A stretch of 64,000 nt of DNA from Seiridium cupressi (taxonomy: Eukaryota > Ascomycota > Sordariomycetes > Amphisphaeriales > Sporocadaceae), in NCBI GenBank assembly GCA_036674765.1, contig JARVKI010000032.1, forward strand, positions 310,001 to 374,000, given 5' to 3'. Position 1 is the first letter of the stretch; every line of letters starts with the position of its first letter. The notes below the pieces were generated by a model that saw nothing but the letters and a program-made list of their open reading frames with translations, searched no databases and was not told the DNA's origin. Both the position numbers and the translations under genes were made by a program. Positions 1-64,000 of this stretch are shown here, in pieces.

Positions 1-331
1 TCCAGATCCGTAACGTCCTGTAACACTGGCACTCAAGCCCTTGTGCCTTTGCCTGCAAACAGTGACCAGGGTATGTGGTATCCGTGGTGGCCAGACCAAC
101 CTCGTTTGTTGGCAGCCGTAGGGTGACTAAACAACTGGCGATTGGCGGGGTGGTCTTTTTATCAGAAAAGCTCAGCTACCTGGAACTTGTCCTTTGGAGC
201 TTCTTCCTCGGGCGCGTTCTTCAGTCTGGACCACGGACGCATTTTGAACACGCATCTATCGACGTCTATCGGCATCCCATACAAATTCGATCGAGTTACG
301 AGACATCACAGACAAGAAAAGAAGCGCAACC

Positions 332-2449
332 ATGGAGCTATCAGATTCGTGGAAGTCCGAGAAGACGGCGCTGAAAAGCGAGGTGGAAAGGAGCGGTGTG
401 ACGGTCACCTACGTGCAAGGACCGTATGGGTCAGGAAAGAGCACCACCATGTTGCTCGAACTGTCAAGCTAGTTCCCGCAAATCTACGAGGACGGGGAGA
501 TCATGTACGTCTACCCCGGGGGTGAGCCACGCGGGTCTGGTGATTTTGGAGACCTAGCACTGTTTGGACAGTTTTCGGAAGTCACCAAGTTGAGTGACAT
601 ACTGAAGCCAGTTGGGGCTGGAGGAAAGAATCTGGAGCTTTACAGCTACGGTTCCTTCACACAGGCATGGGAGAAGAAACGTGCCAGTAAAGGCAACATG
701 TTCGACAAACCGACCATTGTGTTCTGGGACCTCGAGGTACTGCCAACGTATTTTGGAGAGATTGCCATGGGTGGTCTCGCACACTCCGCCTTTCTTGCCT
801 CCAGTCACTTACCTCAGCGAGCGGCAATCTTCATACTGGCAGGCCACCTCTGCAAGAGAACTCTGGAGGTTTTTCAGCGAAGGCTCGGAGAGCCAACGTA
901 CATCAAATTCGACCAGGAGCGGCCGGAAGTTCAGTGGAGGATACAAGAGGACGAGGAAGGTTCTGCGGGGTGGTGGCCCGGCGATGCACTTGAGGCAGAT
1001 GCAGAGAAGTGCGTAGTGAGAGCTGGGACGCCAGGCCCGTACTCGAACCGGATCGACCAGATGTTGGATAGTCTGGAGATTCAGGGTCGTAGCAATGAGC
1101 TGGTGCATGTGGGATGGCAGAAGGGTTTAGCGGGAATCAAGAAGCTCCAGGATGGTGTTGACCGACCATAGTACTTGACTGTCGCTCATGACGTCCCTTG
1201 GTCAACTCATCTCAAGGGTTTGACGATGCTATACTCACCAAAGCACATGGGCGATCTACTGCTGGATCGGAAGAATGGCCAGCTCCTCGCGAAAGAGAGG
1301 GTGCTCACCCGGAGCGAGCTGGACAGACTACATTCCTGGGCTTCCAAGTCCGAGGCGGCATCTGGGCAGGCGGTAGAGATCGTTGCGCCATACTCAAGGG
1401 AGGACATGGAGAATTTCCCAGACAAACCGGATTCCTTCGGCAGCGCTTGGAATCGTGACATGCTGTTTACGGTCTTGCGGGTCCATCAATTTTGGGATCT
1501 GTGGCACATCGCTGATATTCCCATCAGGAGTCCCGTTGGTGGGAGTGACTGGCTACGTGCAAAGGATGTCCTTACTCTCTCTGGATGCCTTGTGCGCAGA
1601 GACGACAAGTTCTGGATAACCCATAGAGGCAAGATTGTCTGCAACTTGCGGTCGCGTGGATCGTGCCGAAACTGGAATGCAGCAATGCTCCTGGCAATTG
1701 CTGTCGAAACAAGGTCGCAGAAGCCGGACTCTATTATCCCCCGCCTCCTGTTAACAATTTCGGCGCTCTTGGAATGGGATTCCGTCAGCAGTTTCTTCAG
1801 CATTGACCCGAAGTGGGCCTGGCCTGTTGAGAAAGCACGGATCGATATCTGCGATGGTCCCGCTTCTTGGCACTCTTATGCAGGCAGTCTATGGTTCTCG
1901 ATGGGTTTATTCTGCAGGATGTATGACACCAGTTTCGGCGACCATGTAGCTCTCGAGGAGAATAGCATAATTCACTCTAGCGAAGTCAAGAGGGCTCAAG
2001 AAGACTGCTTTGCTTATTTGTTTTGTGCGGGTGTGCCTAAGGCCGGGCTGCCCTCTTGGCGCCAATTGGGCCCTCTGGATAGGGAAGAGGCCAGAGAGGT
2101 AAACATTGCCCTGGCACAAGCCTTTCTTTTCCAGATTCTGTGGTTCGGGCCGCGACCGAGCGATTTGCAAATAGGCAGAGACGAGCACCGGGTACTGGAG
2201 GTTATTGATTGCCACTCGGGTCGCCCCGTACGTGTTCGTGGAGAAGGATTGGTCATAGAGCTATGGAGGGTCTGGAATACCAACCCCTTTGGTTTCTACG
2301 CATTCTATAGCGGGCCTCTTCGATTGGACGAGGATGGTGTGCCAACGAGGACGAGGTCACGTATGTTTCGACCGCGGCTCTGTATTCCATGGCAGAAGCC
2401 CAGAACCAGAGATGGCCAGATATGGTTTGCAGGAGTGATTGGGGTATGA
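332..2449 (+). pseudogene. P-loop NTPase-like protein, ORF interrupted by two TAG codons
   Basis: A single reading frame runs from the ATG at 332 to the stop at 2449 and would be about 705 codons. It is broken by in-frame TAG codons at 470-472 and 1169-1171. Near residues 32-40 there is a Walker A motif (GPYGSGKST), and further on a possible Walker B (IVFWDLE). The middle of the frame could be helicase-like, but I do not recognise the family. The segments after each stop keep normal protein composition, so the frame was probably once continuous. No good intron removes either stop. Both TAG codons could come from CAG by C-to-T change in a CpA context, which would suit repeat-induced point mutation, though this is inference. 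Alternatives are an unusual splice form or a short N-terminal peptide plus a second gene. Confidence 0.55.
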
Positions 2450-3151
2450 AGTAGGTAGTAATGAGAATTTGAGGGGGCTTTTGTACTAATATTCTCTGTG
2501 CCATTATGTTGTGACTATCCGTAATTCTCTTGTTGCGTGACCTTGTAGGCGATAAAACATGATCATGTATCCACTCATCCTGGTAAAGTATTCAGACAGG
2601 TGTCTTGTGATAATGTGAACGATCAACACCTGAATTATGTAGACAGAGGCGACTGCGACAAGACTGAATGAGGGCATCGGCTCCAGGCTTGCAAGTGGAA
2701 ATCGGACCAAAAGGCCTGTTGACAGATAGCCTCGACGTAAACATGGGCACGTTGCGCCTTTGGTGGAAAATCAAAGATTGAAAAGGGACAATTGGAAGAA
2801 ATCACAACTTCCAGAGCCATCATACATAGGTCACATATTCGATATGGGTTTGCCAACGAAGTCGGTCGGACAGCCATGTATGCAGGATTGAAGCAATGCT
2901 AGGCTACCCGAATACTATGATGAGAAAGTCACGATACTGATGCATCAAGAATCTACCAGGGCGAGGGCCACACGCGGTCTCTAGGAAGGTCTACAAGCAA
3001 ACAAATCACGAACAAAACAAGTCACACAAGCAAACGCATAGGAGGTACCAGTTCCAAGCCATTTATTACCAACTCAACTATCTAGAGCCACTTGTCATTC
3101 CTCGTAACGCCCCATAGCAAAATGAAAAATCCCTAACTCCTAGTTCCTAAA
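2450..3151. other. Intergenic, no gene seen
   Basis: AT-richer sequence between the broken P-loop ORF and the 3' end of the RGG-type gene. It presumably holds both 3' ends. I see no conserved reading frame or repeat. Confidence 0.5.
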
Positions 3152-4313
3152 TCAATCAAACATCCGGTCGCCCAAACTGTCTTGATGGCCACCTGTTCCA
3201 TCTTGTGGAAAGCCACCAGCCTGGCCAGACCGTGCTCCCTGTACATTCTGCTGGTCCCCTTGCTGACCAGCCGTAGCACCACCTCCCTGGGTCTGTGAAC
3301 CCTGTGTCAACTGGTTCAACTGCTGCATCATCTGTTGCTGCTGCATCTGCTGCTGCTGCATCTGCTGCTGCTGCATCTGCTGCGTCTGGTCTTGATCGCC
3401 AGCGCCAGCAACGACACCGCCAGGTCCACCGACGTTGCCACGGCCCATCTGGAGTGGCTGGTTCCAACCGGAGTTGTATCCTCCGCGGTAACCACCGCCG
3501 TATCCCCCGTATCCTCCGCCATAACCGCCGTATCCGCCACGGCTACGACCACGACCACGACCACGGCCGCTTTGCCAGTTCCCTTGGCCTCGTCCTCCTC
3601 GGCTCCTCTGCCTCTGCCTTGGCCCATTCCACCTCTCGGCACCAAGTCCATGGGACCGGAACCACAGCAGGAACCACAGCAACCACAGCAACCACAGCAC
3701 CACCACCGCCGCCGGAACCACCAGAGCTTCCCTCACCATTGCCGCTCGCTGCTGCATCAGGGGCAGGAAGAGTCCTGCGCTTTTGCACTGGACGAGCCGT
3801 GCCCTGGTACTGCTGGACTTTGCCCTCCCACTGTCTCTTCCTTGCGGCCCTGTTCTCCAAGGTGTCCGCATAATTCACAGCGCCCGCGAGTTGACGCCGG
3901 AATTGCTCCGAGGAGCGGTTCACCTGCTGGTGGAGATTCCTGTTCAGTGGCTGCCACGAGCTCACAATGGGTACACCCACCCCGTACTGCTCCTGAGCAG
4001 CAGCGCTGATGACACCCGAGTGCTCGTCTGTGTTTTCATGCACAGCGATACCCATCTCACTGGTGGTTGAGATCAGCCGGGTGTTCTCGGGGTTTTGAAC
4101 ATCCACTGGCATGGGGATGCCGTGAGTCCTTAAGAGCGCGAGGTTTGCAGGGCTCACAAATGGAATTGGTGACCCTCCCATCATCGCCTCATCTCCTCCC
4201 TCATGTCTGACGACAATGGCGGCATTGCCGGCGTCATTACCATTAGGCCCCGGCTGTACTGAGCTCACAGGGTCTTCCTTCTCCTTCTCCTTGCAGCGGG
4301 ATGCTAGCAGCAT
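3152..4313 (-). CDS. Gly/Gln-rich RGG-box protein with a frame switch
   Basis: Two minus-strand frames overlap and each reads as natural protein on one side only. The 5' frame (from 4313) gives about 205 plausible residues ending in Gly/Ser repeats near 3690. The 3' frame is convincing from about 3640 to the stop at 3152. It holds Arg-Gly repeats (GRGRGRGRSRGG), GGYGGYGGGY repeats and three MQQQQ-type repeats. Such RGG/GGY and polyQ tracts suggest an RNA-binding or condensate-forming protein; this is inferred from composition, as there is no folded domain I recognise. Joining the frames needs removal of 1 nt (mod 3). A 61-nt GT-AG segment of low quality would fit, but a one-base indel in the repetitive GGTGGT tract is equally likely. 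The start at 4313 is the first ATG; upstream exons cannot be excluded. Confidence 0.5.
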
Positions 4314-6763
4314 GTGCTGCCAGCGCCTCGCTACCCTGCGGAAGCGCCCTCACCTGACTCGGCGGCAATCTCGAATCGTGCGCACTTTGGCGCCTGGGAT
4401 ATGGCTGTGTCGGGGCCATTTTTGCGATTAATCGCGCTTTTTAGTCGTCAAAATGGTGTTCGTTTCAATGTGTTCGCGTCAATTTTCGAAACTGACGATG
4501 ACTTTGGACGAACACGGACAAGGAAGAAAGGGAAGCTCTCGAAGCTCCTCGGGAGATTTCTCTTTTGATCAACGAATCGCGGACCCACTTTAGTCTACTT
4601 CGACCACCCACTCAGCTCAGTTCTGTCAACCGAATTATTGCTCAAGTCCAGCAGAGCAACCACTAGCGTGACCTGGCTTAGCAGCTAGACCTGATACAAT
4701 ATCTAGAGCCTTCAATGTTAAACACCTGAGCTGTGGGCAGGACCTGTAGCTTTGTTCACACGATGACATACTTTTGCTTCTTGTCCAAGCAAGCTGGACT
4801 GGTGATAATGTCAAGTGACCTGTTTTGATCTGCCTACCGCTATATTATGACTTCAAATCTGATGACATTTTCTACTGGTTCAGGACTCGTGTCATTGTCA
4901 TTTTTGAAAACGCCTTCCTATCTAGTTTCATGAACCTTTGCTACTTTCCAGAAGCCTGCAGGAATCGTGAAGTCAGGTCACCCATTTGCAAAGTCGCCAA
5001 CACGACATGTCTTGGAACTACCACTTGCGCGAGTGAATGTACAAAGAGTACTTTATTCTTCCGTTGAATGCTAGAGGTTGAAGCTTGCATCAAGTCTGCC
5101 TATCAAAGTCACTTCGGGAAAGAGTTTGGGTAGACCTTACGGCATGCGTGGAAACGAGTGACCTTGATTTCGTCTTTCAGTGCTGAGAGTCTTTCCCTAC
5201 CGATATGGACCTATCCTATTTCAAGCTCTACTACATTTACTGCAACAAGCTTGTATCGGCTGTAGTTGCACCCATCACATAGCCAAGAAGATACACAACA
5301 TCATACCAGCTTTCATTCTTGGAGATCACTTCTGTTTTTGGGCCCGACTGGCGGACCCTCCAATACCAATCACTTCTTTCCAGTTTTGACTTCCCTTCAA
5401 GATCCGGGATAGATGCTGGATTGTTCTTTGCTAGGCCAATTCAAGATACTGATAACACAAACTTTGCTATTTCGCCGGTATGGCCATCTCACTGTTGGCC
5501 TGCGAGTGATAATTTAGCAGCAAATACTACAACTTTATCAATATGGACTCGAACTAACAGATGACAGTATTTCGGCACTAAGCATGCATGTAGTGATCTC
5601 GACCTATTGTGAAAATACAGCCTTGTAGAACGCGCCAAACATTTCGTACGAATACTGTGCTACTATGAAAACTTGCTGCGTGTATCGGGCGTTTGCGGAT
5701 GACCAAAGCTGCAGGAAACGGACGAGTGTCGATGTCGCTGAGGGACTCGAAGATGCCCGAACCTCCATAGGATGTATTTGACTGGCTTGGTGAGTGTTCA
5801 AGTGAGGTCATCCAAGCGCTGAAAGTGACCTATCGCAGACTCCAATGTACCTAGCAGCCTACAATGTAGAATTGGCCCCCAAATTCAGGGTATCGGCGTG
5901 AAGTGACCACTGAACCGGGTTACTAACGTTGCGTGGGTAGCTGTAGAAGGTGGGTTTCATTGAAGCACAACAACATTTTTGGTACGCCGCGTCGTGCTTC
6001 AGTTCAACAAACCCGTCTTGACAATTGGTAAGCCCAAACTTCGTTCAGGCACGTCTCCAGTCTACGAAATGCTTTGTTAAGATGCCACGGTGATGTCCTT
6101 GGTCTGGTTCAAACAAATGATTTATCCGTCAGTATGCGTAGGTGAGTACACTGCCGATTGAACTCAACTCGAACCGCAAGAACGGCAGAAATTTTACACC
6201 CATTCAAGCTCCCTATGTCCTCAGTTGACGGCGAATACTGACAAGTTCATATAGTCTGCCTCGGACGATCTCGGAGTGACACGATCCTTATGAACTACGG
6301 AGCGCCGATCACTTATCCACATGTCAAGGCGAGTCTCACTATCATTCGGGTGACTGGCAAAGCAGCTAGAGCTTGCTCAGTGACAATCATTCGACACTAC
6401 AAAAGGTCATACCGATGTACCAAGCAATCCGACAGTGGTTACAGACGTGTTGCAGCCATCACTAGAAATACTTCCTAGTTGAGCACAACCATCGCTGAGA
6501 AGGAGGCCGAGGAACGGGGTATCTACGAAGCTCAATGTCCACGATGCAAGGCTGATCACCACAGCCGAACCGTCGCTGCTACATAGTCACATCACATGGT
6601 TTCAAGTTCACATGGAGTACGATTCATAACGAATGATGACAACAATGAGTATTTATATTGATCTACGGATCACAATACTGGGATGGCTATACATGGAACA
6701 GTTCACAGAAGAGTAAAGACATAGGGAAAAGTGCGAACGTTGCATTCCAAATAGAGCTACAAC
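4314..6763. other. Long intergenic region, no supported gene
   Basis: About 2.4 kb with only short unrelated ORFs on both strands and no intron-joined frame that reads like a protein. The first 300 bases are presumably the promoter of the minus-strand RGG-type gene. Confidence 0.5.
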
Positions 6764-8036
6764 TCATTCCAATTCCTCATCACCATGCGGCAGATTCTGA
6801 TCTATCAGTCTCAACTCTCTCGCTTCATCGCGCATACTCTTGACCGACTTGGTCGCCTCGAGTACCTTTTCCATTTCATCATCCTCCATTTTCTGCTTTT
6901 CCTTGGCAATCTCGGCATTATCTCTAAGTAGGCCCAACTCCTTGTCCAATCTGGCCGCGATTTGCTCGAGCCTTTCATTTGCCTCGCTTGATACTTCTTT
7001 TGTTGATAACCTCAAGCAATCAAGGGAGAATGCGTGCTTGCAAACACTCTAACCTTCGCATCAGCCAGCACATCTTCCTCGACATGTCCACTCCAAGTTC
7101 CGGGCTGCTTGACATTAAATCCGTAAGCATCAACCATGGATCGTACAAGGATCGTCCCAAGAATCTCGGTCGGATTGATCTGGTCGTCCGCCCAGCACGT
7201 GAAGAGTGGTACTGCCGCAACCAAGGGCGTAAGTCCCATGTACTTTATTATGGACAGAGTGACTGCCCATATCTTTGGCGTCTTGTCTACCCCATGGCTT
7301 CTTGTGTCGTGGCTCAGCATTCGACCAGCTCTGCTCCCCGAATTCCCCCCCATCAAAGGTGCCTGTCTCCATGGCACAGTCCTATCTCCCTCGTGAATAA
7401 CCTCCCATCTCTGGAACATCTGGATACATGCCCTGATGTTCTTGGACCCGTGAACCCCAAATCTCGGCTTTTTATGATTCTCACCAGCCGTGTAACAGCT
7501 CCGCTCTTGTACTGGTCATCAATCGCCATGGCCTTGTCCAGCAGGGCCCGAGTTCTCGGTTTCTCTTGTGAGTACGGAACGTAGAGATCCGCCAAATCAT
7601 CCTGCTCAAATGCATCTACAGCATCGGCATAATTAGTCATATGAAGAATCAATGCCTGCACCTCCTCCAGAGTGAGGAACTTGCCCCCACGGCCCCGGAT
7701 ATGGATACTTGTCACGTAAGCCCCGGCATCTGTATCCTTGTGCAAACCAACCCAATTGTCCGAGTCCGCATCCCAGAAGTCATACGCTATCCGTTTCAAC
7801 AATACGGATCGTAGTGTACTCCTGTGCAATGTGTGAAACAAGGTTTTCAGCACCCGCTTGTTACACTCGATAGCTCGTAGAACTGAGTCGATCATGACCG
7901 ATTTCTTCCAGAAATGGTCGAAGATCTCCTCGAAGCTCGCATCCTGATCAATCTTGTTCCTCAAGAGGTCTTCCTCCTCCTCCGGCAGGAACGGCTGTTG
8001 CGCCGTTCTCTCGGGTGCCTCGGTGCTAGCCTCCAT
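6764..8036 (-). pseudogene. Hypothetical acidic/coiled-coil protein gene with two frame shifts
   Basis: Minus strand. The ATG at 8036 opens a frame with an acidic start (MEASTEAPERTA) that reads well to about 7460. A second frame continues from about 7450 to 7030 with natural composition, and a third runs from 7015 to the stop at 6764. The last piece is Glu/Lys-rich and probably coiled coil. No intron with acceptable splice sites and the right length joins the three pieces; the two junctions (about 7440-7460 and 7012-7050) look like one-base indels. I do not recognise a family. The cluster of 24-30 bp imperfect repeats begins about 35 bp upstream of the start. Confidence 0.45.
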
Positions 8037-8068
8037 TTTCTGCACTGTCGAATTGGGTTTTTGGGGAA

Positions 8069-8231
8069 GAAATTGTAATAGTATCCGTCCAGCTTTGCTG
8101 TAAATTGTAATAGTGCCCAACTTGAACTTTCGAATTTGCTTTTGGGGGGAATTGTGATCGTGCCCAGTTTGACCTCGAAGAAATTATAATAGTGTCCAGT
8201 CTCGTGGGAAATTATAATGGTGCCCTGCTTA
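8069..8231. repeat. Five imperfect direct repeats, consensus GAAATTRTAATAGTGCCC
   Basis: Copies begin near 8069, 8102, 8149, 8180 and 8208. Each has a core like AAATTRTAATAGTGYCC followed by a variable tail containing CAGYTT or similar. Spacing is irregular (28-47 bp). The copies differ by point changes, so this is an old or constrained array, not a fresh tandem expansion. It lies directly upstream of the minus-strand hypothetical gene starting at 8036. Confidence 0.7.
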
Positions 8232-8966
8232 AATTATCGAAGGAGCGGGCAACGAAAGAAGAAGGAGAGAAATTTCTTCCAAGGGCAGACAAAAGAAATC
8301 GGAGGGTAGTGCACATTGCTTTAACCGCAGGCACGTGCTCCGGACTGGCGAATTCGGGAAGGCACGAATGTTGCAACCAACCTGTTAGATCGCCCAACTA
8401 TATGTAGCCAAAGCCTTATCTATGGCTGTAATAAGCTTGGACTTCATGCTGTGAGTGACAAAAGGCGACGAAAGAAACTCCCAGTTCCATAGCCACGTTC
8501 TAGTATGTGGCCAAAACCAAAGTCGGGGGAGACCAAGTACATGATGATGTATTTGCGAGCCGAATACCAGAAGCATCCTATGACCAGGCTCATGCATTCA
8601 TGCTGTCTGGATAGCTCCCTAGATTGTTGGAATACCAGTGATTTACCAGACGTCAGAATAAAGGCTCAGCCTCCCATTTCGAGCACAGCCTCATTGCAGA
8701 TACCAACGATGTTGTGTAACGACATTGCTATCTGTTCCGGATGAGACTTGCGACAGAGCTCTAATGCAAGGCTCTGGACTATCGCAATCATGGCATCAAT
8801 AAGAAGAATCCAGTGCTTGTAGTTCTGTCCTAATAAGACCCTCAGGTGCTGCACCCAATACTGTGAATCTTTACTTCGTCTGAGTCTACAGGCTTTGTTG
8901 AAAGTAGAGCATAATACCACAGAGGATCAAACGAGCCCATAGTTAAAGTAGTCGATTATATCATTT
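8232..8966. other. No supported gene
   Basis: Short ORFs only. This could hold more decayed 5' sequence of the ABC transporter remnant that becomes recognisable at 8967, but I cannot align it by eye. Confidence 0.4.
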
Positions 8967-10200
8967 ATGAGCAGTCAAATCAGCCAAGACATGTCCATCG
9001 CCGACACTCTCGTTCTTTGCATTCTGGTGTACATGGGCTTCCCTACACCCCAGACATACATGAATCCATGGTTATCCTGGATTCGATGGATTAATCTCAT
9101 CTACTACGCATTCAGAGCTCTTGCTCGGAATGAGGTCAATGGAAGAGACTTCCAATTCAGGAGTCTTATCCCAAGCTAGGGAACGGGTAACTCATTCATA
9201 TGTTCCGTCGTTAGTGCTGCTGCTGGCCAGTCTACCGTGTCGGGAGATGACTTCATCAACCAAAGCAATGATAGCACCTATACATGGGAGAACTACGGCA
9301 TTCTGTTTGTTTTCTTCGTATTCTTCCATATCACCTATTTCACTGCCACAGGATTTAACAAGGGCGATGTTTCGAAGGCTGAAGCACTTGAATTTCGGCC
9401 AGGGCATGGTCCCAAACTCCTCCACGATGTTGACGAGGCAGGCCCTATGAAGACGCATTGACCTCGACGACCTCTGACGTACGATTTGCAAACTTGCCAC
9501 GATATCAAGACACGCTTATGTGGGGATGTCTTTCTTACGATATTCTAGTCAAATATGGCCAGCGGCGGCTATTAACTGATGTCAGCGGATGGGTGAAGCC
9601 CGGTACTCTCACGGCGCTGGAGCTTCTGAAACGGGCGAACAACTCTCCTGGATGCTCTAGCGCAGCGAGTATCCATTGGTGTTCGAGAAAATATTTCAGC
9701 CAGCGGAAGGCCTCTGACCTCCGGGTTTACTTGGAGGTTTGCATACGTGCAACAAAAAGACCTGCACCTAGATATAGCCACGGTGCGGGAACCTCTTCGC
9801 TTTAGCGCGGTAATGTGTCAGCCTCAGTTGTTCTCACAGAAGGGGAACTACGAAAAATGTCAAAGGATTCATTCAGCTACTTGTCATGGAAGATTGCTCA
9901 GAAGCGATGATCGGCCCACCGGGCCATGGCCTTGATGTCGAACTGAGAAAACTAGTGTCCGTAGGCGTTGAGCTTGCAGCGAAGCCTACATTGCTCGTTT
10001 TCCTCGACGAGCCAACGAGCGCTCTTGACTCGAAGAGCTCGTAACCGATTTGCAATCCTCTGCGGAAACTTGCTAATCAAGGCCAAGCGATCCTCGTCAC
10101 CATCCACCAGCCGAATGCCTTAATCTTTGAGACCCTTGATCGCCTGTTGTCGGTAACCCGGGCGGCAAGACCGTGATATTACCCCTAGGGAGTTCAGTTC
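8967..10200 (+). pseudogene. PDR-type (ABC-G) multidrug transporter remnant
   Basis: Fragments in several frames follow the order of a fungal PDR transporter. At 8967-9179 is the end of the first membrane domain (MNPWLSWIRWINLIYYAF, then NGRDFQ). At about 9200-9430 are the extracellular loop and last helix. At about 9495-9610 is the start of the second nucleotide-binding domain ([21 protein letters not shown]). At 9940-10170 are remnants of the C-loop to Walker B and H-loop region ([21 protein letters not shown]). A TAG ends the first piece, and frames shift several times. The Walker A region (about 9618-9650) has Gly-to-Glu and Ala-to-Thr type changes and a lost Lys. The first nucleotide-binding domain and second membrane domain are absent. 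Membrane drug efflux is the family's role; this copy cannot be functional. Confidence 0.85.
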
Positions 10201-10259
10201 ATTATGGCCAGCGGTGACCAGTCGCATGGATAACCTTCCACGCATTGATGTCCGAATGC

Positions 10260-11243
10260 GACTGGCTGCCAGTTTAGAGACCATGCAGCGAATAACGGAG
10301 AAGTAGTATAGTGACTTTACGGTTCAGCCCAACTGCGAGATGAGCAGGCATTGAGGCGGAAATTCCGGGCACTATTTGTGCCGAGGTCTTCTGCCAGCAG
10401 GGCACGCTACCCTGCCGTGCTTATAGTCGTCGGACTACGTTGCCTCTCCAGTAAGTGATTCGGCTATAAAACAATTCCCATGGCACGGCATCGACGGAGC
10501 AAGAGTGCAAATGACACTGAAATGCGTGGGCTCCCAAGTGTAGCTGGGTTGGGGAATTTCCGGGGAAAGATGGTGTGTATCATTTCCCATTTCTTGGAAC
10601 CGAAGCACACCATGCCTGAGTTGAAAGTTCCCCGCACCATTGGAATTTATAGACGCTGGGTTGGAGGGTTACACTTTGTGGGGTAGTCGGCGTTAAATCT
10701 GGGGATCTTACATGTCCTAAAGCAATCCTTGTCTCGCCCGATATGGTCATGGTGTGCGGCGTCCTGATCTCAATGCCTGATCTGACAATGTGATCTGACA
10801 ATGTCATCACGAAACGGATCAGTGCCCGGACGAAGAACCAATGGGATTGAAACAAAGCTAGCGACCCTGACCAGTGGCATCCCAGGCCAAGCATGGAAGA
10901 CCCACAGGACTGAAAACTTCCCTGTTCTCCTACGGAGAGCCCGGCCGGCTAACGAGCGCGGCTCTAGAATGCCCGGAATTCCCGCCATGAGCTGCGACGT
11001 GGACTACATTGTACCCTACCGCACAAACCCCTCCGTGGGCTAACATCTTAAGCTCAAAATAAATGTTGGGGAATCCTGGCTCATTAGAAAACCATCCGGC
11101 TTTCGCATCGTGAATGTTATTCCATTGTTCCTTTTGAGATTCCCTCGTCTTCAGCTATGGAAAACACTCTCCTTCACCCCCAGCATCGCGATACAGTCAA
11201 GTCCAGTCTATCGGTCCAAGCGGTGCCAATATCGCCTGCCACC
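10260..11243. other. Intergenic; upstream region of the GH3 gene
   Basis: No gene seen. It contains the GGGGAATTTCCGGGG motif at 10551-10565 and, near 10775-10805, two closely spaced copies of TGATCTGACAATGT-like sequence. An upstream in-frame ATG for the GH3 gene is at 11157. Confidence 0.5.
10551..10565. promoter_or_regulatory. GGGGAATTTCCGGGG motif upstream of GH3 gene
   Basis: Near-palindromic element about 690 bp upstream of the GH3 start. A close relative occurs upstream of the sugar transporter (14129-14142). It contains CCGGGG, which also fits the fungal CreA consensus SYGGGG. A regulatory role is inferred from the sharing only. Confidence 0.35.
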
Positions 11244-13833
11244 ATGGGCATTAAATCGCTGCTGTCGGAGTTGACGCTCGAAGAGAAGGTGTCGTTGTTG
11301 TCTGGTGTTGACTTCAGGACGACACCCGGTGTTCCGCGCCTTGACATTGTCCGGCTCGCGGTATGTAGCCGATTCCTCAGTAAAAGGACTATGCTTTATA
11401 GTATTATGTGCTAATACAACAACAGTCGAGCGATGGCATCAACGGTGTTCGACCAGCAGCCCATGATAGCGACATGACAACAGCATGTTTTCCTAATACG
11501 ACATGCTTGGCCGCAACCTGGGATGCTGAGCTGCTCGGGGTTATGGGTGAACGGCTAGTATTAGAAGCGTTCGCAAAGAGCTCCCAGTTTCTCCTGGGAC
11601 CTACTATAAACATCCATCGAGATCCCCGCGGCGGACGAAATTTTGAGTGCTTCAGTGAAGATCCATTACTCTCTGGCCAACTTGCCGGCGCCATTGTAAA
11701 CAGCGTGCAAAAAGCGGGCGTAGGCTCAGTCGCCAAACATCTTGTCTGTAATGATTCCGAGTTTTTGCGACATTTCTACAACGTAGAAATGTCCTTAAAT
11801 GACAGGCCGCTACGAGAGATCTACCTAGCGGCATGGCAGCACCTTTTGCGCACCAGTGACCCTGTCGGCCTTATGATGGCGTGAGTAACTGAGGGGGTTA
11901 AGGGGTTGGGCTACAGCTAACAATTCACAGGTACAACAAGGTTGACGGCGAGTTCTGCTCGGAGAATAAGCCCCTTATGGATCTTGTTCGCAATGAATGG
12001 GGGTACAAGGGCATCTTCATGTCCGACTGGTTCGGTACACACAATACTGTTGCGCCCATCAAGGCAGGCCTTGACCTGGAGATGCCCTTCCCAGTCTGGA
12101 GAAACGGCCGACTAGTAGCAGCAGTCAAGTCTGGCCAAGTATCCATGAAGGAGATCGACGCACGAGTGACCAAGATGCTCGAGGTTCGTGAGAGGACGAA
12201 ACCAAGCCATCGCGACGAACCCGAATACTCCGAGCGGAACAAAGAGACCATCAAGGTCATTCGAGATCTAGCTGCTGGAGGCATTGTTCTCATGAAGAAC
12301 GAAAATGCCGTACTTCCTATCAAATCACAGAAGATTGCCTTGATTGGCGAGTTCGCGGAAAACCCTGTCGTGACCGGAGGAGGCAGCGCATCTTGCAACC
12401 CTCAATACCGAATTTCTCCACATGCTACCCTGCGAGTAGCATTCGGTGAGACGGTAGATGTCCAGTACGCTCCAGGTGTGCGGACACGACGAGTTATTCC
12501 CATGGCGTCGAAGGACATTCTACAAGCGGGAAGCGGGCAGCCTGGTGTTGACGTCAAGTACTTCAACGACGGCACTTCAGAGCCTATCATCGTTGAGCAC
12601 CTTGAAAAGGCTGCCGTATGGATGCTGGGTGACTACAGGCGGGGTCTCAAGGCCGTTGGCTCTCACTTGGAGATGACGACAAAGCTGACTTCACCAAGCA
12701 CTGGCAAGCACATTTTGGCTGTCAGGGCCACGGGAGACTTCTCGCTTCTCGTTGACGGCAAAGAAGTTTTGACTGGCAAGCAGCCAGATGTAACGACTGA
12801 GCAGACAATCTTCAATCACACCCTGCTGGAGTTCCGCAGCGAGGTGGAACTCAACGCCCGTCAGTCATACGATATCAAGCTCAACATGAGGTCTCGGGAT
12901 AAGGTGACCGTTAACGAGCCCACACCCTATGCAGTCACATTCTGCTTCGAGGAATACTGCTCGGAAGCAGATGCGATCGCAGAGGCGGTCAAGCTTGCGA
13001 AGAAGTCTGACACCAGTGTCATCTTCGCCGGACGAGACGGCCAATACGAATCGGAAGGCTTCGATCTGGAGTCCATCAAGATGCCAGCGAATCAGGCAGC
13101 CCTGATCCAAGCCGTTGCGGCTGCATCAAAACAAACAATCCTAGTCTTGCAATCCGGAAGCCCAATCGACGTGAGTGATTTTGTCGACGACATCGATGCG
13201 ATACTTGCAGCCCATTTCTACGGTCAAGAAGGCCCTAATGCGATTGCGGACATCTTGGCTGGAAAGGTCAACCCGAGCGGTAAATTGGCGACAACATGGT
13301 TCAAGTCGCTCGAGGATTCCCCAACCTTCAGCCACTTTCCTGCCGTGAAGGAGGCTGATGGCAGCGTTACATTGAAATATGCAGAGGGACTACAAATGGG
13401 CTACCGACACCCTGACGCGAGCCGCGTGAGATATCCTTTCGGCCACGGACTATCATACACGACGTTCGACTACAGCGATTTACAGACAAAGGTTGAAGAA
13501 AGTAGTTCCACCTCATCAAAAGTGACTTGCAGCGTCAAGGTCAGTAATACAGGGCCCGTCGCTGGACGGGAAGTCATCCAACTCTACGTAACACCAGCAG
13601 CTACGACGTCAGTATGGCGGCCACAAAAGGAACTAAAGGGGTTTACCAAGATATTACTCCGGCCGGGAGAATCCAAGAAGGTGACATTAGAGGTAGACCT
13701 CAAGGTCGCATGCAGTTACTGGGACGAGGAGAAGAGAGCCTGGTCTCTTGAGAGTGGCGATTACGGTGTCCTCGTGGGCAATCTCAGCGACAAGTTCTCG
13801 GTCGCACAGTCAGAGGTCTGGAATCACCTGTAG
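11244..13833 (+). CDS. Beta-glucosidase, glycoside hydrolase family 3 with PA14 domain
   Basis: Three exons: 11244-11360, 11426-11880 and 11931-13833. Introns of 65 and 50 nt have gtatgt/acag and gtgagt/acag ends and gctaa branch points. The product is 824 aa. The ATG at 11244 sits in a strong context (gccaccATGg) and begins directly with the family's typical LLSELTLEEKVSLLSG. An in-frame ATG at 11157 would add 29 residues. Visible features are the GPTINIHRDPRGGRNFE region, KHLVCND, and the nucleophile motif MSDWFG (Asp near residue 223). A PA14 insert spans about residues 395-490. GRDGQYESEGFD near 555 is in the usual acid/base region, and a fibronectin-III-like C-terminus follows. There is no signal peptide, so it is probably an intracellular enzyme hydrolysing beta-glucosides imported as disaccharides. 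The sugar transporter 1.5 kb downstream on the same strand fits that role. Confidence 0.93.
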
Positions 13834-14128
13834 ACTATAGATCATTCCAGAATATGTTAGAATTAGCGATCTCCACGAATGTAAAGTTCTGAATTAGCAA
13901 AGCTGAAATGCGTACAACCACAGTACTGTCTTGCTAGTGCCGGCTTCTCTTACGACCCCGGATGGCCCGGGCCAATACCACTCGAGAGCGATAGAGTATG
14001 CAAATATCAATCCTAGTTGTTCCAAAAGTGAGATGGAGATCATGCCAAATTGCAAAATCCCCATCATTTGATCGACACTAAGGCCTTGGTAGTGTCACAG
14101 CATGACCTTGGCTCTGGGGAAGGGCACT

Positions 14129-14142
14129 CGGGATTTCCGGGG
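14129..14142. promoter_or_regulatory. CGGGATTTCCGGGG motif
   Basis: Shares ATTTCCGGGG with the element upstream of the GH3 gene. It lies about 1.15 kb upstream of the transporter start and 300 bp after the GH3 stop. Confidence 0.3.
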
Positions 14143-14866
14143 CACTTAGTGCGAGCTTGCCGAATCTGCACTAGAGATATCTGCCGACTGGGGAATGATG
14201 ACCTGGGGTAGTCGACGTGATGGCGCGGTCAGCCCGTGAGATGCGCCTCAACGAAAGACTGTTGCGCAAGGTGGTCGCTACAGATCAGTGGATGTAAGAT
14301 TGGTCATAGAGAATTCGAGGCATGCGACAATACCTAGGCGACCGTCACTGGATACAGCAGTAAAATTGCTTACGTATGCTTCGCCTACGAAATTATCCTC
14401 CATTTGGATGGTCAGCGGTCTGGAGATGGATCGAGACCCTGATTTTGATGCGCGTGGAATCACTGGTCACGAGCATTGCACGTGCTGTAATAGTGTGCGA
14501 CGACCACGTTCTCCCCAAATGAGGGGTATAGCGGTAATCAGAGCTCATCATTGGACCATACGCCGAGTCAGATATATCCCAGCACGCAATCATCCAATCC
14601 GTTTCAGTCAAATTGTAGCCCGAAATCGGAAAATGCCACGAGTAGTTCTGTTACACCAATTTCCACATCAATGCAACGTCGCGTCATCTATCGAGTCGAC
14701 GGACAGGAACGATATCATACGGCATCCCTAAAAGACAGCAGGTTCGGGGACTACACCATGTGGAGAAATCCCCCGCATCTTGGATATTCGAAATGGAGGC
14801 CGAGACCCCCTAATTGAAAAACTACCTTAGCCTGCGTTGCAATACTGGTACTTGGCCAGTGGCTGA

Positions 14867-14907
14867 CCCCGGATTTCCCGGATTTCCCGGATTCCCCAAA
14901 TTCCCCA
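14867..14907. repeat. Tandem 9-bp CCCGGATTT repeat followed by CCCC-spaced motifs
   Basis: Three successive CCCGGATTT/C units followed by CCCCAAATT and CCCC. The units create overlapping CGG-N6-CGG spacings, the kind of direct repeat some Zn2Cys6 regulators bind, and several CCCC cores. It lies about 390 bp upstream of the sugar transporter ATG. Confidence 0.5.
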
Positions 14908-15293
14908 GATCCAGCCCCATGGAAGCGAGGGAGCATTCGGTTCCATGCGCCTGGCTAAATCTGGAGACGAGTCCAATCTGATGTCAAGTTCGGCTGTCGA
15001 TGGCGTTGGTTTGCTCTGATATTTCGCATGTGGGTTAGTGCATTAGTCCAGATACCTAGTTCGTCCGCGTGGAGATAAGCTGTCGTTTCTTTTTCCTTTC
15101 CCTTCTTCTATATCAAGGCCTGTTATCCCACCCAGTTGACCTTCCCATTTGGTCCCCACCGCCTCCTTCAACATATAAAAGTCGTCACATCTACAACTCA
15201 AACACCGCCCGAGTGCTTTGAGATACTCAAGCATTTCTCATTCGCTTAATTGACAACTGCGAACCTTTGCCAGTTCTGCACCAAAATCACAAA

Positions 15294-16965
15294 ATGTCAA
15301 AGCATCGGGGTGAGGCTCAGGTTGCTGAGGTGCACAAGGCCAATGCCTTTCACCATGAAGAGGTCATTGAAGAAGTCGACCACCAGATGAGTCCATGGCA
15401 ATGTCTCATGCAGAATCCCAAGATTGTGGCCTGGTCCATGTTTGCCAACAGTGAGTTGCTGCCTCCTCACCCTCTAATCTCATAGAAGATTTCTGTCTAA
15501 TGTCTCGTCTCGTAGTTGGCTCTTGCCTGGTCGGTTATGAGAACCTCGTACTCTCAGTATGCTTGGCCATGCCTGCCTTTCAGATGACCTTTGCCAAAGA
15601 AGTCAACGGAGCGCTCACCATCCCCGCATACTGGCAATCGGCCTGGAACGCCTGCTACAACGTTGGAATGATGATCGGGTCGCTTGCCGCTGGTTGGAGT
15701 CAAGACAGAATCGGCCGTCGCATGGTCTTGGCTATTGCGATTGTTCTTGCATGTGCTGGAATCGCCGTTGCATTCATTTCCTCATCCTCCGCCGTCTTTC
15801 TCGGCAGCAAGATTATCACAGGTATCGCCGTGGGCATGATGCAGACGGTCACACAGACATATGTGTCTGAAATTGCACCCTTGCCCATGCGTGGTATCGC
15901 TCTGTCGATGAACATCATCATGATGGTGAGTACTTACAGATCTTGAGTGGATGCAACTAAGATTCTTACATAATCCAGAACATTGGCTTCCTGATCGCCA
16001 TCTCTTCGACATTCTCCCGAGTCGCCATCATCGACCCAATGGCCTACAAGGTCCTCTTCGCCGCCGGTTGGGCATTCCCTGGAGCCCTCGCCCTCGGTCT
16101 CCCCTTCCTGCCTGAGTCGCCATACTGGCTCGTTATGAAAAACCGCAAGGACGAAGCCCTCAACGCACTCAGGAAGCTCTCAGGTCCCCACGAAGACATC
16201 GTTGCCCGCATCGCCCAGATCGAGGCCACCATCCAGCACGAGCGCCAGATTGAGGCTACCAAAGCAACCTACATCGAGTGCTTCCGCGGCTCCAATCTTC
16301 GACGGACCATGATCATCCTGATTTGCATGTACATGCCTCAAGTCACCGGTGCTGTGTTGTCTTCGAACGCGCCCTACTTCCTTAATCAGACCGGCCTAGA
16401 CAGCCACACTGTCCTCCTGCTCACCCAGGTGGGTATCGCCATGGGTGCCGTCTCGGCCTTTGTCAACATCTACTTCATGATGAAGTTCAGCCGCCGCACT
16501 CTCATGTTCTTCGGTGTCGGTCTTTGCTGCACCATGTACTTGATCATGGGTATTGGTGGTGTCGTGCAACGGTCCACCAGCTCTCTCTTGGCCATCGGTA
16601 TCGCCCTGCAGTTCACCTCCATCACCTACGGTCCCGCCATCGGCTCCTCCATGGCTGTCGCCGGTGAGGTGTCTGCCACACGGCTGCGTGCCAACTCAGT
16701 CGGTATCGGATATACCTGGTCATGCATCTGCAGTATCGTGTGGACTATCGTGCTGCCCTACCTCTTCAACACGGACGAGGCGAACCTGGGTGGCAATATC
16801 GGCTGGATCTTCTTCGGTATGGGTCTGATCATGGCCATTTTGATTTGGTTTTTCGTTCCCGAGACAAAAAACCGTAGTTTTGACGAGCTTGATATTCTTT
16901 TTGAACGCAGAGTTGCTGCTCGTGCTTTTTCCAAGTACGACTTGACTCAGCCTGGTCAGTTGTAA
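15294..16965 (+). CDS. MFS sugar transporter (sugar porter family, alpha-glucoside/disaccharide type)
   Basis: Three exons: 15294-15450, 15516-15925 and 15979-16965. Introns are 65 and 53 nt, both with gtgagt donors. The product is 517 aa, the normal length for a fungal sugar porter with 12 membrane helices. Signatures seen are the A-like loop DRIGRR after helix 2, PESPYWL before the central loop, and the C-terminal PETKNRSFDELDILFERRV. The N-terminal MSPWQCLMQNPKIVAW and helix-1 GYENLVLS resemble disaccharide (maltose/alpha-glucoside) permeases more than hexose carriers, but substrate cannot be read from sequence alone. It acts at the plasma membrane by proton symport (family knowledge). With the intracellular GH3 enzyme upstream, a plausible joint job is uptake then hydrolysis of a glucoside. 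Confidence 0.92.
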
Positions 16966-17245
16966 ACCATATACCCTAGCTCAGATATACCCAAGACATG
17001 TATGTATGCATGATTTAAGACATGAATGAAAGCAAAATTCAAGATGAACTCAAATAACTTGAGAAACTCTCTAATCAATTCCGTGAAACCAGTGTCGCCT
17101 TGATGTGAAGAGCCACCAACCCAAACTCGTTTTGCGGCAGAATCGATAGCCCAGACCACCAATCCCATGTGTATAACACTATCACCCAGGACGGTTTCAG
17201 AATGTTCCTGCATGTCCATCAACTCACCCTGTCCGCATGCCACAG
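16966..17245. other. Short intergenic stretch with a minus-strand ORF
   Basis: A minus-strand frame (17243 to 16956) contains GLVVWAID, which recalls the last strand of fungal GH18 chitinases. The match is too short to call. Confidence 0.2.
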
Positions 17246-17793
17246 GTACGATTAATACGTAGATCTCATAGTAGTCACCATATTCGATAGGTCACGTTCG
17301 AGACTGTCTGGGACACATCCAAATTCAACAGCATGTGGCCCTGGAGGACCCCAAACTCTTACGTATGGAGCTTTGTGGGCGTTAACGGCCCTGGTACCCG
17401 CGCTGATTACATGTTTGGTTGGGGGGGGGTGATGCACTCCAGCGCGCCGTGAACAAGTCCGAATGCTTCTATGATGGCTGTGGGTCTCTTACAAAGCAGC
17501 CTAAGAATACTGCTAGTGAGTGCACTGTCAATGATATGATCGGCGAGCAAACGGACGGATGTAAGTCTGAAGTCACTAAGTCACCAAATATCTACTGACA
17601 TATTCTTGTAGGGCTAACACAGCTCCCGGGCATGCAAGACCCAGCCAAGATTTGCAAGGGGCGGTCTGAAATGGAGCTTGAAAATTATCACTTGCCGGTG
17701 CAATGGCTTCTAGATGTCTTGCTATCAACTGGCAAACGTTTTGAACCAAGATTCAAGAGCTGGGGAGTGCCAAAATGTTTTAGAAAATGGCTT
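17246..17793 (+). pseudogene. 3' fragment of a Cys-containing (probably secreted) protein, broken at a G9 run
   Basis: An exon beginning after a good acceptor (cgatag, 17288-17290) reads FETVWDTSKFNSMWPW and onward to ADYMFGWGGG, and then needs one extra base in the G9 run at 17421-17429. The frame continues with DALQRAVNKSECFYDGCG. A textbook 51-nt intron (17561-17611, gtaagt, ctgac, tag) leads to a last exon containing GVPKC that stops at 17793. Cysteines are paired-looking and the coding signal is clear, but nothing upstream supplies a start. It resembles the C-terminal tails of large secreted chitinase-like proteins; this is only an impression. It is a relic of a larger gene or has an assembly error in the G run. 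Confidence 0.5.
17421..17429. repeat. G9 homopolymer inside a coding fragment
   Basis: Nine consecutive G. Adding one G restores the reading frame across the run. Confidence 0.7.
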
Positions 17794-18596
17794 ACTTGAA
17801 CTTATCCTGAACGCGACCTCATTCTGGAAGCCTCGTCTACATATGCTGTGTATTGAAAGGATGAAAACGAGTCACTTTTCAGCGAGCTCTGGTATCTGAA
17901 AACTGTTTTAGCTGCAAATGATGTAATAGTCACTTCTGAGAGCTGAGCTTCAGGTGCATGTCGGGTGACCGCCGTCTCAGCCGCAGATACGAGCAGTGCA
18001 TTTAGTGGAGCATAGAAGCGGCGTGTTGGGGCGTGCTGTCTTGGTATGGGTACATTGTACAGATAGATAGGACAGCGAAGCCCTCTGGGTTAAGATAATG
18101 ATGTAGATATAGATATTGCACTTCCGTATACAATATCATCACATTGCAAATTCCCGAAGCTCACCTCTTGAATTCATCTGCTTCACATTTGACGATATAG
18201 GTTAGTGACATCGTATTACAGCGGGCATGCCTGCATAAAACCCACCGAACTAGGTTAGACCAAGAGGCGATGGAGCGCCAAGTTGGGCGGCTCAGCCCCA
18301 AAAAGCTCCAGTGCTGTCAATCACAGGTCCACAGGGTAGGCCGCGGTTATTTCCCTATGAAATGTGGGGACACCTTCAAGATGCTCCTGGATGATTGATC
18401 ATCTGACGGCGAGAAAATGGCTCAGCCATCTTCTTCTGTGCTGGTATTTAACCATCAGGCACATCCAGGATGGCAAGACATGGAAGCAAGTATTATTCTT
18501 ACTTCGGCCAGCCTTTGAAAGTTACATAACAGCAAGGACAGCCATTACTATTCATAAACTGAGCCAATTATTGCATAGCCCTCTGCCACCACCCAC
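17794..18596. other. No supported gene
   Basis: Only short ORFs. The right part is presumably the promoter of the small gene at 18597. Confidence 0.4.
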
Positions 18597-18863
18597 ATGC
18601 CTTCCACACCATCTGCCGCTACCCTTGGGGGCCCTTATGCTGTGTTCTCGGAAAGTGCAGAAAGACATGACGAAGAATTTTACATGGAGGCCAAAAAGAG
18701 GCGTGAAGAGGCAGTTGCCCGTGGCGAAGATCCCTACGCGGACTTCAAGCAGAATGTGGCCGAGAGACGGGCACACGGCGATCTGCCAAAGTCCGAGCGA
18801 TTATGGAACAAACTTACCGGAAAAGACAAAGAAACGACTGCAAAGTCAAGTGAGAAGAAATGA
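18597..18863 (+). CDS. Small charged conserved-type protein, 88 aa
   Basis: A single exon with the ATG at 18597. The product is highly charged and mostly helical in appearance. It starts MPSTPSAATLGGPYAVF, then has a KKRREEAVARGEDPYADFK helix and an acid/basic tail rich in Lys. This layout (DPYADF, then ERRAHGDLPKSERLWNKLTG) looks like a small cytosolic protein family shared among ascomycetes, but I know of no function. There is no signal peptide or membrane segment. The codon pattern and clean frame support a real gene. Confidence 0.65.
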   Translation: MPSTPSAATLGGPYAVFSESAERHDEEFYMEAKKRREEAVARGEDPYADFKQNVAERRAHGDLPKSERLWNKLTGKDKETTAKSSEKK

Positions 18864-19164
18864 GTAGAAAGAAGAGGATGGGCTACGAAGCTGGCGGATG
18901 GGTAGTGCTCCAGAAGACTGATGTCAGTGGTGCTTAGGACAGACTAGGTGGCAAGGACCGCCTGGAGCATTGGCATTGAAACACGACAGTCACGCTGGAT
19001 TGCGAAAGAGATATCAGCCGTTGCTGCTAATCGCGGCGGACTGCGCGCATAGTCAACAATTGCTTCAAAATTATACTCAGAGGAGAACGTTACATCTCGT
19101 CGAGAGCGGCGCCATGTCATGTATTTTTGGCAACGAATCTGTATATTGAGGACCAGTGGATATG
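18864..19164. other. Convergent 3' intergenic stretch, nothing seen
   Basis: About 300 bp between the small gene and the 3' end of the minus-strand regulator. Confidence 0.4.
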
Positions 19165-20643
19165 CTATATATATGCATGAGAGGACTCAAGCATGGTTGA
19201 CATTGGGGCCAGCAAAGGATAAGGTTTTCCTCGTCTAGACTGCCATGTACGACTTTCAAATACATAGACTAGAAACACTCGGGCCTTTTCTCGGACCAAG
19301 ATCCTGGACAATTCAATATCATTCAGCTGTTCATAAACTCTCTTTGACCTCTTCGGACTATACCAAGCAAAAGTTGGGACAGTCTTATTTGGGGTAATGA
19401 CGCTGTCCAACTTCATAACGTAGTCCAGCTCGCGGGGTGTCGCAAGATCATCTTGGATCCAAATCGCCTGAAGCATGCGACGCACTCCTTCCAGGCTTCT
19501 TGAAGAAGAGACTTTCCCTGTCTGATCGATGAGATCTAGTATCACCATTCTGCGCTCGTCGGACCGCGCTTCGCACCCGAGAATGAATAATGCGAGAGGT
19601 ACGTTGCAAACAGTCACCCGTTGCAAGAGATGAAATGCCCTGTCGAGATATGAGTCAATTTTCCTGGACTGTCCAGAAAAGTTCTTGGATACTCTCTCGA
19701 GATACACCAGGCCTGCCAATTTGTACAGCTCCTCCCTGGAAGCAGACAGATCCCCTGGGGTGGGGCATTGTGGAATAGCCTCAGATTTTGGCTCAAGGGA
19801 TTGAATCCTTTCCAAATACTCCCTACTGTGATAGGAAGGGTGTATCGGAGTCAAGAGAGTTTCGGTCAATTTGTGCAGAAGTTGAAGAATATTATAAGAG
19901 CAAGCCGATACGTCTATTACCTACGTAAAAGTCAGTCATGGCATAACAAATTGCTGGTTGGCTTCGGTGCCCTACCCTCCCTCGTTGACACACAATTGGT
20001 TGTATATGTTGCGTTTTTGCGTCCTCTAGATATTGAACAGCCAACACTGATTTCTTCCAGTGTCGAAGGCTAAACTGGCTGACAACTGCATGGTAATCGA
20101 CCCAGTCCAAGATGGCGGAATACTCGCTTGGACGTATTTGGTCGTTCGTGTCGATTGCGTGCATTAAATACTTTGAACCGCATACATACCAAAGCCACTG
20201 GATTGGGCTGTCGTACATATCTTGAATCTTTGAAAAGTCAGTATGTGTGTTATCAGAGGATGTAAAATTGATTGGTATGGTACTTCAGAGTGACACAATA
20301 ACATGCCAGCAGCCACATGCTGGATGGCGTCCGCTCCATGTATTCCGCTCGTAGTGGACATTTCCAGTATATGCAGAGCGGAAGCTTTAAAGTGAGCGGC
20401 TTCGGATTGAAACCCGTATCGATGAACCGATGCGAGAGCAAGCGTCGACTGGAGGACTGCTTTGGATGAGGGCGAGGAGTTTGAGAATGCTAAGCGGATT
20501 AGAAGGCTACGGAATCCCTGACGGTCCTGATCGAAGGTAGCTATGCTGTTGTAGGCGATGGCATCAACTGTCATTCGTGAGAATTATGCCTTCATGGAAC
20601 AAAGAGGTTGCCTACAGTACTCAAGTAGATCTCTTTCACCACT
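19165..20643 (-). CDS. Fungal-specific regulator domain protein (fungal_trans_2 type), N-terminus not found
   Basis: Minus strand. Exons read 20641-20616 (start unclear), 20567-20284, 20227-19976 and 19920-19165. Introns are 20615-20568, 20283-20228 and 19975-19921 (48, 56 and 55 nt), each with a reasonable branch point. Typical regulator-domain landmarks are LLEYFDAIA, LQSTLALASVH, the LLCHSE/QWLWYVCGSKYL pair across an intron, and a C-terminal LDSVITPNKTVP region. Homologues usually end shortly after this; here about 65 extra residues follow, perhaps from a lost stop. No Cys6 zinc cluster is visible within 1.1 kb upstream. The gene is therefore either truncated or a DNA-binding-less relative. 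An ATG at 20574 exists in what looks like intron sequence. Confidence 0.6.
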
Positions 20644-21766
20644 TCATGTGAAAGGGTCTCCAAGACAGCGCGGCAGGTAGCGTGGGATGCGTTAGTACGG
20701 CCCGGGGAGTGCCGACATTTCCTATGACACCCTTAAGCCTTGGATCCTTTGGCAATTTCATCATTGAGCGGTGCATTCGCTTTACGTACCAGAAGAGCTA
20801 GACAAGTACTGGTGGAATTTTATATCCCAGAAGCCGGCATTGACGAGCTGCACGTGATGATTCCGCCTCTTGACGGCAGATGCTCTTGTGATGACTTGAT
20901 GTTGAGTCCGCCTAGTGTCGTTAGCCTTGGGCCAGGATAGCCGTAGACCGTAATGGCACTTTCTGTTCGACCTTATACACCCAGAGCAACTGGGCTGCGC
21001 ACGGTCGCACCGTATCCTTCGATCTAGAAACGTGTATTAGTTGGTAGATCACCTCCGAGTGTTTGGGCTCAGACCTTTGCATGTCCAACAGGAGCTAGCA
21101 GGCATGTTGCTTATCTGAGACTGGAGGTGGGGTGTATCGGCAGGTCTGTGTGTGCGTGGAAAGTTGCCAACTGACCTATTTGAGGAGAGCGGGAAATTTC
21201 TTGTCATAAGCATCGAGGTAAGAGATTAAATGGTCGTAGGTAACCCGAAATTCGGCTGACTAAGTCCATGTAGTTGGAGCAAGGCGAAGACCGGCCGGCA
21301 GCCTGCAGCACACAGCACCCCGCTTTTACTTCCCGTTTAGGAAGCGAGTCAACTTCTAACGAGGTGGATGTCGCTAATATTCCTGCACCTTGCCTTTATA
21401 GGACAAGTGCAATGCAGGGTGACCAGCAGAACGACCTCAGGGGGTTGCTTAGCAATGGTCAACCTTGCTTTCCAGCTGTGTCATGATGTGAGTTTTCTTA
21501 CAATGTTGGATGTCAAGGAGACGGGACAATTGCCTTACCCGGGCCCTTTGCAAAGTGGCTTAGAATTATAAATCAAAGACAATGACTCACGAGATAGATG
21601 ATGCGCCGGCCCAATGTTGTCTCGCGTATATATAGGCGGGGATCGCTCCTCAACTATCCTCTTGACCTCACACATTGAACTTCATAAGAAGCTCTACAAG
21701 GAACATTAAGACTATACTACATCTCTAAGCCGAAACTTTCAAAACACGGATTAATTCTACAGCACA
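20644..21766. other. Intergenic; promoter of SDR gene and possible lost 5' part of the regulator
   Basis: No open frame encoding a zinc cluster on the minus strand. The segment 21630-21766 is a plausible plus-strand promoter/leader with a tatatata element near 21627. Confidence 0.4.
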
Positions 21767-22797
21767 ATGTCTTTCTATCTCATCACCGGAGTATCCCGAG
21801 GCCTTGGTGTAAGTCATGCCAATCAAAAACTGCCAGTATGAGTGAATGTGTGCAGTACTTACCATCGCAGTTCGAGTTCTCCGTCAGCTTTCGGGAAATG
21901 CAGAGAACACCATTTTCGGGCTTGTTCGTGACAAGGCATCTACGGACAAGAAAGTTGCTGCCGAGCTGGGCGACAGGGCGAATATTCATATTCTTCAGGC
22001 TGATACCACGGATTATGAGGCATTGAAGGTTGGGTGAAATCATTCCCTATCGGTGAGAGCCTTACTAACATGTCTTTTCTCAGACTGCAGTCATATACGT
22101 CTCCAGCAAGACTGGTGGAGCTCTGGACTATATCATCGCAAACGCAGCTTTGGTAGGATCGTGGTCTGGGTATGATGATATTGCCGGACTGTAAGTACGA
22201 CGACCTTTGCACGTTATGAAGTACTCATCATTTGTAGGGCCAAAGAGCCGGCGAGACTGGAAGAGGACCTGCTTGATCATTTCAAGACCAATGTCGTTGG
22301 ACCGGTGCATCTTTTCAACCTCTTCACACCCCTCATCTTGCACGGAAAAGCCAAAAAGGTTACTGCGATCTCGACAGGCTTGGCGGACCTTGACCTCACA
22401 GCCAAATGGGACTACGGGATGGGCCCGTCGTATTCCATCAGCAAGGCGGCACTCAATTCTGCAGTAGCCAAGTTCAGCGCCGTGTATCGGAAGCAAGGCA
22501 TTCTCTTTATGACTATCTCGCCGGGCATGGTGAATACTGGCAATTACATACCAGGTGAGTGGGCTCCAAATATACTGATGAGCGCGGGAGATTAAACATA
22601 CATCAGAAACGGAAGAGATAAAGAAGAGGCTTGACGAAATGTTCGCCATTGCCAAGAAGCATGCACCACACCGGGAGGGTCCAATCACCCCGAAAGCTTC
22701 TGTCGAAGCTGTTCTGTCGGTCATCGAGAAGGCCAGCGTAGATGGTGGGGACGGTGGCTCATTTGTCTCTCACTATGGAAACAAGCAATGGGTTTGA
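21767..22797 (+). CDS. Short-chain dehydrogenase/reductase (SDR)
   Basis: Five exons: 21767-21806, 21871-22028, 22084-22190, 22238-22554 and 22607-22797, giving 270 aa with all phases consistent. The first donor must be GTGTAA (21807); the better-looking GTAAGT two bases later gives the wrong phase. As a result the cofactor motif reads TGVSRGLV and not the usual TGxxxGxG. Other hallmarks are NAAL (NNAG-like), a catalytic Ser region (AISTG) and the Tyr-Lys pair YSISK near residue 170. The C-terminal part (SPGMVNTG) is typical of NADP-dependent SDRs of the sniffer/CsgA-like group. Substrate unknown; probably cytosolic. The changed glycine may reflect a splice misreading or a real substitution. 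Confidence 0.82.
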
Positions 22798-23779
22798 TGG
22801 TTGACCGGCAGAGATATTCCATATTTTGAATAACAGACTTGATTGTAACGACAGTCTATACTAGAATCGAGAATGAGAGTATGAAAACCCGTATGCGAAG
22901 GGCCTGACGCCAAACTTGGACGTAATTCCACCTCCTTTCGTTTGTTTCAAGTGATCTACGATTGAAAATCCTTCCCCCAGACTGCTATAGTTCCCGAATA
23001 AAGGGTCCGAGCATAATTTCTCGGCACTATCTGGACACGCGATAAGAGTCAAGGTTATGTCCCAAAACACATTTAACAGTGACTGTGTAAACTGAGCGAT
23101 TAGACATTATATTTATGATTGCTACCAAGGACTTACGTCTTAGGAAAGCTCACAATCTCTCTCCCAATTAGTGAATCATATTTGGGTACTCGACAACCAC
23201 GATCATTTCGCATCCCTAATTTTCATATCTGTGCCTGTCGCTTCGCGCCAGTTATCTGGGGAATCTTACCGCCTGCCGCGCTATTGTTGGCCAGTAGTAG
23301 AGGTCTGTCTGACCGTTACGCCAATGCGTCTTGTGTTGGTTTCAGACGCTTGTTTAACAATATCCTCCTACCAGCCGCCGAGCTGAATTGCACCTAAGAG
23401 TATATCGAGCATTGTTTCCCGCCGGATCTGGATTTATTGCCCTCCAACCGGACTGTGTAGCGTCTCGCATAGTGCACATAAATGTTTGCGCATGGATTCT
23501 TTGGCGGAATAACTCGTGGTATGGGAGGCCCACGAGCTCATCAATGGTGGCTGCTAAGGTCTTGATCGTCGCCTATTATGCTTGTGTTCATCTACTGAAG
23601 CGTACTGAGATAACCCACAGTATTTCCAAGTTCATCTCATGGGGAAACCCTGTGCCGTTGGACCTTCAGATCGTGGTATCGTCAACCTAATGCACGGTGG
23701 GAGAGAGGTGTTCATAGTTCGAGGCTCTTCGACAAGACCTCCTCAAATGATACCTCAAGCGATGGTACAGTATTTCCTC
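22798..23779. other. Intergenic, no supported gene
   Basis: Only short ORFs, including a 69-aa minus-strand frame (23070-22861) that reads smoothly but has no recognisable feature. Confidence 0.4.
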
Positions 23780-24049
23780 CTATCTATAATACGCACCTTC
23801 CACTAGAGTATATCGCCTTCCAGTTGGCATATTTTCATCAAACCCTGTCAACATATCGTCCTTGGCTTGGGCTACTTCTGCCTTATTCGTGAGAAATCCA
23901 ACTTCAAAAAAGAGATCGATCTGGTTACTGGTCCAGTACCGGCAACCACGCCCGTTTGAATCAAATTCATATTTGTCCCTTCCGTACTCGATAATTGGGT
24001 CAATGGAACGGCCGACCGTCAGCCCACCAGCGCAGCTTAGTGGGGACAC
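23780..24049 (-). pseudogene. Fragment of a small fungal orphan protein (DUF7770-like tail)
   Basis: Minus-strand frame without an ATG at its 5' end. It contains GRGCRYWTSNQIDLFFEVG, then a helix and a terminal LVEGAYY. The GCR-W-TxxQ-DLF and final aromatic pattern resembles the C-terminal half of a family of uncharacterised fungal proteins (DUF7770 in my recollection). The N-terminal half is not visible upstream. It is probably a relic; a first exon hidden by an intron is possible. Confidence 0.35.
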
Positions 24050-25109
24050 ATCGGGTCCGGTTCGAGCACTTCTGGGCCATGATACCGACCCAGCTGACGC
24101 AGCTGCTTCCGACCTGTCATCCGAACCTCAGTCTGGCAATCACCGCCAAGCAATGGACTTGGCCCTCACTCAAGTGAACGGTGGCCCTTGATCATTTTAA
24201 ACGCTGTCCGCTGAGAGGCCAATGGTTAGTTCTGACTATACAATATTTCAGTCTTGTTCAACCACGTTCGCGTGGCCTACTCACATCGCAAATATTTCAA
24301 ACCTTATAGCTAACCCTATGTATCGGCTGGAAAGAGGATCCTGATATCGTTGGTATTGAGGTGTGTACTCCATCGCTACAAGACCCTTCTTGTTAGACGC
24401 GTATTGATTTGGACTTCACATGCTCATAAGCTACCACATCATTGCTAGTCTGATGACGGTCGACTACCTTGCTCTCCGTCCTGGTCCATCTAATAACTAT
24501 GAGCTACAGTAAACGAAGCTGGCCGGCGCCATCACCAAGTAGTAGCCAGCTCTTGTACGTAAGAACTCCCACCACAAAATCTTTGCACCTCTATATTCCA
24601 CTACATCCACATATGCCATCGCAGACATCAAAGCTTGCCGAGTAATATCTTCGCAGCCACAACTAGTTGTCTATACGCAAGGTATCTGAACCGGTTACCA
24701 CATGGATATAAATGTTGGTTAGAACCAACAAGCCGCTTCTTGCTTCTTCAGTGTATTGTATTAACCTGCTGGTCTGGCGCAACTCGGAGCATCTGCGGCT
24801 AAATTTGGCATGCCATACCAATTTAGTGGGTCTGTCCACCTGACCAACAACGTTCCGCCTCCCAAATCGCACAACGAACACAGCCACCAGCTAGAACATC
24901 GGCAGGAGAGAAGCATCAACCAACTCGACTCGGAAGACGGTTCTTCATCTGTCAGAAAAGTGATCCCACAGAATAATTTTAAAGATCGTATCAACGAGCT
25001 TCAAGGAATGGCACAGATACCTCTCAGTCAGTTCGGTCCATACAATACAATATTTCTGGAGATCAATCTATAGACAATCACACTACAAAGAGGGAGGATC
25101 CATCGCGGC
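24050..25109. other. Intergenic upstream of the APH-type kinase
   Basis: Nothing firmly supported. A plus-strand 87-aa frame (24810-25073) lies just ahead of the kinase ORF but has no recognisable motif. Confidence 0.4.
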
Positions 25110-25982
25110 ATGCCCAAGATGACCCCACCGAAGAACATATTGAAAGGCCAAGTGAATCTCGACAGCCTCTCCAACGAGGATCTTGTTCTCCTTTACTCAA
25201 CGAGCCCTGCCATTTATGAGTTCGGCGATAACAGGGTAGTCCGCATATCAGACGATCTAGTGCTAAAAGGAGGTTCCTGTGTGACCCCAGGTGAACCCGA
25301 GACCCAACTATTTGCTGCGAGTATTGGTCTCCCGGTTCCTACTGTACACCGCGTCTTCTCCAGACCACGAGAGGATGCCCTCATCCCCGACGAGCAGGGC
25401 TGGTACATCGTCATGGATTTCGTTCCCGGGCAGCCGTTGGAAAAGGCTTGGGACCAGCTGGACGCAGTCGCACGCAGCAACGTAGCTGTCCAAGTTGCAG
25501 AACTTACTCAGCAAATGCAGACTCATTCTATAACGGACATGCCACCTGGTCCAGTGGGGGGAAGTGAAGGCGAACCTTGGAACGGCCCGTGGTTCACCGA
25601 CTATGGCGCCGGCCCCTTCGAAACGCTCCAGGAAATGGAAGACTGGTATAATCACAAGATAGATGTTTGCCTTCGGTTGCACCAAACCTCGCCAGATATT
25701 CCACGCTTCCAATTTGATGACCTTGTGCTTACGCACATGGATATCGCCCCTCGGAACTTGATACTAGACAATACATCGAAGGACCTTTGGATTATCGACT
25801 GGGCTAGAGGCGGCATTTATCCAGTCGGTTTTGAGCAAGCCACACTTGCAGGACAATGTATGGGGGATTGGGATATAGAATTCCGTGAAGCGGTTCTTGG
25901 GAAGTTGTCGACGAGATGCGAGCAAGTGACGAGGCAATTGAAGGGGATCATGTACGGACTGACGACCGGGGCTTTCTTATAG
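25110..25982 (+). CDS. APH/choline-kinase-type phosphotransferase family protein
   Basis: A single exon of 290 aa. The N-lobe has VVRISDDLVLKGG (ATP-binding Lys candidate) and a conserved Glu region. The hinge is YIVMDFVPGQPLE. The catalytic loop is THMDIAPRNLIL (Brenner-type HxDxxxxN, near residue 209), and the metal-binding Asp is in IIDWARGG near 230. These are the features of fungal APH-family kinases, a very large family in Pezizomycotina whose substrates are mostly unknown. It should not be called an antibiotic-resistance gene on this evidence. The length is typical. The ATG is the first in frame; the leader is GA-rich. No partner genes are adjacent. Confidence 0.85.
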   Translation: MPKMTPPKNILKGQVNLDSLSNEDLVLLYSTSPAIYEFGDNRVVRISDDLVLKGGSCVTPGEPETQLFAASIGLPVPTVHRVFSRPREDALIPDEQGWYIVMDFVPGQPLEKAWDQLDAVARSNVAVQVAELTQQMQTHSITDMPPGPVGGSEGEPWNGPWFTDYGAGPFETLQEMEDWYNHKIDVCLRLHQTSPDIPRFQFDDLVLTHMDIAPRNLILDNTSKDLWIIDWARGGIYPVGFEQATLAGQCMGDWDIEFREAVLGKLSTRCEQVTRQLKGIMYGLTTGAFL

Positions 25983-27252
25983 TCAAACTGGTGCGTCATC
26001 GCCGCTCTGCAAATGAAGAGAGTTCTCGCGAGCCTTACTCTGCACAGAGTCCTTCCCGTAATCTTCTGGAGCGTTAATAAAAATGAGCATGAAAGGCAGA
26101 ATGGGTTGATTTCTTTTGGCATTAGTATCACACTCAGTGACAAATGTCCGAGCGGCAGCGCTTATCGTGCCATAGTGAGAGGCCAGGACGATGTCAAGTC
26201 CACTTCTTCCTCAACGGCCACGGACAGTAAGCGACGTCATATTAAGATTGAAATCACATAGACTTACTTTATACTTCCACTTTCTCAGCAGCACGAGCTC
26301 TAGCCATCTCGAAACCAAACAGAGCTTTCTCCGTCTCCCTTTAAGTACGGTCTGTCCCTTAGACTTCCTCGTCGCTGTTGTTCTCTATCCGGGTGAATTC
26401 TCGTTTTGTTCACTCTCCTTCCGTTCCCCTCGCGCGATATACTTCAATAGATCAAATATTTGTCCCGGCTTAGCTCCCATCCGTGAAGGTAGCTCACGCG
26501 CGGCTTCGATGCAAAACGCCCTATAACCAACTACGCTACGACATTGGTTCAAGCTTGGAACTGGCTTTTCTTATCCAGTACAAGCTAGAGACCAGTGTTG
26601 GGACAACAAACACAATCGATCTTTCCAACATCCGAAAGAGAGCGACCCGTCTAAATGTACTGAAAATCGTGAGTTGAACGGTACCTGGAAGCTCGGAGAA
26701 GGAATGAAGCTCGAATCCAGCTTGGTGAAGACGTTTTGCACAGAACAACATCATATTGCACATATATCATGGTTTTCGGTATGGCGATGTCCAAGACTGG
26801 AGGCTTTGGCATCAACAAATGGTAGGCCTCATGCTAGGGCTGCCAGGCAAAGTTGCCCTAGCAACCCTGTGGCAGTGCCAGCGCGACCCCATTACATATT
26901 AACGGAGAAGCTAACTGCTAGGATGACTGCGTCAACCACCTTACCTAATAGCTTACTCGCGCTAAGAATCAAATAACTGTCATTGCTGCTTGTATTAAAT
27001 ACTGGCGAGCTCAGATTGGGATTCCAACTCCTTAGTGAAGGTGTTAGACCACAATTATTTTGTCAAGAATGCGATTTTTGATAGTAGATTGCCAAGAGTC
27101 TTGGTGATTGGTCATTTATTGAAATTTGCTTAATTTGGAACGTCTAATTTCTGAACTACATGGCGTGGACACTCAATGCGCCTCTGTTTATGTCATAGCT
27201 TCACCGCGTCCACGACATACTTATAAGCGCCGATGGAGAAAGACCTACCAGA
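25983..27252. other. Intergenic, no supported gene
   Basis: Only short ORFs. On the minus strand near 26535 there is a perfect tRNA A-box-like TAGCGTAGTTGG, but no B-box follows at the right distance. Confidence 0.4.
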
Positions 27253-27570
27253 TTAATGGCGAATAACAAGCGCTTCTAGAGCCCGCAGGACGTCTCTAGG
27301 GATGTGCCCACCACGGAGTCGCTGAAGGATCAATTTGGCGAGCTCATCGTCCCTACGATCAGCGAGCTGTCGAAGATCTCGGATGGCATCTACATGAAGC
27401 ATGCAAACGTCACCACGCCATGATGAGAGACGGGACGTCGGAATGCAGTCAAGACAGGAAAAGGTTACAGGCTTCGTCTCAGTCAGTAGCATGAGGCCGT
27501 GCCCGTACTTTTCGAGCGTCTCCGCTTCATGGCCACAGGTCAAGAGCTCGCGGGCGACGTTGGCGGCCAT
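27253..27570 (-). CDS. Small hypothetical protein with CGHE/CLDC motif, 105 aa
   Basis: Minus strand. The open frame extends upstream, but the most likely start is the ATG at 27570 (MAANVARELLTCGHE). The N-terminal half has Cys-Gly-His and Cys-Leu-Asp-Cys pairs that could bind one zinc. The C-terminal half is an Arg/Leu-rich helix (LADRRDDELAKLILQRLRGG). No family is recognised. It may be one of the many small lineage-specific proteins of these fungi. The promoter side is AT-rich. A longer frame from 27723 would add a hydrophobic N-terminus. Confidence 0.45.
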   Translation of the reverse strand: MAANVARELLTCGHEAETLEKYGHGLMLLTETKPVTFSCLDCIPTSRLSSWRGDVCMLHVDAIRDLRQLADRRDDELAKLILQRLRGGHIPRDVLRALEALVIRH

Positions 27571-28633
27571 ATTGGAAGTTATCGGGTTGATATAAATGAT
27601 GATAGTTTGCAGGGCCACGGAGAGATGTTTGAATATTTGTTGTGTGCTGTGAATGCAAAATGCTATCTCCACGACTCTGAGGCACGGCTTATATACATGG
27701 AAAATATGTACAGCAGGGCCCAAGCTGCTCTTTCGCGCACAAGGGGACGTTTAGTAGGACAAAGAGACAAGGCCATTGTCGAATCAAAGCGTTCTTTGTT
27801 AGGTGGAACTCCTCCCTCCACTCACGTCTATGGTAGCTTCTCGCTGAGTGCTTTTTTGAGTCAGCAAGCCTTGTCGTGCCGCAGTGCCTATATTGCATTC
27901 CAGCAGCTTTTGAAAAGATGCGAACCAGCCATACAATAACTCCTCAAGGCATTATACTCGCGCAAGCTCTACTTTCTCCTTCGGCTAATGATTGCTACCC
28001 GGCCCATGACTACGCCGAATTAATCCAAAGACCATTTCCTTAGAGTCTCGGCAGACACATCGGCTACAAGAGGCGGCTGCAGGACTGCCGGCAATCATCT
28101 CTTGCTTAATCAGGACGGGTGGTTCGGTTGGATTTGAACGCTCCAATGCTATCAACACCACAAAGCAAGCGTAAATTCGCAGTCGAGTACTGCACCATTA
28201 AGCGGAGTAAGAAGGGGATGCTCATGAATGCAATACGCAAGGTTGCATTGAAATGGAGATTGAGAACCAAGGAGTGAAGCAATTTGGGGATCAGGAGCTA
28301 GCTTTGAGGAGCGTCGAGAGCGATGACGGGGATGATGATACAGAGGATGGTGACGGAGAGGTAAACAGTTTCGGAGACGTCATGCTGCTTAGATAAACGG
28401 AATGGAGATGGCTCGCAATTTCACTGGCTGCCGAGTCAAAAAAGAAAAAGAAAAAAGACTGGCACAGGCCTGTTATGATTACAGACATAATTATAATGCA
28501 AAAACCGGTTATCGATTGTAACGCATTTTATGAAGAGGTACTCAAGACCAATCATAATTTCAACCATCATGTAGTCTCGTACCTAGTTTTGACGACTGAA
28601 TGTGAACTGAGCCAATCAGCTAATAAGCACTGG
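27571..28633. other. Intergenic, no supported gene
   Basis: No frame of note. A purine-rich tract (aaaaaagaaaaagaaaaaag) lies at about 28438-28457. Confidence 0.4.
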
Positions 28634-29860
28634 TCAATAACCGGTCAATACCCGGGCGAAGCCAATTGTGACCCAGACGAGTCCTGACATCCCAAATCTC
28701 ATGCTGGGACTTGATTCTTTGTCGGCGCTGCTGGTCGAGTTTGAGCTGGCATCGAGACCCGGTCCATTGCACTGCCCTTTTACTCCACTAATTGAACTCT
28801 CATCCTTCGTAATTCCCTTAATGTCGCTCCCGCAGTCGTTTCGGTTAGCCAGCCACACAGCTCGGTTATCCTGATCGTACACAGCGTACACGGCCCTCAA
28901 GAATGTGTGCCCGAGGTAGTAAAAGTCGACCTCCTCCCTAAAGTTCTCATCCCAAGGGAATATAGACAAGTAGCACTTCACGGGCGCAGTCGTATAATCG
29001 ATCTCCTCTAGCATTTGGCTGGAGATGATGAAATCAGAATATGGGATACTGACGTTCAAGGCGCCAAAATGAAGATCCACTGAGCCCTGAACAATGTCCC
29101 TGTATCGACAAGGAATAATGTACCATTCATTCATCCAGTCGCTGGTGTTGCGAATACTGTACGCTGCAGCTACCTCATTGACAATATCCAGGGGGAGGTA
29201 GCTGAGTTCGCTCGTAGAATGTGTCATGACCTCGAAGCCGGGATATGACGTCACGTTGCCATCGTCTCCTCGCAAGGTGAGTTTATCTACATCCATTCAA
29301 TACCAAGGAAAATAGTTAGATCTATTCTGGCTCAGGTGTTGAGTATCGTTACCTGTATTCCGAGTAGTCGAACGGGTACGTCGGCGGGTCAATGACAGGT
29401 ACCCGCTGCAGTGCACCAGAGAACTTCTTGGTATCAATGCCACCAAGAACCAGAGAACCCTCGTTAGGACCATTATTCGTCCCCAATGAGAGTCCAAATG
29501 CTTTGGCCTGGGTCGCACCCTGCGATACTAGCTCGTCAACCACATTGGAGCGGTTGGAGTTGACACCCTGACCAAAACCAAGACCAAGAGACCCATAGTT
29601 CGCCGTGTTGGCATAGTTATAGACACCCAGAGTAATATTCTTAAGAGTATCTGGATGCATATTAGCTTACGTTGGAACTCAGAGTACTGGCCAGCGCTTA
29701 CTTTCGCCGTCAATAGTAAAGTCATCTATTCTTGTACCCCTGCATTCAACCACGATGTACGCGAGCAAGGAATACGAGAAAATGTCAGATTGCGCCGATG
29801 CAAGAATACGGCACAGCTTACACGGTAATTATAATTAAGCATGATTGCCAAAAGGACCAG
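28634..29860 (-). pseudogene. Pepsin-like aspartic protease relic with damaged active site
   Basis: Minus strand. Readable exons are 29734-29703 (GTRIDDFTIDGE), about 29651-29353 and 29286-28634. The first part shows the A1-family middle region (GSLGLGFGQG, then LSLGTNNGPNEGSLVLGGIDTKKFSG). The last part has the second-lobe region and a hydrophobic tail like a GPI-anchor signal after a Ser-rich stretch. The second catalytic motif, normally D-[ST]-G-[ST], reads HST (VMTHSTSELSYLP). The intron between the last two exons (29352-29287, gtaacg to gtag with a ctaac branch) leaves the frames one base out of register. The first lobe with its DTGS is not found. Role of intact relatives: cell-surface yapsin-like protease. 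Not likely active. Confidence 0.7.
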
Positions 29861-30563
29861 CGCCTAACTGACTTGTCGCTAGGTCGATCTAGGCCTTCTT
29901 GTCACGATCGACCCGCTTTGCCAAGACGACAATCTCCGGCTCGAAGAAGCAGGATTGTGGGTGCCTAAACTTCACGATAGCTTCAAGATTGCTCTCAATT
30001 CTCTCAGAGCCTATTGACAAGTCGAATGATCGAATGGCTGACCTTGTCTGTTCACGAGACTAGGTTCTATCATCTTTTGCAACAAGGGGCACGGCATCCT
30101 GACCTACATACGTACACCAATCAGGTCTAATAAGAATCTATACTAACGAGCACGGGGTGGGCGAGATCGCGTCAATTGCATGTACACAAGCAGCCGTTCA
30201 TCGCCCATCTGCAATGAAATTACCATGTACTTGTTCCTCTCTTTGACCCAGTCCTTGAGACTTTCATCAACATAGACATATATTAGTAGAAAGACTGGTC
30301 CACTCACTTGGATCTTCTTGTCCGGCTTCGGGCAATCTCGTCACGTGACTTTCCCGAATGTCGGCAAAAATACTGACTCGAGTAATTCTCTGGAATTCTC
30401 TCATCCGGCTGCGAAAAAGGGAGGCACTTCGTAATAGCTCCTGATCCCTGCTCTTACCCGACGTGTTGCCGATCGCTTTGCCGTCGGCCGGTCGCGCCTT
30501 ATACCATTGAACTTCCCTACCACTCCGGCCACTGAGGCGCTACCCCGTACCCACCCTCTGGCA
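29861..30563. other. Intergenic between protease relic and Zn2Cys6 gene
   Basis: Contains a CACGTG element at about 30342. In-frame ATG at 30507 precedes the preferred start at 30564. No gene seen. Confidence 0.4.
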
Positions 30564-32901
30564 ATGGCCGACGATGCTCGTTCTTCTCATAGTCCGGGAT
30601 CCCGCGAGTCTACGGGCACTCGCCCATACCGATCGCATAGAATCCCGGCATGTGATTTCTGTCATCGGCGTAAGTCCCGCTGCCACAGGCTCCGCCTTGA
30701 TGAGCCGTGCTCACTTTGTCGCACACACCGGAAGGAGTGTACAACCAATGTTAGTGACCGCACAAGGCCTAGACGCATGGTGCCACGTCCACAGCATTTA
30801 GAATATCCGGAACAGTTGTCAGCTTCCTCATCGACAGTCTCAATGGCTGCTGGGAGGAGTGAATCGAGAGAAGAACTATCCGCGATCGGACAGGCTGCTA
30901 ATCTGGCTGAGGGCTCACTTGTCACGACGTCGCCCGCGGCTACGGGTGCAGGCCTTTCTGGTCATATCATTGGCCCAACTCTCGCACGGGACGCGCAAAT
31001 GATAGAGCAATTCCTCTCGCCGAGAGAGGGGATAGCTGAGAGTCATGTCCGACCCAATCCCTACAGCGTTTACTCCGACAACCCTTCCAATCCAGTTGTA
31101 TACATGAAGGTTCCGAAACAACGAACCGCCGCGTCTTCCGGCAACGGAACACCAGGTTTCAAGCAGTGCGAGATCATGAATAGAATATTAGAACCTCTGG
31201 GTCCAAGTCTTGTTGAGCTGTGAGTGAAGCTGGACATATCTATAAGCGAGTGTGACACCGGTTAATATGTCCATGATAGATATTTCAATGTGATTCACTC
31301 ACCTTTTCCTATTCTTGACGAAATGGCCGTGATGAAGGCATACCACCAAGGTGCACTACCCCACACGCTCGTCTGTGAGATCTACGCAGTGTCACTCGTC
31401 TTCTGGGAGTTGTCGGACAAGATCATCTCGAGCTACCGTCCCTTACCTGACGTCCGCTATTTGTGGAACCTCACAGTCAGCGCCCTGCATGTTGATTTCC
31501 TCTCCCCCAGCCTCTCCACCGTACTCGCCTGCATCCTTGACCTGTTAGGTCGTCCCATCACCTCGATCACGTATAACGCCGTCAATGTGGGCAGTGCTGT
31601 CGCGCTCGCTCAAAGTCTGGGTCTCAATCGCGACTCCAGCGACTGGAATCTTGATCGAAGACAAAAAAGTCTTCGTGTACGGACCTGGTGGGGCCTGCTC
31701 ATTCACGACTATTGGTAAGCTGCCGCAGCCCTGACTTAGCTTTGCGAATGACGTGCTACTAACTGAAGCCAACAGGGCGAGTCTATGTCATGGAACTCCA
31801 TCCCACATTCATCGTGATCAGTGGGATGTAGCTATGCCCGAGATAAGCACGATCCTAGACGATGCTCCATTCGGCGACCCAAGTGTGGCCAAGGCTCGAC
31901 AGATGGGAGCGCAATCATTCGTTGCCTTATGCAAGCTTACCAAGATTCTGGGCGAGGTTCTGCCAATCATCTATTCACTACGGCGTGAAGCTCTGGAGCA
32001 TACCCTCAAGACTCTCAGACGTATTGAAACATATATCGATGATTGGCAGGACTCGCTGCCCTCCTGGTTGAATCCGGATGATGTTCTATTTGGTCGTAAT
32101 CAGCCCGGTGCATTGAATCTGCGACTTTCATTCCTGGCAGTGAAGATGTGCATCCGCCGTGTGGCTCTTCAGGTTGACATTTCCCACAGCCTACTGGGGC
32201 ATGACCATTCTCACTAACAACAACAGGCTACACGGGTACTCAATGATGAAGAATCACGTTACCGTCAAGTTCAATGCATCAAAGCTGGAAGTACACTGAT
32301 TGATTTCGTCGTCTCGCTTTCCGTTGACGAGACAAAAGCGTTCTGGCTGCCCTGTAAGACACCCCTCTCTGCGCAGACTCGTGCCAGTTTGTCAAATACT
32401 TATCCTGCCACAGATACCGCGTACCACTTTGTTTCAGCAGCGACTCTAATGATGAGATGTGCATTGGAAGCTGAGACGGATGCCGGCGCGAACGACTGTG
32501 TCAAAAGCGCCCGCAAGCTGATAGACTATCTCCGAAAGATGAAGACTGACACGAACTGGGACCTAGCTGACATTTGCCTGGGTCAATGCGAATCAATGGT
32601 AAAGCACATGAGTGAGGGCGATTATCTGGAATACCGCAGGAGGAAGGTCGCGAGCGACAGATCTCAGCATGTGCAGCCCCAGTTTCAGGTAACTGGTCGT
32701 GCTGACATGGGGCATGTTGACGAGAACGGCCATGTCGCCGATGCACAGTCTACCTTACATAACAGTACAGTAGTCATGACAGACGGTTTCCTAGGTGACG
32801 ATACGAGGATGCTAGAGGATTGGCAGCAATACATGCCGGAAAATTTCTATTTTCCCGAGCTATGGCAGGTCTCACATAACGACCTGGAACGCTGGACATA
32901 A
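30564..32901 (+). CDS. Zn2Cys6 transcription factor with fungal_trans domain
   Basis: Five exons: 30564-31219, 31280-31714, 31776-32172, 32227-32353 and 32414-32901, giving 700 aa. All introns (60, 61, 54 and 60 nt) keep phase. The zinc cluster CDFCHRRKSRC plus CSLCRTHRKEC lies near residues 30-60. The middle homology region is clear: FNVIHSPFPILDE, then LIHDYW joined across an intron to ASLCHGTPSHIHRDQWDV, and FWLPYTAYHFVSAATL. ATG 30564 has good context; an in-frame ATG at 30507 would add 19 residues. It is nuclear by family. Neighbours are the monocarboxylate-type carrier (convergent, 34 bp away) and ACC deaminase, which it might regulate (inference). Sequence intact. Confidence 0.92.
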
Positions 32902-32935
32902 CATCAATAAATGCTACCATGATTTCTCGCCAAAG

Positions 32936-34452
32936 CTAGAAGCCACTACACCATTGCCAATCCGAATCCTCCTTTTGAGATTCGACTGCTATCAAGAAAG
33001 CAGTCCCAATAGATAGGCAGGCACCCCCAAAAGCAAAATGCGTACTTGTACTCGTTATTGCCTATTTTGATCAACTCACTAGCCAACGGCGGACCGGTCA
33101 GGTTTGTCTAGCTGATGACCGAATATACCATTCCCATTCTAGTTCCCGCTTTTCGCATATCCGTCGTTAATGATGACAGTGCTGCAGGGAAAAGACCCTG
33201 CACTGTGGCTCCTAGAATACCTGTGGAAAAGAGACAAAGTCCGTCAGTCGGGGTGTGCATTTCGAATTAGGAAAGTTCGGCTTTGGGATATTAAATCCCT
33301 GCGACTTACCATATAAGACTGCCCATGCATACAATGCGCCCACACTTCGCACAGCGTTCCAGCAATAAGTGAGTACCACATAGCAGAAGGCTGCTGGCGT
33401 GACTACATTGAGAGGACCGAGATACAAATCTGCAAGAAGGCCAGGAAACACACGGCCGATGGCACCAACACCATTCATTATCATGAGAAGATCGATTGAT
33501 GTGTCATAAGAAAACGAAAGGATGTTGCGGCTGAATTGGCCAATGCTAGGTCTCGTTAGTATTCGGGACCCGGAAGGCAGGTTCACGGCTATACAGACTA
33601 GTAAAACGCAAAATAGACACCCCAGAAGTTCTAAATGAAGATAGAATTAGGCATACAGAGGACCTTTCAGGGACAGTGTTGAAATGAAAACGTACGAAGA
33701 GCATCCCAATGGTGAACAACGTATACGTCAGTTCTTTGGAGGCCGCTAATTCGAGCAGCGGTCCGGAACGTCGCGGCCACAGTCTAGTCCACATGACGAG
33801 ATTTGCAACGAGCAATGTGACAAATTGTACGAGCGCCATTGCTCTCATAGTCCAAACGAATCCGATAGTCAACAGAAGCTGACGCACCATAGCCTGATAG
33901 ATTAAACCCCCGGTCGCAGAGCCGCTGATGGCAATGCCAATACCAAGCCTCTGAGAGAGGAACAACTGCCAGTATGTGGTAGATAACGAAGCCATCAAGC
34001 TTCCGAGGACTGCCAAGGCCGAGCCTGCTGCTCTAGTGCGACACGAAAGTGCCCGGCACCTGCAAGCCGACCCGTGAGGGTACCGACTACGAACAAGAAG
34101 AATACTTGCATCGACCCGATCCAGCTGTATCAGAAGCAGGGCGGCCAAGAGACCCTTGATAACACGACTGGAAGACACCAAACGAGTTGATGATGCCCCA
34201 TGTATTGACAATTACGAGATGAGCCATCAATGCTTGTGTCCAGGCAACCCAGCCTCCATCTGGTGGCGGAGGATCGATGTCGGTTGATAAGTCGGGCTCT
34301 GCTGTTGTGCAAGGAGTTTGGCTGCCTTCTTCTATATCCGATGACAAATTGAAGTCGGTCGTAGGGGACGGTTCTCCCGCTCTGTCGTCATTGTGGGTAG
34401 GTTTGTTACAGGAGCGTGAGCTTCGTGTGAACAAATTGAATGTGGGTGCCAT
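32936..34452 (-). pseudogene. Monocarboxylate-porter-like MFS transporter, inactivated
   Basis: Minus strand. The N-terminal MCT hallmark PDGGWVAW and the first helix are in the frame starting at 34452. The next helices (SMQVFFLFVVGTLTG) are in a second frame and the rest in a third. Probable one-base losses lie near 34115 and 34045. Later parts splice well: intron after GMLF (about 65 nt), one inside FAFY, and one after AVLYG. An in-frame TAG (33110-33108) falls before TNLTGPPLA, and a C5 run (33024-33028) shifts the frame again near the C-terminus. Predicted role of an intact copy: plasma-membrane uptake or export of a carboxylate or amino-acid derivative. It lies divergent to ACC deaminase across 611 bp. 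Confidence 0.8.
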
Positions 34453-35063
34453 TGTCGACGAACATAGACCAGTCGTGTTTTTTCGAGAGAATCTTGATCA
34501 TTCCAGTATGGATGCAATTTCTCTCGACGCCATCTTAGAATAGACAAACAATGTCAACTTTACATCAGACCCCGCACCAGGCCCCGGAACACTCTTATAC
34601 TCCATCGGCTTGGAATGCGCCGTAGCTAGCCGCATTTTGGATGCGATCCTCGCCGATATATTTTTTCGTCTATTCTATATGTTGGACCTTTGCAGATTAT
34701 CTCCATCATGTTTGCAAGCACTCATTGCTCATCGAGTCTGTTGGTTTCCTAAAATGGACAGGTGAAGCTCTGGCTCTGTGGGGAGAGTTTGCCGACGGCG
34801 AAGATTGTGCTATCTACTGTGTGTGTACAATGCCGCCGAGATCCACTTTCGGCCGATACTTCGGGAAACCCGATCCCTTGCCCAATAATATATGATCCTA
34901 TCGGGAAAAGGCCACTGTCACGGAGCAAACACGCAACGGACCAAATTTGAAAATACTGTATAAGTAGGGGAGGCATACCCCCGGTTTTCGCGTGCGACCA
35001 AAGGAAAACAACATATACATTAGCATTAACGCCTCTATATTCATCCGATAAACAACTTCAACC
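34453..35063. promoter_or_regulatory. Divergent intergenic region, MFS pseudogene / ACC deaminase
   Basis: 611 bp. CCGATAAAC lies close to the deaminase ATG. CCGATA/CGATCC-like GATA cores are present but none matches the iron-GATA consensus. No transcription signal can be fixed. Confidence 0.4.
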
Positions 35064-36200
35064 ATGGGCAGCCTAACACCGTCACAAAGCTTAGTCAAGG
35101 GTGACACCCTATCACTTCCCGAGCCATTCGCTTCGATCCCTAGGGAGCAATTTCTCTTCGGCCCTTCACCCATCCAAACACTTCCCCGCATCTCCAAGGC
35201 CCTTGGCGGCAAGGTCGCCATCTTTGCCAAGAGAGAGGATTGTAATTCCGGGCTGGCATATGGAGGCAACAAGACGAGGAAGCTCGAGTATGCTGATCCC
35301 ACGCCCTCTCAGATCTACTCTGGACCCTCATACTGACCACCACTCAGGTATTTCGTGCCAGCTGCACTAGCTGAGGGCTGTGACACCCTCATCAGCATTG
35401 GCGGCGTCCAGTCAAACCACACGCGCCAGGTATCAGCGGTGGCAGCCAAGGTTGGCTTAAAGGCCGCCGTTGTCCAGGAGAGATGGGTGGACTGGGAGGA
35501 CCCTGTCTACGATAAGGCAGGAAACATTCAACTATCAAGGCTGATGAACGCCGACACAAGGCTGGACCCGTCGCCATTTGGCATTAACCACAAGCCTACG
35601 CTAAAAAAACTTCAGGAGGAGCTGATCGCTGCTGGGCGGAAACCGTATTACATCCCGGCCGGTGCTTCAGACCACCCACTCGGTGGGCTAGGCTTCGCTC
35701 GGTGGGCGTTCGAGGTGGAGCAACAAGAACGAGAGTCAGGCATCTTCTTTGATGTGATCATCGTATGTGCAGTGACAGGCTCTACGATGGCCGGTATGGT
35801 GGCTGGTTTCAGACTGTTGGAGAAGATGGGTTCACGCCCCAGAAAGGTGATCGGAATAGACGCGTCGGCCAAGGTAGAGCAGACGGCTGCCCAAGTGCTG
35901 CGCATCGCCAAGGCCACAGGCGTGAAGATTGGGTTAGAAGAGGGTGATATCACCGAGCATGACATCATTCTCGATAGCAGATATCATGCGGGTGTATACG
36001 GTATTCCCGACCAACAGACCAAGGACGCTATCAAATTTGGAGCAGAGACAGAAGCTTTCATCACAGACCCAGTATATGAAGGGAAGAGTCTCGCCGGCAT
36101 GATGGATATGGTAAGGAAAGGAGAGATTGACGACGGGTCTAACGTTCTGTATGCACATCTGGGTGGTCAGTTGGCCTTGAACGCGTACACGTCTATGTAA
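35064..36200 (+). CDS. acdS: 1-aminocyclopropane-1-carboxylate (ACC) deaminase, PLP-dependent
   Basis: Two exons, 35064-35287 and 35348-36200, around a 60-nt intron (gtatgc to cag). The product is 358 aa, slightly longer than bacterial enzymes (about 338). It is a fold-type II PLP enzyme: the Schiff-base Lys is in [10 protein letters not shown] (residue 70), the phosphate and substrate loop is [10 protein letters not shown], and the glycine-rich loop is AVTGSTMAG. The C-terminal [13 protein letters not shown] and LYAHLGG are typical of this group. It converts ACC, the ethylene precursor of plants, to ammonia and 2-oxobutyrate in the cytosol (family knowledge). The close relative D-cysteine desulfhydrase differs at two active-site residues that I cannot judge here, so specificity is likely but unproven. 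It is flanked by a carrier pseudogene and two Zn2Cys6 regulators. Confidence 0.88.
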
Positions 36201-36530
36201 AATCGATCATGAGGACATGGAATTGAGATTTTTCGCGTGGGACGGAAATATGCCAAATACCAGTAGGTGACGAATGAAGTGAATGAGTCAATACAGTCAC
36301 TCGAATGAAAGTTCCATGAGAGCGAGATCGTACAATGTAGCTACATTCATTACATTATGTAGGTACAGTAGAGAATAGTTATTACGGGGCTATCGGTCAG
36401 CGCTAAGGCGCGATGGGAGTGGGGCCGGTTCTCGGTGCGGCGCGCTGAGCATATGGCTCAACTGCCTAGCCGATGATGTTATTGACGACTTCAATATAGC
36501 TACAATGTATCGCATCTCGCGGTTTCAGCC
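36201..36530. other. Short intergenic stretch, promoter of second Zn2Cys6 gene
   Basis: No gene. GC-rich CGGTTCTCGGTGCGG sequence near 36426 contains CGG triplets of the type bound by Zn2Cys6 proteins; no more can be said. Confidence 0.35.
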
Positions 36531-38728
36531 ATGGATTCCACAGAGGACCTTCAAACAGAATTACCTCGTCGACTCAATGGGCGTCTGGCGGCCTGCGATC
36601 CGTGCCGAGCGCGTAAGGTTGCTTGCGATCATACGCGTCCCATCTGTAACCGATGTCGGAGAAGGGCGGGTGGCGCCGAATGTGTCTATTCCGGCCCAGA
36701 GCCAAGACCCCGATCGTCGAGGCCGCCGCGACGAGTACCCAACGCAGCATCCATACCGTCGAGTGAGTCTCTTGAAGATGATGGTGAAGAAAGCCCGCAA
36801 TCAGCAGAGTGGCCCAATTGGCCCGCCCAGAGTAATCCAGGTCATGGTCGCGGCTATCTCGGGGCCACCAGCTTTGGAGCCGTCTTTGAAGAGGCAAGGA
36901 ATAGTTTGTCGCTGCTTAGCTCACCCGACGTTGACCAAGCTCGGGTCGAGTCTGAGAGGGATGAAAGCCATGTTTCATTCCGAGAGATCACGCCTCCTCT
37001 GCGAGAGATGTGTCTCTGCGTGCTACGTTGTCTAGCAGATCACCTCGGCGAGCCGGACGAGTCTTCTAACGCCCCGCCGTGTGACCATAGCGGCTGGGCC
37101 GATATTGCAGTGGATCGCATCATAAAGTCTTTGCAGGCAATATTCTCCCAGGCTGGAAACCAAAAGGACGAAGGATTAAAGTCTATCGCAGTGAGGATAT
37201 CTCGCAATACCACCCGACCGTTACGAGATGATGTTCCTACGCCTGAAGACTGGTTGAGCCAGTTTTGCGGTGAGAATCTGAGATGGGAATCAATCGGTCT
37301 TCTGTGGGCCCATATAGAACGCATCACGGATATACTTCACTCTATCCATTGTCGTCGCCTCGATTGGCTTGCTAGCAGATACCCGCCCAACACAGCCCGG
37401 ACCTGCCTCGACTATTGTATAACCCTCTCACGCTCGTTTTCCGAGCAGAATATCCTCCTCCTTGACCTCGCTCGTCGGAAAGCGACATTAGAATCGACCG
37501 TTTATGGCGAAGCAAGTGGGTTCTCCCGGCTTAAGTCCGATCAATTACCTTGGCTGATGATATTATTACAGGAGTGCCTAGCTATGTCTCATTTGGAATG
37601 GCTGTAGCAATGATGACATTCCTGGGACTGCACGTAACCCAGCAAGATCCATCTTATACACCCACACTGTGTTCCGAGAATCGGAGACGCCTCTTCGCCC
37701 AGATCTTCGTCAGCGACAAACTCGTCGTTTCCTTCACAGGTCGTCCCCCACTCGTGAGCCGCCGATTTTGCTCAACACCACTCCCACTTGATTTTCGGGA
37801 TGAGGAGTTGGCATCCGACCCACTCACTCTGAAGAGTGCTTTCGAGTCACTGGATGCGAACGGCTGGAACACAGCTGGTGGATTATATCCTACGACTGTC
37901 ATCCGAGCCCGGGTGTTGATCGCTTACATCCGAGACGAGTTAGTCGAGATCGCACTAAGCCACAACGTCGACGTGTCGCTGGATCAACTAAGGTGCGTCA
38001 CTCGTGTTTATGTGCCACTAAGAACTATGCCTAAGACTCGCCAGATTCATAAAAGCTCGCCAGCTTGACACCTATGCCCAGTTCCCAATTGGCGTGGTGT
38101 ACCGACCCGAAGAGTTGACGGACCCCAACTACGATCTGCGCAACGTGTACGTCAAGATATTGGTGCACTTGGAACATCTCAAGAACATCTTCTTTGCAGA
38201 GCGTCTACTCGTCTTGCATGGGGATGTCGACGAGGGCGACATAATAGTCACGAGTTTTACTATACTTTCTAGAGTACTTATTTTCTGGACTCATAGGGAA
38301 AAGTTCTCGCATCCCTCTATTCGACGCAACTTTGAGTGGCTCGTAAGTTGGCTCCTGCCCTGGACATCGCTGTCTAAATAAACTTGAAGGTCCTTGTATA
38401 CGGTGCCCCGGCGGCTGGCATTCTCTGCCTAGAGTTGCTTCGACCCTCCTTTCCTAGATTCCACCCGAAGGAAGCCAGTGTGAGCCGCTCTAGCATAATA
38501 CAACAACTGAGCTTGTTGGTAGGTTTACTGGACTGGGTCAATCCTTCGGCTCCGAACCGGGATTTATGCGTTGACAGCAAAAAGATTATCCAACGTGTTC
38601 TAGACCACCATCTCAACTCTGGCATGGATGTGACATCTGCCCCGATGGATTGGGGGCTCGTGTCGATTCCCGATTTTAACTTTGAGCTTATGGATACTTT
38701 TGGATGGGCACGATTAAATACGCAGTAG
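36531..38728 (+). CDS. Zn2Cys6 transcription factor
   Basis: Four exons: 36531-37515, 37572-37992, 38045-38342 and 38390-38728, giving 680 aa. Introns of 56, 52 and 47 nt are phase-consistent. The zinc cluster CDPCRARKVACD, then ICNRCRRRAGGAEC, lies at about residues 22-52. The regulatory middle region has VPSYVSFGMAVAMMTFLGLH and ENRRRLFAQIFVSDKLVVSFTGRPP, a signature of fungal_trans proteins. The tail is RFIKARQLDTYAQFP onward. The frame is intact. It lies 330 bp downstream of ACC deaminase on the same strand, so a role in controlling that gene is attractive but only inferred. It is nuclear by family. Confidence 0.92.
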
Positions 38729-38994
38729 CTATCATACTCACAACTGCCCACTTGGGGATAGTCTGTTGCCTGGGATGCGACTATCACAGTATTTGTATTA
38801 ACAATATCAAAAATCTAGAGCGTTCCAGAGGCCGAAAATCCATTTATTGGGGAATGATTGTTCAGAGTTTATCGACCACTCCAGAGTGTTTTACACGACA
38901 AGAGCTCTCGCCTTTGGCTTTGTTGCACGACACCGATGCATTTATATTGCCGTCTAGAGATGACTTGCTTGATTCGGGCGCCAGAGCTCACTAA

Positions 38995-40898
38995 TCACGC
39001 AATCCTGACTCGTTGCGATCGTACAGCGCAACTTCGTACCATTAATCTCCAGAACGCGTCGTGTGCCGCAAAGAGTTGAGCTCTGGACTGTTCCTCTTGG
39101 ACCGCCTCTTTCGCTTGTCTGTAATTCTCATTGAAACATGAGTTCCAGAGCTCGAACTCGGGAACCCATTCACCATGAGACGGAGGCTCCGCGTAACTCC
39201 TCAGCTCCCCAATGCGAGCAAAGGAGAGAAAGGACCGCAAGGATAGAGGCAGCAGACTGAACGTTACGGGCAGCGGAGGTAATGTAGCCTCCGAACTTTG
39301 ATCCTGAGAATCGACGAGGCCACTCCCGGGATCGAGGATACTATGCTTGGTTCAATCATCACTGAGAGGGTACAACAGGGAGACAGGAACACATACCATG
39401 CTCTAATTTCAGTCACAGATAGAGGGAAAGCGGTGGCGGCTTTTTCGATTGGTAGATATACCAAATTTTCGGGTTTGGAATCATGTAGCACCAGTGCCGG
39501 ATCGAATAGAGACGTAGGCTGGGTGGGAGAGACTAGATGTAAACGCCAAGAGCGAGTTAAGAGGGAACTTTTCGCATCTGCTGACATCAGTTCAAAGAGC
39601 TGGCTCTTCATGGGAAAACAAAGGTAACGTTGAGGTGCTCTGTATAAGGAATCCAGCACAAGCCACTGGCCAATTGTGTGCCTAATTTTGATCAGATTGA
39701 CCTCGACAGACTGGGCGTTGCCTTTGTGAATCGATTCCGGATGCCAATTGTCATCCGAAGAAGAGTTGTTTTCGCGTGCCGCGGATATATTCCCTGTGAA
39801 GCTCCAATCGGGCACCCATGATGGTAATGCAATTAGCGACCGATATCTGAAACCAGCCCGTGCAAGGACTTGGCCCCATCCATATGTAGAGGCTAGATGC
39901 AAAGCCAATTGAATGTATAACTGTTCAACCGAAAGAGTATAATCCGATCCGATACCGCCGATGCGTCTGTTAGGCAAGAGTCCCAACAGTGCATACACCT
40001 TGTCTCGGGGATCTCTTGCATGGCATTTTCGGCCATGGTCTAATAGGAGAAGCTCCTGATCCGGATCTGAGTACACGTTTCGACGAAGCGTGAGGATAGA
40101 TGGCCCTTGCTCCACCTTGGTGGACTGGATATAATGGCCAATGAAGTGTCCCCAAGGTATAGCATTGCAGCCGCAGATAAGGACGGCGCGTCTAGCCAAT
40201 ACGACCTCCTGGAGAACCCATACGCGAGTGAAATAACGCCGCAACACAATATTGCCCCAAGCATGGCTGTCGTGGATAAGTCCACTCTCAGGTATGATTT
40301 TCCCATGATGTAGAGCAATTTCGAGGCTCCTGATGAGGCGTTTACTGTCATTGCCATGTTCGCCGATGTAAACGTATACTGTTTGGGCCAAGGAGTATAT
40401 CTGAGGCATAAGCTCGACCTGATGACCTCGCTCCTGATCATTGTCCTGATCAATGCAAACAGCGTCAATCCATATTCGCACATTCGCAGTCTTTCGTCGA
40501 GCCCTGCGCAGGGCCGCTTCGCAATTGCGAGTGACCTTGTAGGGTTTGTTATCCAGATAGATGAACTTGCATCTGCTGTCATCCCCACTCTCGTCTGCCC
40601 AAGTATATGAGATCGCATTGAACTCTGGCAGGGCGCTGAGGTTGCGGGTGCTGATTTGGCAGTTAATTACTGCACCGTCATGTCCAGGATGGATTTGCAG
40701 CAGTCGAATTTCTGATTTATGCTTGATTGGTGGAAGGGAAGCTGCAGACTCCAACATGGAAGAACCACAGCTGAGACAAGCCTTCCATCCGTCGAAACGG
40801 ACCAGGTCGAGGCGACGACATGATGCATCATGCCATCCCATGTTTAAAAAGGTTCCCAAACCAGGCTGCTGGATTGATCTGGCGTTGGAGCTGCTCAA
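38995..40898 (-). CDS. HET-domain protein
   Basis: Minus strand. A long exon runs from 40898 to about 39400, then an intron with a gtatgt or gtgttc donor near 39398 and a ctcag acceptor near 39300, then a last exon to 38995. The donor is uncertain: the strong gtatgt gives the wrong phase for the last exon; gtgttc fits. HET landmarks are FNAISYTWADES, IWIDAVCIDQDN (near residue 150), the YIGE segment, RYFTRVWVLQEV and RDPRDKVYALLGL. HET proteins act in heterokaryon incompatibility and other regulated cell death in filamentous ascomycetes; the domain is related to TIR. The first 60 residues hold CLSCG and may be linker. A shorter start at a later Met is possible. No partner gene such as het-like NLR is adjacent. 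Confidence 0.85.
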
Positions 40899-41494
40899 TC
40901 AATGAGTAACACAACATTGGAAGGAAATACGGAGTTGTGGAAGAGCGAGGGAATCACATATTCACCCTCGGAATTGTAGCAACTCGGGCGGCCACACAGC
41001 CCCCTGGACATGCCGCTGCTGCGCAGAGTGCTGTGCATGCAGTGAGGCGTGCTGACAGCTTAGGACACAGCCATATGGTCACAGTGTCTGCAGATAAGAC
41101 ATTGCAGGGTTCTGGAGTTGGAATTGGAATTGCAGAAATGCTTATTGGGAGGTGGTGAGGCTGTACCGTGTGTGGCTTGCAGCGTCAAATACACTCGAGT
41201 GATACAAGTCCACGCTGAAATGACATTTGCTAGGATGCGTGGTTCACAATTGACACGACTCCCTTCGAAATCATGGCCCTAACATTGCGAGATGTAGTGA
41301 AATTGGTTTTGGATTGGCCAAGGTGCCTCATACGAATAAATGCAAATCAACGCCAGACCGTATGTAGACCACCAACATTGTGGACTGATGAAACCATCAC
41401 TTCGCAAACCATATCAACAAGGTTCGAGCCTCGTCAGTGACCACCGCGTTACATCTACCATGTCAAGCACTCGACCGCCGCATTGCTGGATTCT
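40899..41494. other. Intergenic, nothing supported
   Basis: About 600 bp between the HET start and the 3' end of the small membrane protein gene. Only short ORFs. Confidence 0.4.
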
Positions 41495-41871
41495 TTATGC
41501 CAAAGGCTCGTAGGAGCCAGCCTTGTGAGATTGACGGTTGGAAAAGAGCCAGTAGATGACCATGCCGACGATAGGGAAGAGGAAGACGACCAGGCACCAG
41601 AGGACCTTGTGGAGAGGGGGGCGGTTCGACTGCAGGACCTCGACTGGGGTTCCAGCGTTAGCATTGTATTCTGGACCAGCAAGGAATAACGGTAAGGCTT
41701 ACTGAAGACGATGATGTCTAGAATCAGGACGACGAATCCGATGATACCACCGCCAGTGCCATACTGCCAGGTGTTGCTGGAACTGGCCGAGAACTCGTCG
41801 GCGACGGGAGCAGCGAAGGCGAGAGTTGCCAGGCAGAGCTGGAGGAAGATGGAGAGTGCGTGTTGGAACAT
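41495..41871 (-). CDS. Small membrane protein with PLDc_N-like domain, 105 aa
   Basis: Minus strand, two exons 41871-41703 and 41643-41495 around a 59-nt intron (gtaagc to cag). The N-terminus MFQHALSIFLQLCLATLAFAA is a clear signal peptide or first helix. Then comes a short Ser-rich stretch, and two membrane helices separated by EVLQSNRPPLHKVLWCL. The second is VVFLFPIVGMVIYWLFSNR. This Glu-x-x-x-(S/N)-(N)-R spacing followed by W and P-x-x-G-x-x-x-Y-W matches the phospholipase D nuclease N-terminal (PLDc_N) module also found at the start of cardiolipin synthases. Here it is the whole protein. Function unknown; location membrane. Intact. Confidence 0.85.
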
Positions 41872-43326
41872 GTTGACAGTTCGGTAATCGGGCGAGGACG
41901 ATTAATCTGTTGTTGGTGAGGTTCTGAGGGTCTTGCGAGCCTTTGTTGATGGTAAGCGAAGGGGCAAGGCAAGTAAAGGAAGCTGACGACTTCTCCTCTT
42001 TGTTGGGGAGTGGGATTGGACTGGTAAAGCAGCTGCCTGCGACCTGGTTGCTGCGCTGGCGTTGGTGACGTCACTTGCGTCGCGTGACGCCCCGCGAGTT
42101 AGCGGAGGAAACGGCCCGGGCGTAAGATTCCTGCAAACCTCGGTCAAAACAGTAACAGATCTGGGGACCGGATCAATGCTATGTACAATGCAGAGCGCAT
42201 CAATGCTGGAAAGGACTAGCTTGACCCTGGATCATCGTTAATTGATCTCCTGACGCCATTAGTGGCTTAACACACTAACATTGGGTTACCTGCCAGCATG
42301 CTTAGGTAACTTCTGACTTCAATTGTGGCCAGAAGACTCATGTCCACCCCGGTACAACAGGGCCTGCCGACTGGAACGTGTACTAGGCAACCCTCAGGAA
42401 ATCTATGAGGATCAGTCGTACTTAATCGTTTTCGCGGTTGAATCCTCTGATGGTCCGCTGCATAGATACGATTGACGATGAATCCCATGCACTTTCAGTT
42501 TCAGCTTGACTGGGATTGGCCAGCGCTTCCGACGCTTAAGATGAGCGGACGGACAAATGTCGGATGACCAAGCTGCGATGAGGGTGGCGTTCATGATCAT
42601 ATGGCGATATCTCAGTTTTCAATGTTATCTCAGGCTCGTATTTCTACATCAGTTTGTCGCTGTTCCCGCTATCAAAGGGTACCCTCTTTAGGTGCAGTAA
42701 AATTAGCATGCTTGAATGAGCGAAACTGAGTCAAACTTGTGGTTGAGCGTATACCACAAATCAATCTCCTCGGGGATGCTGCTGTTTTTCACTGTTTATG
42801 TATGATGCATTTGTAAAACTTCCCTCCGTGGTATTCTCATTTAAGTCCGTATCCCGCACATACTGCGTTCCGCAGCCTGTCGATGCATATCCTAGCTAAT
42901 GTTCACTGTTTGAACACGAGAAATGGACGCAAATTTGGGTTCCATCGCAATCCCTTAGTATCTCCAAGAGAGCATCACCAATGCGGAGACGCTAGACGCG
43001 CGCCGTCGGAGCTCAGCATGCGTCACCCTCGATACTGGAGGAGCTGATTCAGAGCCTCTGTGCATCACTCCAGTCAGGATGACGCTGTTTTCAACCTTCT
43101 CGGAACAACTTCAGAGCTTGAGCGAACCAAGAACTCTTCCCAGGCAATCGAGCAATACGACGTAATAAGACACAATATTGGTGGCGAGGAAGGATCGAGT
43201 TAGAGAGACCATCACGGAAGTCTTTGCAATGTCTGGCATATACCAAGCGACTACACGACATAAATTTGAGTTGGTGACCGATTTTACTTGAAGACGATGC
43301 TCGCTACTCCACGCATCTGGGCCCAA
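41872..43326. other. Intergenic, no supported gene
   Basis: 1.45 kb with short ORFs only. It includes the promoter of the small membrane protein (GCGTGACGCC near 42084) and the 3' side of the siderophore-type carrier. Confidence 0.4.
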
Positions 43327-45174
43327 TCAAACAACGCTGCCCTTGATCTGGTGTATGTCCTTAATCTTGATATCTCTCCACAACCAGGTACAGACCCAGG
43401 CAGCGCCCAGGAGCGTTATAGCTGCAATGAGCATATATCTTTGCGCTTCTGCGTACGCATAGCTGATCCCGACTCGTATAGGAGTGCCTAAACGATAGCC
43501 TAGTTGAACGTAGATGCTGCTGTAAATCGTATCGACCGGTGTACCGGGTGGTAGATTCCTGGCAAGCGCAGCCGGAAACACCCCAGTCCAGATTGCAGCT
43601 GACACAGTCGAGCCAAGTGCCGTGCCGACGCTTCCAAAGAGGTCTAGAATGGCAAGAATGGCCGCGATGTGCTGATGACCGACAGGTGCCATCATTGCCA
43701 GCTCAGCTGAAGTGACTACTGGCCCTCCCGCAAAGGCGACGAACACCTGGGTCATGATGACCAAGCCGATGTCTACATTCGGTTGCCGGAACTGTATCAT
43801 GAGGCCGACGCCGAGCATCATCAGAGGAAGTGCATAATAACCCGCAACCCACTTGAATCTGCCCGTCCAGCGAATGAAGAAGCCAAGAATCAACGCAGAG
43901 AAGCACGAGCCAACACGGTAGATGTTGCTGATATACGTCGCTTTGGTGAGACTCTGATTCCAGGCAACCAACAGCATTGAGTTGAAGTAGGAACCCCAGA
44001 TCGCCGAGTTGAAAAACACAAACACCAACATGATCCCAGCGGAGAGCACAGTGCGATCTCCGAGAAGGTGCATAGGAATGAAGTTGACCGGTGCCCAAAA
44101 CTTCTCGAACAGCACGAAGGCAATGACCAGAAGTCCGCCGACGACGATCATGGCAATGATCATGGGCGACCGCCAGCCATCCGTTTGGTATGAATAGACG
44201 TTCATGGGTAACAGGAGTAGCGCCATACCAGCGGCAAGGAGGAAGACACCCAACGAGTCAAATTGGATGGCGAATTCCTTCAGGCATGTCTTTTCCCGCG
44301 GCGGAGGGACAAGACCCAACTTCTTCGCCTTGTGTTGGTTCCACATGAAAACGACGATCAGAGGCACGACGACCACTGGCACGATGATGGCAAAAGACAC
44401 CAAAACCCCATCGCCAACCTGGACCAGCTACGAATGCATCCGACATGGGTCTACCAACCCACATAGTGACGATGTAGGGAGATGTAGCGAACGAGAGCAT
44501 AAAGAGCTCGGTTCTTAAGAGCGGATGTGTCGGCGACGAAGATTGTCAAACAGTAGCTTACGCCTTGTGCGCTATAGTAGTCGTCAGACCTCAAGACCAT
44601 GTCGTTCGATAAGCATAGCAACTTACCCTACAGTCGAAAACACCAACGCCGCGGCATAAGTCTCGACATTGTGGCAATTGGCCATCATGATGAACCCGAG
44701 GACCCAGAAAAGTAGCATCAATTGCGATACCTTGTGGTCGCCCCCATATATCAACGATCTTAGCAAGGGGTATTTTTGAAAGCCGTTCGATGATGCTGGA
44801 GATCACGGTCGAAGTGGCGGTCAGGGAATGAAGAGCGAAGCTGCTAGTCACGAAAGGCGTCAGAGCGCGCACTACAACCTCGTTGATCGAGGTGACGAAG
44901 TAGACCAGCCATATTCTAGTAACGCAATACGTGAGTTATACGGCCCACATAGCATGCTGGGGAGGACATACAATCCGTAGGCAATCACTAAGTCCCATTT
45001 CCCCCAGACTCCCGCCGCAGCCTCGATGGCCTGGACACCATGCTGAGCATCGACAGTGACTATTTCATCCTTGCTATCGTGCGGGAAGGTCGAGTTCTGG
45101 TGAGCGTTGTTATTGCTAGACAGCTCCAAATCTTCGCAGGGTGTTGTGCGTGGTTTTTCCATTTTTGAATCCAT
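43327..45174 (-). pseudogene. Siderophore-iron-transporter-like MFS carrier with three frame shifts
   Basis: Minus strand. ATG at 45174; an acidic N-terminal tail, then VWGKWDLVIAYGL joined over a 56-nt intron to IWLVYFVTSINEVVV, and HSLTATSTVISSI with LAKIVDIWGRPQG. These and VFMWNQHKAKKLGLVPP in the middle match fungal SIT-family carriers (14 helices). A second intron (about 44628-44573, gtaagt to tag) fits. Frames shift by one base near 44718, near 44508 and at the A4 run 44392-44395. The last 358 residues (to 43327) are one clean frame. Intact relatives import ferric siderophores across the plasma membrane with protons. An iron-GATA consensus lies in its divergent promoter. Either recently inactivated or affected by indel errors. 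Confidence 0.82.
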
Positions 45175-45802
45175 GAACCAAGGTCGCGAGTAGGTTTGGA
45201 GGATAGGTTAGAAGATTTGCACTGTTTCCATTGAAGTTTCACTTCTTCTGTCTTGAAATAGCGATCTAGTGTCGTCGTCAGTCTACTACGGGTATCGACA
45301 CGATGGGTTTCGAGCACGAGTCCTCGCAGAGAGCACCTCTGACCATGTGCGATGTCGGAAATACGATTCTGCCAAGCCATTGAAACCGACTCGACACGAG
45401 TCGCCTGCCAATTGCGGCAACTCTCGGCACATGAGAGGGGCTGTCATCGACTCGGAGAACCGCACGCTAAGCACCACGCAACGACCGAGTGCTCCATCAT
45501 ATTGGCGAGAAGCCTAATACTACCATGACGGGCGACTAGGCCGAACAGGGGTACTCAATGCCCGGACATGATCACCAACTTGATCAATAAGTGTCGTGCG
45601 ATCGATCTGATAAGATTACTGACCGAGGTCTCATACGGGGAGTCCCGGAGGAACCGAGTCACGATGGGGATGTGAGGCGTGTTGCAGTGCAGCAGGTTTT
45701 GGACCGCCAAGGCTTGGCCGGATGAGTGAGCTGCACGTACTTGAAGGGAGGTTGCAGCCCAAGTCACTCGTTTTACCGATATATCCTGAATCTCTCAACA
45801 AC
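45175..45802. promoter_or_regulatory. Divergent promoter region, siderophore carrier / CFEM protein
   Basis: 628 bp between two start codons. It contains GATCTGATAAG (the iron-GATA site annotated separately), 190 bp from the CFEM start. Confidence 0.5.
45604..45613 (+). promoter_or_regulatory. SreA/SRE-type iron-GATA site (RATCWGATAA)
   Basis: GATCTGATAA is an exact match to the consensus reported for fungal iron-repressor GATA factors (SreA, SRE, Sre1). It is 190 bp upstream of the CFEM ATG and 430 bp upstream of the siderophore-type carrier. Confidence 0.55.
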
Positions 45803-46414
45803 ATGAAGTTCTCAGCTACCGTTCTAGCCCTTGCTAGCGCTGCCACTGCTTCCACCATTGCCGACTTCGTACCAGAGTGTGCTGTCAGCTGTCTCGAGGA
45901 CGGCGTCAGTTCATCGACTCCTTGTGCAGTCGATGATCTTACCTGTGTCTGCGTAGCCGACAATTACCGCGCTACTTACACTGCCGCCCTCTCTTGCGTT
46001 CTCGCAGCTTGTGGTGCCGATACTGCTATTGGTAAGTCAGCATTCTTCGAACTACTGCGTACATTGACCTTGGCAAGAATATCTCTGATTCCAAATCTAG
46101 GAGAGGTCCTCCCAGGAGCGACCCACATGTGTGAAGTCGTTCTGTCAAGCACTTTCAGCTCTGCGGCGCCTTCAACCACTGCCTCCACTCCATCATCCAC
46201 CCTCGCTACTGAGGTGCCGGCTTCAACCACTGAGATCAGCACCAGCGTTGCTACCACAGCTGCGACTACTCCAGCCACTACTTCCTATGTCGCTACCAGC
46301 AGTTCCTCAGCCCCACCAACGACCACCAACATCGTCACTGCTGGAGCTGCATACACTCAGCAGAGTTTTGGCATGATTTCTTGTCTTGTCTTTGGTGTTC
46401 TGGCTTGGATCTAG
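45803..46414 (+). CDS. CFEM-domain GPI-anchored cell-surface protein
   Basis: Two exons, 45803-46031 and 46101-46414, around a 69-nt intron (gtaagt to tag). The product is 180 aa. Signal peptide MKFSATVLALASAATAST. The CFEM domain has all eight cysteines in family order (ECAVSC, PCAVDDLTCVC, SCVLAAC, HMC), including an Asp in CAVDDLTC at the place where heme-binding CFEM proteins use an axial Asp. A Ser/Thr-rich stalk follows. The C-terminal hydrophobic FGMISCLVFGVLAW is a GPI signal. CFEM proteins of Candida take up heme iron; in filamentous fungi some are effectors. Next to a siderophore-type carrier with an iron-GATA site between them, an iron role is the best guess. Intact. Confidence 0.9.
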   Translation: MKFSATVLALASAATASTIADFVPECAVSCLEDGVSSSTPCAVDDLTCVCVADNYRATYTAALSCVLAACGADTAIGKSAFFELLRTLTLARISLIPNLGEVLPGATHMCEVVLSSTFSSAAPSTTASTPSSTLATEVPASTTEISTSVATTAATTPATTSYVATSSSSAPPTTTNIVTAGAAYTQQSFGMISCLVFGVLAWI

Positions 46415-47059
46415 ACAGGAACTTGTGAACGACATGTCGCGATGAGGTTTTACGTGAGGGAACGGGAGCTGTTATTGATTATTTCGCGTGGCGTAGTTGC
46501 AATATGATCATTCTTCTCCTGTCACTTATCGATGTCTTCGTGTTACTTTGTTTCATCATTATCTAGACAGAAGCTCGCGGTAGATTAAATTCCTAGTGGA
46601 TATTGTAATTTGCGAAGTGAACTATCTTGTTTTCTCTATTACTCACTTTATGCTCTGTACTTGCCCCAGCCTTCCTACACTGGCGACCTTTTTCTTCTGC
46701 GGATCCGGCTTAGCATGCGAATTTTCATGACTGATAATTCCCTCTTTTGTACCAGACTATTAGCTTCTCAAAAAACCCGCTTCGTCCGGCGGTGAGCATG
46801 TTTTAACGGTTGCAGCAGTAAGACCCGGTGATCGGATCTTGGTAACCTCTGAACTACAGAGCTGACCCTGACGTCGCGGTACAAGGCACCCCGTATTTGA
46901 GGAAGTTCTTTTCTCCGCATGGACGATGTAACATCGTCGATCGTGTTCACGGTCACGACGAGCTCGGCCTAGCAGCTGACAGTGTTGCACGGCTGCACTA
47001 ATGTACCGCTTACGGTATAGACTGGTCAGCCTCAATGGGCACTATACACAGACCAGATG

Positions 47060-47069
47060 GATCTGATAA
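47060..47069 (+). promoter_or_regulatory. SreA/SRE-type iron-GATA site
   Basis: GATCTGATAA, an exact RATCWGATAA match, about 400 bp upstream of the flavoprotein ATG; forms an inverted pair with the next site. Confidence 0.55.
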
Positions 47070-47112
47070 GATAATAATTACATTAACTCTAAGCGAAGAA
47101 ACTAGTTTAAAG

Positions 47113-47122
47113 TTATCAGATC
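47113..47122 (-). promoter_or_regulatory. SreA/SRE-type iron-GATA site, inverted
   Basis: TTATCAGATC reads GATCTGATAA on the minus strand. It is 53 bp (start to start) from its partner and 345 bp upstream of the flavoprotein ATG. Confidence 0.55.
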
Positions 47123-47466
47123 GCGCTTGTGACGCCCGTCGGATTGACCAATCGGCCATCTATAGCCAGATGTGAAAGCTGCTGAACCTGTCGTGTTGCT
47201 CTTCCCCACCTGCGGGCTGAACACCCTTTCCGGGGTCGATCAGACCTGGCGGGACTCGAATTGGGCGGCCAGATCGCCCGAGTACTGGCGGAAAACTCTT
47301 CTTCTCGCAGGCATGACTCCACTGGCCAGCTTGTTGTTTCTGCGTGGAAATTTTCTGGAAAACCGGATGCCTGTCCACGAACGGTGGCCCGGCCTCGAGG
47401 TCAGTCTCTCCGTACCGGAGGGTTTGGGCGAGCTTCGCCTCTCGCTTCAACGCGTATTGTGTCGAG

Positions 47467-48919
47467 ATGACTTCCAATACTGCTACCTACAACGCCACAA
47501 AACCTGCCAGAGTGTTTGTTGTGGGAGGGTGTTATGCAGGACTGGCAGCGGCTATTGCAATCCTTGAAAGGTGCGACATTGCGAGTCCGCCTATTCCTGT
47601 CTTGATCACCATTGTCGATGAAAGAAACGGCTTCTGTAAGACACCTCATGAAAGATGGCCTGACTCATCTAATGATTCCGCGTAGACCATGTGATTGGCA
47701 CTCCATTGGCATTGGCAGACAAAACCTATGCGGAGAAAGCATGGGTTAAGTTCCGCGATATCAACATATTGCAACGACCCGACGTTCGATTTATACACGG
47801 CAGCGTGAAAGCAGTGAATTGTGATGCAAAGTCGGCGCGAATAGCAGTGGGAGAGAAAGAGGTAGTCGAAGGATATGACTACTTCATCGGTGCCACCGGG
47901 CTTCGTAGAGTATGGCCGATTGTGCCACAAGCGCTCACTCATACCTCGAGGAAGCCTGCAAACATATCGATTCTATAGGCAGGAGCAAGCACCAATCCTG
48001 GTCATTGGCGGTGGTGAGCTCGTCCCTCAGCAATTCTCTCGATAGATAATCACTCCTGAAAGGCGCTGTCGGCATAGAAATGGCCGCTGAGCTCAAGTTA
48101 TGGCATCCAAACACTAGAGTGATACTCGCGCATTCGAGAGATAAACTGCTTTCTGCTGAGCCACTCTCTGATACTTTCAAGGAGCGCTCGATCAGGATAC
48201 TTCGAGAGTCCGGCGTTGAAGTAATTTTGAATCATAGGCTTTCTGAAAGCAAGTCGATTGAGGAGGGGAACGAGGTCTACTTCACGAACGGCGAAAGGTT
48301 GACAGCTGGCGTCATCGTCATGGCAATCTCGAGAAGTGTGCCATCCACCGACTTTCTTCCAAAAGAGGCGTTGGACCAAGATGGATACGTCAACATACTT
48401 CCAAGTCAACAGTTTTGTGGAAATGTACCAAACTCTGCTGTGCATTTTGCAGCAGGTGACATGATCAATTGGTCTGGCATCAAGCGGTGCGGATCGTCAA
48501 TGCACATGGGTAAGCTGGTAGGATGGAATGTCTACCAGTCGATAATGAGAGATCTTTCGCGGTCAATCGAGGAGCCAAAGTTCAAAGAGCTGGGCCCAGT
48601 TTCGCCCATGATCACTATTGCGGTGGGGAAAAAGGCTGATCCTGTGGGCCACGAGGTACGACATCCGGAAAGCGGACAATGAGACTCTTCTTTGAAGATG
48701 ATCTTGGCTTTAGAAGTAAGTCACGACAACATGATAATTCGATTTCATGGAGCTTAATACTAATAGAATACAGTTGTTTGGGATTACCTTCGTCTAGGGT
48801 ACAAACCAGGATCTGTTTTGACATGGAAGCAGTCAGCCGTCAATATCTTAGTATACATGTTCCCGGAAGTACGATCAATCTGGACAAAACTGGTGCGCAC
48901 TGAGAACAAGAAGGCATAG
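47467..48919 (+). pseudogene. AIF/FSP1(AMID)-like FAD oxidoreductase with frame shifts
   Basis: ATG 47467. The FAD-binding GGCYAGLAAA motif is near residue 20. The frame then splices well over 47636-47685 and over 48014-48062. Between these, conserved sequence (YLEEACKHIDSI, then PILVIGGG joined to AVGIEMAAELKLWHP) lies in two further frames, so one-base losses lie near 47938 and 47985. A third shift lies near 48670, before FFEDDLGF and a last intron (gtaagt at 48716) to the final exon ending at 48919. The FAD-aspartate region FAAGDMINW is intact. Intact relatives are NAD(P)H quinone oxidoreductases on lipid droplets or mitochondria. Two iron-GATA sites sit upstream. Confidence 0.78.
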
Positions 48920-49483
48920 ACCGAGGGAATACTTTATCATAGGATTTTGTCCGGTCCAGGTTACTCGCAAAAATTTGTTCCATGTTCAGCAGTTGTACTA
49001 TGCTAAATGAGAGCGTGCTGCATCAATGAGCAACATCTTGCAAGTAATTGATGGGTTTTAATCTGGCGTACAATAGTCTACCAAGTGTCTATTATTCTAA
49101 CTAATTGGCGCAAACTATGTCCATTTAGTTGAGTGTTGAACATGTCAATCAGTGGAGCAGCCAATTTACTACGAGGTACTGTGCTGACTTGGCACGTACC
49201 TATATAGGCAAGAACACAAGCCGTGGCGTCTCGGCTGGCTTCATGCAGGCAGGCAAAGCGGTGCTTCGCTTAATGAACAAAAAACATTCAGAATGAGCCG
49301 AGAAAGTGACCACCGAGAAGGTGATCCAGCCATATTATGTTACACTTAAAATCTCTAACGTACATTGTAGTCTTACCGACAACGGTTGCTACCCCCTACC
49401 CTGGGCTCTGCTAATCCCAACGCCACGAGCGCTAGACTCCAACGCCAAGTAAACCTCCTTAGCGAATAGGAACCATTGTTCAA
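48920..49483. other. Convergent intergenic stretch, nothing supported
   Basis: AT-rich; holds the 3' ends of the flavoprotein and acetyltransferase genes. Confidence 0.4.
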
Positions 49484-50372
49484 TCAGGAATGGAGAAAAC
49501 TGGTGATAACCTTGACAATTCGTTGGATCAGGCCACCGACAATTGGAACCTGCGGCCACATGAGAGATGCTTGGGCAGGTCGCTCAAAGTCGGGGTACCC
49601 TTGAGCACGCCACTCATCAAAAGTAATGTGAGCGAAGGAAGGCATCCTGACCATCAGCGGAACCTCAATGTCGGCTTCTGTTCCGAGCGTCTCTTTCTTA
49701 TGCACGATCTTCTCCTTCAGGATGACAAATCCCATTTTCTTGTAGAGGGGCATGGTTGTTGGCGATGATTCCAGATAGATGGGCAGTCCAGACCTGTCAC
49801 AGAGGTCAATGCCCCATTCGATCAGCGCTCGACCCACTCCACGTCGTTGATAGGCTGGGTGAACGGCAATGGCATGAACATCTGGAGGAGAATGGTGGTT
49901 AGTGACTGCTCGTAGACGGAGATGGCGTAGTGTAGAGAGCTTTACAGATATGTCTCGCGCCAGCAAAGAGATGCTCCCTCATCTCTGCAAGTGGCCCGAT
50001 GACTTTCTCGGCGCGTACTCTGTCTTCTCCATCCAACCAAGGGATACCGCTGAACTTGCGCTCTTCTGCGGGCCGTTCACGCAAGAGGATATCTCCAAGG
50101 GCCATGCCCATGACATCTCCTGAATGATTATCGACACATTTGAAAGTGTACTGCGAGTCCGCAGAATGCCAGTAGGCGAGAGTACCCGCGGAGTGATTTT
50201 GCCTGAAGTCCTCGGAGTCCATGACGCCGCCTGGGAAAATGATAGTAACCATCAACCGTGCCATCTTCTCGTTCAGGAACGAGGCAAAGTATACATCACA
50301 GACTTTCTTGATATCCGGGATCAGAGCTGGGAGAACCACGGGGTGGCAACTGGAAATCTTGCCTTCTTCCAT
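49484..50372 (-). CDS. GNAT-family N-acetyltransferase
   Basis: Minus strand, exons 50372-49946 and 49881-49484 around a 64-nt intron (gtaaag to cag). The product is 274 aa with the start at ATG 50372 (MEEGKISSCHP). The acetyl-CoA motif A is VHPAYQRRGVGRALIEWG, followed by YLESSPTTMPLYKKMGF, the usual motif-B end of fungal GNATs that acetylate small molecules. The first 130 residues are a variable domain with DVYFASF. Substrate not readable. Relatives include acetylases in secondary-metabolite and siderophore pathways, but I cannot place this one. It has an iron-GATA consensus 200 bp upstream and sits near siderophore-type genes. Intact. Confidence 0.85.
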
Positions 50373-50571
50373 TTTTGACAAAGTGTTAAGTTCACAGTTG
50401 ACGACGCCGGCACGGCAAGGTAGCAAGGCGCCATCTCGGCTACAATATATCAGATTTTGCTTCGGGTTACTTAGAATGCCATAAATCTTGGCATCTACTA
50501 AATACGAAGCTTTGGAAAATGGTGATATGCTTGCAGCTGGATGCGGGCTAGGGTCTCAGCTCGGTTTTAGG

Positions 50572-50581
50572 TTATCTGATC
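50572..50581 (-). promoter_or_regulatory. SreA/SRE-type iron-GATA site upstream of GNAT gene
   Basis: TTATCTGATC reads GATCAGATAA on the minus strand, an exact RATCWGATAA match, 200 bp upstream of the minus-strand acetyltransferase ATG. Confidence 0.5.
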
Positions 50582-53272
50582 CGAGGGCTCCGAATGCTTC
50601 CCACCTCGGTATGCTTGCCGAATTGACCCTCTACACACTTTGGCGATGGTCAAAAATCTAATTCAGACTAGCCAATGGTGTACTCGTGCTTGCGGACGTG
50701 CAAGCCCAACATGGAAGGTGGGTATCGGCAAAAGTTGTCTTAGTGTGAGGGCCTACCATCATTTACCTTCTGAGCTGTAAAGTATGACTCTGCATGGCGG
50801 ATAAAAGCCGTCACATCCTACGCCACAGCGCGGTGGCAGATATAGTTGAGTAAGGGCTGCCGTGTTTATAAGATCAATAGACTTGTTACCGCTCCTGTCA
50901 CGGAAATCTATTTCGAGTTTGCCGTTTTTAATTTATTGTAATATCTCTGAGATGCCTTGGCTATCTTATCACGTCAGCACATCTATCTAAATTTGTGGAA
51001 AGTAATGGTAGGGGTCTTAACGAACCTCAAAGACAAGCGATTGGGATTTTGGTGGCTTCGAATTTGTGCCAATGATCCCACTGGGAATCAGATGGTCGTA
51101 TGCAGGATTCGTGCGAGACCCTGAACCTGATTCTAGTTCGGCGTGCAATTTCCTCTCGGAACAATATAATTACGGATCGGGCTGTGCTTCCTCGACCGTG
51201 ACTTTCCGTTGATGATGGTAGCCTTGTACATCAAGATCGTTTTTATATATGGAATGAGAACGCTGGCTGCCGTTTGCATTAGTTTTCGTGCTAAGAAACG
51301 GTTCCCTGTCTCTGGCATATACGAGAATTGGTGGCGTTGTGCTTGGCTTCACAGTCTCTAGATATCTTTCATAATATGGGCGGTGGTATCAGAGCCTTCT
51401 CAATACCTTGGAGGAAGATCACGATGATACGCGTCACTCCATATGATCGATTGGAGTCCTGTACCAGCAAAGTTAACACAGACCGTGTGAAGATAGCATG
51501 TGACAGTACTTTACGTGGTTGACTTTTCTGTCGTCATGCAGGTTTCCTACCACGATCACAGCGCTTCTCCTCCCCTGTTCAGCACAATCTCGAACTGTCT
51601 CGTCTACATACGAAGGTTGAGATCCTGGAAAGCTTTTGAACGGACCCCATCGTTTCAGGTTGTAGCCCAGCTCGTTGACCCTGTACTTGATAAGCTCAAC
51701 CACGAACGACACGGAGTACGAAGTTACAACTTACGTGACGTGCGCGTCGCCCTAATGTTGCTCCAGCAAATAGGCAGTGGTGTTGATCACAGAACGCGGC
51801 ATTCTTTGTCCTGAGAGCTGGAGGACATTGCCTGCGCAGTGTGAGTTCAGCATCCGCCGGACTTTTCTTGACCCCGACCGTTGACCTTGTTGGGTTTTCT
51901 GACATGATGGCCATATGCGAACCCGCACCGACGTGACTGGACATTCTGTGCGCAAAGAAACGACACAGAAACTCAAGCCGAATTCCTCTCAAGCCGTCTT
52001 GAATAGTTGTGAGGGCTAGAACACTTAGACTGATACTGCGTATCTTCAGGGGTGGGTTCGAAATATGGAGTCAGCAGAACCAGCACAATGCTCGGTCAAC
52101 TTTATGAGTCGTAGGCTTTTTGTGACGGACAGACTGGCAAGATGAGCTTCTGCGCAGGCTGACGTTACATTGTACATTGTAGGGGAGCATGCACTGCCAG
52201 CTACAGCCCTCCTTTCCACCCTCCGAAGCTTGGCAATCCAGTTGAAGGCTGTGTACAGCGGGACATGGTTGGATGACATGGTTGGATGATCACGATATCC
52301 TGATGAATAGATTAGGCGAACAATAGCGAAGCTTCTCTTTCAGCAGCGACCTGGTCAATGCCTGCTATTGGCTGTTAAACATGGCGCGGTGATTCCACAC
52401 CCTCCAACGGCCTAAGTGTACACGGCCTAGGTGTACAGATACAGCTAGAGGAAATATGTTGAACATGCCAAACTATTTCTTGTGACTGGGCATACGGAAG
52501 CAGTTGTTCGGATGCAGCTTCTTGGAGTATTACCGCTTTACTGAGCAGGTTCGGGGACCTCTGAGTTAGGCGATCAATTACTGTCGGATGAGATTTTGCG
52601 TGGCTAAAATGTTTCCCTGGCTTCGCCTAGCCTGACGCGTGATGACTGACGTAGGAGGCACTGTTCCATCTTACCCCGGATTGGTGATCGTGGCGCTAAA
52701 ATTGCAAAAATGCAGCCAAAACGCGTCGCAGCCTCGTGTCTAGATAGGAAAGTCTCGCAACTGCGAGTTTTTACACTTGCGAGTTTTTACACTTGCGAGT
52801 TTTTACACTTGCGAGTTTTTACACTTGCGAGTCTATACGTTCGCGAGTCCTCTCTCTGCGAGAACTGCACTCGGCAGTCGCTTCTCAGTAAATATCAGTA
52901 CATATCTAGAGATGTCGCCCGATAAAGGTGGAGGCAGCCTTGCCCTGGCGTCTTGCCACGCTGGCGAGTCAAATCTCGCAAACGCGAGGTTTCCCTTGAA
53001 GGATTTGATTGAGGACTGAACTTTCCATATAATTTGACGTTTATTGGACAGTTGCCACCCTCAGACTCCGCTAGCATTCACAACTGCATATCTATTCGTT
53101 ATAGATAGACCCCAACAGCGAATTACGTTGGAGGCAAATTGTCAAGCCTTGCTTGAACAGTTCTACAGCTGTATGTGATCAGTGATGGAGAAGCGTCCGC
53201 TCGCTATCCTCCCCTTCAATCCCTCTGAACTCCCATTTACCAGCGTCAGGTTAGTTTCACCAAAGGCCCCCG
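50582..53272. other. Long intergenic region with a minisatellite
   Basis: 2.7 kb without a supported gene. ORFs are short and unrelated. The notable content is the 16-bp tandem repeat at 52763-52862. Confidence 0.5.
52763..52862. repeat. Minisatellite, 16-bp unit GCGAGTTTTTACACTT
   Basis: Four perfect copies (52763-52826), then two degenerate ones (GCGAGTCTATACGTTC, GCGAGTCCTCTCTCT) and a closing GCGAG. Reverse-complement CTCGC words flank it (52754, 52976). The unit is not a multiple of three, so it is not coding. It begins 510 bp upstream of the HET-C2H2 gene. Confidence 0.85.
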
Positions 53273-56053
53273 ATGGCCTTCAACTACAGCGCCCTTCATG
53301 GGCCTGGGTGGATCAGGCTCATCCGTCTTACTCCAGAAAATAGCCATTCTGATAAGTTGACATGTTCAGTAGAGCAAATCAAATTGACATCTGCTTCCGA
53401 AGTCGAATTCGAAGCGTTGTCTTACGTTTGGGGTCAATCAGAACCCCACTCCATCATTGAATGTGACGGCAATGCTCTCCGAATCACATCGAACCTCCGC
53501 CAAGCACTACTCCATCTACGGAGCACTGGCCACAGAACCTTGTGGATTGATGCTATCTGCATCAATCAAAGGGATACACTGGAAAGGAGTTCGCAAGTTT
53601 CGTTGATGGGGAAGATCTTCCAAGCAGCGAAGAATGTCGTGGTCTGGCTCGGTGAAGAGGCCTCTGGAGATCAGACATTGAACATTACACCTTACGACAT
53701 AGGGCGAGGCGTGGAGGAAGAGATCATCTATGGCAAGCCCCTACTTTATTTGACCCGTCCGTGGTTCAGTCGAGCGTGGGCGCTACAAGAGGCTATGTTG
53801 GCCAGGCGAATGACGATATTACTGGATGACGAAGAAGTGCAATGGGACAAATTCTGGGCTCGAATCTCCTCTGAACTCCGGCATACTCTCGGCACCGCTA
53901 GAGACCCTCCTGCAATCACTAAACCAGCACTGCGGTTCTATGCTCTAGCGTCTACGAGCAAGCTGATCAAGTTCATGTATGACGATCCAATAGCGTCGTG
54001 GGCCGTCGAGGACTTGGATCTTTCGAAGACTGCGAATGCAGAGTTCAAACGAATTCTGGAATTTTCGCGTACTCTCAATGTGACCGATCCCCGGGACAGG
54101 ATCTACACTTTACTATGGGTGTTCCAGACAATGGGTATCAATGTGCCTCCGCCGGACTACACGAAGCATACTGAGACAGTCTTCCAGGAGCTCTACACTG
54201 CCGTTGGAGATGTTCCATTCCCATGGCGACCTATGCGTGGCTGGGAAAAGCATGTCGATAACACGGCCCTTCGTTCGACAGGCGCGAAGTGGAGAGTCAA
54301 GACAACCGGTAACGGAGAATATAACCCTACGCTCAAGAGTCTTCATCACGGAGATCTCCTCGTATTTCTGGAAGCCAAGACCCGAATCACGGGGGAAGCC
54401 CAGATTGACAACGCAAAAGCACTGCCTATTCACTCCGTCTCAAATATCCCGACTCGCGAAGAGAGTATGGAATCACCCACGACCACAAATGACAAAAATG
54501 CTAGAGAGAATATACACGCCCCACCTGAGAAACCACGCGGCTACGATGAGGATACACGTATGCCAGAAGGTTTGCATCTGTTTGCCCATCAAGAACCTAG
54601 GAATGTTGAAGAGAACAAGACAATCTATCATTCCTTCTTCGACGATATCCTTCGGTATGAGAAAGAACTTCTTATGACTCGAGTCCTCCACTACCTTGGC
54701 TGCCCTTGGTCTTATGACATGGTCGTCAACGGGAACGGTGATACGGACGCACCAGAAACGACTTCGAACTCAAGCAGTGACACGAAGTCTAGCTCCACCA
54801 ACTGGTTATCCAAAGAGACCAAACTTGACAACCCAAAGAAAAGGTCAGGTCCTAGACGCAAGAGAGACAGGAATGACGAGGATGACGAGGATGATAAAGA
54901 CGGAGACGAAGCACCTTCCAAGAAGCGCCCGGCTTCGGATCCCCGCGATAGGCTAGCTTGCCCATACTTCCAGAGAAACATCAAAGATCATCGATTCACT
55001 AGAGCGTGCAGAGGTCCAGGCTTCATTGATATTGCTAAGCTCAAGTAAGTTGTCAAAACACTCTTGTATCGGATGAAATCTCACGTCTATAAGGGAACAT
55101 CTGTATAGAAGTCATCGCATCTTCCCCTGTAATCGATGTGGAACTGTGTTCAAGGAGAGAGACAGTCTAAGAGCACATCAGCAGCAGCATCAAGGATGCA
55201 GTGCAAGTGATTTAGGAGTAACATTTGATCGGGCCGAGGGTTTCGACGATCAGCAATATGACGAACTCCACGCGAAAACGGTGCGCTCTTGGTGCCACGT
55301 GTTCAAAATCCCTTTCCCTGATGACCCTCGAAATTCTTATCCACCTGAACGTAAGTCTTCATATGAGATTAGAAACTAGGGTAGCGGCTAACGGAGTACC
55401 TATGCCTCTTAGATTATCGCAACATACAAGTCCATGAGATCATTGAGGACGTCCGTTCCCATTTTTCACGAGAATCAGAACGACTGATGCCACGATACGC
55501 AACGCCGGCTTTCCGCTTCTCACTGGAGGATATGACGCAAGACGAATTCTGTGCTTCCCTTCATCAGCTAGTACATACTATCTTTGATGAAGGTTTGAGA
55601 TCTTATAGAGTAGATCCTCCTACAGAAGTAACCACCAGCGCAGCTGCCGGCCCTGAAGAAGGGCATAATGCCGCAGCATATGCTGACACCCCAACACCAT
55701 GGAATATCTTTGGAGATTACCTACTTCAGGTAACCCCAGACGGTGTTGCATCTACCATGCAGCAGGTCCCAGATACCGGACTTGGGAGTGGTTGGATGGG
55801 CAATGCATTCAATCTCGGGCCACAGACATCTGACGACGAGCAAATGCGACAGGCTGCAGGCAGAGCTGATGACCCTATGGCTGAAGTTCGACCTCAAGCT
55901 CAGGTACCTCCAGGTGCAGGTGCATGGATTGGAAGGTCTCAAACATTGGTGAACTCCCTCGGCCATGGACCGTGGCATGTTGTGCATGGTGGTAATAATG
56001 TCGAAGACGAGAACAGTAACATTGATGACTTGTGGGATTTGGGCGAGCGATGA
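53273..56053 (+). CDS. HET-domain protein fused to a C2H2-like zinc-finger tail, 884 aa
   Basis: Three exons: 53273-55044, 55109-55350 and 55413-56053; introns 64 and 62 nt, phase-consistent. The HET domain (about residues 40-190) shows FEALSYVWGQSE, TLWIDAICINQRD, VVVWLGEEA and RPWFSRAWALQEA, then DPRDRIYTLLWVF near 270. A low-complexity linker has basic clusters (KKRSGPRRKR) followed by an acidic run (about 520-555), a likely nuclear signal. Then comes LACPYFQRN and CRGPGF and, over the intron, FPCNRCGTVFKERDSLRAHQQQHQGC. This is the C-P-(F/Y)-x-K/RN ... C-x2-C ... H-x4-H pattern of a fungal C2H2-type family. HET proteins act in incompatibility and cell death. The fusion suggests a nuclear or nucleic-acid-sensing version (inference). 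Intact. Confidence 0.9.
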
Positions 56054-58189
56054 CAGTAAGCCGAGAGCTCTGTTGCAGATAACAATGAGATAAATCTTTC
56101 TACAACGTGTTGAGCTTAGATCACTATTCTACGTTATTTTACATGTAACTATTTGTGTCTATATATGTGCATTATCGTGAATGATCCATGAGGAAGGTTC
56201 GTTTCTATATTCGTCATGAATCCAAACAGTGTATCAAATACGCCCGCATTTGGTGGGATTATGCTATGACTCTGTGATACAAAAGACACGTCCAGAGGGG
56301 GGGTTAGTGAGCATATAGATGGTTTGGGGAATCTGTAACCTGTGATCATCACCTACAGCAGCATTGAACATGGGTTCAATATCAGCGATGTGGGAAAGAA
56401 GTTGCGACTGGAATTGTCTTCTGAACTTTGATGTGATGACTGTCGAGATGACAGGAGACACACGAATTGGGAGGGATTCGGCTCAGCCTTCAGGCTAAAG
56501 TGTAGGGGACTAGCACTAGGGTGGTGGGGTTCTCATCTTTCGAACTCGCTACGGGTGGCCGTACTTCATGATTCCTAAGCTGTAGCAGAGACGCGTGTGG
56601 GTAAACTGAAAACTGATGGTCTTAGGGTATTTTATATCTAATGATCGTCAATATGCCTGCGATGGAGGGAATGAATACAGCTGGGAGATTGGTCGGCATT
56701 TAGAGCTTGTGCCGCCAATTTAGACGGGCCCGGGCCTTGGCGCGACGTGCTGCCGATACCCTGTGAATACCAGCTGCAGTGCACCACAACGGTCCCCTGC
56801 GACCGCTTGAGCTGCGGGGTTCCTCATACACCTGGCGTCATACGAATAACCTATTATAAAATGTAGATGCTATGGCTATTTTATAGCATCACTAGGATCT
56901 CTGGTGAACTAACTAAGAACTATAGAGGGAACTGATCGGCCTTTGAGCATGGACGGAATTTCTGCGAGCTAAATGTCGATTTCGCATTACATGGCAACAT
57001 TGTACGACAACCCCATGTGTCGTAACTAATAATTAGCGGCCTGTGGGAGTTGTATTGTGAGGGCGTCGCATACATAGACGAGTGCGGAGCCTCTCCATGT
57101 ATCGTGGTCGGTCTTATGGGTCTCTGATAGCCTATAGGCTATACTATACGAGTAGTTGATAAATTCTATGGATATATCGTGCAAGATTATTCTGGCTCTG
57201 CTAACAGTCAAGTGTCGCACACTCAAAGGTGCAGCTTGATTGGTGTGGTACCTTGAGGAACTTGGCAGGGTAATTTGTCATTATTGTAACATGCAACAAC
57301 AACCAAGGCCTCGATGCCAGTTTTTGCAGGCTCAACGGCCAATCCATCCGACCTCCCGGGGTCTTAAGCTTCACCCCTGTAAGATTGCGATCGCGCTCTC
57401 ACAGCTGCATTTTCTTTGAGTCGTAACTCCTCAGCCGCGGACCAAGCTGACTATAATCTTCGCCTCCCGTCTTAATCGTATCAATCAAGGCTTGGTTGCG
57501 CTGATCAGGTCGCAGCGTACCCCGCTGCATCCGCTAATCAGGCCCTCGGCAGATTCCCATCGCTGAACAATGGTGAATGCAAGAAAGTTGACCGACCTTT
57601 CGGACACCATTGAGCAGCCAGCATCGGAACTCTACGTAGACTGAGCCCCTAATTATACTTTGACCGCCAATCCATCAAGATGGCGCTTCCAGGTTGCGTA
57701 TTGATTCTCAATATCGTCACTCGTAAGGTTAGGTCAAATTGAACTCATTCCAGGGGCATCATGAACGCCGCCACGTAGGTGATATGCTGAGTTGATATAC
57801 GACTGCCGCTTTTTCCTACTCGATTTGCCTACAGTACCCAGACACAGCGTCAAATCGTGTGGATATTTTAATCGACAAGTCAGAAAAGTCGTGCTCCCAT
57901 GACTACCTGTAAAAGCCGAGGAATGGCGACTTCTCCAAGGGACTCCGGCCGCTGGTTTGTCGATTCGTTTCACTGACACGTGCACTAGCGCTCGGGGTCG
58001 CTGTCGACTCTGCAACGTCACATCATGTGCACCTTTTCGACAGTCAGCAGCTATATCTGTATGGAGGCAGTGGATGTTCGTTGATTGATTTCATACTGAC
58101 TCGATTTCTATCCAGAGCAGAAATTGAGCATCGAAACGACGCGCATCGAGGCCCGACGCCTCCTCTGATTGTCGCAGCATCCTATCAAC
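56054..58189. other. Long intergenic region, no supported gene
   Basis: 2.1 kb with short ORFs on both strands. The last few hundred bases are the P450 promoter and leader. Confidence 0.45.
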
Positions 58190-59914
58190 ATGGACAGTGT
58201 AGGAAGAAATGCGACAGCGCGATACGTCGCAACCACTATTTTCATCACAACATCCGCAGTGGGGTTGATGCTTAATATAGTCCACGTTCGTCCGGGACCT
58301 CCATCATTGAACCAAAAGATACTCGTCATTCTGCTCGTGCTGCTGGCCATCTATACCCAGATCTCGCTACGGGCGCGCCATGTCTACTACCGCAAGATGG
58401 CTGTAAATGGATGCAAGCCAATTCCCACCTATCCGAACAATGTTCTCGGTATCCCTTTCCTGCTTGAGTCAGCAAAAGGTCTCCAGGAAAACAACTTTCT
58501 ACAACTGCGCCGGGAGCAACTCGGGAAACTTGGCCGTACTTTTCAGCATCGCATGTTCCCTGAGATGCTCGATTCCATCGTTACAGATGATCCGCAGAAC
58601 ATCAAAACGATTCTAAGCACCAGATTCGACGACTGGATCTTGCCAAGGCATCGAATCAAGGGGTTTCTTCCGGTTCTTGGCTACCACTCCATCTTCATGA
58701 CCAATGGCCCGGAATGGCAGCACTCCCGAGCTATGCTTCGTCCGGCGTTCGTCCGCGATCAAATAGCTGATCTGGAATGTTTTGACAAGCATATATCCAA
58801 ATTGATTGAGAAGATCCCAAAGGATGGCAGCCGCTTTGATCTGCAGGCAATGTTTGCGCTCCTGACTATTGACTCCATCTCCGACTTCATGTTCGGTCAG
58901 ACGACCAACGTCCTTGGGAACCCACAGGAACGCGATATCAAGCTTGGCAAGTACTTCGATCTTTCACTGGTCAAGATCGCCAAACGCGCCAGACTCGGTT
59001 GGGTCACTATGCTGCTTCCCGACCGGGAGTTGGACGAGTATACACGATTCCTGCGGAGTTATGTTGATGACCTCGTCGCAGAAAGGAAACAGGCAAATAC
59101 CAAAGAGACGCAGACCCAAGAGAAACATAAATATGTGTTTCTGGACGAGTTGCTCAAGACCGGAGAGCCCGACGAGGTGATCCGAAACCAATTGCTGAGC
59201 ATCTTCTTGGCCGGCCGCGATACGACGACCAGTGTTCTTGCCTATCTGTTCTACGAACTGTCGCGGCGACCGGATGTAGTCGCAAAGATCCAGAAGGAGA
59301 TCCGTGAGCTGGGTATGAAGGATCCGTCGTGGGAAGAACTCAAGAACATGAAGTACCTCAACTGGACAGTTAAGGAGTCGTTGAGGCTCAACCCCCCGGT
59401 GCCGAATAATGCGCGAGAGGCTGTACGTGATACTATACTGCCTTCTGGTGGTGGCCCTGACGGTAAATCGCCCATCTTCGTTCTGAAAGATACATCCGTC
59501 CAGTATCAGACCTGGGTCATGCACCGCAGGAAAGACCTCTATGGCGAGGATGCGGACGGATTCCTACCAGAACGCTGGGAGAATCTGAAGGTCGGGTATG
59601 TGTCACAGAGCCTGAATCCATCCAGAAAGTGAATTAATGCGTGACCAGGTTTGAGTATGTCCCTTTCAATGCAGGTCCTCGTATATGTAAGCTACCCTCT
59701 TGATTCAGTGCTCTCCTGTAGACCGGGCCAGCGCTCACCATTCAAACCAGGCATTGGCCAGAATTTCGCCTTGACTCAAATGGCCATGGTCACGTTTCGT
59801 CTGCTACAGGCTTTCAAGACTATTGAGCGAAGAGATGATCGCCCTGCATTGTTGAAGGTGGCCATCAATTCGTCCTTGTTTCATGGGTGCTGGGTCAGCA
59901 TGACACCAGCGTGA
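58190..59914 (+). CDS. Cytochrome P450, CYP52-like (alkane/fatty-acid hydroxylase type)
   Basis: Three exons: 58190-59595, 59649-59686 (only 38 nt) and 59751-59914; 535 aa. N-terminal membrane anchors are two hydrophobic stretches (residues 12-32 and about 45-60). The I-helix is FLAGRDTTTSVLAY (near 340) and the ExxR is in VKESLRLNPPVPNNAREAVRDT (near 394). The CYP52-group tag LPSGGGPDG follows, and the PERF-like motif is FLPERWEN. The heme loop is FNAGPRICIGQNFAL. The heme-ligand Cys (residue 482) is encoded by TGC split T|GC by the second intron; both splice sites (gtaagc, ccag) are good. Relatives hydroxylate n-alkanes or fatty acids at the ER. The non-ATG upstream codons are ignored; ATG 58190 fits. 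Confidence 0.92.
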
Positions 59915-60710
59915 TTGTGGTTGATTGCGGCGCGACGGTGTTGGAGGGCGTGATGTCGATTTTCTTCGCACGCTAGGCGTTTTCCCTCACTCTTTGGACT
60001 CTGCTGGGTGTTCGGTCTTCCTACTGAATTTACCAGCTTATTTACCGGTCCATGTTTGCTTTAGTGCCTGTTGCTGTACTGATATTCGTGAAGTGCGAAA
60101 TACCGCACTAGCACTGCTTCCTCGTCCGCGTCGACAGACCTGCCAACCGTGACGAATCTGCGACTCTGCAGCAATTTCAATCTCGAGTTTGACCAGCTTC
60201 TAAGCCCCCATGCACGGAATGGCATCAACAAGATTCCCTTGTTGCCTTCCTGTTACCCAATAGTGACCTTGAAACGCCCCTACTGTAATCTCTGACAGCT
60301 GGTGGGTCTTCATGCCGCACCGCCAAGAGATAAGACGGAGTGCCCCAGACGAGGCCTTGTGGATATTTTCTCTATTCTGCGTTAGCGCTCTCTACTGATG
60401 AAAATTGTTGCCCAATGAAATGTCGTCTCTTGCCCCAGGCACCCGGACGCTGGCCTAACGGAGTGTTGAAGCCCCAGATTCTCAGGGACTGGGCAACTGA
60501 TAAGTATCATGAGCAACCACTGATAAGGTATGAGTAAACGACATTTTCAATCTGTCGGGTCCACAGCAACCAGGCTTCACCACGATATCGGGAGTCCACC
60601 GACGCGCCTCAAATGCATCTTTATCCACGCCCGTCGCGCCCGACCATGCTCCTTTGGCCCCTCTTCTTCCCAATCCTTCCCTCAATATCCAGAGCCCGGC
60701 TCAAGGCACC
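59915..60710. other. Intergenic; promoter of ammonium transporter
   Basis: About 800 bp. It includes GATAAG words near 60500 and 60522, the class of site (HGATAR) used by nitrogen regulators of the AreA type; no gene seen. Confidence 0.45.
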
Positions 60711-62406
60711 ATGAGCGAAGCTGTAAGTAACAGCGATGTAGAAGCTCAAGAACGAATTAAAGCTAATACCTGGTTGACTCTAGCCAAGCTATGACGAGTC
60801 CGTCCCTGACGGTGGCAACCCTCTGGAAGTCGACGTCAATGCTCAGTATGTAGGGTACGAATGGAACTACACCTACCTCATCTTCTGCGGCTACATTGTC
60901 TGGCTCATCATTCCCGGCATCGGTCTTCTCTATGGCGGTCTAGCACGCCGAAAGTCAGCACTAGCACTCCTGTTCCAATCTTTCATGGTGTCAGCCGTCG
61001 TGACCTTCCAATGGATGTTCTGGGGCTACAGTCTGGCCTACAGCCGAACAGCGGGCCCGTTCATCGGTGACTTGGCCAACTTCGGCCTAAAGAATGTCAT
61101 GTCTGCACCGTCTCCCGGAAACTCTACCATCCCCGAGATCGTGTTCTGCCTGTATCAATTGCTTTTTTGTGCTTGTACTGTGCAGATTGTGGTCGGTGGT
61201 GCCTTCGAGCGTGGCCGCATCATTCCGTCCCTGGTCTTCGGATTCTTCTGGGCAACCGTGGTCTATTGCCCAATTGCATGCTGGACCTGGAATGCCAATG
61301 GATGGCTATATAACGTAAGAGCATCGCCAAGGTTGTGTATGAGTATCAGCTACTGACCAAACGTCAGCTCCCATCTCTCGATTTCGCCGGTGGTGGTCCG
61401 GTCCACATCGCTTCGGGCTGGTCAGCACTCGCTTACGCTCTTGTGCTTGGCAAGAGAAAGAAGAACCCCCAGGACGAGAGCCATGGCAAGCCACACAACA
61501 CAACTCTTGTGTTCTTGGGCACTGTTCTGATCTGGTTCGGTTGGTTTGGATTCAATGGCGGATCTGCGCTTAATGCATCGATTCGCGCAATGCTGGCTGC
61601 GTTTAACACCAACACTGCTGCCTCGACGGGCATTATTGGCTGGGTAAGATCCTTTCAAGTCTGGTGAAAGTACATTTTGAACTAGGCCACTAACTTCACC
61701 AGGTCATGGTTGACTACATCAAGCACAAGCGCCGATTCAGTGTCGTCGGTGCCTGCGAAGGTGCTATCGCTGGTCTCGTGGGTATCACTCCTGCTGCCGG
61801 CTACGTCAGCGTCTGGCTGGCTGCTGTCATTGGTTTCCTGACCGCTGTCGTCTGTGCCCTGATGGACAATGTTAATGTCTGGCTGCATATCGACGAGGGC
61901 ATGGATGTCTTCAAGCTGCATGGCATCGGGGGAATGGTCGGAGCCTTCTTGACTGGTATCTTCGCAACATCTTCGAGTAAGTGCTCTGATTCCAGAGCTC
62001 ACATCTAACAAGTCTAACATCACTCCTAGTCTCTGCCTTAGACGGCGTCACTTTAGCCCCGGGCGCCATTGACGGAGAGGGCATTCAAGTCGGTCGACAG
62101 TTCGCTGAGATCACCGCCATCTCTGCTTACTCCTTCACTGTGTCCTGTGCCTTGCTTCTCATCATGAAATACATCCCTGGACTGCATCTTCGCATCTCGG
62201 ATGATGCTGAGGAGCGCGGCCTCGACTTGGATCAGTTCTTCGAGGAGGAGATTGGTGATTGGGGTCTTATTCACGACATTGAGCGGAAGCGTTACGAGCA
62301 GGCTATTATGGGTCATGCCCCGGTCCATACAAGCTCGTCGAGTGAAGCCATCCCGGAGAATAAGGCGTCAGCTACATCTGAGACCACGAGGGATAAGACC
62401 GTTTGA
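60711..62406 (+). CDS. Ammonium transporter (AMT/MEP family)
   Basis: Five exons: 60711-60722 (12 nt), 60784-61314, 61368-61643, 61703-61976 and 62030-62406, giving 489 aa, all phases right. The tiny first exon encodes MSEA. Family signatures are GIGLLYGGLARRKSAL after helix 1, DFAGGGPVHIASGWSALAYA (the AMT consensus) and GWFGFNGGSALNA. KLHGIGGMVGAFLTG holds the second pore His region. Eleven membrane helices are expected. The C-terminal cytosolic tail has GLDLDQFFEEEIGDW, part of the regulatory tail of MEP proteins, and then a Ser/Thr-rich end. It imports ammonium at the plasma membrane; MEP genes are usually nitrogen-repressed through AreA. GATAAG words in the promoter fit this. Confidence 0.95.
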
Positions 62407-63142
62407 TAGCTGGATTGAGATGGATATGCCCATTGTTCTTAATTTCAGGTTAAGGTGAATCTTATGATATGTCACTGCATCTAAGACGAGCTCGTAGGTG
62501 GAAAAGGCTTGCCTGTCTAGTTTACACTGCAAAGTAAATCTGAATAGATAAAAGCTTTGTGCAGATCGGATTTCTTTCCCGGGAGTCGACTTGATTGGGT
62601 CTGGCGATGATCAACATTGCCAGCATCATTTTGCTTGCGTCGACATGTGCCGAGGTGAATAACGTGTGTTGTATGATAGCGACACTCTCGGTTGCATTTA
62701 CACGGTTCCATTTACACGGTTGCAGCCACCAAATTTGACGTTGGAATGTCCAGTGAAGAGCCACATGGGCAGTGCGTCTATTCGGACCTGTTTCGAAGGA
62801 ATGTCCGAAAGATCTACCCCGAGACCAACAGATTGGTGGAAAGGGCGCCAGAGTCGGCACTCAGCAGGGTTCTCCGCAAAATCTTCATGGCAGATCTGCT
62901 CTTCCCGTGTGGGGAAATCATCTTCGCTGTGCTTGCACAACTACAATTTCCCGTGATCCCGAACCCGTATTACTTATAAAGGGCAGCTATTTAACTCATT
63001 CATTCAAGCTTTGCCCCGACCGAGAGAGGCCAATGGCCAACTTGCCTTGGATTGCTCCGATCCTGTCTTATTCGTACGGAAATACATTCCAGCGGAAGGT
63101 GATGAGGCCTCCAGCGCATTCACGGTCTTCATTTACTGGGAT
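62407..63142. other. Intergenic, promoter of GH79-like gene
   Basis: About 730 bp. Contains a short direct duplication of TTTACACGGTT (near 62698 and 62710). No gene is firmly supported. Confidence 0.4.
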
Positions 63143-64000
63143 ATGTTGTCTGTCATAATACTTGCGGCGGGTGCGGCAGCTGTCGCTGCTGGCCTTGGAG
63201 ATGTGATGAGGGTCAACAAAACAAGGACACTGAACATTCCATCGTCGGCGCCTTCAGGGAAGCAAATTGTAGATGCGAATTACCAGTCGTACTCGATTGA
63301 GTTCAACTACATGCTGGATTTTGCTGGAAACAACTCGTAAGTGATTGCGCATCTATCCCGAGTTCTCCAACGTCCAGCTCATGCCCCCAAAAGTGCCCCG
63401 AACAAGTACTCTATTCAATTGCTGCAGAATTTAGCCGATATTTCTGGGGCGTATCCTATCATCCGAGCTGGAGGCACAACACAGAACAGAGCGACATTTG
63501 TGGCCAACCAAACCCAAGCCCTCATCCAGAAGTTCTCATCCTCAGATGCAGATCAGCCCAGCTCTTTGACGATCGGCCCGACTTGGGTGGAATCGTTCCA
63601 ACAGTTCCCCGAAGGGATAAAGTACATATACGGTCTCAACTTCTACGACGGCGAGGTTGGTCTCGATCAGACTGTTCTCGAAGCGACCAGTGCCTTTGAG
63701 GGCCTTGGCAATTCGCTCTACGCGTTTGAAATTGGGAATGAGGTTGATGGTGAGTAAGACTTCAACACAAATTTTCACCTATATTGACATCCTCCAAGGA
63801 TGGCCAGGTGGTTCCAGGCGGCCAGCTAATTGGACTATTGAACGTTATGTGGCTCAATGGCTCGAATTCGCTGATGTCATCCGTGAAGATGCTGTGGGTG
63901 TTTCAGATGCAAGTCTTGAACCACTCTTTCAAGGATGCGCATTCGAAGCACCACGCTATCTAGGGTACAATGAAACCCCGTTCTGGAACGTCGAGAATGC
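63143..64000 (+). CDS. GH79-like glycoside hydrolase (beta-glucuronidase type), 5' part only
   Basis: Exons 63143-63336, 63394-63749 and 63799 to beyond the window; introns 57 and 49 nt, phase-consistent. The start MLSVIILAAGAAAVAAG is a signal peptide, so the enzyme is secreted. Sequence then follows the fungal GH79 pattern: SFSIEF-like SYSIEFNYMLDFAGN, LLQNLADISGAYPIIRAGGTTQNRA, and YIYGLNFYDG. The acid/base Glu lies in YAFEIGNEVDGW across the second intron. GH79 enzymes remove glucuronic acid from plant cell-wall arabinogalactans or proteoglycans. The nucleophile and C-terminal domain lie outside the window. Upstream longer frames exist but ATG 63143 gives the signal peptide. Confidence 0.85.

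What the first reader, a model, noticed from the sequence alone, without database searches (positions are those of the whole stretch)
45604..50581. Cluster of four exact iron-GATA consensus sites around siderophore/CFEM/flavoprotein/acetyltransferase genes
Reading both strands, I find exact matches to RATCWGATAA (the SreA/SRE/Sre1 iron-repressor consensus) at 45604, 47060, 47113 (inverted) and 50572 (inverted), and did not notice others elsewhere. By composition about 0.5 match is expected in 64 kb on both strands; here four fall in 5 kb, all intergenic. They lie 190-430 bp upstream of a siderophore-type MFS carrier and CFEM protein, an AIF/FSP1-like flavoprotein and a GNAT acetyltransferase. 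This suggests an iron-repressed accessory cluster, perhaps linking heme/siderophore capture with lipid-quinone redox protection. Two members carry frame shifts, so the system may be decaying or the assembly may contain indels.
Basis: partly seen in the sequence, partly recalled or inferred. Interest (0 to 1): 0.8.

Follow-up and report, generated by a model that had tools for sequence, protein, structure and literature searches.

The report
Iron-switch sites on fungal iron-uptake genes
A tree-infecting fungus carries a small four-gene cluster, probably for taking up iron-carrying molecules, whose promoters hold an unusual crowd of binding sites for the known fungal iron switch; two of its genes are broken here but intact in a sister species.

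Summary
Four RATCWGATAA sites lie in the window, in the three intergenic stretches of a MirB-type siderophore carrier, a CFEM protein, an AIF/FSP1-like flavoprotein and a GNAT. The genome (45.36 Mb) has 351 sites, about 0.50 per 64 kb. Among 333 listed, only two places hold four within 5 kb: this one and contig C80, which carries a flavoprotein paralogue beside a siderophore-type acyltransferase. Four of 8 strong carrier homologues have a site within 3 kb upstream (0.18 expected), 0 of 15 weaker MFS homologues. An SreA-type gene exists. The window is inferred to be Seiridium cupressi. Locus tags place carrier, flavoprotein and GNAT together in S. unicorne, with partial linkage elsewhere. Carrier and flavoprotein are frame-broken here, intact in S. 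unicorne. The motif, and SreA control of an AMID-like oxidoreductase, are in print; my searches listed no paper on this gene set. Best reading: a known-type SreA-regulated iron cluster with an unusual membership. Iron response, heme capture and quinone protection are untested.

The parts
45604..45613 (+). RATCWGATAA site (GATCTGATAA) in the shared carrier/CFEM intergenic stretch
   Evidence: intergenic
47060..47069 (+). RATCWGATAA site upstream of the flavoprotein gene
47113..47122 (-). RATCWGATAA site, inverted relative to 47060, upstream of the flavoprotein gene
50572..50581 (-). RATCWGATAA site (GATCAGATAA) upstream of the GNAT gene
43330..45174 (-). MirB-type MFS siderophore carrier, frame-broken in this assembly; intact 573-aa orthologue in S. 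unicorne
45803..46414 (+). CFEM protein, 180 aa if the GT-AG intron 46032-46100 is removed (that intron is in frame and has no stop); eight cysteines before a Ser/Thr-rich stretch and hydrophobic tail
47467..48916 (+). AIF/AMID/FSP1-like FAD-NAD(P) oxidoreductase, frame-broken in this assembly; intact 434-aa orthologue in S. unicorne
49484..50372 (-). GNAT acetyltransferase, two exons, intact; not matched by the siderophore acyltransferase family PF13523

Best explanation
The four sites are binding sites of the SreA-type GATA repressor. When iron is plentiful SreA shuts off four neighbouring genes; when iron is scarce they are switched on together. The cluster is an accessory iron-acquisition unit: the MFS carrier imports a ferric hydroxamate siderophore (possibly another microbe's), the CFEM protein helps to capture iron or heme ligands outside, and the AIF/AMID-type flavoprotein and the GNAT handle the cargo or the redox load inside. 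Shown here: the sites, their excess, their recurrence at other iron genes, an SreA-type gene, gene identities, linkage in relatives, breaks in two genes. Inferred: SreA occupancy, iron repression, and every biochemical role. In this S. cupressi assembly the unit is partly disabled, by recent mutation or by sequence errors.
For: Motif excess and clustering against simulation and a reversed-motif control. Recurrence at iron genes: 4 of 8 strong siderophore-carrier homologues have a site within 3 kb upstream of the matched piece, 0.18 expected; without the window 3 of 7; 0 of 15 weaker MFS homologues. The flavoprotein's only close paralogue found in the genome (57% identity, C80; one search had 4 matches, the others 30-35%) has three ATCWGATAA sites upstream and stands beside a PF13523 siderophore-type acyltransferase with three more. 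SreA-type gene with two GATA fingers and a Cys-rich stretch between them. Linkage: in S. unicorne GNAT, flavoprotein and carrier carry locus tags SUNI508_04604, _04605 and _04607, contig length 565,526; in Xylariales sp. PMI_506 GNAT and flavoprotein have consecutive tags and share a contig length with the carrier homologue. The five cluster-type flavoproteins are one side of a branch among 119 rows, SH-aLRT 100.
Against: No expression or binding data. CFEM genes as a class are not tied to the motif: 2 of 29 have a site within 3 kb upstream (0.67 expected), one of them this one. Four of 8 strong carrier homologues lack a site. The SreA-type gene has no listed site within 3 kb upstream. No promoter from a relative could be read, so site conservation is untested. 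Two of four genes are broken, so the unit may not work in this strain. Expected numbers assume uniform placement. The S. unicorne tag 04606 fits CFEM but that protein was not searched or seen. The tree is a quick one and three of the five cluster rows have long end branches.
Confidence: 0.75

Rival explanations
1. The sites serve another GATA factor (nitrogen regulator AreA type, or a developmental or light-response GATA factor), so the cluster answers to nitrogen or light rather than iron.
For: Eight GATA-finger matches, merged to seven genes, were found, and GATA factors share the core motif (my knowledge); a nitrogen link is conceivable since an ammonium-transporter frame lies 10 kb away.
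Against: The ten-base extended motif is the one tied in print to SreA-type regulons (PMC2275787 passages; PMC2610380 passages), and here it recurs at siderophore-carrier and siderophore-type acyltransferase genes.
Confidence: 0.1
2. Chance clustering: 351 sites scattered over 45 Mb will now and then fall four to 5 kb, and the gene identities make a story.
For: 5 of 2000 uniform simulations had such a cluster somewhere; this window was picked because of it.
Against: Two such clusters exist and both hold a member of the same flavoprotein family; promoters of other siderophore carriers carry the motif; the listed part of the reversed motif does not cluster.
Confidence: 0.08
3. The locus is a decayed remnant (compatible with the best explanation for the ancestor): in S. 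cupressi the carrier and the flavoprotein are dead and only CFEM and GNAT remain under iron control.
For: By my reading three frame changes not explained by introns in each of two genes; deposited S. cupressi models are short, 526 and 310 aa, against 573 and 434 in S. unicorne.
Against: Protein identity to S. unicorne in the pieces computed (carrier 96%, two flavoprotein pieces 93 and 95%) is close to that of the intact GNAT (96%), as expected for sequence errors or very recent loss. No reads were available.
Confidence: 0.45

Closest known systems
Histoplasma capsulatum SID1 siderophore cluster with OXR1 and the (G/A)ATC(T/A)GATAA consensus (PMC2275787, passages)
   Same: Identical ten-base consensus in the upstream regions of a co-located iron gene set that includes an oxidoreductase, an acetylase and, in one strain, an MFS transporter.
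   Different: Histoplasma's cluster makes siderophores (SID1, NPS1, SID3, SID4, ABC1). The window cluster has no siderophore synthesis gene that I found, but a carrier, a CFEM protein and a GNAT without PF13523 match. Whether OXR1 is the same flavoprotein family was not tested; two of the 120 listed hits bear that name.
Aspergillus fumigatus SreA regulon, SRGC2 with sidC and Afu1g17180 (PMC2610380: abstract, passages and section 11)
   Same: ATCWGATAA enriched upstream of SreA-repressed genes, many of them clustered; siderophore carriers included; Afu1g17180, labelled AMID-like in PMC10455693, is a member.
   Different: The main text held has no occurrence of CFEM or acetyltransferase and I saw no carrier-CFEM-flavoprotein-GNAT set in what I read; its Table 2 and supplements were not seen. 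Orthology of Afu1g17180 to either Seiridium flavoprotein was not tested.
AIFM2/FSP1 (ferroptosis suppressor protein 1) and AMID-like oxidoreductases
   Same: Closest solved structures of the flavoprotein family by sequence: profile E-values from 1.2e-26; single exon piece 3.9e-6.
   Different: Quinone reduction and membrane targeting not shown; the cluster type has a C-terminal extension, seen in P0141, P0144 and P0145 and not in the other seven rows of the alignment; the gene model P0143 of the same clade ends before it.

Membership tests
SreA-type iron regulon | extended motif (R)ATCWGATAA in the promoters | tested here: met
   1, 2 and 1 sites in the three intergenic stretches
SreA-type iron regulon | an SreA-type repressor (two GATA fingers with a Cys-rich stretch between) encoded in the genome; layout recalled, not from a call | tested here: met
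   (C132)
SreA-type iron regulon | same motif at other siderophore genes of the genome | tested here: met
   4 of 8 strong carrier homologues; 1 of 3 PF13523 genes; the best PF13434 match (SidA candidate) has one site 2.3 kb upstream of the matched piece
SreA-type iron regulon | transcript repressed by iron in an SreA-dependent way | not testable with these tools
   needs RNA, with and without sreA
MirB/Arn-type siderophore carrier | sequence membership | tested here: met
   515 proteins at E <= 0.001 (120 listed), several named siderophore iron transporter mirB at 60-66% identity; the 366-aa piece alone gave no Pfam match at E 0.001
MirB/Arn-type siderophore carrier | intact open frame in this genome | tested here: not met
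   frame changes not explained by introns; the S. unicorne orthologue is intact
CFEM family | CFEM domain with eight cysteines | tested here: met
   PF05730 37.4 bits, cut-off 22; cysteines at 26, 30, 41, 48, 50, 65, 70, 87 (a ninth at 171 is in the tail)
CFEM family | heme binding (known for some members; my knowledge) | not testable with these tools
   -
AIFM2/FSP1-like flavoproteins | sequence relation to FSP1 over the FAD/NAD domains | tested here: met
   the six best sequences are FSP1/AIFM2, E 1.2e-26 to 3.9e-24; next best 4.4e-10
AIFM2/FSP1-like flavoproteins | NAD(P)H:quinone reduction that protects lipids | not testable with these tools
   -
siderophore acyltransferases (PF13523) | PF13523 match of the cluster GNAT | tested here: not met
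   one search gives Acetyltransf_7, _1, _10 and _9 but not PF13523 for the second exon piece, and nothing for the first; one search finds PF13523 only on C23, C80 and (below the cut-off) C92

The most novel reading that the evidence does not exclude
The cluster-specific flavoprotein (its own clade, with a C-terminal extension) and the GNAT form an undescribed module that processes an imported siderophore inside the cell: the flavoprotein supplies electrons to release the iron and the GNAT acetylates the freed ligand. The module travels as a gene block through distant ascomycetes (Seiridium, Xylariales, possibly Rhinocladiella) under one iron switch.
Probability: 0.12. Interest if true: 0.65.

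Novelty: new variant of a known kind. Interest (0 to 1): 0.4.

Why it matters
How fungi release iron from imported siderophores and deal with the empty ligand is poorly known (my own knowledge). A conserved iron-switched block that pairs a siderophore carrier with a flavoprotein and an acetyltransferase would name two candidates. The finding also suggests that the extended GATA motif alone can point to the iron genes of an unstudied fungus: the two four-site clusters seen in this genome both fall on siderophore-related loci.

Tried and rejected
Pfam and NCBIfam on pieces of the broken carrier gave nothing; its identity rests. The idea that CFEM genes as a class carry the motif was rejected: 2 of 29. 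The idea that the GNAT is a siderophore acyltransferase was rejected. HapX-type composite sites: CCAAT boxes near the sites were listed, the spaced composite motif was not tested, and no HapX gene was sought. Promoter conservation could not be tested: no DNA of relatives was at hand. Whether other genes of the window carry similar frame breaks was not tested. Nine literature searches listed no paper that by title or shown abstract describes this gene set; the library holds openly licensed papers only. Passages of PMC4783019 were read and not used.

Choices that affect counts: the 27 matches were merged by me to 23 genes (neighbouring pieces joined) and split, after seeing them, at the gap between E 7.8e-22 and 7.6e-13 into 8 strong and 15 weaker; PF13434 20 rows to 19, GATA 8 to 7, PF13523 4 to 3 (one of them below the family cut-off). 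Distances run from the matched piece, not from start codons. 18 of 351 sites were not listed by the tool and are not in these counts. The five cluster-type rows were named by me; one of them (Neoarthrinium moseri) has unknown linkage. Of 120 listed flavoproteins the one under 330 aa (the S. cupressi fragment model) was left out of the tree.
Full report
WHAT IS THERE. The four exact RATCWGATAA sites are real and are the only ones in the 64-kb window. They sit in the three intergenic stretches of four neighbouring genes, read from the sequence and from family and homology searches: an MFS carrier on the minus strand (about 45174 to 43330), a CFEM protein on the plus strand (45803-46414), an AIF-like flavoprotein on the plus strand (47467-48916) and a GNAT on the minus strand (50372-49484). 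Pfam finds CFEM (37.4 bits, cut-off 22), Pyr_redox_2 and Acetyltransf_7. The carrier piece has no Pfam match by itself but is 60-66% identical to several proteins named siderophore iron transporter mirB. The closest solved structures of the flavoprotein by sequence are FSP1/AIFM2 (by one exon piece; by a ten-sequence profile, E 1.2e-26).

WHOSE GENOME. The best match of the carrier is a protein named as Seiridium cupressi on a contig of 413,869 bp, the length of contig C32 that holds the window. A flavoprotein named as S. cupressi likewise lies on a contig of 205,742 bp, the length of C80. The organism's name is inferred from these matches.

IS THE CLUSTER OF SITES MORE THAN CHANCE? The genome has 351 sites in 45,361,241 bp, 185 and 166 by strand, and 184 of the reversed pattern. 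Four searches listed 333 of the 351 positions. Under uniform placement of 351 sites, pairs within 500 bp average 1.35 (largest of 2000 simulations 9); 13 were observed. Four sites within 4978 bp occurred somewhere in 5 of 2000 simulations; the listed sites have two such places, the window and C80:54507-58753. The first 100 of 184 positions of the reversed motif, which run up to C43, hold 0 pairs within 500 bp and 1 within 5 kb; the real motif on C1-C43 has 174 listed sites, with 5 and 16 pairs. The difference in numbers alone would predict about three times the control's pairs.

DOES THE MOTIF MARK IRON GENES IN THIS GENOME? Gene families were located in the genome and the sites upstream counted (3-kb limit, from the matched piece). 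Strong homologues of the window's carrier: 4 of 8 have a site, 0.18 expected; without the window 3 of 7, two of them with several sites (C90 three, C45 two). Weaker MFS homologues: 0 of 15. AIF-type matches: 3 of 4, of which one is the window and one (C77) is only 35% identical. PF13434 (monooxygenase-type) matches: 4 of 19, 0.44 expected; the best of these, the SidA candidate on C7, has its site 2.3 kb upstream. PF13523 siderophore-type acyltransferases: 1 of 3. CFEM: 2 of 29, 0.67 expected, so CFEM genes as a class do not carry the motif. GATA factors: 1 of 7.

THE SECOND CLUSTER. C80 (locus L012) repeats the theme. The only close paralogue of the flavoprotein found (57% identity over the exon piece) has three ATCWGATAA sites before it (positions 550, 594 and 709). 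Beside it, on the other strand, is a PF13523 acetyltransferase gene, the family of hydroxamate siderophore acyltransferases (my knowledge), with three further sites upstream. A siderophore-carrier homologue lies some 16-17 kb away on the same contig, without a listed site within 3 kb upstream. The pairing of flavoprotein and iron motif thus occurs twice in one genome, in two branches of the family.

THE SWITCH. Among the GATA-finger matches the gene on C132 has two GATA fingers separated by a cysteine-rich stretch with the spacing C-x5-C-x8-C-x2-C, the layout of SreA-type iron repressors as I recall it. It has no listed site within 3 kb upstream.

THE BREAKS. Compared with paralogues and the S. 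unicorne orthologues, the carrier and the flavoprotein each show, by my reading, three frame changes not explained by introns. Intact orthologues exist in S. unicorne: 573 aa and 434 aa. The GNAT aligns over its whole length in two exons at 96% and CFEM reads through. Identity in the computed pieces of the broken genes (96, 93 and 95%) is close to that of the intact GNAT (96%), so the breaks are either very recent or sequence errors; no reads were available, and other genes of the window were not checked for such breaks.

HOW IT MOST LIKELY WORKS. SreA-type repressors bind the extended GATA motif and keep iron-acquisition genes off in iron-rich cells. The simplest reading is that these four genes are switched on together in iron starvation. 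The carrier would bring in a ferric siderophore; since I found no synthesis gene in the cluster, a foreign siderophore is a fair guess. CFEM proteins can bind heme or iron ligands outside the cell (my knowledge). The flavoprotein could deliver electrons for iron release or protect against redox stress; the GNAT could modify the freed ligand. These roles are inference.

WHAT IS KNOWN. The ten-base consensus was derived from the Histoplasma siderophore cluster, whose members include an oxidoreductase OXR1 and an acetylase, and it was reported to bind the GATA factor Sre1 in vitro (PMC2275787, passages). In A. fumigatus ATCWGATAA is over-represented upstream of 49 SreA-regulated genes (PMC2610380, passages), and Afu1g17180 belongs to cluster SRGC2, which holds sidC (passages and section 11); a table in another paper labels Afu1g17180 as AMID-like (PMC10455693, one passage). 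In Blastomyces the factor SREB binds promoters of siderophore-cluster genes, of siderophore carriers and of a GNAT gene (PMC4482641, passages). ATCWGATAA was also reported in promoters of iron genes of Cladophialophora carrionii (PMC10382037, passages). So the regulatory principle and a link to an oxidoreductase are known; this particular gene set was not in the listings of the nine searches named under tried and rejected.

VERDICT. A sound observation. It is a new variant of a known kind: an SreA-type iron cluster with an unusual membership, partly broken in this assembly. The lipid-quinone idea rests on sequence resemblance alone.

Noticed in passing
window 39267-40898 (-) and 53255-55045 (+): Two heterokaryon-incompatibility (HET) domain genes lie on either side of the four-gene cluster.
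   Followed up: no
L016 (C90:68000-77900): A siderophore-carrier homologue (45% identical to the window's) has three RATCWGATAA sites upstream, spread over 351 bp.
   Followed up: partly
L005 (C38:293222 and 293253): Two sites 31 bp apart stand about 150-180 bp before the open frame of a CREG-domain protein; an unexpected candidate of the iron regulon.
   Followed up: no
L007 (C40:146119, 147836, 148088): Three sites lie between a protein with FAD_binding_1/NAD_binding_1 domains and an astacin-like frame.
   Followed up: no
L018 (C2:926486, 927805): A site pair near an MFS-like frame (by eye) and a 2OG-Fe(II) oxygenase frame.
   Followed up: no
G000:C54:8585 and C77:108416: Sites 649 and 480 bp before two PF13434-matching flavoprotein pieces; possible further iron-linked flavoproteins.
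   Followed up: no
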